Origin: Prochlorococcus sp. AG-355-O17
Lineage (GTDB): Bacteria; Cyanobacteriota; Cyanobacteriia; PCC-6307; Cyanobiaceae
DNA length: 64,000 nucleotides
Direction: 5' to 3'
Assembly (NCBI GenBank): GCA_003280655.1
Contig: QCEK01000002.1
Span: 1 to 64,000, forward strand
The position numbers were made by a program, and so were the translations under genes. Position 1 is the stretch's first letter. Every line of letters starts with the position of its first letter. The notes under the pieces were generated by a model, which ran no database searches, had not been told where the DNA came from, and saw only the letters and a list, made by a program, of their open reading frames with translations. Of the stretch, positions 1 through 64,000 are shown piece after piece.

Positions 1-373
1 TTATAATATTTAAATTTATAAAATCAACCACAAAACCTTTATATAACCTATCTATACCATTACCAATAGTTCCACCAAGAATAAAGCTATAAGCGTAAAG
101 TTCAATTAGGTTTGAGGTGTTTTTCCTAAATACTAAATACATAAGAATTATTGAAAAAATAATACTTATTAAAGACAAAAATATTCTACTACCACTAAAT
201 ATATTAAATGCTGCACCATAATTTTTTACAAAGTCTAATTTGAATAAAAGAAAATCTTTATTAATAAATAGTTTATTATTATAAGACATTAAATATTTCG
301 TAAATTGATCTATTAGAACAATAAAAATACTTAATGAAAAAAAATATAATTTTGTTTGTATTTTTTTAATCAT
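1..373 (-). CDS. lspA: Signal peptidase II (lipoprotein signal peptidase), C-terminus cut by window edge
   Basis: Aspartic protease that removes signal peptides from prolipoproteins in the inner membrane. I translated the minus strand by hand from the ATG at 373. Family motifs appear in order: DQFTK near residue 22, NYGAAF near residue 57, GGTIGNGIDR near residue 96 and VVDF near residue 112; the last two blocks carry the two catalytic aspartates. Hydrophobic stretches lie between them. The start overlaps the bioY stop by one base (TAATG), so the two genes are almost certainly translationally coupled. The 3' end lies beyond base 1; about 124 residues are visible. Identification is firm. Confidence 0.93.
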   Translation of the reverse strand, partial: MIKKIQTKLYFFSLSIFIVLIDQFTKYLMSYNNKLFINKDFLLFKLDFVKNYGAAFNIFSGSRIFLSLISIIFSIILMYLVFRKNTSNLIELYAYSFILGGTIGNGIDRLYKGFVVDFINLNII

Positions 374-942
374 TATTTGTTACGTTTTAAATGTTCTATA
401 GGTTTAATAAGTAATAAAAGTGGAAAAAGCATTAAAAAATGATATCCAATCTTACCTAATGAGTATTTCCCTAAATTATATAAAAATAAATTAAATTGAC
501 TGTAGAATATAATTTGCATGAAGTTGTAAAATATTCCAGTTAAATGCATAACAAATATTGCTATAAATCCATTTTTTAAAAAGTTACCAACGTTTATTTT
601 ATTTCTAGTATTTAAATTATCAATTATTATAATTAATGGATAATAACCTAATAAATATCCAAAATTTGGAGTTAGCAAATAACCTATTGAACCTCCTTGA
701 TGAAAGACAGGAAATATAAATAACCCCAAAATTATATATATAGAAAATGCTCTGAAAATAACTTTTTTATGAAATATAATTGTTAATAAAATTACGGTTG
801 GAATTTGCCATGTGATAGGTAACTCAAGGTTATTACTAGATTTATAGATAAAAGGTAGTGGAATATAAACAGGTAACATTGATGTTATTACAAGTGATTG
901 AAGACTGACCAGTATCTCAATTAATTTATAAAAATTGAGCAT
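373..942 (-). CDS. bioY: BioY-type biotin transporter, ECF S component
   Basis: A 189-residue, almost wholly hydrophobic protein with about six membrane segments, the length and character of BioY, the biotin-binding S component of energy-coupling factor transporters. The glycine-rich stretch near residues 83-100 (GGSIGYLLTPNFGYLLGYYP) matches the conserved BioY block with GYLxGxxxxP spacing. BioY can act alone or with shared ECF ATPase/T subunits, none of which are in this window. It lies directly upstream of lspA with a one-base overlap. The start is 16 bp from the 3' end of the permease gene on the same strand. Confidence 0.85.
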   Translation of the reverse strand: MLNFYKLIEILVSLQSLVITSMLPVYIPLPFIYKSSNNLELPITWQIPTVILLTIIFHKKVIFRAFSIYIILGLFIFPVFHQGGSIGYLLTPNFGYLLGYYPLIIIIDNLNTRNKINVGNFLKNGFIAIFVMHLTGIFYNFMQIIFYSQFNLFLYNLGKYSLGKIGYHFLMLFPLLLLIKPIEHLKRNK

Positions 943-957
943 TATTATAAATTCTAT

Positions 958-2190
958 TTATAAACTTCTTAATGCAACAATTGGATCTAATTTAGAAGCT
1001 CTTTTTGCAGGTAAAACGCCAAAGATTAAGCCTATTGATCCTGAAATGATCATGGTGGAAAAAGTAGTAGTAATTCCTACCGATGCAGGAAGTGGTGTTA
1101 TCAGAGATAAAAGAAAAACACCTGATAATCCCGTTGTTGTTCCAATTAATCCTCCAATTGTAGATAAAATCAATGCCTCAATTAAAAATTGAATTAATAT
1201 ATCTGACTGTTTAGCTCCTATTGCTTTTCTAAGTCCAATCTCTTCAGTCCTTTCGCTTACAGAAACGAGCATAATATTCATGATTCCTATGCCTCCAACT
1301 ACTAAAGATACTGCCCCAATACCAGCCAATAAAAACGTTAGTCCACTTGTTATGTTGGTTACTATATTCAGCGCATCTTCTTGTGATCTAACCGCAAAGT
1401 CATCATCTCTGATTATTTTATGTCTTTGCCTTAATAAGTTAGTAATCTGAAATTTAGCGGCACTAGTTGCATTTTTATTTATCGCTTCAACACTAATGAA
1501 GCTTAAACTTACACCATATGTCGGGTCCTTCCCTGAAATCCTATTAACCATGGTGGTTAATGGAATATAAGCATTTTTGTCTTGATTACTTCCAAATACA
1601 GCTCCTTTCGGTTTTAATATTCCGATAATTTCATAAGTATGGTCTTTAATTCTTATTTTTTTTCCAAGTGATGAAGATTTATCTTTGAAAAATTCGTCTT
1701 TAAGATCAGGACCTATCACAACATAACTTCTTGCACTATTAACATCACTTTTTGATAAAAATCTACCCTTATCTACTTCAAAGCTTCTCACTTCAAGAAA
1801 TTCAGGTGTAACTCCAGCAATTGATATATTTAAACTTTTAGAATTAGATTGCACTATTTCGTTAGCAGAGATTTGAGGAGCTACTTTTTTAACTGTTGGT
1901 ACTTGATTGCTTATAGCTATTGCATCTTCTAAAACTAGGTTTTTAGGAAATGAAATACCTCTTCTTCTTGTGTCATTATTCCCGGGAACAATGAATAAAA
2001 CATTTGCACCTAAATTACTTAATTGGTTTTTTGCTAATGTTTGAGCACCTCTACCAAGTCCAACAAGTGTAATAACTGAGGCATTTCCTATAATTATCCC
2101 AAGCATTGTTAACGAACTTCTCAATTTGTTCGAAACTAAAGTTTTTGTTGCCATGCCTAAGGCTTCTTTTATTGAAATATTCCTAGACAT
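958..2190 (-). CDS. MacB/DevC-type ABC transporter permease (MacB periplasmic core + FtsX domains)
   Basis: Predicted 410-residue inner-membrane permease. An N-terminal membrane helix (about residues 25-47) is followed by a roughly 220-residue periplasmic MacB-like core and three C-terminal helices of the FtsX domain (about 285-400). The cytoplasmic loop contains SERTEEIGLRKAIGA, the conserved coupling segment of MacB/LolC-type permeases. No ATPase lies next to it, so its partner must be encoded elsewhere; the substrate (peptide, lipoprotein or other) cannot be told. The start overlaps the pyk stop by eight bases, implying co-transcription. Confidence 0.85.
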   Translation of the reverse strand: MSRNISIKEALGMATKTLVSNKLRSSLTMLGIIIGNASVITLVGLGRGAQTLAKNQLSNLGANVLFIVPGNNDTRRRGISFPKNLVLEDAIAISNQVPTVKKVAPQISANEIVQSNSKSLNISIAGVTPEFLEVRSFEVDKGRFLSKSDVNSARSYVVIGPDLKDEFFKDKSSSLGKKIRIKDHTYEIIGILKPKGAVFGSNQDKNAYIPLTTMVNRISGKDPTYGVSLSFISVEAINKNATSAAKFQITNLLRQRHKIIRDDDFAVRSQEDALNIVTNITSGLTFLLAGIGAVSLVVGGIGIMNIMLVSVSERTEEIGLRKAIGAKQSDILIQFLIEALILSTIGGLIGTTTGLSGVFLLSLITPLPASVGITTTFSTMIISGSIGLIFGVLPAKRASKLDPIVALRSL

Positions 2191-3973
2191 ATTTATATTT
2201 ATCTATTGAATCATCATCTTCAATTTGTCCCATGTATATAACACCTTCATTAAGCTGGAGTGTAATAAGATCGCCATTATTTAATTGATTATTATCCATA
2301 TTTTCTACATTACAAATTGAAGAAATTTTTTTATTATTTTTGTTAAAAAAAGCATAAACATCATTTACATTTTCGTTCGTAACAATGCCTGCAATATTTT
2401 TACTCAGTGGAATATTTTTCATTAATTCCTTCGGAACAAATAATATTTCTCCTGGGCAAATTAAGGATATATCAAGATTATTTTTAATTATTCTTGCTTT
2501 ACCTGTAACACCGATTTCCCCTATTGAAATTCCTCTTGATACAATCTTTCTTACTAAACCGACTTTTATTAAATCTGTAGAGCCGCTAATTCCAGTTAAT
2601 GTACCTGCAGTTTGAACTACTAAATCTCCTTGATTTAAGATCCCCATCTCTTGAGCAATTTGCATAGCTAAACTAAAAGTTTTTGCAGTTCTTTCATCAT
2701 TTTTAACTACTATTGGAGTAACTCCCCAAACAAGTTGTAATCTTCTCGCTACACTTCTTTCTGTAGTAGTTGCCAAGATAGGCGTTGGTGGTCTGAACTT
2801 ACTTACATTTCGAGCGGTAGAACCTGATTTAGTTAAAGGGATTATAGCTCCTGCATCAAGTTGTCTAGCTATATTACTTACTGCTGCGCTAATAGCATTT
2901 GGGATCGTACTGGGTAAGTGGCTTTCTATAGCCTTAAGTGGATAATCCCTTTCAATTCTTCTTGCTATCGTTGCCATCGTTTCAACTGCCTCTACGGGAT
3001 AATCGCCAACGGCAGTTTCGTTTGAAAGCATCACAGCATCAGTACCATCTAGAATTGCATTTGCAACATCACTAACTTCGGCCCTAGTTGGTCTTGGGTT
3101 AGAAGCCATAGAATCAAGCATTTGAGTCGCTGTAATAATTGGGATACCTAATGAATTAGCTTTTCTTATTAACTCCTTTTGTAAAAGAGGAACTTCTTCA
3201 GCAGGCATTTCTACTCCCAAATCACCTCTTGCAACCATAACCCCATCACATAAGGGTAATACTGTATCGATCTGATCAATTGCTTCGAATTTTTCTATTT
3301 TTGCAACTACAGGAGTTGAATGCCCTTTTTTGTTTATTAAATCTTTTATCTCATTTATATCGGATGGATTTCTTACGAAACTTAGTGCTATCCAATCAAC
3401 TCCTTCAGATAAACCGAATTTTAAATCCTCTTTATCTTTTTCTGTTAATGCTTTTACTGATAATTGAACATCTGGAAAATTAACACCTTTATTGTTTGAA
3501 AGAACCCCTCCTACAGTTACCATGCATTCCAAATTATTAGTATTTGTATCAACTTTTTCTACAATCATTTCTATTTTTCCATCATCTAAAAGTATTCTTT
3601 TCCCTTCGCTAACTTCTTGAGAAAGTTTGTCGTAGGTAACATTTGCAATAGTATTTGTACATTCGACTTCATTTGATGTAAGAGTGAATTTATCGCCTTT
3701 TTTAACTTTTACTGGCCCATCTTTAAAGCGCCCTAATCGTATTTTTGGTCCTTGAAGATCTTGTAATATTCCTATATCTATATCTAACTTTTTTGATACT
3801 TGCCTTATGGTTTTTATTCTCTCAGCATGATCTTTATGATCTCCATGTGAGAAATTTAATCTGAATGTTGTTGCTCCAGCTTTTATTAAATTTGTAATTA
3901 TCTCTTCAGATTGAGTTGCAGGGCCAATAGTTGCTACTATTTTTGTTCTTCTTTTTAAATCAATATTCGACAT
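2183..3973 (-). CDS. pyk: Pyruvate kinase with C-terminal extension
   Basis: Converts phosphoenolpyruvate and ADP to pyruvate and ATP, last step of glycolysis, in the cytoplasm. Visible motifs are RLNFSHG (about residues 38-44), the divalent-metal and substrate region VAKIEKFEA and VARGDLGVEMP (about 220-255), and ATQMLDSM soon after. At 596 residues it exceeds the roughly 470 of E. coli PykF; the last 110-120 residues form a PEP-utiliser mobile-domain-like extension (GEIGVTGKARII...CPGEILFVP...GIVTNE), as in Bacillus and cyanobacterial enzymes, without the phosphohistidine TSH motif. Its 3' end overlaps the permease gene by eight bases. Confidence 0.96.
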   Translation of the reverse strand: MSNIDLKRRTKIVATIGPATQSEEIITNLIKAGATTFRLNFSHGDHKDHAERIKTIRQVSKKLDIDIGILQDLQGPKIRLGRFKDGPVKVKKGDKFTLTSNEVECTNTIANVTYDKLSQEVSEGKRILLDDGKIEMIVEKVDTNTNNLECMVTVGGVLSNNKGVNFPDVQLSVKALTEKDKEDLKFGLSEGVDWIALSFVRNPSDINEIKDLINKKGHSTPVVAKIEKFEAIDQIDTVLPLCDGVMVARGDLGVEMPAEEVPLLQKELIRKANSLGIPIITATQMLDSMASNPRPTRAEVSDVANAILDGTDAVMLSNETAVGDYPVEAVETMATIARRIERDYPLKAIESHLPSTIPNAISAAVSNIARQLDAGAIIPLTKSGSTARNVSKFRPPTPILATTTERSVARRLQLVWGVTPIVVKNDERTAKTFSLAMQIAQEMGILNQGDLVVQTAGTLTGISGSTDLIKVGLVRKIVSRGISIGEIGVTGKARIIKNNLDISLICPGEILFVPKELMKNIPLSKNIAGIVTNENVNDVYAFFNKNNKKISSICNVENMDNNQLNNGDLITLQLNEGVIYMGQIEDDDSIDKYKYV

Positions 3974-4034
3974 ATATAGATAATATTGCTAGATATAAAT
4001 AAATTTACCATACCCAAAGTTAGTTATTTAAGTC

Positions 4035-4364
4035 ATGGATTTCAAAACTTATCAGAAAAAAGCAAGAGAAACAGCACTATATCCAGATTTAGGTTCAAAT
4101 AATATTTATCCAACTCTTGGTTTAGTGGGAGAAGCTGGTGAGGTGGCAGAAAAAGTGAAAAAGGTTATAAGAGATAAAAATGGAATATTTGACAACGAAT
4201 CAAAATTAGGTATTAAAAAAGAGTTAGGAGATGTTTTGTGGTATTTATCAAATCTTTGTACAGAATTAAATTTCAATTTAGAGGATGTTGCATTACAAAA
4301 TATTGAAAAATTAAAATTAAGAGCTGCTAAAGGCAAGATAAGAGGTTCTGGAGATGATAGATGA
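4035..4364 (+). CDS. MazG-like nucleotide pyrophosphohydrolase
   Basis: A 109-residue all-alpha NTP pyrophosphatase-like protein. It carries the metal-binding signature of the MazG superfamily: the EXXE pair E33 and E36 in GLVGEAGEVAEK, and the EXXD pair E63 and D66 in KKELGDVLWYL. Members hydrolyse non-canonical or excess NTPs to NMP and pyrophosphate; the substrate cannot be inferred here. This is the single-domain form, not the two-domain E. coli MazG of about 263 residues. It is divergent from pyk (62 bp apart) and ends 2 bp before the convergent YggT gene. Confidence 0.85.
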   Translation: MDFKTYQKKARETALYPDLGSNNIYPTLGLVGEAGEVAEKVKKVIRDKNGIFDNESKLGIKKELGDVLWYLSNLCTELNFNLEDVALQNIEKLKLRAAKGKIRGSGDDR

Positions 4365-4366
4365 AT

Positions 4367-4645
4367 TCAGCTATAACCTAAGCTTGCATACTGGAGATTT
4401 GTAATTAAATTTTGAATAACATTTAAAAGTAAAAAAGCTAACAAAGATGAAATATCAAATCCGCCTATTGGAGGGATAATACCCCTAAAAATGTTTAAGT
4501 AAGGATCTGTGATAGAAGTTAATGCAGATAAAACACCGTTACTCCAATCAATACCTGGAAACCATGTAAGTAAAATTCTTATTATCAATATGAAAGAATA
4601 AATTGATAAAGTTTGACCCAGAACTGCAAAAATCTCAGATAACAT
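4367..4645 (-). CDS. YggT family membrane protein
   Basis: A 92-residue protein with two hydrophobic helices (about residues 8-27 and 66-84) separated by the YGGT-family signature: RILLTWFPGIDW near residues 23-34 and TDPYLNIFRGIIPPIGGFD near residues 47-65. The family is linked to membrane organisation, cell division and, in cyanobacteria and plastids (YlmG/Ycf19 relatives), nucleoid or thylakoid membrane distribution. The gene converges with the MazG-like gene with a 2-bp gap and precedes no obvious partner other than scpB on the same strand upstream. Confidence 0.85.
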   Translation of the reverse strand: MLSEIFAVLGQTLSIYSFILIIRILLTWFPGIDWSNGVLSALTSITDPYLNIFRGIIPPIGGFDISSLLAFLLLNVIQNLITNLQYASLGYS

Positions 4646-4683
4646 TATATTGTCGTAATTTTATACATCCTAACATTTACTTA

Positions 4684-5226
4684 TTATTGCTGCTTTTTGT
4701 TACAGCTGCCTATATTTGAGAGATATTCATTACTAACAGCAAAAGTTTGAAAAAACTTATCTGATAATGATAGCCAAAATGATCTACCATCTTTTTGCTT
4801 CCGTTTGACGATGAATTTCTTTTCTAATAATTCTTTAATATGGTCATAAGCACCTGAACCTCTAAGAAGTATAAGATCCGATTGCAGTATCTTTTTTTTG
4901 ATCGCAATAGTTGCCAATGTCCTTAATTCGGATGTTTTCAAATCAGAAGGAAGTAAATCATCGACGAATTCATTAAGGCTAGATTTTAGTTCGAGAGAAA
5001 AACTGTTATTAACTGAATTTAATTCAATAGCTGAGTTGGGATTAGAGTATTTATTTTTTAGATCTTTAATTGCATCATTTATTGAGTTTATATCAGAATT
5101 AGTAATTTCTGAAAGATCCTTTTTTGTTATTGGTCTGCCTTTTAAATATAGAACAGCTTCAACTTTAGTAACTATATCTATATCAGATATTGGCGTGGTA
5201 TTTAGATCAGATTGATTGATTTTAAT
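4684..5226 (-). CDS. scpB: Segregation and condensation protein ScpB, non-canonical start
   Basis: The MukBEF-like partner of ScpA and SMC in chromosome condensation. An open frame runs from the TAA at 5251-5253 to the stop at 4684; hand translation gives EAVLYLKGRPITKKDLSEIT near the N-terminus and RTLATIAIKKKILQSDLILLRG later, both typical ScpB winged-helix segments. There is no ATG, GTG or TTG before the TTG at 4941, which would delete the first winged helix. A purine-rich AGGAAAG (5244-5238) precedes an ATT at 5226 by nine bases, so I place the start there (180 residues, close to family length). Exact start is inference. It follows ilvA by 30 bp. Confidence 0.75.
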   Translation of the reverse strand: MKINQSDLNTTPISDIDIVTKVEAVLYLKGRPITKKDLSEITNSDINSINDAIKDLKNKYSNPNSAIELNSVNNSFSLELKSSLNEFVDDLLPSDLKTSELRTLATIAIKKKILQSDLILLRGSGAYDHIKELLEKKFIVKRKQKDGRSFWLSLSDKFFQTFAVSNEYLSNIGSCNKKQQ

Positions 5227-5256
5227 TACCGAAATCTTTCCTAATTTACCTTAAAT

Positions 5257-6798
5257 TTAATCTGATGCACCAAGGAATAATCTATATGTATCGTTTTGAG
5301 TTTCATCCCAGAATTTATAGCCTAGAATTCTTACAAATTTATTCCACTCTAAAATCTCATTTTTATCTATCAAAACTCCAATAACTATTTTCCCTACATC
5401 AGCTCCATAATTCCTGTAGTGAAATACGCTTATAGACCAATTAGATTTCATATTATTTAAGAAGTTTATTAATGCGCCAGGCCTTTCAGGAAACTCAAAT
5501 CTGTATAAAAGTTCAATAAAGTTTCTATATTCCATCTCTTTAAAATCCTTTGGTAATCTTCCACCTACCATATGTCTGAGATGATTTTTAGATAATTCAT
5601 CATCACTTATGTCAATAAATGAGTACTCAGAATTTCTAAATACATTTAATAGATTTTTTTTATCATTTATGCCATAGACTTGAACCCCTACAAAGATCTG
5701 TGCATTCTTAGAATTGGACATCCTATAGCTAAATTCAGTTAAATTTCTATTATCAAGTAACTTACAAAAATCAATTAGACTTCCAGCACGTTCAGGAATT
5801 TCAACAGCCATCATTACTTCTTTACACTCTCCAAGTTCTGCTCTTTCTGCTACAAATCTAAGCCTCTCAAAATTCATATTTGCACCACATGCAATCGCAA
5901 CCATTTTTCTATTTGAATGATTCGAATTTAAAATATCTTTTTTCATTCCCGCTATTGATAAGGCACCTGCAGGTTCTAGTATTGATCTAGTATCCTCAAA
6001 AACATCTTTTATAGCAGCACAAATTTCGTCAGTATTAACCCTAATCATCTTATCTATATATTTTCTACCAATATCAAAAGTATTTTTACCAATTTTTTTA
6101 ACCGCAACTCCATCTGCAAATTGACCTACAGCAGGTAGTTCCACAATTTTTTCTTCTTCCAAAGATTTCGTCATAGCGTCAGCATCTTCTGGCTCTACAC
6201 CAATTATTTTTACTTCAGGCCATATTTTTTTGACATATAAAGATATTCCTGATATCAATCCCCCACCACCTACAGCAATATAAATTGCATAAGGTTTTTC
6301 CTTAAGCTGCTGTTCAAGTTCTATAGCTATAGTTCCTTGTCCTGCTATTACTTCTGGATCATCAAAGGGATGAATAAAGCATAAATTTCTCTCTTGGCTA
6401 ATCCTTATTGCCTCTTTGAAAGTTTCATCATAGTTATCGCCATATAATATAACTTTTGCTTTTAAATTTTTTACTGCATTAACTTTTACTAGAGGTGTTG
6501 TAATGGGCATTAATATGGTTGCTTGGCAATTTAACTTAAGGGCGCTAAGTGCAACCCCTTGCGCATGATTACCAGCACTAGAAGTAATTACTCCCTGAGC
6601 AAGCTGTGAATTAGTGAGCTTACTCATTTTGTTATATGCACCTCTTATTTTGAATGAGAATACATCCTGAAGATCTTCTCTTTTTAGAAAAACTTCATTA
6701 TTAAGTGTATTACTTAAATTATGAGCTTTCTCTAGTGGTGTTTTTTTTGCAACTTCATAGACTTCAGCTTGAAGTATTTTTTCAAAATAATCATTCAT
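5257..6798 (-). CDS. ilvA: Biosynthetic threonine ammonia-lyase (threonine dehydratase)
   Basis: PLP enzyme converting threonine to 2-oxobutanoate, the entry step of isoleucine synthesis. The PLP lysine is K50 in VFSFKIRGAYNK, the phosphate-binding glycine loop is VGGGG at 176-180, and SSAGNHAQGVA (about 73-83) is the asparagine loop. Residues from about 330 to 513 hold two ACT-like regulatory domains (ERAGSLIDFCKLL; ERPGALINFLNN), as expected for the feedback-inhibited biosynthetic form of about 510 residues. Divergent from dxs; upstream of scpB on the same strand. Confidence 0.96.
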   Translation of the reverse strand: MNDYFEKILQAEVYEVAKKTPLEKAHNLSNTLNNEVFLKREDLQDVFSFKIRGAYNKMSKLTNSQLAQGVITSSAGNHAQGVALSALKLNCQATILMPITTPLVKVNAVKNLKAKVILYGDNYDETFKEAIRISQERNLCFIHPFDDPEVIAGQGTIAIELEQQLKEKPYAIYIAVGGGGLISGISLYVKKIWPEVKIIGVEPEDADAMTKSLEEEKIVELPAVGQFADGVAVKKIGKNTFDIGRKYIDKMIRVNTDEICAAIKDVFEDTRSILEPAGALSIAGMKKDILNSNHSNRKMVAIACGANMNFERLRFVAERAELGECKEVMMAVEIPERAGSLIDFCKLLDNRNLTEFSYRMSNSKNAQIFVGVQVYGINDKKNLLNVFRNSEYSFIDISDDELSKNHLRHMVGGRLPKDFKEMEYRNFIELLYRFEFPERPGALINFLNNMKSNWSISVFHYRNYGADVGKIVIGVLIDKNEILEWNKFVRILGYKFWDETQNDTYRLFLGASD

Positions 6799-6869
6799 AT
6801 ATATATTTTTAGCATTAATTATTAATCTAATAAAACATTACATGATCTATTTCAAAAAAAATACTCATT

Positions 6870-6898
6870 TTGCACCTCGGCGTTTTAGATTATATAGA
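6870..6898 (+). promoter_or_regulatory. Candidate sigma70-type promoter of dxs
   Basis: TTGCAC (6870-6875) and TATAGA (6893-6898) are separated by 17 bases and lie just before the dxs ATG at 6915. A start of transcription near 6905 would leave a leader of about ten bases. This is pattern matching in AT-rich DNA, so moderate trust only. Confidence 0.4.
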
Positions 6899-6914
6899 TA
6901 CCATTTTTTGTTAA

Positions 6915-8804
6915 ATGCTTTTAAGTGAGTTAAGTCATCCAAATCAACTTCATGGCTTAACAGTTTCACAATTAGAGGAAATTGCTTGTCAAATTAGAGA
7001 AAGACATCTTCAGGTAGTATCTACTAGTGGAGGTCATCTTGGTCCTGGATTAGGTGTAGTTGAGTTGACATTGGCTTTATATCAAACTCTTGATCTTGAT
7101 TTTGACAAAGTTGTTTGGGATGTAGGACATCAAGGTTACCCTCATAAATTAATTACAGGACGTTTCAGTCAATTTGATTCTCTAAGGCAACAAAATGGAG
7201 TCGCTGGATATCTAAAAAGAAGTGAAAGTAAATTTGATCATTTTGGTGCTGGACATGCAAGTACTTCTATTTCTGCTGCTTTAGGAATGGCAATAGCAAG
7301 AGATAGAAAAGGTGAAAATTATAAATGTGTCGCTGTTATTGGAGATGGAGCACTAACTGGAGGAATGGCATTAGAAGCTATAAATCATGCAGGTCACTTA
7401 CCAAATACCCCTTTAGTTGTAGTATTGAACGATAATGACATGTCTATTTCACCTCCGGTTGGAGCCCTTTCATCTTACTTAAATAAGGTAAGAGTAAGTC
7501 CACCATTGCAATTTTTGTCCGATAGTGTTCAAGAAAGTGTAAAAAATATTCCCTTAATTGGAAAGGATATCCCAGAAGAACTCAAAAATATTAAAGGAAG
7601 CGTTAGACGACTATCTGTGCCTAAGGTTGGAGCTGTTTTTGAAGAACTTGGATTTACATATATGGGTCCAATTGATGGTCATGATATTGGTAATTTAGTT
7701 AAAACCTTTAACGCTGCTCATAAACTTAAAAGACCTGTACTTGTTCATGTAGTTACAACAAAAGGGAAGGGTTACCCATATGCAGAAGCCGATCAGGTTG
7801 GATATCATGCACAGTCTGCATTTGATCTTACAACCGGGAAATCTATTCCATCAAAGAAACCTAAACCTGTTAGTTATAGTAAAATATTTGGTCAAACCTT
7901 ATTAAAAATATGTGAGCAAGATAGCAAAGTCGTTGGTATTACAGCTGCAATGGCTACAGGTACTGGTTTAGATATATTGCAAAAAAATATCCCTGATCAA
8001 TATATCGATGTAGGAATAGCTGAACAACATGCAGTTACTCTTGCGGCAGGAATGTCTTGCGATGGTCTTAAACCTGTTGTAGCTATTTATAGTACTTTTC
8101 TTCAACGTGCTTTCGACCAATTAATTCATGATGTAGGGATACAAAACTTACCTGTATCATTCGTACTTGATAGAGCTGGGATAGTTGGAGCTGACGGTCC
8201 TACTCACCAAGGTCAGTACGATATTAGTTATATGAGATCTATACCTAATTTTGTATTGATGGCTCCAAAGGATGAGTCTGAATTACAGAGAATGTTAATA
8301 ACTTCAATAAACCATAATGGTCCTACAGCTCTAAGAATACCCAGAGGCTCTGGATTAGGAGTGGCTGTAATGGATGAGGGTTGGGAACCTTTGAATATAG
8401 GCGAAGGTGAAATACTTGAAGACGGAGAAGATATTTTAATTATTGCTTATGGTTCAATGGTTGCATCAGCAATTGAAACAGCAAAGATCTTAAAAAATAT
8501 GAACATTAATGCATGCATTGTTAATGCAAGATTTGTTAAACCTCTCGATAAAAATCTTATTATGCCTTTAGCAAGCAGGATTCAAAAAGTTGTAACTATG
8601 GAAGAAGGAACCTTAATAGGTGGATTTGGTTCGGCAATAGTAGAATTATTTAACGATAATGAAATAAAAATCCCTGTATACAGAATAGGTATACCTGATG
8701 TTTTAGTTGATCATGCATCACCTGATCAGAGTAAAGAAAAACTAGGACTTATGCCTGATCAGATGGCAGATAAAATTATTAAGAAATTTAAGTTTGTTAA
8801 TTAA
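6915..8804 (+). CDS. dxs: 1-deoxy-D-xylulose-5-phosphate synthase
   Basis: Thiamine-diphosphate enzyme that condenses pyruvate and glyceraldehyde-3-phosphate, the first and rate-controlling step of the MEP isoprenoid pathway (carotenoids, phytol, quinone tails). The ThDP-binding GDG motif is at 143-145 with a downstream [18 protein letters not shown] (71-80) provides active-site histidines; the ThDP-activating glutamate is E370 in [10 protein letters not shown]. At 629 residues the three domains are complete. Single gene, divergent from ilvA and convergent with psaK. Confidence 0.98.
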
Positions 8805-8822
8805 AAATTTATAAACAAATTT

Positions 8823-9083
8823 TTATAAAACACCTCGTGAGGCTAATCCTAAGATTGCTCCAATTCCGAAAATATGACCTAGGCAATTAGCACCTACAAC
8901 TGATGCGTGACTTAAACCACCATAGAATTTAGAATTAGGTATTTCAAAACCTTCATTAGGTTTTCTTATTGTTGCTCTAGCAATTGCATAAGCAAACACA
9001 TTACATGCAATCATTACGACGGCACACTTTGGAGACCATGAAAAAGTTGCTGGATCTGCAGCTGCAAATAATGTAGTAAACAT
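8823..9083 (-). CDS. psaK: Photosystem I reaction centre subunit PsaK
   Basis: An 86-residue two-helix thylakoid protein at the edge of photosystem I. The central block with CAVVMIACNVFAYAIAR (helix one), the loop KFYGGLSHASVVGANCLGH and the glycine-rich second helix match PsaK, which binds peripheral chlorophylls and connects PSI to antennae. The short N-terminal stretch MFTTLFAAADPATFSWSP resembles the processed leader seen in cyanobacterial PsaK. Its 3' end is 18 bp from the convergent end of dxs. Confidence 0.93.
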   Translation of the reverse strand: MFTTLFAAADPATFSWSPKCAVVMIACNVFAYAIARATIRKPNEGFEIPNSKFYGGLSHASVVGANCLGHIFGIGAILGLASRGVL

Positions 9084-9149
9084 AAAAAATCGTTATTTTT
9101 ATATATTCTCTAATACTTTTACCTAAAAAACACAAAATTGTAAAAGGTC

Positions 9150-9494
9150 TTAAGAGTTGTTTACTTCTAAGCTATTTAACAACTTTATAAATCCAAACAA
9201 AATAACAAAATCACTTAGAGTTAGGAACGATTCTGCAAAGCCATGCAGGAAGTCAACTTCAACAAGGGTTTTATCATAGTAATTTAGTGTGAAGATAGAT
9301 ACTAATATAGTTATGAATACAAATAAAACAGTTAAGGAAAATCCTGATTTTACAAAAATATTAACAGATTTGATTTTATATAAGTAAAACAAAAATATTG
9401 CATATGGAATTATTGATACTGCGAACAATAATGTGTAATCAAATGAACCTAATTTTTCTATAAATTTAAAAAATATATCATTCATAAGTCTCAT
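9150..9494 (-). CDS. DUF3593 family membrane protein
   Basis: A 114-residue protein with about three hydrophobic helices and a conserved-looking FLHGFAESFLTLSDFVI segment near the C-terminus. I recognise this as the DUF3593 family of cyanobacteria and plastids, which commonly sits next to a DUF2499 protein, as it does here with a 17-bp overlap. The function is unknown; a joint thylakoid role is inference from conserved pairing. The chosen start MRLMN could equally be the second methionine three codons later. Confidence 0.7.
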   Translation of the reverse strand: MRLMNDIFFKFIEKLGSFDYTLLFAVSIIPYAIFLFYLYKIKSVNIFVKSGFSLTVLFVFITILVSIFTLNYYDKTLVEVDFLHGFAESFLTLSDFVILFGFIKLLNSLEVNNS

Positions 9495-9780
9495 TTCCTT
9501 TAAAAATTATTATTGCAGCTAAGGCTAATGTAGAATTTCCTATAAATGTAAATATTCCTTGAAGTGATACTAGACCGTAAAGATTTTCTTGGTTGTCATA
9601 GATATGCCATGTGATCGCACACATAGCACCTATTAAGTTTGGGACCATAGCGAGGCTTAACCAAAAAAATAAATTATATTTTTTATATGTAGAAATTTTG
9701 TTTATGACTAATATGGCAAAAATCCATTCTATTACTGATGAGATATGTATTATCCAAGTTACAAGTGATAATTCGTGCAA
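9478..9780 (-). CDS. DUF2499 (Ycf49-like) membrane protein
   Basis: A 100-residue protein with three predicted membrane helices. LSLVTWIIHISSVIEWI at the N-terminus, followed by MVPNLIGAMCAITWHIYDN and GIFTFIGNSTL, is the DUF2499/Ycf49-like signature found in cyanobacteria and algal plastids. Function unknown. It overlaps the downstream DUF3593 gene, and its start lies only 4 bp from the stop of the exported peroxiredoxin gene, so the three probably form one transcript. Confidence 0.75.
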   Translation of the reverse strand: MHELSLVTWIIHISSVIEWIFAILVINKISTYKKYNLFFWLSLAMVPNLIGAMCAITWHIYDNQENLYGLVSLQGIFTFIGNSTLALAAIIIFKGNETYE

Positions 9781-9784
9781 AATT

Positions 9785-10321
9785 TTATATTTTTTTCTTT
9801 AAAACGTCGAGAACTTCTTTAGCATGATTTATAGGTAAAACACTTATCCATCTATAAGAAATTTTCCCATCTGGAGAAATCAAAAAAGTATTTCTATCTG
9901 AGAATGGAGGAATCCAAGAACCATATTTATCACTAATAATTCCGTCAGGATCAGATAATAAAGTGTAATTTATGGATTTCTCGCTGCAGAAACTTTCATG
10001 AGAATCTTGATTATCAGCGCTAATGCCAATAATTTCGGCATTATATTTTGAAAAATCTTTTTTTAATTTCGAAAAACCTTTAGCTTCAAGAGTGCAACCT
10101 GCTGTAAAGTCTTTTGGATAAAAATACATAACTAGCCACTGACCTTCAAAATCACTTAATTCCCATGTTTTTTTTGCTTTTATGTTTTTATTAAAACCTT
10201 CTAATTGAAAGTTAGGAGCATAATCACCAACTTCAGGAGCAAAATCAAAAGATAAGGCAGAATTACAATTAAATAAAAGAATAAATGGTATTAATATACT
10301 TACAACTAAATTTCTCATCAA
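9785..10321 (-). CDS. bcp: Exported peroxiredoxin of the PrxQ/BCP family
   Basis: Thiol peroxidase reducing hydrogen peroxide and organic peroxides. The first roughly 24 residues form a signal peptide (charged start, hydrophobic core, then SALS before the mature part), so it should work in the periplasm or thylakoid lumen. The peroxidatic cysteine is C76 in KDFTAGCTLEA, preceded by VMYFYPKDF; a second cysteine at C112 (SFCSEKSI) is the probable resolving one, though it is further away than in the CX4C forms of PrxQ. Lies 2 bp downstream of rpmB on the same strand. Confidence 0.88.
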   Translation of the reverse strand: MMRNLVVSILIPFILLFNCNSALSFDFAPEVGDYAPNFQLEGFNKNIKAKKTWELSDFEGQWLVMYFYPKDFTAGCTLEAKGFSKLKKDFSKYNAEIIGISADNQDSHESFCSEKSINYTLLSDPDGIISDKYGSWIPPFSDRNTFLISPDGKISYRWISVLPINHAKEVLDVLKKKI

Positions 10322-10323
10322 AT

Positions 10324-10560
10324 TTAGAATTTTTTTAAGTCAACTCCATTTGATTTAGCAAATTTATCTAAACCTACTTTTTGTATAGACTTTAGGGCTT
10401 TAGTACTTATTTTAATATTTACCCATTTTTTGCCCTCTTCCCACCATAGTCTCCTTTTTTGGAGATTAACTTGTTGCAATTTTTTTGTACGAATATGTGA
10501 GTGACTCACTGCCATCCCGTTATTAGCTTTTGCACCGGTCAGTTCGCAAACTCTTGACAT
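10324..10560 (-). CDS. rpmB: Ribosomal protein bL28
   Basis: A 78-residue basic protein of the large ribosomal subunit. The N-terminus [21 protein letters not shown] and the motif [16 protein letters not shown] are diagnostic of L28. Length is normal for the family. It lies between htpG (39 bp upstream) and the peroxiredoxin gene on the same strand. Confidence 0.96.
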
Positions 10561-10599
10561 ATCTATTAAATTATATCTTTAAAAATTCTAACACATGAC

Positions 10600-12504
10600 T
10601 CATTTTGTTGAATTAAGTAATTCTGAAATTAATTCGGCATTATTATTTTGCAAATTAATTATCTGTTCTTGATCTAATCCACCAACGGAAAGCTTAGCCA
10701 TATCGTAAACATGATTTGCAATTTTTGTCGCCAATGGATTCTCAACAGGATCTTTTTGATCAATAATTATTTTGCTGCTTGTAATTTTATTAAGACCAAC
10801 AATAAGTGGATGTCCTTTGTTAATTAAGAGCACATGATATTCAGGTAAGCCAGGCATCTTTTGTTCCATATAAGCTCCCATATCATTAATTCTTCTCATT
10901 TGTTCTGGAAGCAAGATCATCGCTGGTGGAGCATCTTTACTTGAAAGTGACTGCACTTTAACTGTTACTTTCTCATTGTTAAGGGCCTTAACTATCGTAT
11001 CTCTAAGATTATCTGTATTTGATTTGCCATCCTTATCTACAATTTCTTTTGATTCTTTATCTTCTAATTCATTTATTTCTGAGTCTACTCTTTGGAATTG
11101 ATAATCTTGATTTTTACTTTCCAACCATGGAAGAAATTGTGCGTCAATTAAGGGATCTGATTTAATAACTTCTTTATTATCAGATAAACAGATATTTAAT
11201 GCACTAGATTGCGCAATCAAATCTGAACAGTAAATTATTTTTTTAGAATCAGTTAATTTATTTCGCTCTTTATAATTTGCGAGAGTTGTGAAATATTTTT
11301 CATTGGACTTGATGAGGGATTTATTTTCAATATCTTTAGTTACGTCTTTCTCTGTATTTATAATTGTTTCGAAAATTATACTGTTATTGACTAATTCAGC
11401 AAATTTTTCATCTTCTATAGCACCAATTTTAATAAAAGCAGAGATCGAATCCCAAATTTCTGCATAAAATTCTGGAGAGTTTTTTATCAAATCCTTCAAT
11501 TTATTGGCGATTTTTTTTGAGATAAATGATGATATAGACCTTACTTTTCTATCTGTTTGTAATGCACTTCTACTAACATTTAGTGGTATATCTGTAGAGT
11601 CAATAACTCCCCTTAGAGGTAAAAGGTATTTTGGTACTATCTCTTTAATTGAATCGCTTACAAATACTTGATTGCAAAATAGTTTTATTTCTCCCTTTTC
11701 CCAATCAGCTCTACCTGACAACTTAGGAAAATACAATATCCCTTGTATGTCATATGGATAATCTGTATTTAGATGAATCCATAACAGTGGATCTCCCTGG
11801 AAAGGATAAAGGTATTTATATAACTCAATATAATCTTCATCTTTTAATTCACTAGTTTGTTTTCTCCAAGGAGGATTTTTCTTATTAATTGTCTCTCCTT
11901 CTAATAAGACATCTATTGGCATAAAATCACAATATTTTTTTATTAGTGATTTAATCCTTTCAGGCTCAATAAACTCTTTTTCTTCTTCAAGTAGATGAAG
12001 AATAACATCTGTACCAATTGTCTCTCTTTCTGATTCCTCTAACGTGAAATTTGGCGATCCATCACAAGACCATTTGAAGGCATTTGATTCCCCAATTGCC
12101 GACTTAGTTAATATATCAACTCTATCTGCCACCATGAAACTTGAATAAAAACCTAGTCCAAAATGACCTATGAATTCATCATTATCTTTTTTGTATTTTG
12201 TTATGAATTCTTCAGCACTAGAAAATGCAACTTGATTTATGTACTTCTTAATTTCTTCATCATTCATTCCAATTCCATTATCGGAAATTGTTAAAGTATT
12301 TTTTTCACGGTTAATTGTTATTTTTACTTGAGCCTCCTCAGTATTCTCGCAATCACCTGCCATTGAGGCCATTCTTCTTTTACTAATTGCGTCAACACCA
12401 TTACTAACAAGTTCTCTTAAAAAGATTTCGTGGTCAGAATATACTGCCTTCTTGATAATTGGGAAAATATTTTCGGTATTAATACGAATTTCGCCTTTTT
12501 CCAT
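10600..12504 (-). CDS. htpG: HSP90-family molecular chaperone HtpG
   Basis: ATP-dependent dimeric chaperone of the cytoplasm, important in cyanobacteria under heat and light stress. The GHKL ATP-binding elements are visible: FLRELVSNGVDAISK near residue 30 (the usual NASDA reads NGVDA), DNGIGM near 80, and GHFGLGFYSSFMVAD near 115. Total length, 634 residues, is normal. A charged patch (ELEDKESKEIVDKDGKS) lies between the middle and C-terminal dimerisation domains. Upstream of rpmB on the same strand. Confidence 0.96.
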   Translation of the reverse strand: MEKGEIRINTENIFPIIKKAVYSDHEIFLRELVSNGVDAISKRRMASMAGDCENTEEAQVKITINREKNTLTISDNGIGMNDEEIKKYINQVAFSSAEEFITKYKKDNDEFIGHFGLGFYSSFMVADRVDILTKSAIGESNAFKWSCDGSPNFTLEESERETIGTDVILHLLEEEKEFIEPERIKSLIKKYCDFMPIDVLLEGETINKKNPPWRKQTSELKDEDYIELYKYLYPFQGDPLLWIHLNTDYPYDIQGILYFPKLSGRADWEKGEIKLFCNQVFVSDSIKEIVPKYLLPLRGVIDSTDIPLNVSRSALQTDRKVRSISSFISKKIANKLKDLIKNSPEFYAEIWDSISAFIKIGAIEDEKFAELVNNSIIFETIINTEKDVTKDIENKSLIKSNEKYFTTLANYKERNKLTDSKKIIYCSDLIAQSSALNICLSDNKEVIKSDPLIDAQFLPWLESKNQDYQFQRVDSEINELEDKESKEIVDKDGKSNTDNLRDTIVKALNNEKVTVKVQSLSSKDAPPAMILLPEQMRRINDMGAYMEQKMPGLPEYHVLLINKGHPLIVGLNKITSSKIIIDQKDPVENPLATKIANHVYDMAKLSVGGLDQEQIINLQNNNAELISELLNSTK

Positions 12505-12621
12505 TTAAAAAAAATCAAACATTTTAAAATCTTATTTCGTAAAAACTAGTTAATCAAGTTTAATTAGGAGTATTGTCCGAACAATATATGAAATTAAAAG
12601 TTAAATAAATTTTAAAAGGTT

Positions 12622-13773
12622 TTATTTAACCCACAAAATCTCACTACAATTATTTTCTTTCATAATTTGATTGGCTTTAGCCAAGTCATCACATGGATTT
12701 AAATATAAGACAGCAATATTTCCTTTTTTTTGTTGTACTTTTTGTTCATTCATACCTTTTTCTAACAAATAAGAATCTTTAAACATCAATAAAATCTTTT
12801 TTTTATCTGTCTTTTCTTCCTTAATTAAATTTCTTAAAATGTCTACTGAAATTGTAAATCCAATCCCATTAAATATTTTCTCATTGGGACTAAATGATCT
12901 TACTAACTCATCATATCTTCCTCCTTTTGCGATGACGCTTTTATTTTTACCATTATCCCCTATTAGTTGAAAAACTATTCCTTCATATAAATTCAAGTGA
13001 GGTTGAAAAGTGGGATCAAGTTGTAATTTAACACCATATTTATTTGATATTTTTGATAATGTTTCAAATAAAAAATTTAAGTCATCTAATGTTTTACTAG
13101 CACCATATATTGTTTTTAATTTTTTTAATATTGCAATTGGCTCTCCTCGTGTAAATAAAAGATCTTTAAGAATATATTTATCATCTTCATCTATTCCTAA
13201 TTTAGATAAATTATCTTGATCAAAATTAACCAGACTTTTTTTAATTTCTTCAAATTTATTATTCTTATATTTGTTCAGTATCAAGTCCATTATTTTTGTG
13301 GTGCTTACTAGTAGAAATAAATTACAACCATCCTTCAAATTAATATTATCGATTGAATCAAACAAAATATTAATAACTTCAATTTCTGGGTATTTTGTAT
13401 CATATCCAATTAATTCAATTCCACTCTGCAATTTTTCTTGTAACTTAAATGAATTTTTATTATTTTGTTTTTTATCAAAAACCATTCCATTCGTGAATAA
13501 TCTTATTGGTCTTTTCTTATTTATTAATCTAGTAGATGACAATTTAACTATTGATGTTGTCATTTCTGGCCTAAGACATAATGAATTATTACTTACTATT
13601 CCTACAACCTGTTTTTCGTCAATAACGGCACGGCCTTTTATGGTCTCTAAAGTATTTATAAATGAAGGTGAAACCTCTTCATATCCCCATAGTTTATAAA
13701 TACTATTTAAATTATTTATAATATTTGAGTTATTTTTTACATCGACTAATTTAATTTCCTTTATATCGCTCAT
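12622..13773 (-). CDS. hisZ: ATP phosphoribosyltransferase regulatory subunit HisZ
   Basis: A class II aminoacyl-tRNA synthetase-like protein without tRNA ligase function that pairs with short-form HisG for the first step of histidine synthesis. LYKLWGYEEVSPSFI-like N-terminus (about 25-40), SLCLRPEMTTSIVKL (about 64-80) and VIAKGGRYDELV (about 280) are HisZ/HisS-like motifs; the 383-residue length fits HisZ and is too short for a histidyl-tRNA synthetase with an anticodon domain. Follows suhB by 18 bp on the same strand. Confidence 0.9.
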   Translation of the reverse strand: MSDIKEIKLVDVKNNSNIINNLNSIYKLWGYEEVSPSFINTLETIKGRAVIDEKQVVGIVSNNSLCLRPEMTTSIVKLSSTRLINKKRPIRLFTNGMVFDKKQNNKNSFKLQEKLQSGIELIGYDTKYPEIEVINILFDSIDNINLKDGCNLFLLVSTTKIMDLILNKYKNNKFEEIKKSLVNFDQDNLSKLGIDEDDKYILKDLLFTRGEPIAILKKLKTIYGASKTLDDLNFLFETLSKISNKYGVKLQLDPTFQPHLNLYEGIVFQLIGDNGKNKSVIAKGGRYDELVRSFSPNEKIFNGIGFTISVDILRNLIKEEKTDKKKILLMFKDSYLLEKGMNEQKVQQKKGNIAVLYLNPCDDLAKANQIMKENNCSEILWVK

Positions 13774-13791
13774 TTTAGTATTTAACTAATT

Positions 13792-14640
13792 TTAGGTATA
13801 GAGATTTTTTTTAAATGGATAGACTTTATCTAGTTCATTTTTTAATTCATTCTCAAGGGTGGGAGAACAAGCTAAAATTCTTCCTGAACTTAAATTAAAT
13901 TCGCCTGATGGATAATCAGAAATGATACCACCAGCCTCTTTAACAATAATAGCACCGGCCGCCATGTCCCAAACTTCCAATCCTCTCTCCCAATATCCAT
14001 CTACCTTACCTGCCGCAACAAATGCTAGATCAACTGCTGCTGCACCTCCTCTTCTAACACCTCTAGTTTTATGTGTTAAATAACAAAATTCAGCATAATT
14101 ATTATCCTCTGTCTCAAATCTGTCATAAGAGAAACCAGTTACAAGTAGACTATTAGTGAGATTAGAGGGATTCGAGACTTTAAGTTCACTATCATTGCAG
14201 AATGAGCCTATACCTATACAGGCTGAATAAAGTTCATTTAAATAAGGTACTGATATAGCGCCTATTATTGGCTTATTTTTATATAAGAGACCAATAGAAG
14301 TCCCAAAAAAAGGATATCCATGGGAATAATTTGTTGTACCGTCTAATGGGTCTATACACCAAGTTAAATCAGAAGATTTGGTTAATTTACCCGATTCTTC
14401 TGCATTTATAGATATGTTTGGTGTCTCTTCTAATAAATATTCTTTTATTTTATTTTCAACTTCCAAATCTACATTGGTAACTAGATCACCCTTCCTACCC
14501 TTTGATGATATTTTCTGAATTTTATTGTAATTAATTTTTAAAATTTCATTACCAATTTGAGCAGATTTCTTAGCTATTTCATACAAAATGGATAAGTTTA
14601 CTTGATTTGCAAGTTCCTCTATTTCATTTAATTCAAACAT
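13792..14640 (-). CDS. suhB: Inositol monophosphatase family protein
   Basis: Magnesium-dependent phosphatase fold. Metal ligands are seen in AEESGK (E81/E82), IDPLDGTTNYSHGYPF (D97, D100) and WDMAAGAIIVKEAGG (about residue 224), the three signature blocks of the IMPase family. Substrates in cyanobacteria include inositol phosphate and, for some members, histidinol phosphate; because it lies between hisZ and a ferredoxin gene a role in histidine synthesis is conceivable but unproven. 282 residues; 5 bp downstream of the ferredoxin gene. Confidence 0.9.
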   Translation of the reverse strand: MFELNEIEELANQVNLSILYEIAKKSAQIGNEILKINYNKIQKISSKGRKGDLVTNVDLEVENKIKEYLLEETPNISINAEESGKLTKSSDLTWCIDPLDGTTNYSHGYPFFGTSIGLLYKNKPIIGAISVPYLNELYSACIGIGSFCNDSELKVSNPSNLTNSLLVTGFSYDRFETEDNNYAEFCYLTHKTRGVRRGGAAAVDLAFVAAGKVDGYWERGLEVWDMAAGAIIVKEAGGIISDYPSGEFNLSSGRILACSPTLENELKNELDKVYPFKKNLYT

Positions 14641-14645
14641 AATAG

Positions 14646-15020
14646 TTAATCTTCCTCAAATTCCCAAGGTGGCGCAACTCTAGTATTACCCCTCCCAAAA
14701 TATTGTCCAAATTGTAAATCGTAAACTTCATCTTCATATGTAGTTTCTACCTCAAGATCTGAAGTTGCTTTAGCGACACAAAGAAGTGCATAACCTTTGT
14801 CTTTTAAAGCCTGTGATACACCCATGGCTTCAGGTTGTTCTAAGGTACCAGATTTAATTTTAACTGCACAACTTGTGCAGCAACCATTTCTACATGAAAA
14901 TGCAAGTTTGAAACCTTTTTTTTCAAATTCCTTAAGTATGTAATCATCACTATTAACCTGCTCTTGGTATACCTTTCCGGTTTCCTTATTTTTAATCGTG
15001 ACTGTGAAAGTCTTTTTCAA
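14646..15020 (-). CDS. 2Fe-2S plant-type ferredoxin with C-terminal extension
   Basis: Electron carrier. Cluster ligands are C43, C48, C51 (FSCRNGCCTSCAVK) and C81 (LLCVAKA), the CX4CX2C-C pattern of plant-type ferredoxins. Compared with the roughly 97-residue photosynthetic ferredoxin it has an acidic/aromatic C-terminal tail of about 28 residues (DLQFGQYFGRGNTRVAPPWE). This divergent type is conserved in picocyanobacteria; the partner is unknown. It is divergent from tRNA-Ser (49 bp) and heads a run with suhB and hisZ. Confidence 0.88.
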   Translation of the reverse strand: MKKTFTVTIKNKETGKVYQEQVNSDDYILKEFEKKGFKLAFSCRNGCCTSCAVKIKSGTLEQPEAMGVSQALKDKGYALLCVAKATSDLEVETTYEDEVYDLQFGQYFGRGNTRVAPPWEFEED

Positions 15021-15069
15021 ATAACTTTCCTCTAAAATGGGATGATCAAGGGTTAAAATGGTTTTCTTG

Positions 15070-15156
15070 GGAGAGGTGGCCGAGTGGTTGAAGGCGCAGC
15101 ACTGGAAATGCTGTATAGAGGCAACTTTATCGAGGGTTCGAATCCCTCTCTCTCCG
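15070..15156 (+). tRNA. tRNA-Ser(GGA)
   Basis: An 87-base cloverleaf with acceptor stem GGAGAGG/TCTCTCC, discriminator G at 15156, T arm GAGGG-TTCGAAT-CCCTC, anticodon arm CAGCA-CTGGAAA-TGCTG and a long variable arm typical of serine tRNAs. The anticodon is GGA, reading UCC/UCU. No CCA is encoded. No tRNA-specific anomaly. Confidence 0.97.
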
Positions 15157-15369
15157 CTTAATATTAGTTTATTTTGGTTAACTACATCAATACTTTTTTA
15201 TGTAAATAATGTTTTAAAGTAAATAGTATTCTTTTTGATAAGTTATAAATAATCTTATTTATTTAAATTAAGTTGAAAATATTTGTTTTTTACTATTATA
15301 TGTAAATATCTAAGATAAAAATTATTTAAATTAATAGTAAATTTTGCTTTAATTTAGCGATCTAAAATC

Positions 15370-17367
15370 ATGGGGCAAATAGTTGGAATTGATTTAGGTA
15401 CTACTAACTCTGTTGTCGGAGTTATAGAAGCTGGTCGTCCAATTGTTATTGCAAATTCTGAGGGTTCTAGAACTACACCTTCAATAGTTGGGTTTACAAA
15501 AGACAAGGAAATAGTGATTGGAGACCAAGCGAGAAGACAACTTGTTTTAAATCCTAAGAATACCTTTTATAACCTAAAAAGATTTATTGGTAGTGACTGG
15601 GATGAATTAGATGAGAATAGTATCTCTGTTCCTTATAACGTAAAGGCTAATACCAATGGAAGTGTTAGGGTTCTTAGTCCAAATACAGAAAGAGAGTATG
15701 CACCAGAAGAATTAGTGAGCTCATTGATTAGAAAATTAATTAATGATGCTGAAACATATCTTGGAGATACTGTTGATTCTGCAGTTATTACTGTCCCTGC
15801 TTACTTTAATGAATCTCAAAGGCAAGCTACAAAGGATTCTGCAATATTAGCTGGTATTAAAGTAGATAGAATTCTAAATGAACCTACAGCTGCTGCTCTA
15901 GCTTATGGTTTTGAAAAAAGTTCTTCTAATAATGTTTTAGTTTTTGATTTAGGAGGTGGAACATTTGATGTTTCATTATTGAAAATTTCTAATGGTGTAT
16001 TTGATGTTAAAGCCACTTGTGGTGATACACAATTAGGAGGAAACAATTTTGATTCAAAAATAGTTGATTGGCTTGCAGAAAAATTTCTTGCTAAACATGA
16101 TATTGATTTAAGAAGGGATAGACAAGCTTTACAGAGATTAACTGAGGCTGCTGAAAAAGCTAAATGTGAATTGTCAGGATTACAAAAAACAAAAATATCC
16201 TTACCATTTATCACAACAAGTAAAGAGGGGCCGTTACATATTGAAGAAACCTTAGATAGAAAAATATTTGAATCATTATCACAAGATTTACTAGATAGAT
16301 TATTAGAGCCTGTTCAAATAGCTTTAGATGACTCTGGATGGAACTCAGAAGATATTGATGAGGTAGTTCTTGTAGGTGGCAGTACAAGAATCCCAATGGT
16401 TCAACAATTAGTAAAGACTTTAGTTCCAAATGATCCTTGTCAGTCTGTTAATCCAGATGAAGTAGTAGCAGTTGGAGCTGCAATACAATCTGGAATTATT
16501 AGTGGTGATTTACAAGATTTACTCCTAAATGACGTTACTCCCTTATCTTTAGGCTTAGAAACTATTGGTGGTCTTATGAAAGTTCTCATTCCTCGTAATA
16601 CGCCAATACCAGTCAGACAATCTGATGTTTTTAGTACGTCTGAAGCTAATCAATCATCAGTTGTTGTTCAAGTACGGCAGGGAGAAAGGCCATTAGCGTC
16701 TGAAAATAAATCACTAGGAAAATTTAGACTATCAGGAATACCTCCAGCTCCTAGAGGAATACCTCAAGTCCAAGTAGCGTTTGATATTGATGCCAATGGT
16801 CTTCTTGAAGTAAGTGCAACTGATAGAACAACTGGAAGAAAGCAAACAGTTACAATTTCTGGAGGTTCTAATTTAAATGAACAAGAAATAAATTCGATAA
16901 TTGAAGAAGCTAAATCAAAAGCTAATGAAGATAGGAAGAGAAGATCTGTAATTGATAGAAAAAATAGTGCTTTAACTCTTATTGCGCAAGCTGAGAGAAG
17001 GCTTAGGGATGCTTCATTAGAATTTGGCCCTTATGGGGCCGAAAGGCAACAACGAGCTGTTGAATTAGCCATTCAAGATGTTGAAGAGTATATAAATGAC
17101 GATGATCCTCAAGAATTAGAAATTTCAGTAAGTTCACTACAAGAAGCATTATTCGGCTTAAATAGAAAATTTGCTGCAGAGAAGAAAACTGATAATAATC
17201 CCTTACAGGGCATTAAAAATACATTTGGATCATTAAAGGACGAACTCTTTTCAGATGATTATTGGGATGATGATCCTTGGGATAACCAAATGAATAGAAA
17301 TTATAGAAATTCGAGGTATGGTAATTCTAGGGACAATGATCCATGGGACAATGACTACTTCCTCTAA
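15370..17367 (+). CDS. dnaK: Hsp70 chaperone DnaK (cyanobacterial multi-copy type)
   Basis: ATP-dependent chaperone. The nucleotide-binding domain shows GIDLGTTNS (5-13), [11 protein letters not shown] and [14 protein letters not shown] (about 165-202); the substrate-binding domain follows ([20 protein letters not shown]). At 665 residues it is longer than the standard DnaK because of a C-terminal tail rich in D, W, N and Y with two DPWDN units, in place of the usual acidic EEVD-like end. Cyanobacteria carry several DnaK paralogues; tail and linkage to dnaJ suggest a specialised copy (DnaK1/DnaK3 type), but which one I cannot say. Its end overlaps dnaJ by 17 bases. Confidence 0.95.
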
Positions 17368-18277
17368 AAAAGACTATTTGTCGATTTTGGGTTTATCCCA
17401 TAATTTCGATGATAAAGAACTTAAAAAGGCCTTTCGAAGAGAAGCAAGAAAATGGCATCCAGATTTAAATAAAAATGATCTTAATGCAGAAGAAAGATTT
17501 AAATTAATTAACGAAGCATACGAATATCTACGTGATCCTAATGTAAGGAAAAATAGTTCAGATGGTAATATTCAAGATAATTATGAAAATAATAATTTCA
17601 AGACAGGTTTTCCTGATTTTCAAGATTATCTTGATTCATTATTTGGATATGAATACTCACCAAATAATTACGAGGAATCTGATAACGAACCATTAGAGGA
17701 TGAATCAATAAATACAAACAATGATGAATTTAATAATTATGAATACCCTACAACCTCTCCAGAAGAGCCGCCCCCAGTTAAACTCCACCAAGATATTGAA
17801 ACAGTTATTGAGTTAACCCCTGATGAGGCCTTGAATGGAGCTGCAATTTTAATAGAGCTTGAAGATGAAACTTTAGTAGAAGTTGATACACCTCCCTTCG
17901 CTGGAGATGGATGGCGATTAAGACTGGAAAATATTGCAAGAGGAGGTAAAGATCATTATCTACAGTTAAAGGTTCAAACTGAAAGTGGGCTAAGAATTGA
18001 TGGTTTAAGAGTACTTTATAAGTTAGAATTATTTCCTCATGACGCTCTTCTTGGTTGTGCAGTTGAAGTTCCCACCCTTGAGGGGAATGTCACACTTCAA
18101 GTGCCACCAAAATCATCTACAGGGAGAATGTTACGTTTGAAAGGTAGGGGTTTAACTTTCGAAGAGAATGTAGGTGATCAATATGTTGAAATATTGGTAG
18201 TGATACCTGCTGATATTAATGATGAAGAAATTGCTTTATATACAAGATTACAAGAATTATCACTTTCTGATTCTTAA
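17351..18277 (+). CDS. dnaJ: DnaJ/CbpA-type co-chaperone without zinc finger
   Basis: Hsp40 partner of the preceding DnaK. The N-terminal J domain contains KKAFRREARKWHPDLNK with the HPD triplet that stimulates Hsp70 ATPase. An acidic, asparagine-rich linker (about residues 75-145) leads to the C-terminal substrate-binding beta-domains (LTPDEALNGAAILIE; VPPKSSTGRMLRLKGRGL). No CXXCXGXG repeats are present, so it is class II. I choose the ATG at 17351 ([15 protein letters not shown]), giving 308 residues; an earlier ATG at 17318 only adds residues out of phase with dnaK. The 17-base overlap with dnaK implies translational coupling. Confidence 0.9.
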   Translation: MTTSSKKDYLSILGLSHNFDDKELKKAFRREARKWHPDLNKNDLNAEERFKLINEAYEYLRDPNVRKNSSDGNIQDNYENNNFKTGFPDFQDYLDSLFGYEYSPNNYEESDNEPLEDESINTNNDEFNNYEYPTTSPEEPPPVKLHQDIETVIELTPDEALNGAAILIELEDETLVEVDTPPFAGDGWRLRLENIARGGKDHYLQLKVQTESGLRIDGLRVLYKLELFPHDALLGCAVEVPTLEGNVTLQVPPKSSTGRMLRLKGRGLTFEENVGDQYVEILVVIPADINDEEIALYTRLQELSLSDS

Positions 18278-18310
18278 TCAAATATTATATATAAAGAAAA
18301 ATCGATAATT

Positions 18311-18694
18311 ATGAACATATTTGTTCTTTTATATAATTCAGGAACAGATAAGGAAGGAATTCATTCAATCGAACTTAAAGGAAGGACTATTGTTCTTATG
18401 TTTGAAGATAAGGATGACGCAACAAGATATTGTGGTCTGTTAGAAGCGCAAGATTTTCCTTTGCCAACAGTCGAGATGATAAATATAGAGGAAATCAAGG
18501 ATTTCTGTATTAAATTAGATTATGAATGCAAATTAGTAGAAAAAAATTTTGTACCTAAAACCGCAGAAGATAGGTTATTAATTTCACCACCCCAGAAAAA
18601 TCTTGAAGTTGAAAATTGGGAGGAAGACAAAAATAGTAATAAAGATAGTATTGATATAAACACTATTAAGGAAAACCTTGAAAAGTTGCTTTAG
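18311..18694 (+). CDS. DUF3110 domain protein
   Basis: A 127-residue soluble protein. The N-terminal half, with MNIFVLLYNSGTDKEGIHSI and DDATRYCGLLEAQDFPLPTVE, is the DUF3110 domain restricted to cyanobacteria and plants. The C-terminal third is charged and low in complexity. Function is unknown. It follows dnaJ by 33 bp and precedes the cyclophilin, so a protein-folding context is suggested only by position. Confidence 0.8.
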   Translation: MNIFVLLYNSGTDKEGIHSIELKGRTIVLMFEDKDDATRYCGLLEAQDFPLPTVEMINIEEIKDFCIKLDYECKLVEKNFVPKTAEDRLLISPPQKNLEVENWEEDKNSNKDSIDINTIKENLEKLL

Positions 18695-18731
18695 CTACTA
18701 AAATATTTATTAATTACTAAACAAATAAAAC

Positions 18732-19169
18732 ATGACAACTGCATTATTTGAAACAGAAGTTGGGAAGATTAATATTGAATTTTTTTCTGACGACGCACCA
18801 AATACAGTTAAAAACTTCACGAGCCTAATTAGTGATGGATTTTATGATGGCCTAGCATTTCACAGAGTTATTCCTGGATTTATGGCGCAGGGTGGATGTC
18901 CAAATACTCGTGATGGAGCATCTGGTATGCCTGGAACTGGAGGCCCTGGATATAATATTAAATGTGAAATCAATTCTAATAAACATCTAAAAGGTTCACT
19001 TTCTATGGCTCATGCAGGAAAGGATACGGGCGGTAGTCAGTTTTTTATAGTTTATGAACCACAGCCTCATCTTGATGGTGTTCATACTGTTTTTGGTAAG
19101 ACAGACGATATGGATGTAGTACTAAGGCTTACTAATGGTTCAAAAATTCTAAAAGCAACTTTAAAGTAG
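18732..19169 (+). CDS. Cyclophilin-type peptidyl-prolyl cis-trans isomerase
   Basis: A 145-residue single-domain cyclophilin catalysing proline isomerisation. Signature elements [21 protein letters not shown] (about 37-57, truncated here in meaning only by family naming) and [18 protein letters not shown] (about 98-115) contain the catalytic arginine in FHRV and the QFFI core. No signal peptide, so cytoplasmic. Last gene of the dnaK-dnaJ-DUF3110 run; converges with ribBA 4 bp away. Confidence 0.93.
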
Positions 19170-19173
19170 TAAT

Positions 19174-20910
19174 TTAGCCTTGAAAAACAATACTAAATGT
19201 CTCTTTATCTAGATTAAATTTTCTGGTAGATGAATATAAGATTTCATTATTAATAGTAAATTTAGTATTGATTAATTTGATGCTACTTTTTGGGTGTAAT
19301 GCTTGTTCAATGTTTCTAGAAACAATAATTCCAATCTTTGTACTATTTTCATAATTGGACAAAAACTGAATAAATAATTCTATATTCTTTATTTCTTCAT
19401 CAGTAATGTTGGAATTAGTTCTATTTTGATCATGCAAAATTCGCCATACTAGTTTGGGTCGATTCCAAAAAGCCAACAATCTTGGTGTACTTTCCAGTTT
19501 AATATTAATGTTCTGATCACTACAGAATTTAATAACGTTATTTTTTATTGGAACTAGATCAATAGATTTATATTTTCCGTCCAGAAAAATTGAAATAAAT
19601 GGATCTATATTCCTGGAATTAGTATTATCTTCATCAATCATGTGGCCTAACTTAGTTTTTTTAACACTCAAATATTCTGCATTATTATCGTTAGGACAAA
19701 TTACTAATGGAACTCTCTCAATAACCTCTATTCCATAACCTCCTAATCCAGCTATCTTTCTAGGATTGTTTGTAAGTAATTTTAATTTTTTTATCCCCAG
19801 ATCTGTTAAAATTTGAGCTCCAACCCCATAGTTTCTGAGATCAGCTGGAAAGCCTAATTTTTCATTGGCTTCTACAGTGTCTAATCCACCATCCTGCAAA
19901 CTATAAGCTTTTAATTTATTTATTAGACCAATACCTCTACCTTCTTGTCTCAAATAAACCACTACTCCCTCTTCCTCCTTTTCTATCCTTGATAAAGCAG
20001 CCTCTAATTGGGGTCTACAATCACATCGTAATGATCCAAAAGCATCGCCTGTTAAGCATTCTGAATGCATTCTTACTAGTACAGGTTCGCTTAATTTTGA
20101 TGATTTTTGTTTAACTAATGCAACATGCTCTGAACCATCAAGTTCATTAACATATCCATAAGCTTTGAAATTACCAAAAATACTAGGAAGTACAGCATCC
20201 GATTTTCTAAATACAAATCTCTCAGTTTGAAACCGATAACTTATTAAATCAGCTATGGATATTAATTTCATCCCCCACTGTTTTGCATACTCTTTAAGTT
20301 GTGGAAGTCTTGACATAGATCCGTCAGGATTTTGAATTTCGCAAATCACTCCAGCGGGGTAAAGACCTGACATTGCCGCAATATCTACTGCCGCTTCGGT
20401 ATGACCTGCCCTTTTTAATACTCCACCTTTTTTAGCTCGTAATGGAAAAATATGTCCTGGCCTCCTTAAATCATCAGGTTTTGTATTTGGATTTATAGCA
20501 ACTTGAATTGTCTTTGCCCTGTCTTCAGCTGAAATTCCGGTAGTAACATTGTTTTCAGGTCCAGCATCAATTGATATCGTAAAAGCTGTTTGATTTTCAT
20601 CTGTATTTCTATCTACCATCAATGGTAAATCTAAAGAGTCAAGCTTTTCTCCTTGCATAGCTAGGCATATAAGACCACGTCCCTCAGTAGCCATAAAATT
20701 AATTTGCTGTGGAGTTGCAAACTGCGCTGCACATATTAAATCTCCTTCATTTTCTCTTCTTTCATCATCTACGACAATTATGCATTCTCCATTTCTTATA
20801 GCTGCTAACGCATCGCTGATAGGATCAAATTCAATTTTAAAAGATTCATTTATATCCAAAATTGTTCCATTATTTGATTTGGGACTTGTTTCTTTCATTA
20901 TTCCTATCAA
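19174..20910 (-). CDS. ribBA: Bifunctional DHBP synthase / GTP cyclohydrolase II
   Basis: Supplies both precursors of riboflavin. The RibB half has [15 protein letters not shown] (about 46-60) and [16 protein letters not shown]; the RibA half has the zinc site in [20 protein letters not shown] (about 281-300) and [18 protein letters not shown]. Beyond about residue 420 there is a further segment of about 155 residues (starting near [12 protein letters not shown]) that is not part of either catalytic domain. This makes 578 residues instead of roughly 400-420. It converges with the cyclophilin gene and is divergent from argC. Confidence 0.95.
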
Positions 20911-20986
20911 TATAGAAAAATAGTGTTTTAGTTACCTTAAATTCAACACTTTATAATCCTATCTCAAAGTCTGCCAATTCAAAGAA

Positions 20987-22042
20987 ATGAATGTTGCAAT
21001 AGTAGGAGCTACTGGTTACGGCGGTATTCAAGCGGTAAATCTTTTAAAGAAAAATAAAAAATACAAAATTTCATTTTTAGGTGGTAATAAAACATCTGGT
21101 TCAAAGTGGAATGATAATTTTCCTTTTATTTACCTAGAAAATGATCCTTATATAGAAGAAATTTCAGTAGATAATATTTCAAAAAATGCAGATGTTGCTT
21201 TGCTTTGTTTACCAAATGGCCTATCTTCAACGTTGACGAGGAAATTATTAGATAGAGGACTTAAAGTTATTGATTTATCTGCTGATTATAGATATAAGTC
21301 TCTAGATGAATGGAAGAAAGTTTATTCCAAAGAAGCTGCTATTTATAAAAGGAATGACGATGATTTATGTAAAGAGGCGGTCTACGGTCTTCCTGAAATA
21401 AATAAAGAAGCCATTTCAAGAGGAAGATTAATTGCATGTCCAGGATGTTATCCAACATCTGCTTTAATCCCATTAGTTCCTTATCTCTCGCAGGGAATTA
21501 TTGAAAATGAAGGTATAGTAATTGATTCTAAAAGCGGAACTTCTGGAGGTGGTCGAGAACCAAACCAAAAACTACTCTTATCAGAATGTGGAGAAGGTCT
21601 ATCAGCATATGGATTGATAAACCATAGACATACTTCAGAGATCGAGCAAGTAGCATCATTACTTTCGGGAAATAAAATTGAATTACTTTTTACGCCTCAT
21701 TTAGTTCCAATTTCAAGGGGTATGCATTCGACTATATATGGGAGATTAAGAGACCCAGGACTAACTTCTGATGATTGCAGAATTCTTTTGGATAATTATT
21801 ATAGAAATTTCAAAAATATTAAAGTCTTACCTGTAGATACATTCCCATCAACAAAATGGGTTAAAAATACAAACCAAATTTTCCTATCTGTTAAAGTTGA
21901 TATTAGAAATGGAAGAATAGTTATATTATCTGTAATTGATAATTTGTTAAAAGGACAGACTGGGCAAGCAATTCAAAATTTAAATATTATGAACGGATTT
22001 TCAATTGATGAAGGTCTTGATTTAATTAATAATTTTCCATAA
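20987..22042 (+). CDS. argC: N-acetyl-gamma-glutamyl-phosphate reductase
   Basis: NADPH-dependent third step of arginine synthesis. The dinucleotide-binding start VAIVGATGYGGIQAVNLL is at 3-20 and the catalytic cysteine is C154 in ACPGCYPTSAL. GTSGGGREP and HTSEIEQ provide further substrate-site residues. 351 residues, normal. Its last 17 bases overlap the convergent 3' end of purN. Confidence 0.96.
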   Translation: MNVAIVGATGYGGIQAVNLLKKNKKYKISFLGGNKTSGSKWNDNFPFIYLENDPYIEEISVDNISKNADVALLCLPNGLSSTLTRKLLDRGLKVIDLSADYRYKSLDEWKKVYSKEAAIYKRNDDDLCKEAVYGLPEINKEAISRGRLIACPGCYPTSALIPLVPYLSQGIIENEGIVIDSKSGTSGGGREPNQKLLLSECGEGLSAYGLINHRHTSEIEQVASLLSGNKIELLFTPHLVPISRGMHSTIYGRLRDPGLTSDDCRILLDNYYRNFKNIKVLPVDTFPSTKWVKNTNQIFLSVKVDIRNGRIVILSVIDNLLKGQTGQAIQNLNIMNGFSIDEGLDLINNFP

Positions 22043-22682
22043 AATTACTTCTTATCAAAAAGCCAGCATGAGAGATTGAGTGAGGTAAAATTTTATGCTC
22101 AAGCATATGTATTCTTTTTGAAAGTGATTCAATATCATCATCATCTCTAATTGACAATGCAGCCTGCATTATCAATGATCCACTATCTACCTCCTCTTCA
22201 ACAAAATGTACTGAACAACCAGTTATTTTGGAACCATTTAATATGGCGTCCTTTATCGCAGAACCACCTTTATATGCAGGAAGTAATGAAGGGTGAATAT
22301 TTATAATCTTGTTCTTGAATTTATTAACAAAAAATGGAGTGACAATCTTCATCCAGCCTGCCATAACAACAAGTTCAACATCGTGATTAATTAAATTATT
22401 TACAATTTCTAATTCAAATAGCTCTTTATGCGGAAAGTCATTGTCCCTTATTATTTTGTGAGGTATTTTTACACTTTCAGCTCTTTTTATACAACCTGCA
22501 TCATCTTTGTTAGTAATGAGAACTTTTATATCTACATCTAATTCGCCTTTTTCTGATAGATTAATTAACTCTTGAAAGTTAGTTCCTCTTCCAGAAGCAA
22601 GTACACCTATTTTTAATTTTGGTGAAAATTTTCTAAATTCAGATATCTCAGGCGAAATTATGTAATTAAATGATTTATCCAA
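22026..22682 (-). CDS. purN: Phosphoribosylglycinamide formyltransferase
   Basis: Transfers a formyl group from 10-formyl-THF to GAR in purine synthesis. LKIGVLASGRGTNFQELI near residue 23 binds the phosphate; KIINIHPSLLPAYKG (about 125-140) holds the catalytic asparagine/histidine pair; HFVEEEVDSG follows. 218 residues; an N-terminal extension of about 20 residues precedes the Rossmann start. Convergent overlap of 17 bp with argC. Confidence 0.95.
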   Translation of the reverse strand: MDKSFNYIISPEISEFRKFSPKLKIGVLASGRGTNFQELINLSEKGELDVDIKVLITNKDDAGCIKRAESVKIPHKIIRDNDFPHKELFELEIVNNLINHDVELVVMAGWMKIVTPFFVNKFKNKIINIHPSLLPAYKGGSAIKDAILNGSKITGCSVHFVEEEVDSGSLIMQAALSIRDDDDIESLSKRIHMLEHKILPHSISHAGFLIRSNFMENY

Positions 22683-22858
22683 GGTTTTTATCCAATGATA
22701 AATTCATATGAAATAAAATAAACCCTCTCCTTTAATTATTTATATTCAAAAACATATTTATTTGAAAATATAAATTTAAACATTTTTAAATGAATCAAAT
22801 CTATGTACTATTCGTATAGATATAATTAGTAAATTACTAAAGGAAAAAAATATATAAT

Positions 22859-24454
22859 ATGAATGGAGATTTAAACTCATGGGATAAATTTTGTAATTAT
22901 CTTTGGTTTGATAAAAAATTAAATATTTGGTTAGACATAAGCAAAATTAATTTCACAAATGAAGAAATAAAAAATTTAGAAGAGAAATTTGTAGATGTAT
23001 TTTCATCAATAAAAGAATTAGAAAATGGTGCAATCTCAAATATTGATGAAAATAGACAAGTTGGACATTATTGGCTTAGAAATCCATCAATTTCACCATC
23101 TTCAAAAATAGGTGAGGAAATTAGCGCAGATATTGATTCAATCTCTGAATTTGGGAAACAAATTTTAAATGGAGATATTAAGAATAAGAATCAACAGAAC
23201 TATACTGATGTTCTATGGATAGGAATTGGCGGAAGTGGTTTAGGACCATTACTTATTACAGAGTCACTACAGAAGTGCTCTAGAGGCTTAAATTTTTCTT
23301 ATATCGATAATGTTGATCCTTTTTTAATTAGCGAAAAGTTAGAAGAGTTATCTGAAAAATTATCCACAACATTATTTGTAGTAGTAAGCAAATCAGGTGG
23401 TACGCCTGAACCTAGAATTGCTATGGAAATTATTAAAAGTCATTGTGAAAATAATTCTCTTGAATGGAATTCTAATGCTATAGCTATAACGATGAAAGAT
23501 AGTAAATTATTTAAAAAGGCCACTTCTGAAAATTGGTTAAAAATATTTAATTTGCAAGATTGGGTTGGAGGAAGAACAAGTATTACTAGCTCTGTGGGAT
23601 TACTTCCATTAGCTCTTATTAATGAAAATATATTTGAATTCATTAGAGGTGCATCATTAATGGATGAGGCCACGCGTATAAGTGATTTTAAAAATAATCC
23701 TGCAGCATTATTGTCATCTGCTTGGTATTTAACTGGGGATGGCGTTGGGAAGAGAGATATGGTCGTATTACCATATAGAGATAGGTTACAGGTATTTAGT
23801 AAATATCTTCAGCAATTAGTAATGGAATCATTAGGAAAGAAATTTAATAGGAATGGTGAAGTAGTTAATCAAGGTATTTCCGTTTTTGGTAATAAAGGAT
23901 CTACAGATCAGCATGCTTATGTTCAGCAACTGAGAGATGGCATTGATAATTTCTTTTGTATTTTTATTGAATTATTAGATTCTCCATCTACTAATATTTT
24001 TGATGAAAAAGAGAATCCTAAGGAATATCTTTCTGGTTTTTTGCAAGGAACCAGATCAGCACTCTCTAGTGAATCCAGACAAAGTATCACTATTACTTTA
24101 GAAAAGTTAAATTGTTTTTCACTAGGGGCATTAATCGCTTTATTTGAGAGGGCTGTATCCTTCTACGCTGAATTGGTAAATATAAATGCATATGATCAAC
24201 CTGGAGTTGAAGCTGGAAAGAAAGCAGCTGCAAATATTATTGAGTATCAACAAAAAGTAAGTAATTTATTAGATGAAGGTGGAGAATATTCTATAAATGA
24301 CATAACATCATTATTTGAAAATTCAGTTAGTGAACCCATATTTTTTATACTCCGTGAAATGTGTTTCGGTAATGATAATTATTTAGTTAAGGGCGATTGG
24401 TCAAATCCAAATTCATTAGTTATTCAAAAAATTCTTAAACAACAATATTCATAA
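22859..24454 (+). CDS. pgi: Glucose-6-phosphate isomerase
   Basis: Interconverts glucose-6-phosphate and fructose-6-phosphate. Motifs in order: [11 protein letters not shown] (about 120-130), [12 protein letters not shown] (about 175-186), [15 protein letters not shown] (about 237-251), [11 protein letters not shown] and [15 protein letters not shown] near the C-terminus with the conserved catalytic lysine. 531 residues, typical of cyanobacteria. Its last 20 bases overlap the convergent leuS end. Confidence 0.96.
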
Positions 24455-27005
24455 TTTTTCCTTTAACAATAATTATTTTTCTTATTTCCTTATCTTGAGT
24501 CCATTTTAAAATGTTAGGTCTTCTAACAGTCAATTCTTTAATTTGATCTTCACTCATATCATTATTAATATTTACTTTGTCCCTAACTTTTCCATTCACT
24601 TGTATTACTAGTTCATATGAATCTTCCTTTAATGCCTCGGCATTAAAGGAAGGCCAGTGTTCTAAATGTACAGATTTTTTAAATCCTATAAGATGCCATA
24701 TTTCTTCTGCAATATGAGGTGCAAATGGAGCCAACAAAATACAAAATGTTTTTAAAGCATCAATTTTTAAATTATTGTTTACGTCATTAATAGAATTTGA
24801 TAATGAATTATAAAACTTCATTAGTTCTGAAATCGCAGTATTAAATTGGTTATTTAATATGTCATTTGAAATTTCTTTTATAGCGATATTCATTGACTTT
24901 ATTAAACTTTTTTCTTTATCTGGATAGGAATTAGATTTACTATTTATATCTTTTGCACAATTTATATAAAGCTTCCAAATCCTGCTTAAAAATCTAAATT
25001 GTCCTTCAACATCTGTATCTCCCCATTCCAAATCTTTTTCTGGTGGTGCTTTAAATAATATAAACATTCTTGCTGTATCTGCTCCATATTTTTTAATTAC
25101 TGATTCAGGGTCTATTCCATTGTATTTAGACTTAGACATCTTCTCGAAAAGAACATCGAGTTTAGAATTGTCAATTGGATCTGTGGGATTTGATAAGTCA
25201 GTAATATCGGAAGGAGAAACATATTTACCAGTTTTATTGTTTTTATAGGCTGCCGCCTGAACCATTCCTTGCGTTAATAGTTTTTTGAAAGGTTCATCAA
25301 TTTCAAATAGTTCATTATCCCTCAAGGCTTTAGTGAAAAATCTTGCATATAACAAGTGCAATATTGCATGCTCTACCCCTCCAACATATTGATCTACAGG
25401 CAACCACTTATTGATTTCAATCTTTTCAAATGGCTTATTAGAACATTTTGAAGATGGATATCTTAAAAAATACCATGATGAACACATGAAAGTGTCCATA
25501 GTATCAGTTTCTTTTCTTGCCTCTATTCCACATTTTGGACATGTAGTATTTATCCAATTATTATTATCACCTAAAGCATTAATCTTGTTAGCCGAGATTT
25601 CTATATCTTTTGGTAAGGAAACAGGTAATTCCGATTGCTTTAATGGAACAGATCCACATTTTTTGCAATTAACTATGGGTATCGGACATCCCCAATATCT
25701 TTGTCTAGAGATTAACCAATCTCTTAGACGATATTGAATCTTATTTTCAGCCCATCCATTATTTACTCCCTCCTCTGAAATCTTTATTTTAGCAATAGTA
25801 TTTTCTATGCCATTGTATTGATTTGAATTAATAAGATATCCTTTTTCTACATAAGCTTCTTCAAGCTCTTTATTTTGTTCACTTTTATCCTTAATTATTA
25901 CCTGTTTAATATCAATATTATTTTTCTTAGCAAATTCAAAATCTCTTAGATCATGAGCAGGCACGCCCATAACAGCACCTGTACCATATTCATCGAGAAC
26001 ATAACTTGCCACCCAAATAGGAATAGGTTCAGAATTAACTGGATTTATTGCTGTTAAGTTAGTTTTTATTCCAATTTTTTCAAGTTCATTATTTTTATTA
26101 TTTTTCAAATATTGTTTAAGATTTTCTATATCTTTAATTGTTTCTTGATCAGAAATATTTTTTACTAATGAATGATTAACAGAAATTGCTAAATAAGTAA
26201 CTCCAAATAAAGTATCTGGCCTTGTTGTAAATACAGTAATTTTCTCTTCTGGATTGGTATTGATATTGAAATTAATATTTGTACCAATTGACTTTCCAAT
26301 CCAATTATCTTGCATTATTTTTACTCTTTCTGGCCAGTTATCTAATTTTTCTAAATCCTTCAATAACTCATCCGCATAATTAGTAATTCTTAAAAACCAT
26401 TGCTTTAATAATTTTTTTTCAACTACTGCCCCAGATCTCCAAGATTTACCATCTGAATCAACTTGTTCATTCGCTAAGACTGTATTATCTATAGGATCCC
26501 AATTAACTTCTGATTCCTTTTGATATACAAGACCAGCCTTGTATAACTCTAAAAATAGATATTGAGTCCAAATATAATAATTTTCATCACATGTTGCAAA
26601 TTCCCTATCCCAATCAACTGATAGTCCCAAAAGCTTTAATTGTGACTTCATATGAGAAATATTTTTTTTAGTCCAGACACTTGGACTAATTCCTCTTTCA
26701 ATCGCTGCATTCTCAGCAGGCAAACCAAAAGCGTCCCAACCCATTGGATGTAAAACAGATTTGCCTTTAAATCTTTGGAATCGAGCTATTAAGTCTGTAA
26801 TAACATAATTCCTAACATGTCCCATATGAAGATTACCAGAAGGGTAGGGAAACATTGATAAGGCATAGAATTTATCGCTATTCTGAGTTAATTCATCGGT
26901 TTTGTATAAATTGTTTTCTGTCCATATTGACTGCCATTTTTTTTCTATTTCAGATGGATTATATAAATTGGTATCAGCATCATATTGTTTATCGGGAGAA
27001 ATCAC
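24435..27005 (-). CDS. leuS: Leucyl-tRNA synthetase
   Basis: Class I synthetase of 856 residues. The HIGH motif is in [16 protein letters not shown] near residue 55 and KMSKS is in [16 protein letters not shown] near residue 620. The CP1 editing domain is intact ([27 protein letters not shown]), with cysteine pairs of a zinc site (CKKCGS, CPKCG). The C-terminal anticodon-binding and last domains are present. Convergent overlap with pgi of 20 bp; divergent from dapF. Confidence 0.97.
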
Positions 27006-27112
27006 TTAATTTTTATTTGTTAAATTATTATTTTAATATCCATTGTATAAAATAGAAATAGATTGTTAAAAGGAATAATTTATAATTAAAATTTAAAATA
27101 TATTATCTACAA

Positions 27113-27973
27113 ATGAAAAATATAACTTTTGAAAAATATCAAGGTAACGGAAATGATTTCATAATAATAGATTCTAGAGGAAATGAATTATATAAAAATT
27201 ACAAGACAAATAAAATATTTGATATAAAAAAAATTTGCAACAGGCAATTTGGTATTGGAGCAGATGGTGTGATTTTTATAGAAGAACCTAATGAAGATAA
27301 TTATGCAAAAATGATAATTTTTAATTCTGATGGTTCTGAAGCACAAATGTGTGGAAACGGAATTAGGTGTTTAGTTGAGTATCTCCACGTAAATGATTCA
27401 ATGAATAATAAAAATATAGAATATAAAATTGAGACTAAAGCAGGTTTAAAAATTGCAAAATATATAAATGATGAAATTACAGTAAAAATGGGAATTCCGA
27501 TTTTAGAATGTCAAAATATTCCAACAACAATTGAAAAAAAAATAAATTCAATTCCTTCACACGAATTTATTGAGAAAGATTTTAATAATATGGGTTATGC
27601 CGTAGGAATGGGAAATCCTCATTTAATATTCTTTGTAAAAGACATAGATTCAATTGTTCTCTCCAGACTTGGTCCTATATTTGAAAAAAATGAATTATTT
27701 CCTGAAAAAACTAATGTACATTTTTGTCAAATTTTAAATAGAGATAATATCAAAGTAAAAGTATGGGAAAGGGGTGCAGGAGCAACCTTAGCTTGTGGAA
27801 CAGGTGCCTGTGCTATCCATGTAGCAGCTTATAAATTAGGCCTTTGTAATTCACAAACTATAGTAACCTTACCAGGAGGTAATCTTAAAATTGATTGGTC
27901 AAAAGACGATTGTGAAGTAATGATGACCGGTAATGCTAAAAAGGTTTTCTCAGGATCAATGTTAGTAAATTAA
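27113..27973 (+). CDS. dapF: Diaminopimelate epimerase
   Basis: Racemises LL- to meso-diaminopimelate for lysine and peptidoglycan. Substrate and catalytic segments are YQGNGNDFIIID (about 9-20), AQMCGNGIRCLVEY with the first catalytic cysteine (about 75-88), and LACGTGACAIHVA with the second (about 226-238). 286 residues. The TAA stop overlaps the ATG of the cysteine desulfurase by one base, so the two are coupled. Confidence 0.96.
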   Translation: MKNITFEKYQGNGNDFIIIDSRGNELYKNYKTNKIFDIKKICNRQFGIGADGVIFIEEPNEDNYAKMIIFNSDGSEAQMCGNGIRCLVEYLHVNDSMNNKNIEYKIETKAGLKIAKYINDEITVKMGIPILECQNIPTTIEKKINSIPSHEFIEKDFNNMGYAVGMGNPHLIFFVKDIDSIVLSRLGPIFEKNELFPEKTNVHFCQILNRDNIKVKVWERGAGATLACGTGACAIHVAAYKLGLCNSQTIVTLPGGNLKIDWSKDDCEVMMTGNAKKVFSGSMLVN

Positions 27974-29145
27974 TGGAAAATAATTTTATTTATTTAGATA
28001 ATGCATCCACAACTCCATTATCTGAGAATGTTTTAAATATAATTAATTCAACTTACAGGAATTATTGGCATAACCCTTCATCTACATATGAGCTAGGGAT
28101 AAAATGCTCTACATATCTTGAAAAAATTAGATCTAAAATTGCTTATATATTTGAAGCAGATGCAGAGGATATAATTTTTACATCTGGTTCATCGGAATCG
28201 ACAAATATTGTATTTAATAATATTTATGAGAACTTTAAAAATGCTAGGGTTGTTATTTCAAATGTTGAACATCAAGCAACAACTATTTGTGCTAATAAAC
28301 TAAGAAAACAAAATTGGGATATTTACGAATGGAAGGTAAATAATGATGGAATTTTAAATATTTCTAATATCGAAAACATTTTAAACAAAGATACTAAGCT
28401 TGTATCAATTATTTGGGGACAAAGTGAAATTGGGACAATACAACCTGTCCAATTTATTGGCGCCAAATGTGAAGAATTAAATATAATGTTTCATTTAGAT
28501 GGAACTCAAATATTAAGTAATGGAATATTCAGTTGGAAAGATCTTAAATGTGATTTTTTAAGTTTATCTGCTCATAAATTTGGAGGTCCAAAAGGGATCG
28601 GTATTCTTTTAACAAAAGAAAAGTCTAGACAAATTTTAAAAAATAATGACATATCATTTACCCAAGAATTTTCAATTAGACAAGGGACACAAGCTTTGCC
28701 ATTAATCGCTGGAATGTATGAATCATTAAAGAATATTAAAGGAAAAATAAAATTATATGATTACATAACTCAATTTCCTTCTAATAATATTAATAAACTC
28801 AAAAATTATTTTTTTCAAAAAATTAAGGATAATAATCATATAAAGATTACGGGTAGTATTAACCATAGACTTCCCAATCATATTTCGTTTCTACTATTAA
28901 ATAAACTATTTGAGCCTATAAGGGCCTATAAGATTGTTAATTTCATGTCAGAAAATAAAATAGCCATAAGTAGTGGAAGTGCTTGTTCAAGTTCATCTGG
29001 GAAACCTAGCTCAACACTTAAAAATATTGGTTTAAAAGATCATGAACTATATTCAAATATTCGTGTTACTTTAGGTTCAATAAACAATAAGTCAGAAATA
29101 GATAAATTTTTAGAACTTATTCAAATATGTATTGAAAAATTTTAA
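27973..29145 (+). CDS. Class V aminotransferase, NifS/IscS-like cysteine desulfurase
   Basis: PLP enzyme that takes sulfur from cysteine as an enzyme persulfide for Fe-S clusters or thiolation. The PLP lysine is K202 in LSLSAHKFGGPKG and the persulfide cysteine is C338 in AISSGSACSSSSGKPS, with the loop typical of group I (NifS/IscS). N-terminal YLDNASTTPLS is the family start. 390 residues. It overlaps dapF by one base and the DUF1995 gene by one base. Whether it or a SufS elsewhere is the main donor cannot be judged. Confidence 0.9.
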   Translation: MENNFIYLDNASTTPLSENVLNIINSTYRNYWHNPSSTYELGIKCSTYLEKIRSKIAYIFEADAEDIIFTSGSSESTNIVFNNIYENFKNARVVISNVEHQATTICANKLRKQNWDIYEWKVNNDGILNISNIENILNKDTKLVSIIWGQSEIGTIQPVQFIGAKCEELNIMFHLDGTQILSNGIFSWKDLKCDFLSLSAHKFGGPKGIGILLTKEKSRQILKNNDISFTQEFSIRQGTQALPLIAGMYESLKNIKGKIKLYDYITQFPSNNINKLKNYFFQKIKDNNHIKITGSINHRLPNHISFLLLNKLFEPIRAYKIVNFMSENKIAISSGSACSSSSGKPSSTLKNIGLKDHELYSNIRVTLGSINNKSEIDKFLELIQICIEKF

Positions 29146-29771
29146 TGGAAACAAAATACAGATTACCTAAAGATTTAAATGAATCTCTTAAGAATATGGA
29201 GGATGCAATTATTCCAAGTTTATTAGATTCAAATAAAAGATTTACTATAGAATTTAATTTTGAAGGATTGAAGTTTAACAGAATTGGAATAACTATCTAC
29301 AAGATATTGTCTAAAAATAATAATGTATTTATAACATTTGCTGATCAAGGTGCTGTGGCTTTGGCAAAAAGAGACTATCCAGATATCAAAGATAAATTTT
29401 TTACTTTTAAATCATTTAATGAATCAAATAATATAAACAATATAGATAGTGCAATGATATCGATACTACCTCAGCCATATGATTTCGATTCATTTGAACC
29501 AATGTCTGATAATTATCAAGGTAAGCATTATTCATTAAATCCAAAATTTGAAGATGCCAATATTGGTATAGGAAGTGTTATTAGAGAGCGACGTAAAAAC
29601 TTTGTCAAAACATGGAAAAATATTTATTTTCTGCAGCCTTTTAATAAAGCTGCTCTCATGCATATTTATCCAAATAACTGGTTGCTTTTCAAAGAAGAAA
29701 ATAAAAGATATTTTTTTAAAAAAGAATTTGAAATTAAACCCGACAATGAATCTATTTTTGTGAATTTATAG
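29145..29771 (+). CDS. DUF1995 family protein
   Basis: A 208-residue soluble protein with the DUF1995 layout found in cyanobacteria and, in plants, in LPA3-type photosystem II accumulation factors: LPKDLNESLKNMEDAIIPSL at the N-terminus, then RFTIEFNFEGLKFN and IYFLQPFNKAALMHIYPNNW in the C-terminal half. Function in cyanobacteria is not established. The start ATG overlaps the preceding stop by one base; the next gene begins 1 bp after its stop. Confidence 0.75.
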   Translation: METKYRLPKDLNESLKNMEDAIIPSLLDSNKRFTIEFNFEGLKFNRIGITIYKILSKNNNVFITFADQGAVALAKRDYPDIKDKFFTFKSFNESNNINNIDSAMISILPQPYDFDSFEPMSDNYQGKHYSLNPKFEDANIGIGSVIRERRKNFVKTWKNIYFLQPFNKAALMHIYPNNWLLFKEENKRYFFKKEFEIKPDNESIFVNL

Positions 29772-29772
29772 A

Positions 29773-30996
29773 TTGAATGTGATAAAAAAAATTTATTCAT
29801 TTTTCTTAATTGTACTTGTATTAGTAACATCTCCTTTCTTAATAAGATATTTACTAGCAAATCAGAAAATAACTATTTTAAATAGTATTTATTTTAATTT
29901 CCCTGGAATAATTACTAAAAACAAAATATGTCCTACTTATGATGCTTTATTGAATCAAACGCTTGATAATTCTTATAGTGTATCAATTATTAATGATAAA
30001 GGGGAAATAATAAGTTCCTACAATGAGGATGTTCCAAGGTTGCCGGCATCTAATCAAAAATTATTCTCATCAGCTTATGTTTTAAGTAAATATAAATTAA
30101 ATAATAATTTAAAAACTTCCTTATTTAAAAATAAAAACGAGTATTATTTACAAGGTCAAGGTGATCCAGATCTTAATTATGAAAATATAATCGAACTAAT
30201 TTCAAATGTTAAAGAAAATAAAATTATTAACTTTAATATTGTAGAAATTGATTCAAAATTATATTGGCCTAATGGTTGGACAAATGCTGATAAACTTTAC
30301 GAATATGGATCTCCAATTACATCTCTTGCAATAGAAAGTAATCACAATAAATATGATGATATTTATTCATTAAAAATTTTTATTAAAAATTATTTAAAAA
30401 ATAAATTTCCAAATTCAAAAATATATGTAGATTTTTTTGATTCAGAAAAAACTTTTTATTTAAAAAATATTAAAGAGATAAATAAAATATATTCAACTCC
30501 AATTATTTCATTATTAACTCTAACAAATTCTGAAAGCCATAATTTTACAGCTGAATCTCTCTTTAAAAATGCCTCTAATACATGGAATGATAATGACTAT
30601 ATAAAATTGAAAAGATGGCTTGAAAATAAAGGCCTCCCAACAACTAAAGCATACTTTGCAGATGCTAGTGGATTATCTCGAAAAAATAAAATTACAACAA
30701 GGTTAGTAGTATTGTTTTTAGATAAAATGAGATATTTTAATGATTTTAATGCTTATCAATCTACACTTTCAATTACTGGAGTAAGAGGAACATTAGCCAA
30801 AAGATTTGTAAATAGTGAATTGTCTGGAAAGTTTTTTGGCAAAACTGGGACTCTTTCAAATGTCTTTGCATTATCTGGCTTTTTATATAAAAATGAAAGG
30901 CCTATAATTATAAGCATTATCCAAAATTCTAATAAAATTGATAAAGAAAAAGCTTTTAAATTATTACGTGATCTTTATTACTTGAAATCTTGTTAA
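29773..30996 (+). CDS. dacB: D-alanyl-D-alanine carboxypeptidase/endopeptidase, PBP4 (S13) family
   Basis: Cell-wall hydrolase of the periplasm. After an N-terminal membrane anchor or signal (about residues 8-28) come the three active-site motifs of serine penicillin-binding enzymes: SXXK in LPASNQKLFS (S93, K96), SXN in TNSESHNFTAESL, and KTG in FFGKTGTLSN. DASGLSRKN is also characteristic of S13. At 407 residues it is shorter than E. coli PBP4 (about 477), suggesting a reduced extra domain. TTG start at 29773, two bases after DUF1995. Confidence 0.88.
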   Translation: MNVIKKIYSFFLIVLVLVTSPFLIRYLLANQKITILNSIYFNFPGIITKNKICPTYDALLNQTLDNSYSVSIINDKGEIISSYNEDVPRLPASNQKLFSSAYVLSKYKLNNNLKTSLFKNKNEYYLQGQGDPDLNYENIIELISNVKENKIINFNIVEIDSKLYWPNGWTNADKLYEYGSPITSLAIESNHNKYDDIYSLKIFIKNYLKNKFPNSKIYVDFFDSEKTFYLKNIKEINKIYSTPIISLLTLTNSESHNFTAESLFKNASNTWNDNDYIKLKRWLENKGLPTTKAYFADASGLSRKNKITTRLVVLFLDKMRYFNDFNAYQSTLSITGVRGTLAKRFVNSELSGKFFGKTGTLSNVFALSGFLYKNERPIIISIIQNSNKIDKEKAFKLLRDLYYLKSC

Positions 30997-31004
30997 TAAA
31001 AATA

Positions 31005-31478
31005 TTATTTAAAATATTCTTTTAAATCCCTCTCAACAGAGGGGGGTACCATGTGATTAATTTTACCTCCAAATTTTGCAACTTCTTTTACTAAAGAACT
31101 ACTGAGAAAACTATAATTTGTATTTGTCGATAAAAATATAGTTTCAATATCATTATTAAGAGATTTATTTGTATGAGCAATCTGAAGTTCATACTCAAAA
31201 TCACTCATTGCTCTTAAGCCTCTAAGAATAAGATTAGCTTTTAGATCATTTGCACAATCTACAGTTAGACCAGAATAAGAAATAACTTCAATATTAGGTA
31301 AATGAAAAAGAGAATTTTTTATTTGTATTATTCTTCTTTCAAGATTAAATGTTGGTGTTTTAGAAGTATTTTCTAAAACAGCAATTACTAGATTGCCAAA
31401 TATTTTTTCAGCTCTTTCTATTAAATCAATATGCCCGTTTGTTAAAGGATCAAATGTACCAGGATAAAGAATTTTCAT
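31005..31478 (-). CDS. coaD: Phosphopantetheine adenylyltransferase
   Basis: Penultimate step of coenzyme A synthesis. The nucleotidyltransferase start [21 protein letters not shown] contains the T/HXGH-like site with [23 protein letters not shown] and [12 protein letters not shown] are CoaD-specific. 157 residues, normal. Converges with dacB, 8 bp between stops; divergent from the flavin reductase-like gene. Confidence 0.97.
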
Positions 31479-31537
31479 GAATATATTATGTTCGAATAAG
31501 AAATTTAGTTAAAATAAGATTATTAGATATATCAATT

Positions 31538-32026
31538 ATGACATTAAATCTAGAAGCAAAAAAAATTTTATTAAGAAAAATACCTCACGGATTATTTATT
31601 TGTGGAGTTAGAGACGAAGATAAAAATGAAGTTAATGGATTTACTGCTAGTTGGGTGACTCAAGGTTCCTTCACTCCTCCATTAGTCGTAATGGCAGTTA
31701 GGGCAGAAGGTTCTAGTAATGAAATAATAAAGTCCACCAATAAGTTCTCATTAAATGTCCTCAAAAGTGATCAAAAGGATCTAGCAGCTGTTTTCTTTAA
31801 ACCTCAAAAATCATTAGGAGGCAGATTTGAATCTGTTGAATTTAATTTAGGTGAACTTGGATTGCCTATTTTAGTTGATAGTGTTGGTGGAGTTGAATGT
31901 AATGTTGTTGGAAGTGTTATTCATGGAGACCATACAGTTTTTGTAGGAGAAGTTCAATCTGCTTATTTGAATAATGATGTTGACTCTTTAAATTTATCTT
32001 CAACTGGCTGGAATTATGGAGGTTAA
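31538..32026 (+). CDS. Flavin reductase-like (FMN-binding split barrel) protein
   Basis: A 162-residue single-domain FMN-binding protein. The segment IPHGLFICGVRD...VNGFTASWVTQGSFTPPLVVMAVR (about 15-55) is the FMN-binding core of the flavin reductase-like family, which also forms the C-terminal part of cyanobacterial flavodiiron proteins. Later, GGVECNVVGSVIHGDHTVFVGEV completes the domain. Physiological substrate unknown. It starts 59 bp from coaD and ends 9 bp before uvrC. Confidence 0.85.
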   Translation: MTLNLEAKKILLRKIPHGLFICGVRDEDKNEVNGFTASWVTQGSFTPPLVVMAVRAEGSSNEIIKSTNKFSLNVLKSDQKDLAAVFFKPQKSLGGRFESVEFNLGELGLPILVDSVGGVECNVVGSVIHGDHTVFVGEVQSAYLNNDVDSLNLSSTGWNYGG

Positions 32027-32035
32027 TCTTTATAT

Positions 32036-33994
32036 ATGAGTAATTCCTCTATAGAAAAAATAGATAACAAATATAATTTTAAAATTGAATATAAATTAAT
32101 TAATAATAAAGAATTACTAAAATCAAGATTATCCGAAATTCCAAAGTCATCTGGATGCTATCTTTTTAAAGATATAGATAATAATTTACTTTATATTGGT
32201 AAATCAAAAAAACTACGCAGTAGAGTAAGTAGTTATTTTAATAATTTTTCAGATTTAACTCCAAGATTAAGTTTGATGGTTCGTCAAATAACTGAGATAG
32301 AAATTATAGTCACAGATAGCGAATATGAAGCACTAAATTTAGAGTCAAATTTAATAAAAACAAACAAACCATACTTTAATATTCTTTTAAAGGATGATAA
32401 GAAATATCCCTATCTTTGTATTACTTGGAGTGAAAAATATCCTCGAATATTTATTACAAGAAGAAGAAGAAATAGAAATAATTTAGATAGATATTATGGA
32501 CCTTATGTAGATGTCGGATTATTAAGGAAAACATTATTTACGATAAAAAAAATATTTCCACTTAGACAAAGGCCAAGGCCAGTCTATAAAGATAGAACTT
32601 GTTTGAATTATTCAATAGGAAGATGTCCAGGTGTTTGCCAAGAAGTAATATCATCTGACGATTATAAAAAAATAATGAAACAAGTATCTATGATATTTCA
32701 AGGAAGGAATGATGACTTAGAAATATTTTTACAAAAAAAAATGTTGCAATTTTCAAATGATTTAGATTATGAAAATGCAGCAAAAATAAGGGACCAAATT
32801 TCAGGTTTAAAATTATTAACTGAATCACAAAAAATATCAATACCAGATTCTTCAATTAATAGAGATATCTTTGGAATTGTTTCAAAAAAAAATGTAGCTA
32901 GTATACAAATTTTCCAAATGAGATCTGGTAAGCTCATTGGGAGAATTGGTTATAGTCAAAAATTAAATAATGAAGATGAAAATCTTATTCTACAAAGGGT
33001 ATTAGAAGAGCATTATATGAATGTTGAAGGCGTAGAAATACCTTCAGAAATTCTTATTCAATATAATCTTCCAAAACAAACAACAATAGAGGATTGGTTA
33101 AGGGAGCTAAGAAAAAAGAAAGTAAAAATAATAATCCCAAAAAGAAATAAAAAACATGAAACTGTAGAGATGGTTTTAAAAAATGCGAAATTGGAATTAG
33201 ATAGAATATTAAATGGGATACAAGATAATGAATCATCAATTGAGGATCTTGCCCAAATACTTGAATTAAGCGAGCAACCTAAAAGAATTGAAGGTTATGA
33301 TATAAGCCATATTCAAGGTACAGACCCAGTAGCGTCACAAGTCGTATTTATTGATGGTATTCCTTCTAAACAGCATTATAGGAAATATAAAATTAAAGAT
33401 CCAAATGTTTTTATAGGACATAGTGATGATTTTGCTTCGTTATATGAAGTAATACATAGAAGGTTTAGGAAATGGTCAATATTTAAAAAAAGCGGAGGGG
33501 ATTTTTCAATATTAAATGATAAATCGAATAGCAAATTAGACAATGAACTTCTATCAGATTGGCCTGATTTAATAATGATTGACGGAGGTAAAGGGCAGTT
33601 AAATGCTGCTATTAAAGCATTAAAAGAATTAAATCTTGAGGAAGAAGTTACTATATGTTCATTGGCAAAAAAAAATGAAGAAATATTTATTCCAGGCTTT
33701 ACAAACTCTCTTGATACTGATGAAAATCAAAAAGGAGTCCTTCTATTAAGAAGGATAAGAGATGAAGCCCATAGATTTGCATTATCTTTTCATAGAGATA
33801 AAAGATCTAAGAGAATGAATAGATCACAATTGTCACAAATCAGTGGATTAGGTCCTTCAAGAATAAGAGAATTGCTTGAGCATTTTAAATCAATAGACGC
33901 AATAAGAATAGCTACTAAAGAGGATTTATCAAAAGTTAAAGGACTTGGAAAAAATTCAGTAAATGATATATATGAATATTTTCACGAGTTATAA
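32036..33994 (+). CDS. uvrC: Excinuclease ABC subunit C
   Basis: Dual-incision nuclease of nucleotide excision repair. Domains in order: GIY-YIG nuclease (GCYLFKDIDNNLLYIGKS, about 40-60), cysteine-containing segment (TCLNYSIGRCPGVC), UVR helix pair (about 225-262), RNase H-like C-terminal nuclease (EGYDISHIQG; MIDGGKGQLNAA) and a helix-hairpin-helix pair (SGLGPSRIRELLEHF; VKGLGKNSVNDIYEYF). 652 residues, normal. Single gene between the flavin reductase-like gene and hemJ. Confidence 0.97.
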   Translation: MSNSSIEKIDNKYNFKIEYKLINNKELLKSRLSEIPKSSGCYLFKDIDNNLLYIGKSKKLRSRVSSYFNNFSDLTPRLSLMVRQITEIEIIVTDSEYEALNLESNLIKTNKPYFNILLKDDKKYPYLCITWSEKYPRIFITRRRRNRNNLDRYYGPYVDVGLLRKTLFTIKKIFPLRQRPRPVYKDRTCLNYSIGRCPGVCQEVISSDDYKKIMKQVSMIFQGRNDDLEIFLQKKMLQFSNDLDYENAAKIRDQISGLKLLTESQKISIPDSSINRDIFGIVSKKNVASIQIFQMRSGKLIGRIGYSQKLNNEDENLILQRVLEEHYMNVEGVEIPSEILIQYNLPKQTTIEDWLRELRKKKVKIIIPKRNKKHETVEMVLKNAKLELDRILNGIQDNESSIEDLAQILELSEQPKRIEGYDISHIQGTDPVASQVVFIDGIPSKQHYRKYKIKDPNVFIGHSDDFASLYEVIHRRFRKWSIFKKSGGDFSILNDKSNSKLDNELLSDWPDLIMIDGGKGQLNAAIKALKELNLEEEVTICSLAKKNEEIFIPGFTNSLDTDENQKGVLLLRRIRDEAHRFALSFHRDKRSKRMNRSQLSQISGLGPSRIRELLEHFKSIDAIRIATKEDLSKVKGLGKNSVNDIYEYFHEL

Positions 33995-34082
33995 ATATTA
34001 ATTAATTTTTGAAAAATAGATTTCTTGATATTGTTAAATTTAACTATATTAAAAATATATATTTAGAAATTAATCTAGTAAT

Positions 34083-34649
34083 TTGACAGCTGAAACATAT
34101 CTCTGGTTTAAATCACTGCACATTATTGGTGTAATCGTTTGGTTCTCAGGACTTTTTTATTTAGTAAGACTTTTTATATATCATGAAGAATCTAAAAATA
34201 TGGATAATGAATTAAAAATTGCCTTTAATAAACAATACACCTTGATGGAAAAAAGGCTGGCTAATATAATCACAACTCCTGGGATGATATTAGCTTTAAG
34301 TATGGCTATATGCATGGTTATTATGCAGCCAAGTTGGTTAAGTGAGAAGTGGTTGCAAATTAAAATTTCTTTTGTTTTGGGATTAGTAATTTATCATTCT
34401 TATTGTTATAAAATAATGTATTCATTACAAAATGGTACCTCAAATATCTCAGCAAAAAAACTAAGATTATTAAATGAATTGCCTACTTTGTTATTATTTA
34501 TAATTGTACTTTTAGTTATTTTTAAAAATAATTTTCCAACCAGTGTGGCTACATGGAGTGTAGTTGGACTAGTTATTTTCATGTTGGCTTCAATACAATT
34601 ATATGCAAAGATTAGAAAGAAAAATGAGAATTCATTAAGTAATGAATAG
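34083..34649 (+). CDS. hemJ: HemJ-type protoporphyrinogen IX oxidase
   Basis: Membrane heme protein that oxidises protoporphyrinogen IX in most cyanobacteria, feeding heme and chlorophyll. Four to five membrane helices are visible; the first carries SLHIIGVIVWFSGLFYLVRLFIYH with the conserved histidines, and NIITTPGMIL and KISFVLGLVIYHSYCYKI match the family. TTG start at 34083 gives 188 residues. The end overlaps the PHP gene by eight bases. Confidence 0.88.
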   Translation: MTAETYLWFKSLHIIGVIVWFSGLFYLVRLFIYHEESKNMDNELKIAFNKQYTLMEKRLANIITTPGMILALSMAICMVIMQPSWLSEKWLQIKISFVLGLVIYHSYCYKIMYSLQNGTSNISAKKLRLLNELPTLLLFIIVLLVIFKNNFPTSVATWSVVGLVIFMLASIQLYAKIRKKNENSLSNE

Positions 34650-35289
34650 GGAAGACTTAATAAAATTAACTTGCAATATTAATAAATATAGTTGTCCAAA
34701 AAATATTAATTTTCACTGTCATACAAAATTTAGTGATGGGAGTCTAGATCCGGAAGAACTTTTAGAACAAGCTTATAAAAATAACTTGAAATTTTTATCA
34801 ATAACCGATCATCATACAATTAAAGCTCATGAATATATAAAAAAAAATAATATACTCAAAAATTATCCTAAAGATTCTTTTACATTAATTTCCGGAATAG
34901 AAATTAATTGTTTGATTCTAGGATGTTTAGTACATGTAATTGGATTGGGAATAGATATTAAAAGTAGATACCTAAATCCTTACATCCTTGGAGAATCTCC
35001 AATAGGTAATGATTTAAATATTAAATCAGTTATTAAAGCAATAAATTTAGCTGGTGGTTTATCGTTTCTTGCTCATCCAGCTAGGTACAGGATTCCCTTT
35101 TATAAATTAATTCCAGAGGCCAAAATACAAGGTATTGATGGAATAGAGGTTTGGTACGATTATGAACTTAATGAAATATGGAATCCTAGTTTATTTGTAT
35201 GTTCAGAAATAGATAAATTAGCAGATAAATATTCAATGCTAAAAACATGCGGAACAGATAGTCATGGACTTTCACTATTAGGCAGATAA
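34642..35289 (+). CDS. PHP domain metal-dependent phosphoesterase
   Basis: A 215-residue PHP-fold hydrolase. Metal-binding motifs are visible: INFHCHTKFSDGSLDPEELL (about 21-40), SITDHHT (about 53-59), the EI in SGIEINCLI, and TCGTDSHG near the C-terminus. Related proteins act on nucleoside or short-oligonucleotide phosphates; the substrate here is unknown. It overlaps hemJ by eight bases and ends 1 bp before the convergent cobN stop. Confidence 0.85.
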   Translation: MNREDLIKLTCNINKYSCPKNINFHCHTKFSDGSLDPEELLEQAYKNNLKFLSITDHHTIKAHEYIKKNNILKNYPKDSFTLISGIEINCLILGCLVHVIGLGIDIKSRYLNPYILGESPIGNDLNIKSVIKAINLAGGLSFLAHPARYRIPFYKLIPEAKIQGIDGIEVWYDYELNEIWNPSLFVCSEIDKLADKYSMLKTCGTDSHGLSLLGR

Positions 35290-35290
35290 T

Positions 35291-38200
35291 TCAGAATTCG
35301 TTTTTTTCAATTATTGAATCAGTATTGATAATTATGTTCTTTAAATTTTCAATGACATCAGAAGAACAATTATTCCACATTTTTCTATTGACAATTTCAA
35401 GAAATCTTTGTGCAATATCTCTTAAAGCCCATGGATTATTTTCTAGAAAGAAATTCCTAAGATCCCGATCACATAACCATGATTTATAAACTTCCTCATA
35501 ACACCAATCTGCCACTACTTCTGTAGAAGCATCAAAAGCATATAAATAATCTAGTGTCGCTGAAAATTCAAACGCTCCTTTATAACCATTATCCTTCATT
35601 CCATTTATCCATTTAGGGTTAAGTATTCTTGATATAACAACTTTATTAATTTCAACTTGTAATTTTGAAATTTTAGATAATCCAAATTTAGATAAATCAC
35701 CATGATACATTTCAGGTAATTTACCGCTCAATTTTTTTACTGCAGAAGATAAACCACCCTGAAATTGATAATAGTCATCAGAATCTAAAATATCATGTTC
35801 CTTATTATCTTGGTTATGAACAACTAACTGCACATTTTTAAGAGCATTTTCTAATGATTTTTTATCCTCTATAGCTTCAAGATTATCATTATAAATCCAC
35901 TTACTCCAATTAAGAAAAGATTCTCCAAAATCATCTATGTTTTCCCAATTAGAATTTGAAATTAGTTCTTGTAGACCAGCTCCATATGAACCTGGTGCTG
36001 ACCCAAATATACGATTAATTGGATCACCGTCCTTTAATGCTCCAGCAAGAGGGTTAAATTTATCATTCTCATTAAGATTAGATATTAGATTTATTGCTTT
36101 AGAAGCTAATTTGACTAACTGAGGAAATGCATCTCTAAACATTCCAGAGATCCTTAATGTAACATCTACTCTTGGCCTATCGAGAACAGATAAAGGGATA
36201 ATTTCTAAGTCAACTACTCTTCTTGAGGGTCCATCCCAAATAGGTTTTACGCCTAATAAATATAATATTTGACAAATGTCTTCTCCACCATTTCGCATTG
36301 TGGATGTTGCCCATACAGATATTGCTATATTTCTTAAATCTTCTCCATTTTCTTGTTTGTATAAATCAATAATTTGAGAAGCAGATTTACAACCAACACT
36401 CCATGCTGATTCAGTAGGCAGTCCCCTCGAATCAACTGAAAAGAAATTTTTACCAGTTGGTAAAGATTCAGTTTTACCTCTCGTAGGGGCTCCAGATGGA
36501 CCACTTTTTACATATTTGCCATTTAATGAATTAATAAATGATAATTTTTCATTATATGAAGAATTAATGATTGGATTTAGTATCTCATTTTTTAATAATA
36601 AAAAATAATTATTATGTTTTTTTTCATTAGAGAAAAAATCTATTATTTTCTGATTTTTATATTTTTCTAAATATTTTATATTGGTTTTCTTTTTGTAAAA
36701 AAACAAATAAATAATATATTTTGCTTGTTGTTCCAAAAATTCAATAGCCATTCTAAAATTTAAAATATTTTTGTTTGAAAACCTCAATAATATTTTTTTA
36801 TCCTTTTCAGTTAATTTTTGATCATATTTATTTGTCCAAGGATTCAAATTTAGTTTTAAATTTTTCGCTATATATTGAACAACACCAATTCTGTTGGCAT
36901 TTGGTACCCTTGCAATAGACAAGAATAAATTTATTTCATTAATATCATTCTGCCTATTGCCAAATACATGCAAACCTGTTCTAATTTGAGATTCTTTAAT
37001 TTTGCAAAGAAAGGCATCAATTTCTTCTATTTGAATATTTTTATTCTTTAAAGTAATTTCATTAAAATCTTTCTTAATTAATTCTAAAATGGATTTTTCT
37101 ATTATCTCTATACGATTGGAATTTAATAATTTCGCTTCAAAATATTCGTCTAAATAACTTTCTAATATTGAATATTTTCCATATAATTCTGACCTATCCA
37201 AAGGAGGGGTTAAATGATCAATAATTGTGGCAGCAGTTCTTCTTTTAGCTTGGGATCCTTCTCCAGGATCATTTACGATAAAGGGATATATATTAGGTAT
37301 TGCTGGACAAATAATATTCGGAAAACATTTATTGCTGAGACCTATAGATTTGCCAGGTAACCATTCAACAGTCCCATGTTTACCAATATGGCATATAGCA
37401 TTTGCATTAAAAACTTTTTCAATCCAAAAATATTGTGCTAAGTATCTATGGGGAGGTGGAAGATCAGGAGAATGAATATCTCTATCAGTATCAGCGTCAT
37501 AACCACGTTGTGGTTGAATCAATAATGTTATTTTTCCAAATCTAAGACCATTAATTGAGAAGCCTTCATTATCTAAATCGATGGCGTCAGATGGTTTACC
37601 CCAACGATTAACAATAATATTTTTTGGATCAATTTCTAAATAATTCCAATATTTTAAATATTCACTAAGTGGTAAGAAATCTAAAGGTTCATTATTTTGA
37701 GATTCAATATCATTAGTTCTGGTTTTTATAAGCATTGACATTAATTTCGAAGAATTTTGAGGATAATTACAAGATCCAAGGTCATAACCTTCTTCTTTTA
37801 ACCAATTAAGAATATTTATTATTGAAGAGGGTGTATTTAGACCAACGCCATTACCGATTCTTCCATTCTTTACTGGATAATTACTTATTACTAAACAAAT
37901 TCTTTTATCAAAATTATTAAGTTTCTGAAGTTTCACATAATTTGTTGCAAATTTTGAAATCCATTCAATCCCTACTTGATCAGCCTTGTAACTAGTGATT
38001 TCAGTATAAAGTGTATTTTTTTTTGAAATTATTTCTTTAAAAGCAGAAGGAGAGGTAGTAATTCTTCCATCAAATTCGGGAATAATTATTTGCATTAATA
38101 AATCAGATGAATTCATTCCAATTGATGAATTTAACCAATTTTTTTTTGATATATTGGAAGAAAGAAGCTGTAAAATTGGTATTTTAAGAGAAGTAAAAAT

Positions 38201-39028
38201 ATTTGTAGAATTTTCAATTAAATCATTATTTATGATTTGAGATGAAGAAAATGACGTTGTAGTAATTATTATTTTAATATCTTCTTTTTTAAAAATTTCT
38301 ATTAATCTCTTCTGAATAATTTGATCTTTTAGAGTTGAAATAAAAAATGTTTTTGGAGATAGTCCGCATTTTCTTAACTGCAAGTTAAGTTTTTCGTTTA
38401 CTTCAATTTCATTAGCCAAAAAAAGCGATTTATAGGATATGATTCCTATCTTTTCACCATTTTCAATCTTCCAATCATACAAATAAGGATCTGCATAAAA
38501 AGAAATCTTCAAAAACTCATTAGGAATTAATGTTTCATCTTTATTTAGGTAATTTAAACAATTAAGAAATTTTCTATAATTATCCAGTCCTCCAGATCTT
38601 AGTAATTTAGAAATATTTAATGCTACATCTTTATCTATACTACTAATTTCACATAGGGAAACTTCCTGATCAAGGGTACCTGATAGGATTACTAATTTCC
38701 TTTTTTTATTAATTGCTTGCCAATTTAAGAGTTGTTCAATTCCATAGTTCCATGTACCTTTATCTCCAAATATTCGTAGTACGACAACTTTTGCATAATT
38801 AATTGTTTTTAATAGATAATTATCTATTTGAGATGAGGATTGTAAATTAGAAATTTCTAATGCTCTAATATTATTTTTTAATGAAGCAAATTCTTTTTCT
38901 AACAATAACTTCGATAAGAGATTTAAATCAGCTTTGACACTTGTTATAAAAATAAAATCTGCAACTGGTTGCTCTATTAAATCATCCTTATTCTTTTCAT
39001 TTCCTGCTATATTCAATATCCTGTGCAT
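35291..39028 (-). CDS. cobN: Cobaltochelatase subunit CobN
   Basis: Large subunit of the ATP-dependent cobalt chelatase of cobalamin synthesis, homologous to magnesium chelatase ChlH. 1245 residues. The characteristic blocks VICHIGKHGTVEWLPGK (about residues 540-560), PSIYPFIVNDPGEGSQAKRR-like region and SGAPTRGKTESLPTGKNF...GLPTESAW are present, as is the C-terminal DRDLRNFFLENNPWALRDI. The chelatase partners are not in this window; cobU is at 54.8 kb, consistent with de novo B12 synthesis. Divergent from ilvE. Confidence 0.94.
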   Translation of the reverse strand: MHRILNIAGNEKNKDDLIEQPVADFIFITSVKADLNLLSKLLLEKEFASLKNNIRALEISNLQSSSQIDNYLLKTINYAKVVVLRIFGDKGTWNYGIEQLLNWQAINKKRKLVILSGTLDQEVSLCEISSIDKDVALNISKLLRSGGLDNYRKFLNCLNYLNKDETLIPNEFLKISFYADPYLYDWKIENGEKIGIISYKSLFLANEIEVNEKLNLQLRKCGLSPKTFFISTLKDQIIQKRLIEIFKKEDIKIIITTTSFSSSQIINNDLIENSTNIFTSLKIPILQLLSSNISKKNWLNSSIGMNSSDLLMQIIIPEFDGRITTSPSAFKEIISKKNTLYTEITSYKADQVGIEWISKFATNYVKLQKLNNFDKRICLVISNYPVKNGRIGNGVGLNTPSSIINILNWLKEEGYDLGSCNYPQNSSKLMSMLIKTRTNDIESQNNEPLDFLPLSEYLKYWNYLEIDPKNIIVNRWGKPSDAIDLDNEGFSINGLRFGKITLLIQPQRGYDADTDRDIHSPDLPPPHRYLAQYFWIEKVFNANAICHIGKHGTVEWLPGKSIGLSNKCFPNIICPAIPNIYPFIVNDPGEGSQAKRRTAATIIDHLTPPLDRSELYGKYSILESYLDEYFEAKLLNSNRIEIIEKSILELIKKDFNEITLKNKNIQIEEIDAFLCKIKESQIRTGLHVFGNRQNDINEINLFLSIARVPNANRIGVVQYIAKNLKLNLNPWTNKYDQKLTEKDKKILLRFSNKNILNFRMAIEFLEQQAKYIIYLFFYKKKTNIKYLEKYKNQKIIDFFSNEKKHNNYFLLLKNEILNPIINSSYNEKLSFINSLNGKYVKSGPSGAPTRGKTESLPTGKNFFSVDSRGLPTESAWSVGCKSASQIIDLYKQENGEDLRNIAISVWATSTMRNGGEDICQILYLLGVKPIWDGPSRRVVDLEIIPLSVLDRPRVDVTLRISGMFRDAFPQLVKLASKAINLISNLNENDKFNPLAGALKDGDPINRIFGSAPGSYGAGLQELISNSNWENIDDFGESFLNWSKWIYNDNLEAIEDKKSLENALKNVQLVVHNQDNKEHDILDSDDYYQFQGGLSSAVKKLSGKLPEMYHGDLSKFGLSKISKLQVEINKVVISRILNPKWINGMKDNGYKGAFEFSATLDYLYAFDASTEVVADWCYEEVYKSWLCDRDLRNFFLENNPWALRDIAQRFLEIVNRKMWNNCSSDVIENLKNIIINTDSIIEKNEF

Positions 39029-39100
39029 TTTTATATATAAATAGGGTTTAGAATACGTAAGTAGAATAAAACTAGTTTACCTTAATTAAATAAACTAAAT

Positions 39101-40015
39101 ATGCATGAATTTCTTCCATACGCCTGGTTCGAAGGTAAATGTATTCCATTTAAAGAAGCAAAAATATCAATAGCTACTCATGCACTACATTATGGTACTG
39201 CTGCATTTGGTGGAATGCGAGCGATACCTAACCCTACAAATAAAGAAGAATTCCTTTTATTTAGAACTGATAAACACATAAAAAGATTATCTCAAAGTGC
39301 AAAATTACTCTTAACTGATATTTCTGAAGAATATATTTTTAGAGCCTTAGAGGAAGTTATAAAAAGAAATAAGCCAAAAAAACCTATTTATATTAGACCA
39401 TTCGTATACACAAGCGATTTAGGTATAGCTCCAAGGTTACACAATATTGAAACAGATTTCTTTATGTATTGTATTGAACTAGGAGATTATCTATCCCCAG
39501 ATGGAGTTTCTTGTAGAATGAGTAGTTGGACTAGACAAGAAGATAGATCTCTACCATTGAGAGGAAAAATAAGTGGAGCTTATATTACTAGTTCATTAGC
39601 TAAAACAGAGGCTAGTTTATCGGGTTTTGATGAAGCCTTGTTATTAAATTCAAGTGGTAAGGTAAGCGAAGCTAGTGGTATGAATTTATTTATTGTAAGA
39701 AATGGAGACTTAATCACTCCTGGTGTTGATCAAGATATCCTTGAGGGGATTACTAGAGCTAGTGTAATTGAATTAGCAAAATCTTTTGGAATAAATGTAA
39801 TTGAAAGACCTGTTGATAAAACAGAATTATTAATAGCAGATGAAGTATTTCTAACTGGTACAGCAGCAAAAATTACACCAGTTAAAAAAATTGAATCAAG
39901 TGATTTAAATGGTGAAAGACCAATAATGAATAAATTAAAAAGTAAGCTTATAGAAATAACAGAAGGTCGTTCTCAAGACTATGATAATTGGGTGACAAGA
40001 ATTTCTCTAAAATAA
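39101..40015 (+). CDS. ilvE: Branched-chain amino acid aminotransferase
   Basis: PLP class IV transaminase, last step in Val, Ile and Leu synthesis. ATHALHYGTAAFGGMRA (about 25-41) is the conserved N-terminal block; the PLP lysine is in SGAYITSSLAKTEAS (near residue 168); EASGMNLFIVRNG and GITRASVIELA follow. 304 residues, normal. It precedes metH by 18 bp on the same strand. Confidence 0.95.
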   Translation: MHEFLPYAWFEGKCIPFKEAKISIATHALHYGTAAFGGMRAIPNPTNKEEFLLFRTDKHIKRLSQSAKLLLTDISEEYIFRALEEVIKRNKPKKPIYIRPFVYTSDLGIAPRLHNIETDFFMYCIELGDYLSPDGVSCRMSSWTRQEDRSLPLRGKISGAYITSSLAKTEASLSGFDEALLLNSSGKVSEASGMNLFIVRNGDLITPGVDQDILEGITRASVIELAKSFGINVIERPVDKTELLIADEVFLTGTAAKITPVKKIESSDLNGERPIMNKLKSKLIEITEGRSQDYDNWVTRISLK

Positions 40016-40033
40016 ATTAATTTTTACCTAAAA

Positions 40034-43000
40034 ATGGAATCTTTCAGAACCTATTTAAATAGAGATGAAAAGCCATTAATAATTTTTGACGGGGGTACTG
40101 GAACATCTTTTCAGAACTTAAATCTTACTTCAGACGACTTTGGAGGCAAAGAATTAGAGGGTTGTAATGAAAATCTTGTTTTATCCTTACCAAAGGTAGT
40201 TGAAAAGATTCATAATTCATTCTTAGCAGCAGGTTGTCATGTTATAGAAACTAATACTTTTGGAGCCTCATCAATAGTTCTTGATGAATATGATATTGCG
40301 GATAAGGCATATGAGATAAATAAAAATGCTGCATTAATAGCTAAAAAAGCTGCTGCCAAATATGCATCAGTAGATAAGCCAAGGTTTGTTGCTGGCTCAA
40401 TTGGACCAACTACTAAATTACCCACATTAGGACATATAGATTTTGATGAATTAAAGCAATCATATAAAGAACAAATAAATGGTCTTACAGATGGAGGAGT
40501 TGATCTTCTTTTAATTGAAACTTGTCAAGATGTATTACAAATTAAATCTGCCTTATTAGCGTCTAAAGAAGTACTTGATAGTAAAAATATAGATATACCT
40601 ATAATGGTATCCATAACAATGGAAACAACAGGTACTATGCTTGTTGGATCTGACATCGCCTCTGCATTAACAATATTAGAGCCATTTAATATAGATATCC
40701 TTGGACTGAATTGTGCAACTGGTCCAGAACAAATGAAGGAACATATTAAATATTTATCTGAAAATTCCCCTTTCGCTATAAGCTGTATTCCCAATGCAGG
40801 ACTTCCTGAAAATATTGGTGGTGTTGCTCACTATAGATTAAAGCCAATAGAATTAAAGATGCAGTTAATGAATTTTATATATGACTTTAAAGTTCAATTA
40901 ATAGGTGGATGTTGTGGGACAACACCTGAACATATTAAATATCTTTCTTCAATAATCGATGAAATTACTCATAACGAAAGATTTAACAAAATTGGTAATA
41001 GAAATTTAAATGGTTATATTCCTTCTGCATCATCAATATATAATTCTGTACCGTACAAACAAGACAATTCTATCTTGATTGTAGGAGAAAGATTAAATGC
41101 TAGTGGATCTAAAAAGGTAAGGGAGTTATTAAATAACGACGATTGGGACGGACTAGTTTCAATTGCCAAGCAACAACAAAAAGAAAATGCACACGTTCTT
41201 GATGTGAATGTTGATTATGTGGGTAGAGACGGAGTGAAAGATATGAAAGAAATAACTTCAAGACTAGTTACCAATATAAATTTGCCATTAATGATTGACT
41301 CTACAGATGCTGACAAAATGGAAAGTGGATTAAAGTCAGCTGGTGGTAAATGTATTATAAATTCAACCAATTACGAAGATGGCAATGAAAGGTTTGATCA
41401 AGTACTAAATTTAGCATTAGGGTATGGTTCAGGTCTTGTTGTAGGAACTATTGATGAAGATGGAATGGCAAGGAATGCAAATAAAAAATATAACATCGTA
41501 AAACGAGCGCTTAATAGAACAAGAGAATGTGGCTTGTCAGATTATGAACTATTTTTTGATCCATTAGCTCTGCCAATATCTACTGGGATAGAAGAAGATA
41601 GATTAAACGCCAAAGAAACAATTACTGCTATATCAAAAATTCGTGAAGATTTTCCAGATATTCATATCATACTGGGGATATCAAACATTAGTTTTGGTCT
41701 TTCACCATTATCAAGAATCAATCTAAATTCAATATTTTTAGATGAATGTATTAAAGCAGGATTGGATTCTGCTATTATCGCACCAAATAAAATTTTGCAA
41801 TTATCAAAAATTTCTGAAGAAACTAAAAAGCTTTGCTTAGATTTGATATATGACAAAAGAGAATTTGAAAATGATATTTGTATTTATGATCCATTAGTAG
41901 AATTAACAAAGGCTTTTCAAGATTTATCTATTCAAGATTTCAAAAAAGCATCTTTAGAAAATAAAAACCTAACTCTGGAAGAAAGTCTTAAAAATCATAT
42001 TATTGATGGAGAAAAAATAGGTTTAGAGGATCAATTAAATAAAGCGTTAAAAAAATATAAACCTCTTGAAATAATTAATACTTTTTTACTTGATGGGATG
42101 AAAGTTGTAGGAGATTTATTTGGTTCAGGTCAAATGCAATTGCCATTTGTGCTCCAATCAGCAGAAACAATGAAATTTGCTGTTTCAATTTTAGAACCAT
42201 ATATGGAAACTGTAGATGAAAACATATCAAATGGAAAACTCTTAATTGCAACTGTCAAAGGCGATGTTCATGATATTGGAAAAAATTTGGTAGATATAAT
42301 ACTTACAAATAATGGTTATGACGTTATAAATCTTGGAATAAAGCAAGATGTTTCGGCAATTATAGATGCACAAAAGAAGCACAATGCAGATTGCATCGCT
42401 ATGAGCGGATTACTTGTTAAATCAACTGCTTTTATGAAAGATAATTTAGAGGCTTTTAACAATGAAGACATTACTGTACCAGTAATATTAGGAGGAGCAG
42501 CCTTAACCCCAAAATTTGTAAATGAGGACTGCAGCAAAATATATAACGGGAAAATATTGTACGGAAAAGATGCGTTCACTGATCTTAAATTTATGAATGA
42601 ATATATGGATAATAAAAAAAAGGGTAATTGGTCAAATACAGAGGGGTTCATTAACAATGAGGGTATAAATATTAATTTAGCCTCATCAAAATCCAACTCT
42701 CAACCTGTTAAAAAATCAATATCTATAGATAGTGAGACTTCCAATTTAAATTTAAAAGAAAATTTTATAAGATCTAAATTTATAAATGAAGAAGAACCAA
42801 TTCAAGCTCCTTTCTTAGGAACGAAAGTCTTAAAGGAAGTTGATATAGATTTAAATAAGTTAATTTTTTATTTAGATACAAAAGCTCTTTTTAGCGGACA
42901 ATGGCAAATAAAAAAAGGAAAAAACCAAAGCGTAGATGAATACAATAACTACTTGGATTCATACGCTAAACCATTGTTAGATAAATGGTTAGATAGAATT

Positions 43001-43600
43001 ATAGAAAAAAAACTTATCTCACCCAATGCAGTTTATGGATATTTCAGATGCGGGAGAAAAGATAATAATATCTTCTTATTTGATGATAAATCATTAAATA
43101 AAATTTCCCAATTTAATTTTCCAAGACAAAAATCTGGGAATAATTTATGCATCGCTGATTTCTATTGTGATTTGAAAAATGATAAACCGATAGATATATT
43201 TCCTATGCAGGCAGTGACGATGGGGGATATTGCTAGTGAATATTCTCAAAAATTATTTAAAGAAGATAGATATAGCGATTATTTAATATTCCATGGACTT
43301 ACAGTTCAATTAGCAGAAGCTCTGGCTGAGTATGTCCATGCATTAATTCGCATTGAATGTGGTTTTAGTACTGAAGAACCAGACAAAAATAGAGAAATAC
43401 TAGCTCAAAAATATAGAGGTGCTAGATATTCTTTTGGTTATCCTGCATGTCCTAAAGTATCTGATTCAAACATACAATTATCATTGTTGGATGCAAAAAG
43501 AATAAACTTGACCATGGATGAATCTGAACAACTTCATCCAGAACAAAGTACTACAGCTATCATTTCACTACACTCAAAAGCTAAGTATTTCAGTGCATGA
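40034..43600 (+). CDS. metH: Cobalamin-dependent methionine synthase
   Basis: Methylates homocysteine using methyl-THF and B12. All four modules are complete in 1188 residues: homocysteine domain with zinc cysteines (GLNCATG; LIGGCCGTTPEH), pterin domain (IVGERLNASGSKK; DVNVDYVGRDG), cobalamin domain with DVHDIGKNLVDI (the lower-ligand histidine at about residue 745) and activation domain (YFRCGRKDNN; SDYLIFHGLTVQLAEALAEY; RYSFGYPACP). No cobalamin riboswitch was seen in front of it. Codirectional with ilvE. Confidence 0.97.
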   Translation: MESFRTYLNRDEKPLIIFDGGTGTSFQNLNLTSDDFGGKELEGCNENLVLSLPKVVEKIHNSFLAAGCHVIETNTFGASSIVLDEYDIADKAYEINKNAALIAKKAAAKYASVDKPRFVAGSIGPTTKLPTLGHIDFDELKQSYKEQINGLTDGGVDLLLIETCQDVLQIKSALLASKEVLDSKNIDIPIMVSITMETTGTMLVGSDIASALTILEPFNIDILGLNCATGPEQMKEHIKYLSENSPFAISCIPNAGLPENIGGVAHYRLKPIELKMQLMNFIYDFKVQLIGGCCGTTPEHIKYLSSIIDEITHNERFNKIGNRNLNGYIPSASSIYNSVPYKQDNSILIVGERLNASGSKKVRELLNNDDWDGLVSIAKQQQKENAHVLDVNVDYVGRDGVKDMKEITSRLVTNINLPLMIDSTDADKMESGLKSAGGKCIINSTNYEDGNERFDQVLNLALGYGSGLVVGTIDEDGMARNANKKYNIVKRALNRTRECGLSDYELFFDPLALPISTGIEEDRLNAKETITAISKIREDFPDIHIILGISNISFGLSPLSRINLNSIFLDECIKAGLDSAIIAPNKILQLSKISEETKKLCLDLIYDKREFENDICIYDPLVELTKAFQDLSIQDFKKASLENKNLTLEESLKNHIIDGEKIGLEDQLNKALKKYKPLEIINTFLLDGMKVVGDLFGSGQMQLPFVLQSAETMKFAVSILEPYMETVDENISNGKLLIATVKGDVHDIGKNLVDIILTNNGYDVINLGIKQDVSAIIDAQKKHNADCIAMSGLLVKSTAFMKDNLEAFNNEDITVPVILGGAALTPKFVNEDCSKIYNGKILYGKDAFTDLKFMNEYMDNKKKGNWSNTEGFINNEGININLASSKSNSQPVKKSISIDSETSNLNLKENFIRSKFINEEEPIQAPFLGTKVLKEVDIDLNKLIFYLDTKALFSGQWQIKKGKNQSVDEYNNYLDSYAKPLLDKWLDRIIEKKLISPNAVYGYFRCGRKDNNIFLFDDKSLNKISQFNFPRQKSGNNLCIADFYCDLKNDKPIDIFPMQAVTMGDIASEYSQKLFKEDRYSDYLIFHGLTVQLAEALAEYVHALIRIECGFSTEEPDKNREILAQKYRGARYSFGYPACPKVSDSNIQLSLLDAKRINLTMDESEQLHPEQSTTAIISLHSKAKYFSA

Positions 43601-43609
43601 ACTAAATTT

Positions 43610-43828
43610 TTAGTTGTTTTCTAAATATTCAATAATTTCTTCCTGTAGTTCATCCATCGTTTCATTATCACCCAGATCTAGTCCCTCGCCCGCGCCATCC
43701 TGTGTCAACTCAAGATAATATGAAGCACCATCACTAGATAAAAATTCTAATGCGGAAGTTTCATCACTGTTTTTAAAAGCTTCATAAAGAGCTTTAAATG
43801 CTATGTTTTCAGTAAAGTCCCAATCCAT
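43610..43828 (-). CDS. Small acidic conserved hypothetical protein
   Basis: A 72-residue strongly acidic soluble protein (ENIAFKALYEAFKNSD, DGAGEGLDLGDNETMDELQ). No signal peptide, membrane segment or cysteine. I do not recognise a family. The coding composition and conserved-looking helical pattern make it a likely real gene. It converges with metH 9 bp away and is divergent from the DUF2237 gene. Confidence 0.65.
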   Translation of the reverse strand: MDWDFTENIAFKALYEAFKNSDETSALEFLSSDGASYYLELTQDGAGEGLDLGDNETMDELQEEIIEYLENN

Positions 43829-43927
43829 AATGAAAAAAACCTTATTAGAATTATTACCTCCTTACCCCCCATACTAGTCAACCTTTTTTAAAGAAATGTT
43901 GGTGTTTTATTATTATTAAAAAAATCT

Positions 43928-44311
43928 ATGACCATAAATAATCAAAATCAGTTAAATGTCTTAGGAGAAAAAATTGTGATTTGTAGTTGCGAACCTATGA
44001 CAGGTTGGTTCAGAGATGGATTTTGCAACTATGACAAAAATGATGGAGGGAATCATTCCATATGTTGCGTAATGGATGATAATTTCCTGAAATATAGTAA
44101 ATCACAAGGTAATGATTTAATAACTCCCATGCCTATTTATTCCTTCCCAGGACTAAAGGATGGTGATCATTGGTGTATTTGTCTTGATAGGTGGAAGCAA
44201 GCATTATTAGACGGTCTTGCACCAAAAGTAATATTAGAATCAACGAATATTGTAGTCTTAGAATCTGTACCTCTGGAAAAATTGAAAGAATATCAATTTA
44301 ATAAAAAGTAA
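43928..44311 (+). CDS. DUF2237 family protein
   Basis: A 127-residue cytosolic protein. The block GWFRDGFCNYDKNDGGNHSICCVM followed by SQGNDLITPMPIYSFPGLKDGDHWCICLDRW is the DUF2237 domain: several conserved cysteines, histidine and tryptophan residues. Family function is unknown; metal binding is plausible from the Cys/His pattern. Stands alone, 48 bp before the Ap4A phosphorylase-like gene on the same strand. Confidence 0.82.
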   Translation: MTINNQNQLNVLGEKIVICSCEPMTGWFRDGFCNYDKNDGGNHSICCVMDDNFLKYSKSQGNDLITPMPIYSFPGLKDGDHWCICLDRWKQALLDGLAPKVILESTNIVVLESVPLEKLKEYQFNKK

Positions 44312-44359
44312 TTACAAGTTTATTTTTTTTTTTAAAATGATTATGATAATTTTTTTTAA

Positions 44360-45190
44360 ATGAGTTTAGAAATATACTGGAAAAAAGCACTAGAACAAAC
44401 TCGATTATCAATTGATAATGAATCATTATATCCTCTCAAGACTGATATTATTACAAGAGATTTATATGAAAAAGACGACTTCATAATTAGGAAACTCGAT
44501 ACATCAAAATTTAATAAAAAAAAATTTTATGGTCCTAAGCAAAATCCATTTTGTCCTTGGGAAAAGATACTAGAAATTGATAAAATTGGTGATAATCATC
44601 AACTAATATTAAATAAGTATCCTGTACAAAAAGGTCATATTTTACTTATTACGAATGAATGGAAACCTCAAAATGGATGGTTAGATATTAAAGATTGGAG
44701 AGCGATCCAACAAGTTAATAAAGATACTAGTGGATTATGGTTTTTCAATAGTTCTCCAATTGCGGGAGCGAGTCAACCTCACAGGCATTTTCAACTTCTG
44801 CGTAGATCTAAAGGTGAGATATCATGCCCTAGAGAAAAGTGGTTTTTAGAAATGAACTCATATCAAGATCTAGATAATAAGCTTAAAAAAAATATTATTG
44901 TATCAAAATTTAATTTTTTAGAAAATCCATCATATCTTTTTGAATTTTACTTAGAATTATGCAAGAAATTAGGACTTGGGGACCCTATTAGTGATAAGAA
45001 ACCGATATATCCCTACAATATTTTAATAACTAATAAATGGATCGCTATTATAAAGAGAAAAAAAGATCATATTCATGGTTTCAGTATTAACGGTTTAGGA
45101 TTTGCGGGATATCTATTAGTAACTGAAAATTCAAATATTAATTATTTAAAGAAATTTGGACCTGAAAAACTTCTGGAAAGTTTTGTTTGA
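44360..45190 (+). CDS. Ap4A phosphorylase-like ATP adenylyltransferase (HIT-related)
   Basis: A 276-residue protein related to yeast APA1/2 diadenosine tetraphosphate phosphorylases, which split Ap4A using phosphate. The catalytic histidine motif appears as PHRHFQLLRR (about residues 138-147), preceded by the substrate segment HQLILNKYPVQKGHILLIT. The C-terminal half (YNILITNKWIAIIKRKKDHI; INGLGFAGYLLV) also fits the family. Physiologically it could lower Ap4A alarmone; substrate is inferred. TATATT-like AT-rich DNA precedes the ATG. Confidence 0.82.
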   Translation: MSLEIYWKKALEQTRLSIDNESLYPLKTDIITRDLYEKDDFIIRKLDTSKFNKKKFYGPKQNPFCPWEKILEIDKIGDNHQLILNKYPVQKGHILLITNEWKPQNGWLDIKDWRAIQQVNKDTSGLWFFNSSPIAGASQPHRHFQLLRRSKGEISCPREKWFLEMNSYQDLDNKLKKNIIVSKFNFLENPSYLFEFYLELCKKLGLGDPISDKKPIYPYNILITNKWIAIIKRKKDHIHGFSINGLGFAGYLLVTENSNINYLKKFGPEKLLESFV

Positions 45191-45193
45191 ATA

Positions 45194-45373
45194 CTAGTTT
45201 GTTACTTCGGCTTCCTTATCCCTCCTTATTTGGCTTTCTAGAACTTCTATAGATGCAGTTACAGATGCTATTTTACGTTCAAGTGAATCCTTAATATAAT
45301 TGAGCATTTCTAATTTCTTATGTTGATAAAAACTCTTTTTTTCTTTAGATGACTTGAAATTACAATTAAACAT
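45194..45373 (-). CDS. Small conserved-type hypothetical protein, 59 residues
   Basis: Translated by hand from the minus strand: starts MFNCNFKSSKEKKSFYQ, ends RRDKEAEVTN. It is highly charged and predicted all-alpha, with a heptad-like stretch MLNYIKDSLERKIASVTASI suggesting a short coiled coil. No family recognised. The stop lies 3 bp from the stop of the Ap4A phosphorylase-like gene on the other strand; it is divergent from the RHH/J-domain gene. Absence of competing frames and a sensible protein composition support it. Confidence 0.55.
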   Translation of the reverse strand: MFNCNFKSSKEKKSFYQHKKLEMLNYIKDSLERKIASVTASIEVLESQIRRDKEAEVTN

Positions 45374-45519
45374 TTTTTTTTCTTTTATTATAAAAAGATG
45401 CTTAATTGACTTGTGACATGAAAATAAATTGGTTTTAATTTAAAAACAATATTCCTTATGGACTTTCAATTTTTTTTTTATAAAATTAAATAAATTCCAT
45501 ACTATACAAGAAAATATTA

Positions 45520-46530
45520 TTGAATATTCCTGAAAATTCAAATACAAAAAGAATTTCTATTGATTTACCTGAGGAACTAATTTCCAGGTTTGATCAATTA
45601 CGAAAAGAGTGGGGATTTCGAGCAAGAGGGCCTGTAATAGAAAAGATACTTAAAGAACTTCTTCAAGAAGATGATTTATTACCTAAGAACCAACAGCAAG
45701 AAATAGACTTTAACGAGAAGAATAATAATGAAAATTTAAATATTGATGAAGATACTTCATTGGTATTAATTAAATCAGACGTAAAAAAAGAAGTTAATGA
45801 GATATCTTTGAATAAAAGATTTAAAAATAGCAATCAATATAAAGAAAAAGCCAACTCAAACATAAGCCTTCCCAATTTTGTTGAAAAAAAAGTAAAGAAT
45901 CTAAGAAGAAGTATTAATAGTGAAAAGTTAAAGGAGAATATTAATGATATTCAAATTAATACAATTAAAGAAACTGAATTAATAAAATGTCGAATTGAGT
46001 TAATTAGTCATTGGAAAACCTTATATGGATCAGTTCCTAATGATCATGTAGTAGAAGCTTCGATGGATTGGTTTGAAAGGGATATTTGGCCAAATCTTGA
46101 TGGAACTGAAAATCTACCCTTTACGTGGAGTGCAGCCAATAAATTAATGTCAGAATTATGCCCATTTTGGATAAAGAAAAATCCATCCCTTGAAATTGTT
46201 TTATTAATGATTGGCGTTTTAGAAGACCCTTTTGCTACATCAGATCTGATAAATAGAATTCCAACACTTATGAGAAGGTTTGTAAGTAGATTTAAGCGAA
46301 ATAATAGATCAAATTCATTTGAAACTTTGGACTCAACAATGACTGTACATGGAGCACTTAAATTATTGAATTTATCAACATCGGCAGGATCAGCTCATAC
46401 GTTCCGTAAAATTAGGGAGGCCTATAAATCAATAGCCTTAGAGACGCATCCGGATGCTGGAGGATCAACAGATCAAATGAGAAAATTAAATGAAGCGTAT
46501 CAATTGCTAAAAAATCTATATAGAAATTAG
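45520..46530 (+). CDS. RHH-like N-terminus fused to C-terminal J domain
   Basis: A 336-residue multi-part protein. Residues about 10-50 (TKRISIDLPEELISRFDQLR...RGPVIEKILKELL) resemble a ribbon-helix-helix DNA-binding domain. A charged linker of about 80 residues follows. A middle conserved-looking domain (about 155-265) contains YGSVPNDHVVEASMDWFERD. The C-terminal 65 residues form a J domain with ETHPDAGG; the HPD triplet is at about 310-312. The likely TTG start at 45520 has an A-rich upstream region. Known J-domain function is Hsp70 recruitment; DNA binding is inferred. Function of the whole is unknown. Confidence 0.75.
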   Translation: MNIPENSNTKRISIDLPEELISRFDQLRKEWGFRARGPVIEKILKELLQEDDLLPKNQQQEIDFNEKNNNENLNIDEDTSLVLIKSDVKKEVNEISLNKRFKNSNQYKEKANSNISLPNFVEKKVKNLRRSINSEKLKENINDIQINTIKETELIKCRIELISHWKTLYGSVPNDHVVEASMDWFERDIWPNLDGTENLPFTWSAANKLMSELCPFWIKKNPSLEIVLLMIGVLEDPFATSDLINRIPTLMRRFVSRFKRNNRSNSFETLDSTMTVHGALKLLNLSTSAGSAHTFRKIREAYKSIALETHPDAGGSTDQMRKLNEAYQLLKNLYRN

Positions 46531-46539
46531 TATACTGAT

Positions 46540-46595
46540 TCTTATATAAGACTAATTATAAGTCTATTTAATAGTCTCACATAAGATAGCTGTTA
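46540..46595 (+). repeat. AT-rich inverted-repeat element, copy A
   Basis: Begins with TCTTATATAAGACT, continues through TATAAGTCTA and TAGTCTCA to AGATAGCT. It shares this order and spacing with copy B at 46704 at roughly 80 percent by eye. TCTTATATAAGA is itself a perfect palindrome in the related copies. Function unknown. Confidence 0.65.
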
Positions 46596-46703
46596 AGTCT
46601 AAGGTTCTGATTTTTTTTAATTATTTTTTCGGTTTATGGAAACAATAATTATGTATAAATAAAAAAGTTAATTTATAAAATAAAAGTTACATTGTATAGT
46701 ATA

Positions 46704-46760
46704 TCTTATATAAGACTTAATATAAGTCTAGTATATAGTCTCATAATAGATAGCTAAGAT
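46704..46760 (+). repeat. AT-rich inverted-repeat element, copy B
   Basis: Begins with the palindrome TCTTATATAAGA, then AGACTTA-ATA-TAAGTCT, a perfect seven-base hairpin arm pair, then TAGTCTCATAATAGATAGCT. Nearly colinear with copy A 164 bp upstream and related to copy C at 47225. Confidence 0.65.
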
Positions 46761-46910
46761 AACATAATTTATTAATTTGCATGAATCATTCTTAAACGGC
46801 TTAAAACTTGGGAAAAAATTAAAAATAAATCAGTAAATCATGTCCTTTCGAAGTCCAGGAAATTAATAAGGGCTATAAAGTCTTGCAATTAAAGAATTTT
46901 ATGTCTAGGC

Positions 46911-46931
46911 GTACTGTCTTAAAGACAGTAC
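46911..46931. terminator. Perfect 10-bp inverted repeat at 3' end of exported-protein gene
   Basis: GTACTGTCTT and AAGACAGTAC surround a single A, giving a stem of up to eight or nine pairs. Its last bases include the TAG stop of the minus-strand gene 46931..47179. There is no T run on either strand, so this may be a transcript-stabilising hairpin rather than a rho-independent terminator. Confidence 0.45.
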
Positions 46932-47179
46932 TACTTAGATTGAAGCTTTTCAATAGCAGTTTGTTTATCAATACTAGGGATATCGCTTAATCCGTTAACA
47001 TCAAACCATGGTGCGCTAGCCCAATCAAAGCCTTCGCCAAAAGTATTATCTGGTGCAGTTATATACCAGTGACATGATGCATCTGGTATGTCAACAGCAC
47101 ATTTTGACCAATCATCTGACCACTGAGGGACTTGAACCCACAACACTGAAGATAGAAGTAGAGAAAGTATATTGATCAT
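46931..47179 (-). CDS. Small exported protein with one cysteine pair
   Basis: An 82-residue protein. The first 17 or so residues (MINILSLLLSSVLWVQV) form a signal peptide or anchor. The mature part is rich in tryptophan and acidic residues and has two cysteines ten residues apart (KCAVDIPDASCHWY), suggesting a disulfide in the periplasm. I do not recognise a domain. It sits within a repeat-rich region: copies A and B lie downstream and copy C upstream of its start. The stop lies in the perfect hairpin at 46911..46931. Confidence 0.65.
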   Translation of the reverse strand: MINILSLLLSSVLWVQVPQWSDDWSKCAVDIPDASCHWYITAPDNTFGEGFDWASAPWFDVNGLSDIPSIDKQTAIEKLQSK

Positions 47180-47224
47180 CTATTTAATCATACAACATTA
47201 ATTACTTTTATAGGATTATTATTT

Positions 47225-47273
47225 ATCTTATATAAGAATCATATATAGACTTACTTATAGACTTATATGAGAT
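47225..47273. repeat. AT-rich inverted-repeat element, copy C
   Basis: ATCTTATATAAG (47225) and CTTATATGAGAT (ending 47273) pair over 12 bases with one G-U, enclosing two ATAGACTTA units. It shares the TATCTTATATAAGA start with copies A and B. It lies 12 bp downstream of the pheT stop and 45 bp upstream of the small exported-protein start, so it could end pheT transcription or control the next gene. Confidence 0.6.
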
Positions 47274-47284
47274 TAGCAATACGC

Positions 47285-49729
47285 TTAATTTCTCAATTTA
47301 GTGTTAAAACATTTTTCAACATTAGAAATGATATTTGAATGTATTGATGTAATGTCAGAGTCCAGTAATGTTTTATCTTTATCTCTATAAGATAATCTAA
47401 ATGTATAACTTATATGATCATCTCCAAATTTAGTATCTTCAAAAACATCAAGTAAATTTACATCCTCTAAGAGATTTTTTCCTGTTTTTCTTATTTGTGA
47501 TGTTATTTCGCTAATTAAAAATTTCTTACTGAAAACAAAATTTATATCCCTTTCCATTTTCGGAACAATTGGGTATTGCTTATATATTGGAATCCATTTA
47601 TTTTTTCTTGTACAAGCTCCTAAGAGGTTAGAAACATTTATGTAAAATAAATAAACTTTTTTTAATGACTTCTTTTCTAATATTAGTTTGGGATGTATTT
47701 CACCAAAATAACCTGCATCTTTGCCTTCAATAACTAATTTTGCTGTTCTTCCAGGATGAAGAAAATCAATTGAATCAGTAGGTTTATCATCAATTTTTAT
47801 GTTCAAGGATGATAAAGCCTCCTTTAACTTTCCTCTGGCCTGGAAATAATTAAGATCGTTATCTTTACCCGAATTTATCCATTTTCCAAATTTTTTATTT
47901 CCATAAATCGCACCATTCAGAACTTCTTCTTGAATGAACTCAGTTTTCTTTTGAAAAACATTTCCAATTTCAAATATATAACAACTTGCTTGTCCAGCTT
48001 TTATATTACGGTTCACTATCTCCAAATGTTCTTTCCAGATATTATCTCTAAGACAGCTTGTTTCTAATAACAAAGGATTAGATATCTTTATAAGTTTTTC
48101 ATCATCTTCAGGAACAAGAGAGTAGCTTAGTACCTCGTTAAAACCATTTTCTATAAAACCATTTTTTACTTTTCTCAATGCCATCTGTGCTGATGACAAT
48201 TTTCCAGGCTTAATTGGATTAGGAAGTTTTAAGTCGAATCTGTCATACCCTATTAATCTTGCTATTTCTTCAATTAAATCTATTTCTCTTGTTAAATCAT
48301 GAGATCTATTTGGAATTACTGCTACATCCCAGCCATATTCTTTGTTCTTTAAAGTACAACCTATGAGCGTTAATTTATCAACTATTTCATTATCAGATAA
48401 ATTTCTTTTTTCAAATTGATCGTTAATAATTAATGGACCCAGAATTTTATGTATTCGATTTCTCCGTAGTTTAATAAATATATCCTCATTACTTATTAAT
48501 TTTGAAGTATTGATGATTGGTGAATTAATAGAAAAATATTCTTCTAAAAGATTAATTGCCCTTGTTACTGCAATTATTGTATTTTTTGATGAAATCCCTT
48601 TTTCATACCTGCTACTAGATTCTGTTCTTATGCCAGCCGCCTTGGAAGATTTTCTGATAGTAACTGGATTAAAAACAGCGCCTTCAAGGTAAATAGATGA
48701 GGTAGTATTACTTACAGAAGTCTCTAAACCGCCTATAACCCCTGCAATAGCAACAGGTTTATCACAACAAGTAATAACTGTGATATTTTCATTTAAGTCA
48801 TATTCTTTACCATCTAAGCAAATAAGGCTTTCGTTATCCTTGCCTTTTCTTACAGATAAATCTTCTGGAGAAACTTCCTTTCCAATTAGGTTTGACAATT
48901 TATCTTTATCAAACGCATGCAAAGGTTGACCTTGTTCTAATAGAATATAATTTGTCAAATCAACTAGAAGATTAATAGATTTTATACCTGATTTCTCTAT
49001 ACGGTCTTTAAGCCAAATTGGGGATAATTTCTCCCCATTTACTCCATCAATGCAACTTATTGTATAAATGCAATTAGATTCTATAGCCTCTGGACAATGT
49101 TTAATTCCCTTAAGTAAATGAATATTGTATTTATTGTTTAATTCTGGAAAATTTAAGGTGGATTCTAAAAGGGCAGAAATTTCACGAGCTATACCTATAA
49201 CAGACATTCCATCAGGTCTATTAGCTGTAATGGCTAAATCATATATAAAATCATTTAATTGAAGCAAGTCAGAACCTGGAGTGCCCAATTCATGTTTTAG
49301 GGCCAAATCTTCATCAATGATCTCTATCCCTTCGCTATAGTCCTCTAAACCCAGTTCCTGCAGTGAACATATCATTCCTTCACTCATGATACCTCTAATT
49401 TCACTTCTTTTAATAGTTAAATCAACTGCATTTAATTTCGCGCCGACAGTGGCAACATAAACATAAATATTTGGTTTAATATTGCGCGCACCACAGATAA
49501 TTTGTAAATTCTTTGAATTACCAATATCGACTTGGCAAATTGAAAGCTTGTCAGATCCTTCGTGTTTTAAAACAGATAATACCTTTCCTAAAACAACACC
49601 ATTTACATTTTTTGAACAATCTTCTAATGATTCAACCTCAAATCCACCAATAGATAATTTCTCAGAGAGATCTTCAGGAGTAGAAGTAATTTCTACTAAA
49701 TTTTTCAACCAATTTTGAGAAACTTTCAT
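47285..49729 (-). CDS. pheT: Phenylalanyl-tRNA synthetase beta subunit
   Basis: The 814-residue beta chain of the heterotetrameric synthetase. The N-terminal OB/tRNA-binding domain (GGFEVESLED; VLKHEGSDKLSICQVDIG), B1-B4 editing region (LAITANRPDGMSVIGIAREI; GGLETSVSN), B5 (VAVIPNRSHDLTREIDLIEEIARLIGYD split in two segments here) and the C-terminal ferredoxin-fold anticodon domain (YPIVPKMERDINFVF) are all present. Length normal. Divergent from rpmG. Confidence 0.96.
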   Translation of the reverse strand: MKVSQNWLKNLVEITSTPEDLSEKLSIGGFEVESLEDCSKNVNGVVLGKVLSVLKHEGSDKLSICQVDIGNSKNLQIICGARNIKPNIYVYVATVGAKLNAVDLTIKRSEIRGIMSEGMICSLQELGLEDYSEGIEIIDEDLALKHELGTPGSDLLQLNDFIYDLAITANRPDGMSVIGIAREISALLESTLNFPELNNKYNIHLLKGIKHCPEAIESNCIYTISCIDGVNGEKLSPIWLKDRIEKSGIKSINLLVDLTNYILLEQGQPLHAFDKDKLSNLIGKEVSPEDLSVRKGKDNESLICLDGKEYDLNENITVITCCDKPVAIAGVIGGLETSVSNTTSSIYLEGAVFNPVTIRKSSKAAGIRTESSSRYEKGISSKNTIIAVTRAINLLEEYFSINSPIINTSKLISNEDIFIKLRRNRIHKILGPLIINDQFEKRNLSDNEIVDKLTLIGCTLKNKEYGWDVAVIPNRSHDLTREIDLIEEIARLIGYDRFDLKLPNPIKPGKLSSAQMALRKVKNGFIENGFNEVLSYSLVPEDDEKLIKISNPLLLETSCLRDNIWKEHLEIVNRNIKAGQASCYIFEIGNVFQKKTEFIQEEVLNGAIYGNKKFGKWINSGKDNDLNYFQARGKLKEALSSLNIKIDDKPTDSIDFLHPGRTAKLVIEGKDAGYFGEIHPKLILEKKSLKKVYLFYINVSNLLGACTRKNKWIPIYKQYPIVPKMERDINFVFSKKFLISEITSQIRKTGKNLLEDVNLLDVFEDTKFGDDHISYTFRLSYRDKDKTLLDSDITSIHSNIISNVEKCFNTKLRN

Positions 49730-49830
49730 ATATATTTTTTAATCAATGATGATAAAAGAAATAAGTATATCTTCAAAATAGTTTGTTAAAGATGTACAAT
49801 AGAAAATTATACAATAAAGTATTAATTAAA

Positions 49831-50025
49831 ATGGCTAAAAAAGGGACAAGAGTTGTAGTGACCCTGGAATGTACTGAAGCTAGGACAAGCACAGATCCTA
49901 AGAGATCAAATGGTGTCTCAAGATATACTACTGAAAAGAATCGTAGAAATACAACAGAAAGATTAGAACTAAAAAAGTTTAATCCTCATTTAAACAGAAT
50001 GACAATTCACAAAGAAATTAAGTAA
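49831..50025 (+). CDS. rpmG: Ribosomal protein bL33
   Basis: A 64-residue basic large-subunit protein starting [20 protein letters not shown], with [20 protein letters not shown] and a C-terminal HKEIK, all typical L33. A longer frame from 49783 exists but the added 16 residues do not belong to the family, so the ATG at 49831 is chosen. Followed 17 bp later by rpsR. Confidence 0.95.
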
Positions 50026-50042
50026 TCAAATCAAATTTAATC

Positions 50043-50264
50043 ATGCCTAACTCAATTTTCAAAAAACAATTATCACCTATCAAACCAGGAGATCCTATTG
50101 ACTATAAGGATGTAGAACTACTAAAAAAATTCATAACTGAGAGGGGCAAAATCCTACCAAGAAGAATGACAGGTTTAACCTCTAAGCAACAAAGAGATCT
50201 CACATTAGCTGTTAAGAGAGCCAGAATTGTAGCTCTTTTACCCTTTGTAAATCCTGAAGGATAA
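50043..50264 (+). CDS. rpsR: Ribosomal protein bS18
   Basis: A 73-residue small-subunit protein. [23 protein letters not shown] and [26 protein letters not shown] match S18 exactly in order. In the usual cyanobacterial arrangement it follows rpmG, as here, and precedes an RNase II-like gene. Confidence 0.96.
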
Positions 50265-50309
50265 TTTCATATTGAATATAGTTTGCACTATAATTAATAT
50301 TTCAAATAT

Positions 50310-51494
50310 TTGAAAGATTTAACTGATTTAAAAACATATATTATTGACTCTGATGATCCACATGAGGTTGATGACGCTGTTTCATTAGAAATAAAAGAAG
50401 GAAATAAAAAAAATTTATGGATACATATTAGTAATCCATGCAAACTCTTTTTGCATGACTCTAATGTTGATTTAAATGCAAGAAAGAGAAATAGCAGTTT
50501 ATATTTAATTGATCAATATGTCCCAATGCTTCCTAAAGATATTATTGAAAAGGCAAATCTAGCTCAAAATAAAGTTTCAGAAACTATTAGTGCAGCAATA
50601 GAATTCAATGACGATGGATCAATAAATAAATATGAAATAACTGAAGCAATAATAAAACCAAAATATCAATTAACATATGAAGATGCAAATGAAATATTAG
50701 AAATAGAACCCAAAGAAGAAATAGAATTAATTGAGATTAAAAAATTATTAGAAAAAAGTATTAACTTTAGAAAGAAACAAGGAGCAATTATTTTTGAAAG
50801 TCCTAATAATAAAATTAAATTATATAAGGATAAGATTATACTAACTAAATTAGAGAAAACAATATCACAAATTATAATTGCAGAATCAATGATACTAATG
50901 GGTTATGTAACAAGTTTATTTATAAATAAATATGATTTAGCGGCTGCATTTAGGATTCAAAAAATAAACTGCAATCCATCTGAAATACTCAATAGATATA
51001 ATGATAGTGATATTAAATATATAATACTAAAACAATATATGGGAAGAAGTTACATAACTACTAAGCCAGGAGTCCATGAGTCATTAGGCCTTAAAATGTA
51101 TGTACAATGTACATCACCACTACGAAGATATCTTGATTTGATTATACAAAGACAAATCTATAACAAAATTAATAATTACGAAGTTCTTAGTAAAGATTCA
51201 GTTTGTAAGATTATTGATTATTCAAAAAATAGACAATCTGAAAATAATAATATTTTTAAAAATGATAAATTTAAGTATTTAAAATTATTTTTTAAGAATG
51301 AAAAAAAAGCTTTTTATAAAATTATATTCGTTAAGTGGATTAATCATAAAAAAAATATTGCTTTGGTTTATTTTCCAGATTATTCACTAGAAATACTTAT
51401 TACTCTTTTTGTATCAATAGAAATATACAGTAATAAAATATATAAAGTTAAATATATTATAAATGATACTAATTTTTTAGAATTTATTTATTAA
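50310..51494 (+). CDS. Short RNase II/R (RNB domain) exoribonuclease-like protein
   Basis: A 394-residue protein consisting mostly of one RNB catalytic domain. The metal-binding aspartates are in YIIDSDDPHEVDDAVSLE (about residues 9-26) and the catalytic arginine motif in CTSPLRRYLDLIIQRQI (about 266-282). N-terminal cold-shock domains of RNase II/R are absent, and the C-terminal S1 region is weak or degenerate. It should hydrolyse RNA 3' to 5' if active. TTG start at 50310, 46 bp after rpsR; probably co-transcribed with the two ribosomal protein genes. Confidence 0.82.
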   Translation: MKDLTDLKTYIIDSDDPHEVDDAVSLEIKEGNKKNLWIHISNPCKLFLHDSNVDLNARKRNSSLYLIDQYVPMLPKDIIEKANLAQNKVSETISAAIEFNDDGSINKYEITEAIIKPKYQLTYEDANEILEIEPKEEIELIEIKKLLEKSINFRKKQGAIIFESPNNKIKLYKDKIILTKLEKTISQIIIAESMILMGYVTSLFINKYDLAAAFRIQKINCNPSEILNRYNDSDIKYIILKQYMGRSYITTKPGVHESLGLKMYVQCTSPLRRYLDLIIQRQIYNKINNYEVLSKDSVCKIIDYSKNRQSENNNIFKNDKFKYLKLFFKNEKKAFYKIIFVKWINHKKNIALVYFPDYSLEILITLFVSIEIYSNKIYKVKYIINDTNFLEFIY

Positions 51495-51562
51495 TAAGAT
51501 AATCAATATAATGGGTTGTTATTAGTTTAAAAAATATCTGTTAGTATAAATAAAAAAGCTTT

Positions 51563-53107
51563 ATGACTTTTGTCATTACGACACCTTTATACTATGTTAA
51601 TGATAAACCTCATTTAGGAAGTGTATATACAACAATAATTTGTGACTCAATAGCTAGGTATAAAAGGCTTGCAGGTAAAGAAGTTATGTTCATCACTGGT
51701 GTTGATGAACATGGTTTAAAAATACAAAGAACAGCTAATGAAAAGGGTATTTCTCCAAAATCACATTGTGATGAGATATCAGAAGTCTTTAATAATAATT
51801 GGAAAGATTGGAATATATCCTTTGACAAATTTATAAGAACAAGCTCAAAAAAACATGAATTTGTTGTTAATGAATTTTATGGAAGAGTAAAAGCATCAGA
51901 TGATATCTATATGGGTGTTCAAAAAGGTTGGTATTGTGTTGGTTGCGAAGAATTTAAAGATAATCCAGAAAATTCATCAACATACAAGTGTCCAATACAT
52001 CAAAAAAATCTAGAATGGAAAAATGAAGAGAATCTCTTTTTTAGGCTTTCAAAATATCAAAAAGAAATCGAGAAAATAATCAACGAACCATCTTTTATAG
52101 AGCCAATAGAAAGAAAGAATGAAATTATAAATTTTGTTTCTAGAGGTTTAAAGGATTTTTCAATTTCAAGAACAAATGTTACATGGGGAATTCCAGTCCC
52201 TGGTTACGATAACCATACCTTTTATGTATGGTTTGATGCTTTACTTGGATATGTAAGTGCCATTAGTTCTGATGCGAAAGAACATTCATTGGAAAAATCA
52301 ATTACTGGAGGATGGCCAGCTGATGTTCATTTAATTGGTAAGGATATTCTGAGATTCCATGCTGTATATTGGCCTGCAATGCTCATTTCTGCCAAAATGA
52401 AAGTTCCTAAGAAGGTTTTTGGGCACGGATTTCTTACAAGAGAGGGGCAAAAAATGGGTAAAAGCTTAGGAAATGTACTCGACCCTGATTTATTGCTTAC
52501 AAAATATGGAAATGATCCTGTAAGGTGGTACCTCATTAAAGACATATCATTAGGAAATGATGGTGATTTTCAAGATAAAAGATTTGTTGACATCATCAAT
52601 AATGACTTAGCTAATACAATTGGTAATTTATTAAATAGAACTTCATCTATGTCGAGAAAATGGTTTGATAATAAAGTGCCAAATAATGAAAAAATTTCAA
52701 ATGAAAATAAATTAGAGAATTATGCCAAAATTGCAGTTGAAAACTATATTTATAACTTTGATAACTACAAATTAGATTTAGCAGCTAATGAAGTACTTAG
52801 CCTAGCAATAAATACAAATTTGTATTTGAATGATAATCAGCCATGGGTGCTAATAAAAGAAAAGGATAATCTACCTCTAGTTAAAGAAATTATTTATAAC
52901 GTTTTAGAAAGTACCAGAATAATAGGATTATTATTACTACCTTTATTGCCCGAATTATCTATAAAAATTAATGAACAACTTGGCTCTATATACAGAGAAG
53001 AAATTTCTTGGGAAAAACAATTAATTTGGGGATTATTAGTTAGCAACTCAAGTCTTCCTAAACCCACTCCAATCATAAATAAACTTGAGTATGAGCAAAA
53101 ATTATAG
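51563..53107 (+). CDS. metG: Methionyl-tRNA synthetase
   Basis: Class I synthetase of 514 residues, the short form without a C-terminal tRNA-binding extension. HIGH appears as PLYYVNDKPHLGSVYT (about 8-23), a zinc knuckle as YCVGCEEFKDN with a downstream CPIHQ, and KMSKS as KMGKSLGNVLDPD (about 298-310). Its end overlaps the lptC start by 17 bases. Confidence 0.96.
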   Translation: MTFVITTPLYYVNDKPHLGSVYTTIICDSIARYKRLAGKEVMFITGVDEHGLKIQRTANEKGISPKSHCDEISEVFNNNWKDWNISFDKFIRTSSKKHEFVVNEFYGRVKASDDIYMGVQKGWYCVGCEEFKDNPENSSTYKCPIHQKNLEWKNEENLFFRLSKYQKEIEKIINEPSFIEPIERKNEIINFVSRGLKDFSISRTNVTWGIPVPGYDNHTFYVWFDALLGYVSAISSDAKEHSLEKSITGGWPADVHLIGKDILRFHAVYWPAMLISAKMKVPKKVFGHGFLTREGQKMGKSLGNVLDPDLLLTKYGNDPVRWYLIKDISLGNDGDFQDKRFVDIINNDLANTIGNLLNRTSSMSRKWFDNKVPNNEKISNENKLENYAKIAVENYIYNFDNYKLDLAANEVLSLAINTNLYLNDNQPWVLIKEKDNLPLVKEIIYNVLESTRIIGLLLLPLLPELSIKINEQLGSIYREEISWEKQLIWGLLVSNSSLPKPTPIINKLEYEQKL

Positions 53108-53714
53108 ATTAATAATTTTCCTTACATTATTTATGCTTGGTTGCGCTCCAATTGTAATTGATGAAAATAAAGTTATACAAAAAATAGACAGTTTAGATAT
53201 GACGATATTCTCTAAAAGTGGAGATAAAATATATTCTATTACAAGTCCAAATTCTAGTTATAACAATATTGAATTAAAATTCGAAATAAAAAAACCTATT
53301 ATTAAAATTCTTAATGGGAAAGAAACTAAATATATTATTAGTTCAGAAGAATCTACATTATCAGACAATAATAAACTCTTGAAATTGAAAGGGAATGTTA
53401 AATTAAAAACTTTAAAAAATAATGAGGATATTTTAAATGCTGATAATTTTATTTGGAATATAGAAAATACTAACTATCTATTAGAGGGAAATATAAGATT
53501 TGAAAATCAAAATATCATCTTAAATTCAGGAAAAGCCATATTGGGTTCAGATAACATAATTGAATTTTTCAATCCAGTAAAATATATAATTAAAGATGAA
53601 AATAAAGAAAATAAATATGAAATAAACTCAGAAAATGCTTTCTATAATTTAAATACTGAATCAGTAAGCTTTGAAGCAAAAGATAAAAGAGTTAAATCAA
53701 TAATATATTTTTAA
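53091..53714 (+). CDS. lptC: LptC-like LPS export protein (lipoprotein-type leader)
   Basis: About 207 residues. The leader NYRLIIFLTLFMLGC ends in a lipobox-like LGC, so it is probably a lipoprotein facing the periplasm. The rest is beta-rich, in the arrangement of LptC/OstA-like domains (SLDMTIFSKSGDKIYSITSPNS; KLKGNVKLKTLKNNEDILNADNFIWN), which bridge the inner-membrane LptBFG to the LPS transport chain. I start at the ATG at 53091; a TTG at 53085 in the same frame is an alternative. Overlaps metG and converges with the CCB-like gene by four bases. Confidence 0.82.
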   Translation: MSKNYRLIIFLTLFMLGCAPIVIDENKVIQKIDSLDMTIFSKSGDKIYSITSPNSSYNNIELKFEIKKPIIKILNGKETKYIISSEESTLSDNNKLLKLKGNVKLKTLKNNEDILNADNFIWNIENTNYLLEGNIRFENQNIILNSGKAILGSDNIIEFFNPVKYIIKDENKENKYEINSENAFYNLNTESVSFEAKDKRVKSIIYF

Positions 53715-54373
53715 ATTTTATTTTTTGAGAAAATATTATTAATTTTTTTGGACCAGTTATTAATCCATTTTTCATCAGACTTCGTAAAACACTTAGCACT
53801 CCAGCCTCCTATCAATATGAAAGCCTTATTATTTATAGGTACAACTAAAATAGATGGGATTTCAGCGCAAAAATTATAAAATTCATCTCTTCCAGGATAA
53901 AATTTAGTGTTTGCCAATGATATTAATTTCATATCTTTAATAGATCTCAGACAAGTTTCCCCAGGTTTAAAATCATTACTTGAATTGATACCCCTCCTCA
54001 ATATATTAACGCCATCATTGTGGATTAATATTGCTGCTGCTGCTGTAGAAGTTAATATCGCTTCAGAACCCCATGCAAGTTCATCAATAACTTCATCCGG
54101 CATGTTTTTATCGAAGAGAAACATATTTTCTCCTTTTAAAACAGCTTTCTCACCAGCTATAGGTTGGAATTGTTTAAATAAAAAACCTATCAAAATAACA
54201 ATTAACGAAGCTATTGCAGCTAACACTTGTGCTCTTTCAAGCTCAGGAGTGATTGTTTCAATTGAAATGAAATTTGCTATTTGAAAAATAAAGAGTATTA
54301 CACCGACTGATATTAATGATTTCCCATTGAATCCCATATTTTTAAATATGTTATTTCTAATTAAATTATGCAA
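53711..54373 (-). CDS. CCB-type cofactor assembly of complex C protein
   Basis: A 220-residue membrane protein. Two N-terminal helices (about 17-38 and 48-66) are followed by a soluble domain with FKQFQPIAGEKAVLKGENMF and VIDELAWGSEAILTSTAAAAILIH. This is the pattern of the CCB2/CCB4 proteins, which help attach heme c-i to cytochrome b6 in the b6f complex. In plants and algae there are two paralogues; which this corresponds to is not decided. Convergent with lptC. Confidence 0.78.
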   Translation of the reverse strand: MHNLIRNNIFKNMGFNGKSLISVGVILFIFQIANFISIETITPELERAQVLAAIASLIVILIGFLFKQFQPIAGEKAVLKGENMFLFDKNMPDEVIDELAWGSEAILTSTAAAAILIHNDGVNILRRGINSSNDFKPGETCLRSIKDMKLISLANTKFYPGRDEFYNFCAEIPSILVVPINNKAFILIGGWSAKCFTKSDEKWINNWSKKINNIFSKNKI

Positions 54374-54449
54374 ATATTATATTGTTTAGTAGATTTAAAA
54401 TTACTCAAACATATGGTTTTTAATATATAATTAACCAAAACCTTTCAAA

Positions 54450-54761
54450 ATGAACCTAAACATCAATAAATATATACTTTCCCTTGTCTTTACTGGCTTT
54501 ATTTTTATTCTTATCCCTTCGACTACATACGCAAATGAAATTAATACTATAAATAAATATTTTGGCATTACTCAACAGAAGACTGTCATAAATTACGAAA
54601 AAAGTCAGCCCTCATCTATTGACAACCCTGTAGTGGATCCAAATTTTAACACTATGAGAACAAAAAATACTGAGAGTTCAACTGCTACTTATATAGTTGT
54701 AGGTTTGTTAATTGCTGCCACAATTATTCCTCTAGCAACATGGTGGTATTTCTCTAAATAA
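54450..54761 (+). CDS. Hypothetical exported/anchored protein
   Basis: A 103-residue protein. Residues 9-28 form a signal peptide ending PSTTYA, then a soluble stretch with NKYFGITQQKTVINYEKSQP, then a C-terminal membrane helix (YIVVGLLIAATIIPLATWWYF). This gives a small periplasmic or lumenal domain tethered by the C-terminus. No family recognised. The cobU ATG follows 10 bp later, so the two are probably co-transcribed. Confidence 0.65.
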   Translation: MNLNINKYILSLVFTGFIFILIPSTTYANEINTINKYFGITQQKTVINYEKSQPSSIDNPVVDPNFNTMRTKNTESSTATYIVVGLLIAATIIPLATWWYFSK

Positions 54762-54771
54762 TAGAGAATTT

Positions 54772-55332
54772 ATGAATCCCAAGGTTTTAAATATTAGTGA
54801 ATATTCATCTCATATAGTTTTTATTACAGGGGGGACAAAGAGTGGGAAAAGTGAATTCGCGGAGCATCTTGCGAAGGAGGTAAAAAAATTATTATACGTT
54901 GCCTTATCTGAAAACAATTTGGATGATAAAGAATGGCAAGATAAAATTAATTTACATCGAAAAAGAAGACCAAAAGATTGGAAATTAATAGAAACGACAG
55001 ATCTATTAAATACATTAAGGAATGAAGAAGGTCCATTATTAATAGATTCTATTGGGGGATTCGTTATGAAAAGTATTGGAGAGGAACAAAATGAATGGTC
55101 AACAAAAATGAATTCACTTATAAGTCTCTTAATGAAAAGAAAAAGCATAACAATTATTGTTGGAGAACAAGTAGGTTGGAGTTTGGTCTCTGAATATAAA
55201 ATTGGTAATACATATATTGAGAGAATCGGCGAACTTCAAAAGAGAATAACCAAAATATCAAAAGATAATTGGCTGGCCATAAACGGCAGAGCAATCAAAA
55301 TAGATGAAATAAGTATTGAAATACCTACTTAA
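54772..55332 (+). CDS. cobU: Adenosylcobinamide kinase / guanylyltransferase
   Basis: Phosphorylates and guanylylates adenosylcobinamide late in cobalamin synthesis. The P-loop GGTKSGKSEFAEHLAKE is near residues 20-36; HRKRRPKDWKLIET (about 63-76) and LLIDSIGGFV follow. The conserved NEVG-type motif reads GEQVGWSLV here. 186 residues, normal. Fits with cobN at 35-39 kb. trmL begins 2 bp after its stop. Confidence 0.92.
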   Translation: MNPKVLNISEYSSHIVFITGGTKSGKSEFAEHLAKEVKKLLYVALSENNLDDKEWQDKINLHRKRRPKDWKLIETTDLLNTLRNEEGPLLIDSIGGFVMKSIGEEQNEWSTKMNSLISLLMKRKSITIIVGEQVGWSLVSEYKIGNTYIERIGELQKRITKISKDNWLAINGRAIKIDEISIEIPT

Positions 55333-55334
55333 AA

Positions 55335-55817
55335 TTGGAAGTCGCTCTTTTTGAACCTAGAATCCCACAAAATACTGGTAATATTGCCAGATCATGTGCT
55401 GCATTTAATATACCTTTAAATCTTATAGAGCCCTTGGGCTTTAAACTAGAAGATAAATATTTAAAAAGAGCAGGTTTAGACTATTGGCCTTTAGTTACTG
55501 TTAATCAGTATGAGAGTTTTGAAAAATTTTTAGAGTCAAAATCAACAAAAAGAATAATATCTTTTAGTAAAAAAAATGGATTATATTTGAAGGATTTTAA
55601 ATTTAAGCAAGATGACATTTTGCTATTTGGGAGAGAAGATTTAGGATTACCCGATACCATTATTGATAAAAGCGACTTTTTAATATCAATATTTATGCCG
55701 AATTTACAGACTGGAAACAATGATCAAAAAGGTGTTAGAAGTCTAAACCTTTCTGTAGCATGCGGGATTGCTATATATGAGGCCCACAAACAAATAAATT
55801 TTCAAAATGGTAATTAA
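55335..55817 (+). CDS. trmL: tRNA (cytidine/uridine(34)-2'-O)-methyltransferase
   Basis: SPOUT-family enzyme methylating the wobble ribose of tRNA-Leu. ALFEPRIPQNTGNIARSCAAF (about 4-24), LFGREDLGLP (about 98-107) and SLNLSVACGIAIYEAHKQ near the C-terminus are the three SPOUT motifs of the TrmL/YibK type. 160 residues. TTG start at 55335, two bases after the cobU stop. A tRNA-Met gene follows. Confidence 0.9.
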   Translation: MEVALFEPRIPQNTGNIARSCAAFNIPLNLIEPLGFKLEDKYLKRAGLDYWPLVTVNQYESFEKFLESKSTKRIISFSKKNGLYLKDFKFKQDDILLFGREDLGLPDTIIDKSDFLISIFMPNLQTGNNDQKGVRSLNLSVACGIAIYEAHKQINFQNGN

Positions 55818-55846
55818 GTACAATCAATGCCTTACAATATTCCCAT

Positions 55847-55920
<74 letters not shown>

Positions 55921-55987
55921 TTTTCAATACTTTTCAATTGAAGAACATAGGTGAAATTTTAATTTAATTAAACTATTAAAGACAATA

Positions 55988-56275
55988 ATGGTTAATTCAC
56001 TCGGCATAGTCTTAGATCCAAAAAAATCTAAAGCAAAATATCCAGAAGCAAGAGTTATAGTTCTTGATGACAATTTTAATACTTTTCAGCATGTTGCAAA
56101 TTGTCTTCTAACAATAATCCCAAGCATAAGTGAACAAAGGGCATGGGATCTAACCTTTAAAGTTGACAAGACAGGATCTGCAGAGGTGTGGAGAGGTAAT
56201 CTTGAACAAGCAGAGCTATATCATGAGCAACTATTCAGCAAAGGATTAACAATGGCTCCAATTGAGAAAACATAA
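55988..56275 (+). CDS. clpS: ATP-dependent Clp protease adaptor ClpS
   Basis: A 95-residue N-recognin that delivers N-degron substrates to ClpAP/ClpCP. YPEARVIVLDDNFNTFQHVANCLLTIIP (in parts) gives the conserved DD(N)FNTF ligand-binding pocket around residues 28-36, then WDLTFKVDKTGSAEVWRGNLEQAELYHEQL, which is the standard ClpS core. Cyanobacteria often have two paralogues; sequence alone does not say which. Followed 11 bp later by the DUF1651 gene. Confidence 0.88.
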   Translation: MVNSLGIVLDPKKSKAKYPEARVIVLDDNFNTFQHVANCLLTIIPSISEQRAWDLTFKVDKTGSAEVWRGNLEQAELYHEQLFSKGLTMAPIEKT

Positions 56276-56286
56276 AATAAGTAAGA

Positions 56287-56538
56287 TTGACAGAAAATTA
56301 TTGGCTTATAAATTCGAATCGTTCAAGAGTTAAAAGGTTTTCAAAGAATAATCAAAATAAAGATAAATTTTTTGAATATATGTTTATTGACTCTGGCAGA
56401 ATTCTTGGTGTTTTAGGAAAAGAACCACCTCTTATGACAACCAGAGAAGAACTTAAAGTTGATAAAGCTAGAGATGAATGGAGAAAGTTAATCGCTCATG
56501 GTTGGAGGAGAACCAAACCAGTTTGGGAAGACTATTAG
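56287..56538 (+). CDS. DUF1651 family protein
   Basis: An 83-residue protein of a family confined to Prochlorococcus and marine Synechococcus. Recognisable layout: YWLINSNRSRVKRF at the N-terminus, MFIDSGRILGVLGKEPPLMTTREEL in the middle and EWRKLIAHGWRRTKPVWEDY at the C-terminus. Function unknown. TTG start at 56287. Confidence 0.75.
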   Translation: MTENYWLINSNRSRVKRFSKNNQNKDKFFEYMFIDSGRILGVLGKEPPLMTTREELKVDKARDEWRKLIAHGWRRTKPVWEDY

Positions 56539-56666
56539 TATCCAATATTGTTAATAGGATTAGTTATGTAAATTATGAGATTTAGGACGTAGTTAGCGGG
56601 TAAATTTAATGGCTTCAAAAGTAACAAAGCCATTCCTTGAGTCACATTAAATTCTTTATTTTTCAT
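56535..56666 (-). CDS. Possible small hypothetical protein, 43 residues
   Basis: Hand-translated minus-strand frame starting MKNKEFNVTQGMALLLLKP and ending in NPINNIGY. It has a mixed hydrophobic composition with a potential membrane-associated segment. The stop overlaps the DUF1651 stop by four bases on the opposite strand. There is no clear ribosome-binding site. The hairpin AATGGCTT...AAGCCATT (56609-56635) lies within it, so the region may instead carry an RNA element. Confidence 0.3.
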   Translation of the reverse strand: MKNKEFNVTQGMALLLLKPLNLPANYVLNLIIYITNPINNIGY

Positions 56667-56890
56667 AAAAAAATAAAAGTCTCATTTTAATTATAAAAAG
56701 ACTGTCAAATACAAACTAAAAATAATGAATAAAAGATACATAAGCATTTATTGATTAAGGATTTTCAAGATATCTAATATCTAAAACTTATTTTAAAAAA
56801 ATATAGATTTAGGGTTACTTGTTTTTTTGAACAAAAAAATCTACGTTATAATTTAATAATCCTTACTGTTTATTACTTAATAAATAGCCA
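56667..56890. other. Gene-free AT-rich stretch
   Basis: About 220 bp between the possible 43-residue frame and the 49-residue gene. I see no reading frame worth naming; AAAGTCTC and AAAGACT units near 56688 and 56697 may form a weak hairpin. A promoter for the downstream gene is expected near 56845-56870 (AT-rich, TTATAATTTAAT). Confidence 0.4.
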
Positions 56891-57040
56891 ATGAAATATC
56901 TCATCACAAGCAAAAGATCAAGAGCTTTATTTGGTATTGGAATAGTTGCTATAAGTATTGGATTAATATCAAAAAAAGTAATTAGCTATTCAACTGGAGA
57001 ATGTATGAAAGGTACTCAAGAAATAACCTTTAATATCTAG
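56891..57040 (+). CDS. Small membrane protein, 49 residues
   Basis: Read directly from the plus strand: MKYLITSKRSRALFGIGIVAIS then a hydrophobic helix to about residue 30 and a polar tail with a lone cysteine (STGECMKGTQE). It has one predicted membrane segment (about 12-30) after a positive N-terminus. No family recognised. Convergent with the thioredoxin-like gene 24 bp away. Likely a real short gene because of the clean start, stop and topology. Confidence 0.5.
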   Translation: MKYLITSKRSRALFGIGIVAISIGLISKKVISYSTGECMKGTQEITFNI

Positions 57041-57063
57041 CAATTAATCATCTTACATTTTTC

Positions 57064-57453
57064 TTAATTCTTAAATTCAGTCAACTTTGATAACTCTTTT
57101 AGTGAAAGTACACCTAAAATTAATTTTCCATTTATTTCCCATGTGGGAAACCCTTTAATTTTTTTATCAATACATAACTGAGTTTGACTGTTTATGCCAT
57201 CTCTTGCACATTCAACCACATTAAGTTCTCTATAAGCTTGCTTACCAAATAATTCACCTTGATTAAGGCAATTAGGACACCAATATGCTGAATATTTAAC
57301 TACACCATTATCTTTAAGGTATTTTGCCAACTCGATTGATTCCCTAGTGCTTTCTGAGGTGACTATAAGTTCTCTCTGATTATTTAAGTGGGAGCTATTT
57401 ACAACATTTGGTAAAGGAAGCAAAACTAATAGTGGGATTAATAGGTGTTTCAT
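57064..57453 (-). CDS. Exported thioredoxin-like protein (VKOR-Trx type)
   Basis: A 129-residue protein with a signal peptide (MKHLLIPLLVLLPLPNVVNS) and a thioredoxin-like domain. KYSAYWCPNCLNQGELFG (about 53-70) contains the CPNC redox pair; VVECARDGINSQTQLCIDKKIKGFPTWEINGK (about 79-111, in parts) adds two cysteines and the cis-proline region FPTW. This is the layout of the Trx domain fused to VKOR in cyanobacteria, here as a free-standing protein. Probably catalyses disulfide formation in lumen or periplasm. Its ATG overlaps the stop of the preceding 50-residue gene (ATGA). Confidence 0.82.
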   Translation of the reverse strand: MKHLLIPLLVLLPLPNVVNSSHLNNQRELIVTSESTRESIELAKYLKDNGVVKYSAYWCPNCLNQGELFGKQAYRELNVVECARDGINSQTQLCIDKKIKGFPTWEINGKLILGVLSLKELSKLTEFKN

Positions 57454-57602
57454 TTATTTACTACTTTTCCTCCATATTTTCTTACTACCTTATCAAGCAA
57501 AATTCGTATATCTTTATTTTTAAGTTTCTCTATTTGCTGAAGATTTTTAAGGAGATCACATATTTGATCCTGTGTATCTTCATTTAATTCACTTACTGCC
57601 AT
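57450..57602 (-). CDS. Small hypothetical protein, 50 residues, coupled to thioredoxin-like gene
   Basis: Hand translation gives MAVSELNEDTQDQICDLLKN followed by a charged, helical segment and ends YGGKVVNK. Lysine-rich, predicted alpha-helical, with one cysteine near residue 15. Four-base ATGA overlap with the thioredoxin-like gene downstream strongly suggests a translationally coupled, genuine gene. No family recognised. Upstream is the 268-bp stretch with the hairpin at 57693. Confidence 0.6.
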   Translation of the reverse strand: MAVSELNEDTQDQICDLLKNLQQIEKLKNKDIRILLDKVVRKYGGKVVNK

Positions 57603-57692
57603 TTATATTTAGAGTTTTTATAATCCAATTTTAAATCAAAAGTAAATTTACATACTTATTGTATTTATATTTTTTTATTGCTATTTTTTTAA

Positions 57693-57741
57693 AGCGGGCT
57701 AAGGTTCATATCTCCACGAGGATTTAGTCCGCTGAATTTTT
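57693..57741 (+). ncRNA. Structured hairpin, possible small RNA end or terminator
   Basis: AGCGGGCTAA (57693) pairs with TTAGTCCGCT (ending 57733) over ten bases with one G-U, with a 21-base loop that can add a small inner stem (TCC/GGA). GAATTTTT follows on the plus strand. This is a much more GC-rich element than its surroundings and lies in a gene-free gap, so a small RNA or 3' UTR structure is possible. No known RNA family recognised. Confidence 0.4.
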
Positions 57742-57857
57742 AAAGATTCAATTTATCTTGTATTCTTCTTTAAGAAATTGATTAGAAATATTAAAAAATA
57801 CTTATCTCTGTTTAATTTCTACTTTCCATTGAAAAGCATTCTTATATAAACATTAAT

Positions 57858-57868
57858 AGTGTGACACT
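57858..57868. promoter_or_regulatory. Palindrome AGTGTGACACT downstream of the RHH gene
   Basis: An 11-base palindrome two bases beyond the RHH regulator stop. It is the reverse complement of the site AGTGTCACACT upstream of the same gene at 58251..58261. Possible extra operator. Confidence 0.5.
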
Positions 57869-57870
57869 TT

Positions 57871-58236
57871 TTATTCAATAATGTTGTTATTTCGCTTCAT
57901 AACTTTCTTAAAATACTTAAACTCAATAAATTCATGCATCATTTTGATATCATCAGATAATACTTTTTTATTAACTGCATATTCGTCGACATTAAGCGAA
58001 GAACTATTATTTTCAGAAAATATTTCGTGATCAAAAGAAAAGTTTATAAAATCCCTTTTATTATTGTTATTTTGACCATAAGATTCATTTAACACTCCTC
58101 GAGACCTTAACGCTTCCTCAACCAATAAACCTGTGACTTTTGACTGACTAAACTCATTAGTTGTGCACAATTTTTCAATAATTTCATGCACTTCTTCACT
58201 AGGTAAAAAACCAATTCTTTTCCTCGGAGTGGGCAT
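57871..58236 (-). CDS. Ribbon-helix-helix-like small regulator
   Basis: A 121-residue protein. The N-terminal 45-50 residues (PRKRIGFLPSEEVHEIIEKLC...SQSKVTGLLVEEALRSRGV) have the strand-helix-helix pattern of RHH (CopG/Arc/MetJ) DNA-binding domains. The rest is polar and N/S-rich with a possible C-terminal helix (MMHEFIEFKYFKKVMK). Palindromic sites flank both ends of the gene and overlap its promoter, so autoregulation is likely. Divergent from a 50-residue membrane peptide gene 76 bp away. Target range unknown. Confidence 0.75.
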   Translation of the reverse strand: MPTPRKRIGFLPSEEVHEIIEKLCTTNEFSQSKVTGLLVEEALRSRGVLNESYGQNNNNKRDFINFSFDHEIFSENNSSSLNVDEYAVNKKVLSDDIKMMHEFIEFKYFKKVMKRNNNIIE

Positions 58237-58250
58237 AATTAAAAAAAATT

Positions 58251-58283
58251 AGTGTCACACTTGCACATTATAAGTGTTGCACT
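58251..58283. promoter_or_regulatory. Divergent promoter with paired palindromic operators
   Basis: AGTGTCACACT (58251-58261) and AGTGTTGCACT (58273-58283) are spaced 22 bp start to start, two helical turns. Between them, TATAAT on the minus strand (58272-58267) is a likely -10 for the RHH gene; on the plus strand TTGCAC (58261-58266) and TATATT (58283-58288), 16 bp apart, form a promoter for the 50-residue gene. The sites overlap both promoters. Confidence 0.55.
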
Positions 58284-58312
58284 ATATTTGATCTAAGTCA
58301 ACTAATTTTCCT

Positions 58313-58465
58313 ATGCATATTTTATTATTTCCTGTAGGATTTATACTTTGGTATCTAGCTTATGAAGCAAAACCTATCATTAATGATGAAGTAACACTTA
58401 ATTGGGAAGAAAAAAATACAATTAAAAGAAATAAACTTTTAAATATAATCAACGAAAGCTTTTAA
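58313..58465 (+). CDS. Small membrane peptide, 50 residues, divergent from RHH gene
   Basis: Read from the plus strand: MHILLFPVGFILWYLAYEAK at the N-terminus (one short membrane helix), then a charged tail with WEEKNTIKRNKLLNII. No family recognised. Its promoter overlaps the paired palindromes and it shares them with the RHH regulator. A terminator lies 130 bp downstream. Hydrophobic start and charged tail invite comparison with small membrane regulators or type I toxins, but that is speculation. Confidence 0.55.
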   Translation: MHILLFPVGFILWYLAYEAKPIINDEVTLNWEEKNTIKRNKLLNIINESF

Positions 58466-58641
58466 AATTTACTGTTAATCGATTTTGACCATTCCTTGTG
58501 CTTATTATCTAGATCTGAGATTAACTGTTTTTGATAAGTAAATTTGAGTTGATTTTCGTTAAGTGATTTTTTTGTGATAATCATCTCTTTTGAGAAAAAA
58601 TTAGGAGTGTTAGAACTCCTAATTTTTTTTTTGACTTCCAT
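58462..58641 (-). CDS. Possible small hypothetical protein, 59 residues
   Basis: Minus-strand frame starting MEVKKKIRSSNTPNFFSKEM and ending EWSKSINSKF. Lysine-rich and polar. Its codons 4-16 coincide with the strong hairpin at 58595..58632, and there is no ribosome-binding site, so translation may instead start at the methionine near 58584 or not at all. The stop overlaps the end of the membrane peptide gene by four bases on the other strand. Confidence 0.3.
   Translation of the reverse strand: MEVKKKIRSSNTPNFFSKEMIITKKSLNENQLKFTYQKQLISDLDNKHKEWSKSINSKF
58595..58632. terminator. Strong bidirectional rho-independent terminator
   Basis: AAAAAATTAGGAGT (58595-58608) pairs perfectly with ACTCCTAATTTTTT (58615-58628) around a six-base loop, followed by more T. 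The T run exists on both strands because of the flanking A tract. It would end transcripts from the 50-residue gene at 58313. Confidence 0.75.
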
Positions 58642-58800
58642 ATAATGAATTTATCTATTTTTTTTATATGACTTAAAAGGTTATACTCTCAATAATTTTA
58701 TATTCTTTTTATATTCCTTCATATGTTTTTAGCATGTTTGTAAAAAATATTAGTTTATTAAATAATAAAGGCTATATTTAAACAAATTATATGTTTTATC

Positions 58801-58974
58801 ATGAATCTAAAGGAGAGAGGGATTACTGTTGGAGATTTACTAATAATACTAATAATAATAATCACTTCTACAATATTAATTAAATCATTTAGCAAGGATA
58901 AGAAAACAACACTTAATTATAGTAATCAAGAGCAAGTTTCTTATAAGGCAAATTACTATCAAAAATTTATTTGA
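58801..58974 (+). CDS. Small single-span membrane protein, 57 residues
   Basis: MNLKERGITVGDLLIILIII begins a single strongly hydrophobic helix (about 11-28) after a short positive leader, resembling the N-terminus of pilin-like or small thylakoid proteins, then a polar tail ending NYYQKFI. GITVGDLLIIL is reminiscent of class III prepilin leaders (the G then T-[VL]-x-[ED]-type spacing), which is suggestive only. No family recognised. Confidence 0.5.
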   Translation: MNLKERGITVGDLLIILIIIITSTILIKSFSKDKKTTLNYSNQEQVSYKANYYQKFI

Positions 58975-59084
58975 ATAGCTTATATAAATTATTTATAAAA
59001 CTCTTAATTAAGTGAATTAACTATTAAGTATCTCTTGTTTAAATTTCAAGAATTAATAATTATCAAACAAAGAGTTTATGTATC

Positions 59085-59261
59085 TTAAATATTTTGATTA
59101 AATGATTTAGAACATTCCCATTTCAAGTTATCCTTTAAATCATTTATATCATTTGATACAGAAACTAAATTAACCATTTGAAGCATTTGACTTTTATTTA
59201 GCCTATTAATAACGATAAGTTTATTAAGCATTTCTAAAACAGATTTATCATTTATATTCAT
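59085..59261 (-). CDS. Small hypothetical protein, 58 residues
   Basis: Hand-translated: starts MNINDKSVLEMLNKLIVINR and ends CSKSFNQNI. Predicted all-alpha, with leucine/methionine spacing suggesting a short coiled coil (SQMLQMVNLVSVSNDINDL). No signal or membrane segment. No family recognised. Single convergent gap of 110 bp to the pilin-like gene on its left. Confidence 0.5.
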   Translation of the reverse strand: MNINDKSVLEMLNKLIVINRLNKSQMLQMVNLVSVSNDINDLKDNLKWECSKSFNQNI

Positions 59262-59447
59262 TATTTGTATAAAAAGCTGTGATCCTTCAATTCAAATATT
59301 TTATTTTATTATTTTAAAAAATTCATTATATTTTTTATGCTAAATATAAAAAATATTTATAAAATCATCAAAAATAAAACTTTTACTTATATGAAAATAT
59401 CTTAAGCTCAGTTTCTTATAAATTCGTTTATTGTAAAAAGAAAAAAA

Positions 59448-59618
59448 ATGAAAAAAAACTCCAAGAAAGATTACCTTAATAGAGATGAAGTTAATGAAAT
59501 GATTGAATCAGCTTTAAGGAGACATAATAGAAGATCTACAATAATATCAAGCGTACTTGGCTGGATCTTAATTGGAGGTTATTCGTTTGGACTTTTTCAA
59601 GCAGTTCAAAATGTCTAA
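59448..59618 (+). CDS. Small tail-anchored membrane protein, 56 residues
   Basis: MKKNSKKDYLNRDEVNEMIE, basic SALRRHNRRSTIISS, then a C-terminal membrane helix VLGWILIGGYSFGLFQAVQ. A cytosolic helical head with a C-terminal anchor. AAAAAAAA before the ATG is the only leader signal. No family recognised; coding quality good. Confidence 0.55.
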   Translation: MKKNSKKDYLNRDEVNEMIESALRRHNRRSTIISSVLGWILIGGYSFGLFQAVQNV

Positions 59619-59682
59619 ATTAATCTTATCTTTAAATAAGAACTTCCTAAATGATAAATTAATATAAGACTAATTTTTTTTT

Positions 59683-59904
59683 ATGAGGGAATATATTAAG
59701 GCAAATCTTACAGTGATAAGAAAATATTTAAAAAAACGAAAAAAGTATACATCAAAATTAAATAATGCCTCGATAATGGAAGAATTCCAAGAATGGAACA
59801 AAGATTCATTACCTGAGACAGAATCAATATGGACTTTACCTGACTTAACTAGGAATGAAAGACTAAAAAATTTTTGTCGCTCAATTAAGAAGGAAATAAA
59901 ATAA
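59683..59904 (+). CDS. Small basic hypothetical protein, 73 residues
   Basis: Starts MREYIKANLTVIRKYLKKRK; lysine-rich N-terminal half, then EFQEWNKDSLPETESIWTLPDL and a basic C-terminus. No signal or membrane segment. No family recognised. The opposite frame (59670..59993 minus) is hydrophobic/aromatic in the way of a shadow and is rejected. Converges with the 52-residue gene 4 bp on. Confidence 0.5.
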   Translation: MREYIKANLTVIRKYLKKRKKYTSKLNNASIMEEFQEWNKDSLPETESIWTLPDLTRNERLKNFCRSIKKEIK

Positions 59905-59908
59905 GTTT

Positions 59909-60067
59909 TTAACTTCCTAGTTGTATATGATTTACCTTTAAGTAAAAATAACCCGCAAATCCAACTATATTCAAAATTACAACGAAAATCCAAGCTCCAA
60001 TTGGCTGATTAGAATCAAATTTTTTTATTTTAACTTTTTCCTTTAGTCTTTCAATATATTTAGCCAC
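59909..60067 (-). CDS. Small membrane protein, 52 residues
   Basis: Minus-strand GTG start: VAKYIERLKEKVKIKKFDSN, then a single membrane helix WIFVVILNIVGFAGYFYL (about 26-43) and a short polar end. A basic cytosolic head followed by one helix resembles small thylakoid proteins, but no family is recognised. Start codon choice is uncertain because no ATG is available in frame. Confidence 0.5.
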   Translation of the reverse strand: MAKYIERLKEKVKIKKFDSNQPIGAWIFVVILNIVGFAGYFYLKVNHIQLGS

Positions 60068-60145
60068 AGTTAAAAATATTAAAAAGGATTTTTCTAATTA
60101 TAGAGACTTAAATTTTAAAGAATCTTAAATAAAAAAAAATTTCTT

Positions 60146-60271
60146 TTAATTCGAATTTTTATTGTCAAGCCTGTTAATGGGATATTTAATTAACTCCTTT
60201 TTGAGATTTTTTAAGAGTTTATTGTGATTCAAAATTGTAAATTTCCTTGTAAAGGAATAATGCCATTTCAT
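60146..60271 (-). CDS. Possible small basic protein, 41 residues
   Basis: Frame starting MKWHYSFTRKFTILNHNKLL and ending LDNKNSN. Lysine-rich, soluble; no ribosome-binding site is obvious. Lies in the gap between the 52-residue gene and the peroxiredoxin promoter, divergent from the latter. Could be a chance frame; listed because it fills most of an otherwise empty 300-bp gap and has a natural composition. Confidence 0.3.
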   Translation of the reverse strand: MKWHYSFTRKFTILNHNKLLKNLKKELIKYPINRLDNKNSN

Positions 60272-60287
60272 TGAATTAAAAAAAAAC

Positions 60288-60317
60288 TTGCTAATTCATT
60301 ATTAATAAAATTATAAT
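60288..60317 (+). promoter_or_regulatory. Promoter of the 2-Cys peroxiredoxin gene
   Basis: TTGCTA (60288-60293) and a perfect TATAAT (60312-60317), 18 bp apart. Transcription would start near 60324. The leader holds a small GGTC...GACC stem at 60328-60341 and AAGGA at 60356-60360, 11 bases before the ATG. Confidence 0.6.
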
Positions 60318-60371
60318 ACTTATTACGGTCAATACAGACCATACATAATTTAAATAAGGACAAATTTTTTC

Positions 60372-60956
60372 ATGAGCTTAAAAGTAGGTCAAGAAGCACC
60401 AGACTTTAGTGCTACAGCAGTATATGATCAAGAGTTTAAGGAGATTACACTTTCAGGTCTAAGAGGTAAATGGGTTGTTCTATTCTTTTACCCACTAGAT
60501 TTTACATTTGTATGTCCAACTGAAATCACAGCATTTAGTGATAGATACCAAGATTTCTCGGCACTTAATACGGAAATACTTGGTGTATCAGTTGATAGCA
60601 AGCACTGTCATTTGGCTTGGATACAAACACCAAGAAATGAAGGTGGTATAGGTGATATCAACTATCCGTTAGTTTCTGACTTAAAAAGAGAAATTTGCCA
60701 GGCTTACAATGTTCTAAATGATGATGGGGAGGCTGATAGAGGTTTATTTCTTATCAATCCCGAAGGAGTAGTTATGCATACGACTGTTAACAAGGCTCCT
60801 GTAGGTAGAAATGTTGATGAAACGCTAAGGATTCTTCAAGGCTATCAATACGTTGCGGCAAACCCCGATGAAGTGTGTCCAGCAAACTGGACCCCCGGGG
60901 AGAAAACAATGTTAGAGGACCCAAAAGGTAGTAAGGAATATTTTTCTGCGCTATAG
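60372..60956 (+). CDS. Typical 2-Cys peroxiredoxin
   Basis: Abundant thiol peroxidase of the AhpC/Prx1 class, cytosolic. Peroxidatic cysteine C48 in [13 protein letters not shown]; resolving cysteine C169 in [12 protein letters not shown]; both present, so a dimeric typical 2-Cys enzyme reduced by thioredoxin or NTRC. 194 residues. The C-terminal YF-like end (SKEYFSAL) is compatible with overoxidation sensitivity. Single gene with its own promoter; ends 15 bp before the convergent membrane-protein gene. Confidence 0.95.
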
Positions 60957-60971
60957 GAGAATTAGAAACAT

Positions 60972-61724
60972 TTAAGTAAGTAATGAGTAGTAAATAATTA
61001 TAAAAAAATAAAAAATAAATATATTCAAAAAGGGGATAACATCCCCTATTTGAGGTTTGGGCACGATCCAATCGCTCAAATTAGTTTTATATGATAAAAA
61101 GCACCACGTATAAAAAGAAATTTCTATTGCGACTAGGATAAAAAGATTAATTAAATTTAAGTCATTTAAACCAAAATATCTATAAATATGAAACTGATCA
61201 TCAACACTAATATTAATTATTTGAAGATGCCAAATATAGAGAGAAATCAAGATAAAATTTACCAATATTATTTTTTTTAAAAAAAACCTAGATTTCTTAA
61301 AAATTAATAGGATAGAAATTAAAAATATGAAAAAACATAACTGTTGAATATCCGGTTTTGGGACATTAATTCCTTCAAGAAATAAATTAATTATAAGATC
61401 AAAATTTATATATATATAATCAGCTATTAAGAAAGAGAGAAATATTAAATTTATTGCTACTAAGAATAATAATCTTTTTCCTTTAATTATTTTTTTACTA
61501 TGGATTTTATCCTTAGTAAAACTATAATCTGTGTAGTTTTTTAAAGAGTTTACATACACCAAAGATGGACATATTGCTCCGCTCAAATAGTAAAGGATTA
61601 AATAAAAGGAAATATCATTAATATTTAATGAATACAAATTAAACCATTGTTTTTGTACAAATGGAAGAATAAGTAAAAATGAAAGTGTAACTAATAACTT
61701 CGTTGTATTTTTTTTAATTATCAA
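60972..61724 (-). CDS. Polytopic membrane protein of unknown function
   Basis: A 250-residue protein with about seven hydrophobic segments (for example SFYLILYYLSGAICPSLVYV, LLFLVAINLIFLSFLIADYI, LINLFILVAIEISFYTWCFL). No family recognised. It follows the FtsH-like gene by 32 bp on the same strand, so the two are probably co-transcribed. A perfect GGGGAT/ATCCCC hairpin with a T run, a standard terminator, lies inside its last 25 codons at 61026..61047, which is odd. Confidence 0.65.
   Translation of the reverse strand: MIIKKNTTKLLVTLSFLLILPFVQKQWFNLYSLNINDISFYLILYYLSGAICPSLVYVNSLKNYTDYSFTKDKIHSKKIIKGKRLLFLVAINLIFLSFLIADYIYINFDLIINLFLEGINVPKPDIQQLCFFIFLISILLIFKKSRFFLKKIILVNFILISLYIWHLQIINISVDDQFHIYRYFGLNDLNLINLFILVAIEISFYTWCFLSYKTNLSDWIVPKPQIGDVIPFLNIFIFYFFIIIYYSLLT
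61026..61047 (-). terminator. Rho-independent terminator inside the 3' end of the membrane-protein frame
   Basis: On the minus strand AGGGGAT-GTT-ATCCCCT followed by TTTTTG. The seven-pair GC-rich stem and five Ts fit a terminator for the ftsH-like/membrane-protein transcript. It lies 55 bases before the annotated stop. Confidence 0.6.
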
Positions 61725-61756
61725 GAAAATATTTTTTTTAATTTAAAGCAATTAAA

Positions 61757-63511
61757 TCAAACTTTCAACAATTTAGAAGTTGTTAATTTAAAAACTTTTT
61801 TATCTATAGTTTCTTGATTTAAAAGTATATCAACTAATTTATCTAGTAAGACTCTATTTTTTTTCAATATTTTTATTGAATTATTTAATGAAATTTTAGA
61901 AATATTTATGATTTCATTATCTATTCTAGAACTGGTATTTTCTGCTATGAGAGGCTTTCTTCTAAATAATCCATCTCCTAAATACATTTCATTATTATCA
62001 GAATCCATTGAAATTGGACCAATAATTGAAAATCCATATTTTGTAACCATTTCCCTTACGATATTTGTCGCATAAGAGATATCGTTCATGGAGCATTGTG
62101 TAATTTCACCATCACCAAAAACTATCGTTTCTGCTGCTCTTCCAGCTAGTGCAATTTCAATTTTTGAAAATAATAATCTTTTTGAAATCAATCCACTAGA
62201 AATTACATCTTCGTCAGGGCATATTTTTGTATATCCTCCTATAGATCCAGATCTAGGTAAAATCGTAATCTTATCAACTGATTCAATTCCATTTCTCACA
62301 GCAGATACAATTGCTCTACCTACTTCGTTATAAGCAATAATTTTTTTCATGTTAGGAGAAGTTATTAATGAGCTTCTCAGGCCAATGGTAATTTTATCAA
62401 GAGCATTTTCTATATGAAGATCACTGATTAGTTTAGATTGGTCTCTTGCACAGTGAATAGCACTTTCATTCATCAAGTTTGCAAGATCTGCTCCCGAAAA
62501 TCCAACTGTTCTAGAAGCCCAATATCCTAAGTCAACTTCGCTTGAAAGTGGTTTAGAAAGTGAGTGAACTGAAAGAATTTTTTTTCTTCCATCTAAATCT
62601 GGAAGCATTACTTCAATTTTCCTATCAAATCTACCTGGTCTTAATAATGCTGCATCCAAAATATCTGGTCTATTTGTTGCTGCTAAAACAATAATGCCAG
62701 AATTATCTGCAAAACCATCTAATTCAGTTAGAAGCTGATTAAGGGTTTGTTCTCTTTCATCATTTCCACCTCCGATCCCAGAACCTCTTTGCCTACCAAT
62801 GGAATCAATTTCATCAATGAAAATTATACAAGGAGATTTTTCCTTAGCCTTAGAGAACAGATCACGAACTCGGCTTGCTCCAACACCAACAAATAGTTCT
62901 ACAAACTCTGATGCCGATATTGAGAGAAAAGGCACTCCTGATTCACCAGCAATTGCTTTAGCTAATAATGTTTTACCTGTTCCTGGTGGGCCTATCAAAA
63001 GAACTCCCTTGGGAACTTTTGCTCCAAGATTTTCAAATTTTTTTGGTTCTTTCAAAAATGTTATTACCTCTTTTAATTCCTCAGCGGCTTCAGGGACGCC
63101 AGCCACATCATCGAATCTCGTTTCTACATCATCAATAGTTACAAATTTAGCTTGATTTTTGGTAAAACCAAAAGCTCTGGATGCCAATTTTGATGTACTC
63201 CTTAAGATTAAGACTAAAGCTAATATGAAAATCAGGAAAAGACTTATTGAAGCAAATGAATTAGCAGCTGAGGCTTCTTTTCTACTATTGTTAATAGTTA
63301 GATCTACCTTATTTTCAGTAGCTTTTTCAAGAATTAATTGATCGTTGTAAAGGATAGGTATTTTAAATTTATCGCCATTTTTATACAGAACATCAATTTC
63401 TCTCTGCCTAGGATAGAAAAATATTGATTCTATTTTCCCCGCCTCTATATCTTCTAGAAGATCCGAATAACTTGATTTAGAATCTGAATATGAGAATTTT
63501 GATCTAAACAC
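61757..63511 (-). CDS. FtsH-like AAA protein lacking the HEXXH protease motif
   Basis: A 584-residue FtsH homologue. Walker A GPPGTGKT is at 174-181, Walker B FIDEID at 231-236, the second region of homology with arginine finger near RPGRFDR at 301-307: the AAA ATPase is intact. In the peptidase domain the zinc motif HEAGH is NEVGR (N395 to R399), while the third metal ligand region SMNDISYAT (D477) remains. Both histidines are lost, so it should be proteolytically inactive. Only one membrane helix (about 88-104) is predicted; the usual first helix is missing. Probably an unfoldase or a subunit modulating active FtsH, like plastid FtsHi. Upstream of the 250-residue membrane protein. Confidence 0.9.
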
Positions 63512-63642
63512 TAATCTTTATAAGTGATTAATAAAGCATATATGCTTATTTAAAGAATTGACGTATATAAACAAAATATACTCAAAAGTTTTGGAGATAA
63601 CCAGTTAAAGGTTATATTATTATATGGAAATAAAGAAACAGA

Positions 63643-63813
63643 ATGGCTGTACCAAAGAAGAAAAAATCAAAGAGCAAAAGGAACCAAAGGCACGCTGTTT
63701 GGAAAGGAAAAGCAGCAATAGCAGCTCAAAAAGCTATATCTCTAGGTAAATCAGTTTTAACTGGGAAAGCTCAAGGATTTGTTTATCCTATTGAAGAAGA
63801 AGAAGAAGAGTAG
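63643..63813 (+). CDS. rpmF: Ribosomal protein bL32
   Basis: A 56-residue basic protein read from the plus strand: [20 protein letters not shown], then [20 protein letters not shown] and an acidic end EEEEEE. MAVPKKK and the RHAVWK block are diagnostic of L32. The poly-glutamate tail is unusual but seen in cyanobacterial forms. Divergent from the ftsH-like gene, 131 bp upstream; converges with the Ycf20-like gene 3 bp later. Confidence 0.96.
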
Positions 63814-63816
63814 CTT

Positions 63817-64000
63817 TTAAGATCCTAATTTAAATGCTTCAAGTATAATGGCATAAATCGCACCAATTCTTAATTTATCAACTACGGTCCATAGATAATA
63901 AAATTTTGAACTTGCGGCAGGTTTAATTCTTATAATGATTTCAATAAAAATAATAATTATTGGGACCATTATCAACTCATTTTTACCTTCAGATATAAAT
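63817..64000 (-). CDS. Ycf20-like (DUF565) membrane protein, N-terminus cut by window edge
   Basis: Only the last 60 or so residues are visible. They read through a hydrophobic helix (LIMVPIIIIFIEIIIR) to the family-specific C-terminus LWTVVDKLRIGAIYAIILEA then FKLGS. The LRIGxxYAxxLEAFKLGS ending is typical of the Ycf20/DUF565 family in cyanobacteria and plastids (linked in algae to non-photochemical quenching). The start lies beyond base 64000. Convergent with rpmF. Confidence 0.8.
   Translation of the reverse strand, partial: FISEGKNELIMVPIIIIFIEIIIRIKPAASSKFYYLWTVVDKLRIGAIYAIILEAFKLGS

Follow-up and report, generated by a model that had tools for sequence, protein, structure and literature searches.

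FtsH4 of Prochlorococcus, an FtsH homologue lacking the zinc-protease motif, is a putative and apparently maintained pseudoprotease

The closest described systems to the gene analysed here are the FtsHi proteins of plastids and the FtsH1 protein of Synechocystis. The FtsHi proteins (FtsHi1, 2, 4 and 5, together with FtsH12 and Ycf2) are eukaryotic and combine a retained AAA+ domain and FtsH architecture with a mutated HEXXH motif; FtsHi4 is predicted to have a single transmembrane helix (PMC8197885), as does the protein studied here. Synechocystis FtsH1 (Slr1390) pairs with FtsH3 in an essential, proteolytic heterocomplex of the plasma membrane that has Fur and other regulators under its control, and the same source assigns FtsH1 and FtsH2 to type B while FtsH3 resembles type A (PMC11287208). 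For picocyanobacteria, PMC6300248 names FtsH4 as the orthologue of Synechocystis FtsH1, a pairing it calls 'less obvious' than the others, and FtsH2 as the orthologue of Synechocystis FtsH3. Four FtsH isoforms have been counted in print in Prochlorococcus, FtsH4 among them, and one FtsHi has already been stated to occur in Prochlorococcus marinus SS120 (Mishra et al. 2019, 2021); in the accessible parts of these papers it appears as one gene of one strain within a survey, with no orthology, extent or neighbours given. The open-licence literature yielded nothing further on FtsHi in Prochlorococcus, and the extent, origin and stepwise erosion of the defect, as well as the associated UPF0182 remnant, are new insofar as we did not find them in that literature.

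Our analysis concerned a window of 64,000 nucleotides (contig QCEK01000002.1, assembly GCA_003280655.1, Prochlorococcus sp. AG-355-O17), in which a sequence-only reading had noted an FtsH homologue with a lost zinc motif (Table 1). With 647.7 bits against TIGR01241 (cut-off 600), the product is an FtsH over its whole length, and the NCBI model would therefore label it an ATP-dependent zinc metalloprotease. Walker A and B, the pore loop and the arginine fingers are all present, and the retention of Walker A, Walker B and the arginine finger that the sequence-only reading had claimed for this gene extends across the same-genus copies. The M41 domain is also kept (151.8 bits; Pfam cut-off 29.9), although in a comparison of the four M41 proteins in the source genome it scores 155 bits, against 231-255 bits for the other three. 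The HEXXH of an active M41 zinc peptidase is replaced by NEVGR, and the codons confirm the earlier observation that both histidines are gone. The gene thus has the sequence signature of an FtsHi-type pseudoprotease (M41 kept, HEXXH lost, AAA+ motifs kept), with Glu396 of the motif and Asp477 both still there. An AlphaFold model (pLDDT 77, pTM 0.60) matches FtsH structures at the level of fold only; the matches include chains of the Ycf2-FtsHi motor, and active FtsH structures match as well or better. Scans of the window for RNAs and tRNAs returned two tRNAs.

Table 1. Coordinates of ftsH4, its sequence elements and its neighbours in the window
Feature	Coordinates	Strand	Remarks
ftsH4 (putative FtsH pseudoprotease)	61757..63511	-	584 aa from a GTG start; comprises one TM helix, AAA+ and M41 domains
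N395-E-V-G-R at the place of HEXXH	62315..62329	-	codons AAC GAA GTA GGT AGA (read 62329-62315)
Asp477, third zinc-ligand position	62081..62083	-	read from the sequence
Walker A GPPGTGKT	62969..62992	-	identical in 53/53 same-genus copies
Pore loop ELFVGVGAS	62873..62899	-	identical in 47/48 same-genus copies
Walker B IIFIDEID	62804..62827	-	identical in 46/48 same-genus copies; IVFIDEID in 2
Arginine-finger segment RPGRFDR	62621..62641	-	48/48 same-genus copies
Residues 86-104, the sole TM helix predicted (no TM1)	63200..63256	-	hydropathy
tm250, putative UPF0182 (PF03699) remnant: N-terminal membrane domain, truncated	60972..61724	-	hhalign; directly downstream of ftsH4
rpmF (ribosomal protein L32)	63643..63813	+	divergent neighbour
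Peroxiredoxin (AhpC/TSA)	60372..60956	+	convergent neighbour

The isoform was assigned with the qRT-PCR primers published for the MED4 FtsH genes (PMC6300248). The forward primers of FtsH1, FtsH2 and FtsH3 match L116, L100 and L129 without a mismatch, and both FtsH4 primers match L082 exactly; since all of these lie in genome G015, that genome is MED4, and the window gene, being 82% identical to L082, is FtsH4. The MIT9313 FtsH4 primers show 0 and 3 mismatches to L067, the motif of which is HEIGH. In a midpoint-rooted tree of 112 rows, none of them from Synechocystis, FtsH4 stands apart from the FtsH1, FtsH2 and FtsH3 clades. The candidate type-A partner discussed below keeps HEAGH in all five clade genomes read (L001, L100, L101, L106 and L099). 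The FtsH3-type paralogues (L003, L113, L119, L128, L129 and others) read ATNQPE and ELFVGAGAA at positions at which the remaining FtsH compared with them carry ATNR and mostly FVGVGAS.

Loss of the zinc site extends throughout the genus and beyond it. Both histidines are missing from all 53 same-genus (g1) copies, which read NEVGR (51), NEAGR (1) or NEGGR (1), so that N and R at the two histidine positions are conserved and sequencing error can be ruled out as the cause of NEVGR. The third-ligand aspartate, present in the window as the sequence-only reading had it, is not fixed in the genus (D 47, N 4, E 1, H 1). A further 16 zinc-less copies were read outside the genus, nine of them in g35 (QIIGK or QIIGR) and the others in g9 (NEAGK, NEIGR, YEIGR, HEIGK), g25 (NEVGK, HEAGR) and g4 (RNASK). 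Over these 69 genomes the second histidine is gone from every one and the first from 67, the glutamate is lost in g4 and g35, and the third ligand may be D, N, E, H or Q. The second histidine is replaced by Lys or Arg in all 69 copies, a basic residue that may fill the empty zinc site. Every other family genome read, 43 in all from 30 genera, has HE[IV]GH and the third Asp, and FtsH1-like proteins read from other cyanobacteria likewise keep HExGH. Copy L050, which reads NEAGK, is presumably that of SS120. The FtsHi reported from that strain (Mishra 2019) is probably an orthologue of the window gene.

Two copies, L049 and L063 (HEAGR and HEIGK), are living intermediates that retain the first zinc histidine and have the second replaced. 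The most eroded FtsH4 read (L125:2879-4600, genome G103) has RNASK and RAGRFDK, and its M41 domain scores 99 bits, yet the frame is still open in full; this copy sits on a very long branch, and its tree position is unsure.

The gene appears to be maintained. Among the matches listed, 78 of the 101 same-genus genomes have an ftsH4 match of 75-100% identity, and none of these 78 contains an internal stop (four are cut by contig ends), which rules out local decay as the cause of the motif loss. In same-genus genomes at least 90% complete, ftsH4 was found in 29 of 30, and the thirtieth (G099) also lacks the neighbouring rpmF. For nine of the 151 family genomes a full FtsH4 row was absent among the best rows listed (the G103 copy was found by further search). 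Seven of these nine also lack rpmF, a gene found in 4/4 control genomes; in G175 the contig ends within ftsH4, with rpmF alongside, and G223 has a third M41 fragment on another contig, so none of the nine is counted as gene loss. Eight assemblies (G099, G110, G117, G137, G148, G174, G197 and G230), with completeness at 99% in one case and 97% in two, yielded neither rpmF nor ftsH4, probably owing to a recurrent assembly gap at the locus and not to gene loss. Joint absence of FtsH4 and UPF0182 in G117 and G110 was withdrawn as evidence of coupling, since rpmF beside them is missing too. A search of phage sequences matched 227 records, 226 of them at less than 60% identity, and gave nothing bearing on ftsH4; Microcystis phage MaAM05 (MW495066.1) has an annotated ftsH that is 49% identical over 81% of the query. 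Of the stretches collected, 23 fetched later were read for motifs only and are absent from the trees; L004 (the gene of L005), L054 (a paralogue), L064 and L069 (the loci of L130 and L131) and L266 (a repeat of L040) were set aside, and L126 and L160-L162 contained no ORF by the search pattern used.

Two trees, both built from alignments without the zinc-site columns, place the zinc-less copies together. In the 112-row tree (17 of 48 same-genus copies collected by then, all 16 zinc-less copies from outside the genus and all 26 HExGH copies collected by then) the 33 zinc-less rows form one clade with an SH-aLRT of 97, and in the 46-row tree (10, 14 and 22 of these, respectively) the 24 zinc-less rows form one clade (98/96.7); in both trees this clade is nested among HExGH FtsH4. 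L107, L108 and L117 were left out of the trees. The zinc-site defect therefore apparently has a single origin in an ancestor of the clade. Mapped on the 46-row tree, the second histidine and the glutamate each show a single change, whereas there are at least 3 changes at the first histidine and 9 at the third ligand; by our reading of the tree, the first histidine would have been lost in six lineages if lost histidines never return. Because the loss is nested inside the picocyanobacteria, in trees that hold no plant sequences, it probably arose separately from that of plastid FtsHi. The plastid parallel drawn by the sequence-only reading is apt as an analogy, with common origin disfavoured.

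Estimates of dN/dS for FtsH4 were 0.038-0.116 in 14 zinc-less pairs (AAA 0.021-0.068; M41 0.062-0.224), compared with 0.063-0.099 in four HExGH pairs (M41 0.082-0.128) and 0.015-0.025 in six paralogue pairs, several of the dS values being above 1. Values of 0.04-0.12 for FtsH4 of the window type are well under 1 and show that zinc-less FtsH4 is under purifying selection. Between genera, FtsH4 diverged 5.1-9.3 times as much as its paralogues in six zinc-less pairs (the FtsH1-type paralogue is missing from the comparison in pairs with G107) and, in one HExGH genus pair, 4.0 times (AAA) and 2.3 times (M41) as much. The M41/AAA ratio of FtsH4 was 1.9-3.3 in zinc-less pairs, where the paralogues gave 2.7-3.2; in the HExGH pair it was 1.8, against 3.2 for the paralogues. 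Together with the M41 dN/dS values, these ratios point to a protease domain still under selection; a modest extra relaxation of this domain after zinc loss is possible, since its dN/dS goes up to 0.22, compared with no more than 0.13 in HExGH pairs, and the M41/AAA ratio is 1.9-3.3, compared with 1.8. Clade-wide motif loss, an intact ATPase and low dN/dS thus support a maintained pseudoprotease, in line with the earlier suggestion of retained function instead of decay.

The two N-terminal membrane helices of FtsH are reduced to one in the window protein. The absence of the first is real, as had been read from the sequence, but it is not linked to the zinc defect: in a hydropathy scan of stop-to-stop open frames, which leave true start codons unfixed, a single helix precedes the AAA domain in 35/37 picocyanobacterial FtsH4, comprising 22/24 HExGH and 13/13 zinc-less members, so that a tie between the two losses is ruled out. 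The remaining HExGH rows, L131 and L043, show a weak extra hydropathy peak. In other cyanobacteria, a second helix resembling a signal peptide exceeds that threshold in five of seven FtsH1-like proteins. On this evidence the absence of TM1 appears to be a family trait older than the zinc loss. An in-frame peptide upstream of FtsH4, EVFFLGTAI, is common to L131 and L094, which belong to two genera, and may be what is left of TM1 or of a different reading frame.

The gene neighbourhood is conserved on one side and altered on the other. An upstream, divergent rpmF was found at all 92 FtsH4 loci fetched (90 distinct), and at the 15 HExGH loci that group with Prochlorococcus a UPF0182 open frame starts at most 60 bases away from the stop of ftsH4. 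In g1, g4, g9 and g25 a membrane protein of 250-276 aa occupies this place. Comparison by hhalign of 15 such small proteins with 15 UPF0182 N-termini gave 97.8% and a score of 95.2 over 240 colinear columns with an LSDW motif, whereas the reversed control gave 17.5 and 20 column shuffles at most 21.1; the low-light rows gave 96.1, and the high-light rows alone 39.3 and 57.2%. The window protein alone matches the UPF0182 profile weakly (E 0.006, with strong composition bias), 4/15 small-protein rows fall below the inclusion threshold of that profile, and Pfam reports no family in tm250, the PF03699 cut-off being out of reach. By profile and position, tm250 appears to be a truncated UPF0182 remnant without the C-terminal ~650 residues, and an unrelated conserved partner is ruled out. 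It is open in 43/43 same-genus loci long enough to tell (5/48 are cut), and its dN/dS of 0.29-0.62 suggests a fast-evolving protein under weak constraint. The sequence-only reading had proposed this neighbour as a partner of FtsH4; the neighbour is real, but it is not obligate, being absent from nine g35 loci with FtsH4 zinc-less all the same. PF03699 itself occurs in 0/101 same-genus and 111/151 family genomes (misses being taken from absence in the match table), and, among genomes with the zinc site read, full-length UPF0182 in 0/27 zinc-less versus 36/43 HExGH ones. All zinc-less genomes form one clade, so this association rests on one event. The seven HExGH genomes lacking UPF0182 all belong to g7, in which the motif is HEVGH in 7/7 read, and FtsH4 can therefore stay active without UPF0182. 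A sequence search of solved structures with UPF0182 gave no match, the open-licence literature held no report of UPF0182 in cyanobacteria that we could find, and none of the UPF0182 papers found there names FtsH in its title or the start of its abstract.

What the protein does may be read in several ways. On balance, we favour FtsH4 being a pseudoprotease that most likely supplies the ATPase or scaffold half of a mixed hexamer, the inferred partner being active type-A FtsH2. In such a ring FtsH4, as the inactive type-B half, would use ATP to pull substrates through the hexamer, and FtsH2, as the active type-A half, would cut them; such a ring would correspond to the FtsH1/3 complex in the plasma membrane of Synechocystis, by which Fur and similar regulators are removed. 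Of the zinc-site residues, the second histidine would have been lost first, to K or R, followed by drift at the first histidine, at the glutamate and at the third ligand, as only the partner's sites would be needed. Protease activity of type-B subunits is reportedly dispensable in Arabidopsis (Zhang 2010). The orthology of FtsH4 with FtsH1, the published FtsH1/3 complex and the HEAGH kept in the type-A subunit make a mixed ring plausible. Against it, that orthology is graded 'less obvious' in PMC6300248 and our own tree is midpoint-rooted and contains no Synechocystis row; the 5.1-9.3-fold greater change of FtsH4 would also be expected from a new homomeric role or slow relaxation; the possible extra relaxation of the protease domain weighs in the same direction; and a subunit with a single helix could pair differently from one with two.

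A homohexameric, non-proteolytic membrane unfoldase or extractase, possibly acting with tm250 along the lines of the Ycf2-FtsHi motor of plastids, is rather unlikely, even though the retained motor motifs, the fast evolution of FtsH4 separately from its paralogues, the open tm250 directly downstream and the Ycf2-FtsHi chains among the structural matches would suit it. Zinc-less g35 copies do without tm250, the match to plastid chains comes from the FtsH fold common to both, and published relatives act as heterohexamers (PMC11287208). Doubtful, too, is a bolder form of this idea, in which the ftsH4-UPF0182 pair would have been remade on one stem, with zinc site and C-terminal domain lost, into an ATP-driven non-proteolytic membrane motor, an independent bacterial counterpart of plastid Ycf2-FtsHi whose loss order the HEAGR and HEIGK intermediates would record. 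Equally improbable is a relaxed remnant heading to loss, its protease having become dispensable through genome streamlining: change five to nine times that of paralogues, stepwise erosion of the first histidine, glutamate and third ligand, the state of the G103 copy and a truncated or lost UPF0182 would all fit, but the frames are free of internal stops, dN/dS is close to that of HExGH FtsH4 (0.06-0.10), and the gene is kept in nearly all of the more complete genomes. That FtsH4 still cleaves through another metal site or mechanism is very hard to credit; Glu396 and Asp477 persist in the window, yet the second ligand is basic in every zinc-less copy and neither the glutamate nor the third ligand is constant within the clade.

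Prochlorococcus and Synechococcus are, according to PMC3441193, the most abundant oxygenic phototrophs, and the FtsH4 copies read from the zinc-less clade have no zinc site, though the NCBI model would name FtsH4 a zinc metalloprotease. The tie to UPF0182 is a lead to the role of a family named as uncharacterised. If FtsH4 forms a half-dead ring of the FtsH1/3 type, it would be a natural experiment on the number of active subunits that are needed, and would offer a bacterial model, with intermediates, for the rise of plastid FtsHi.
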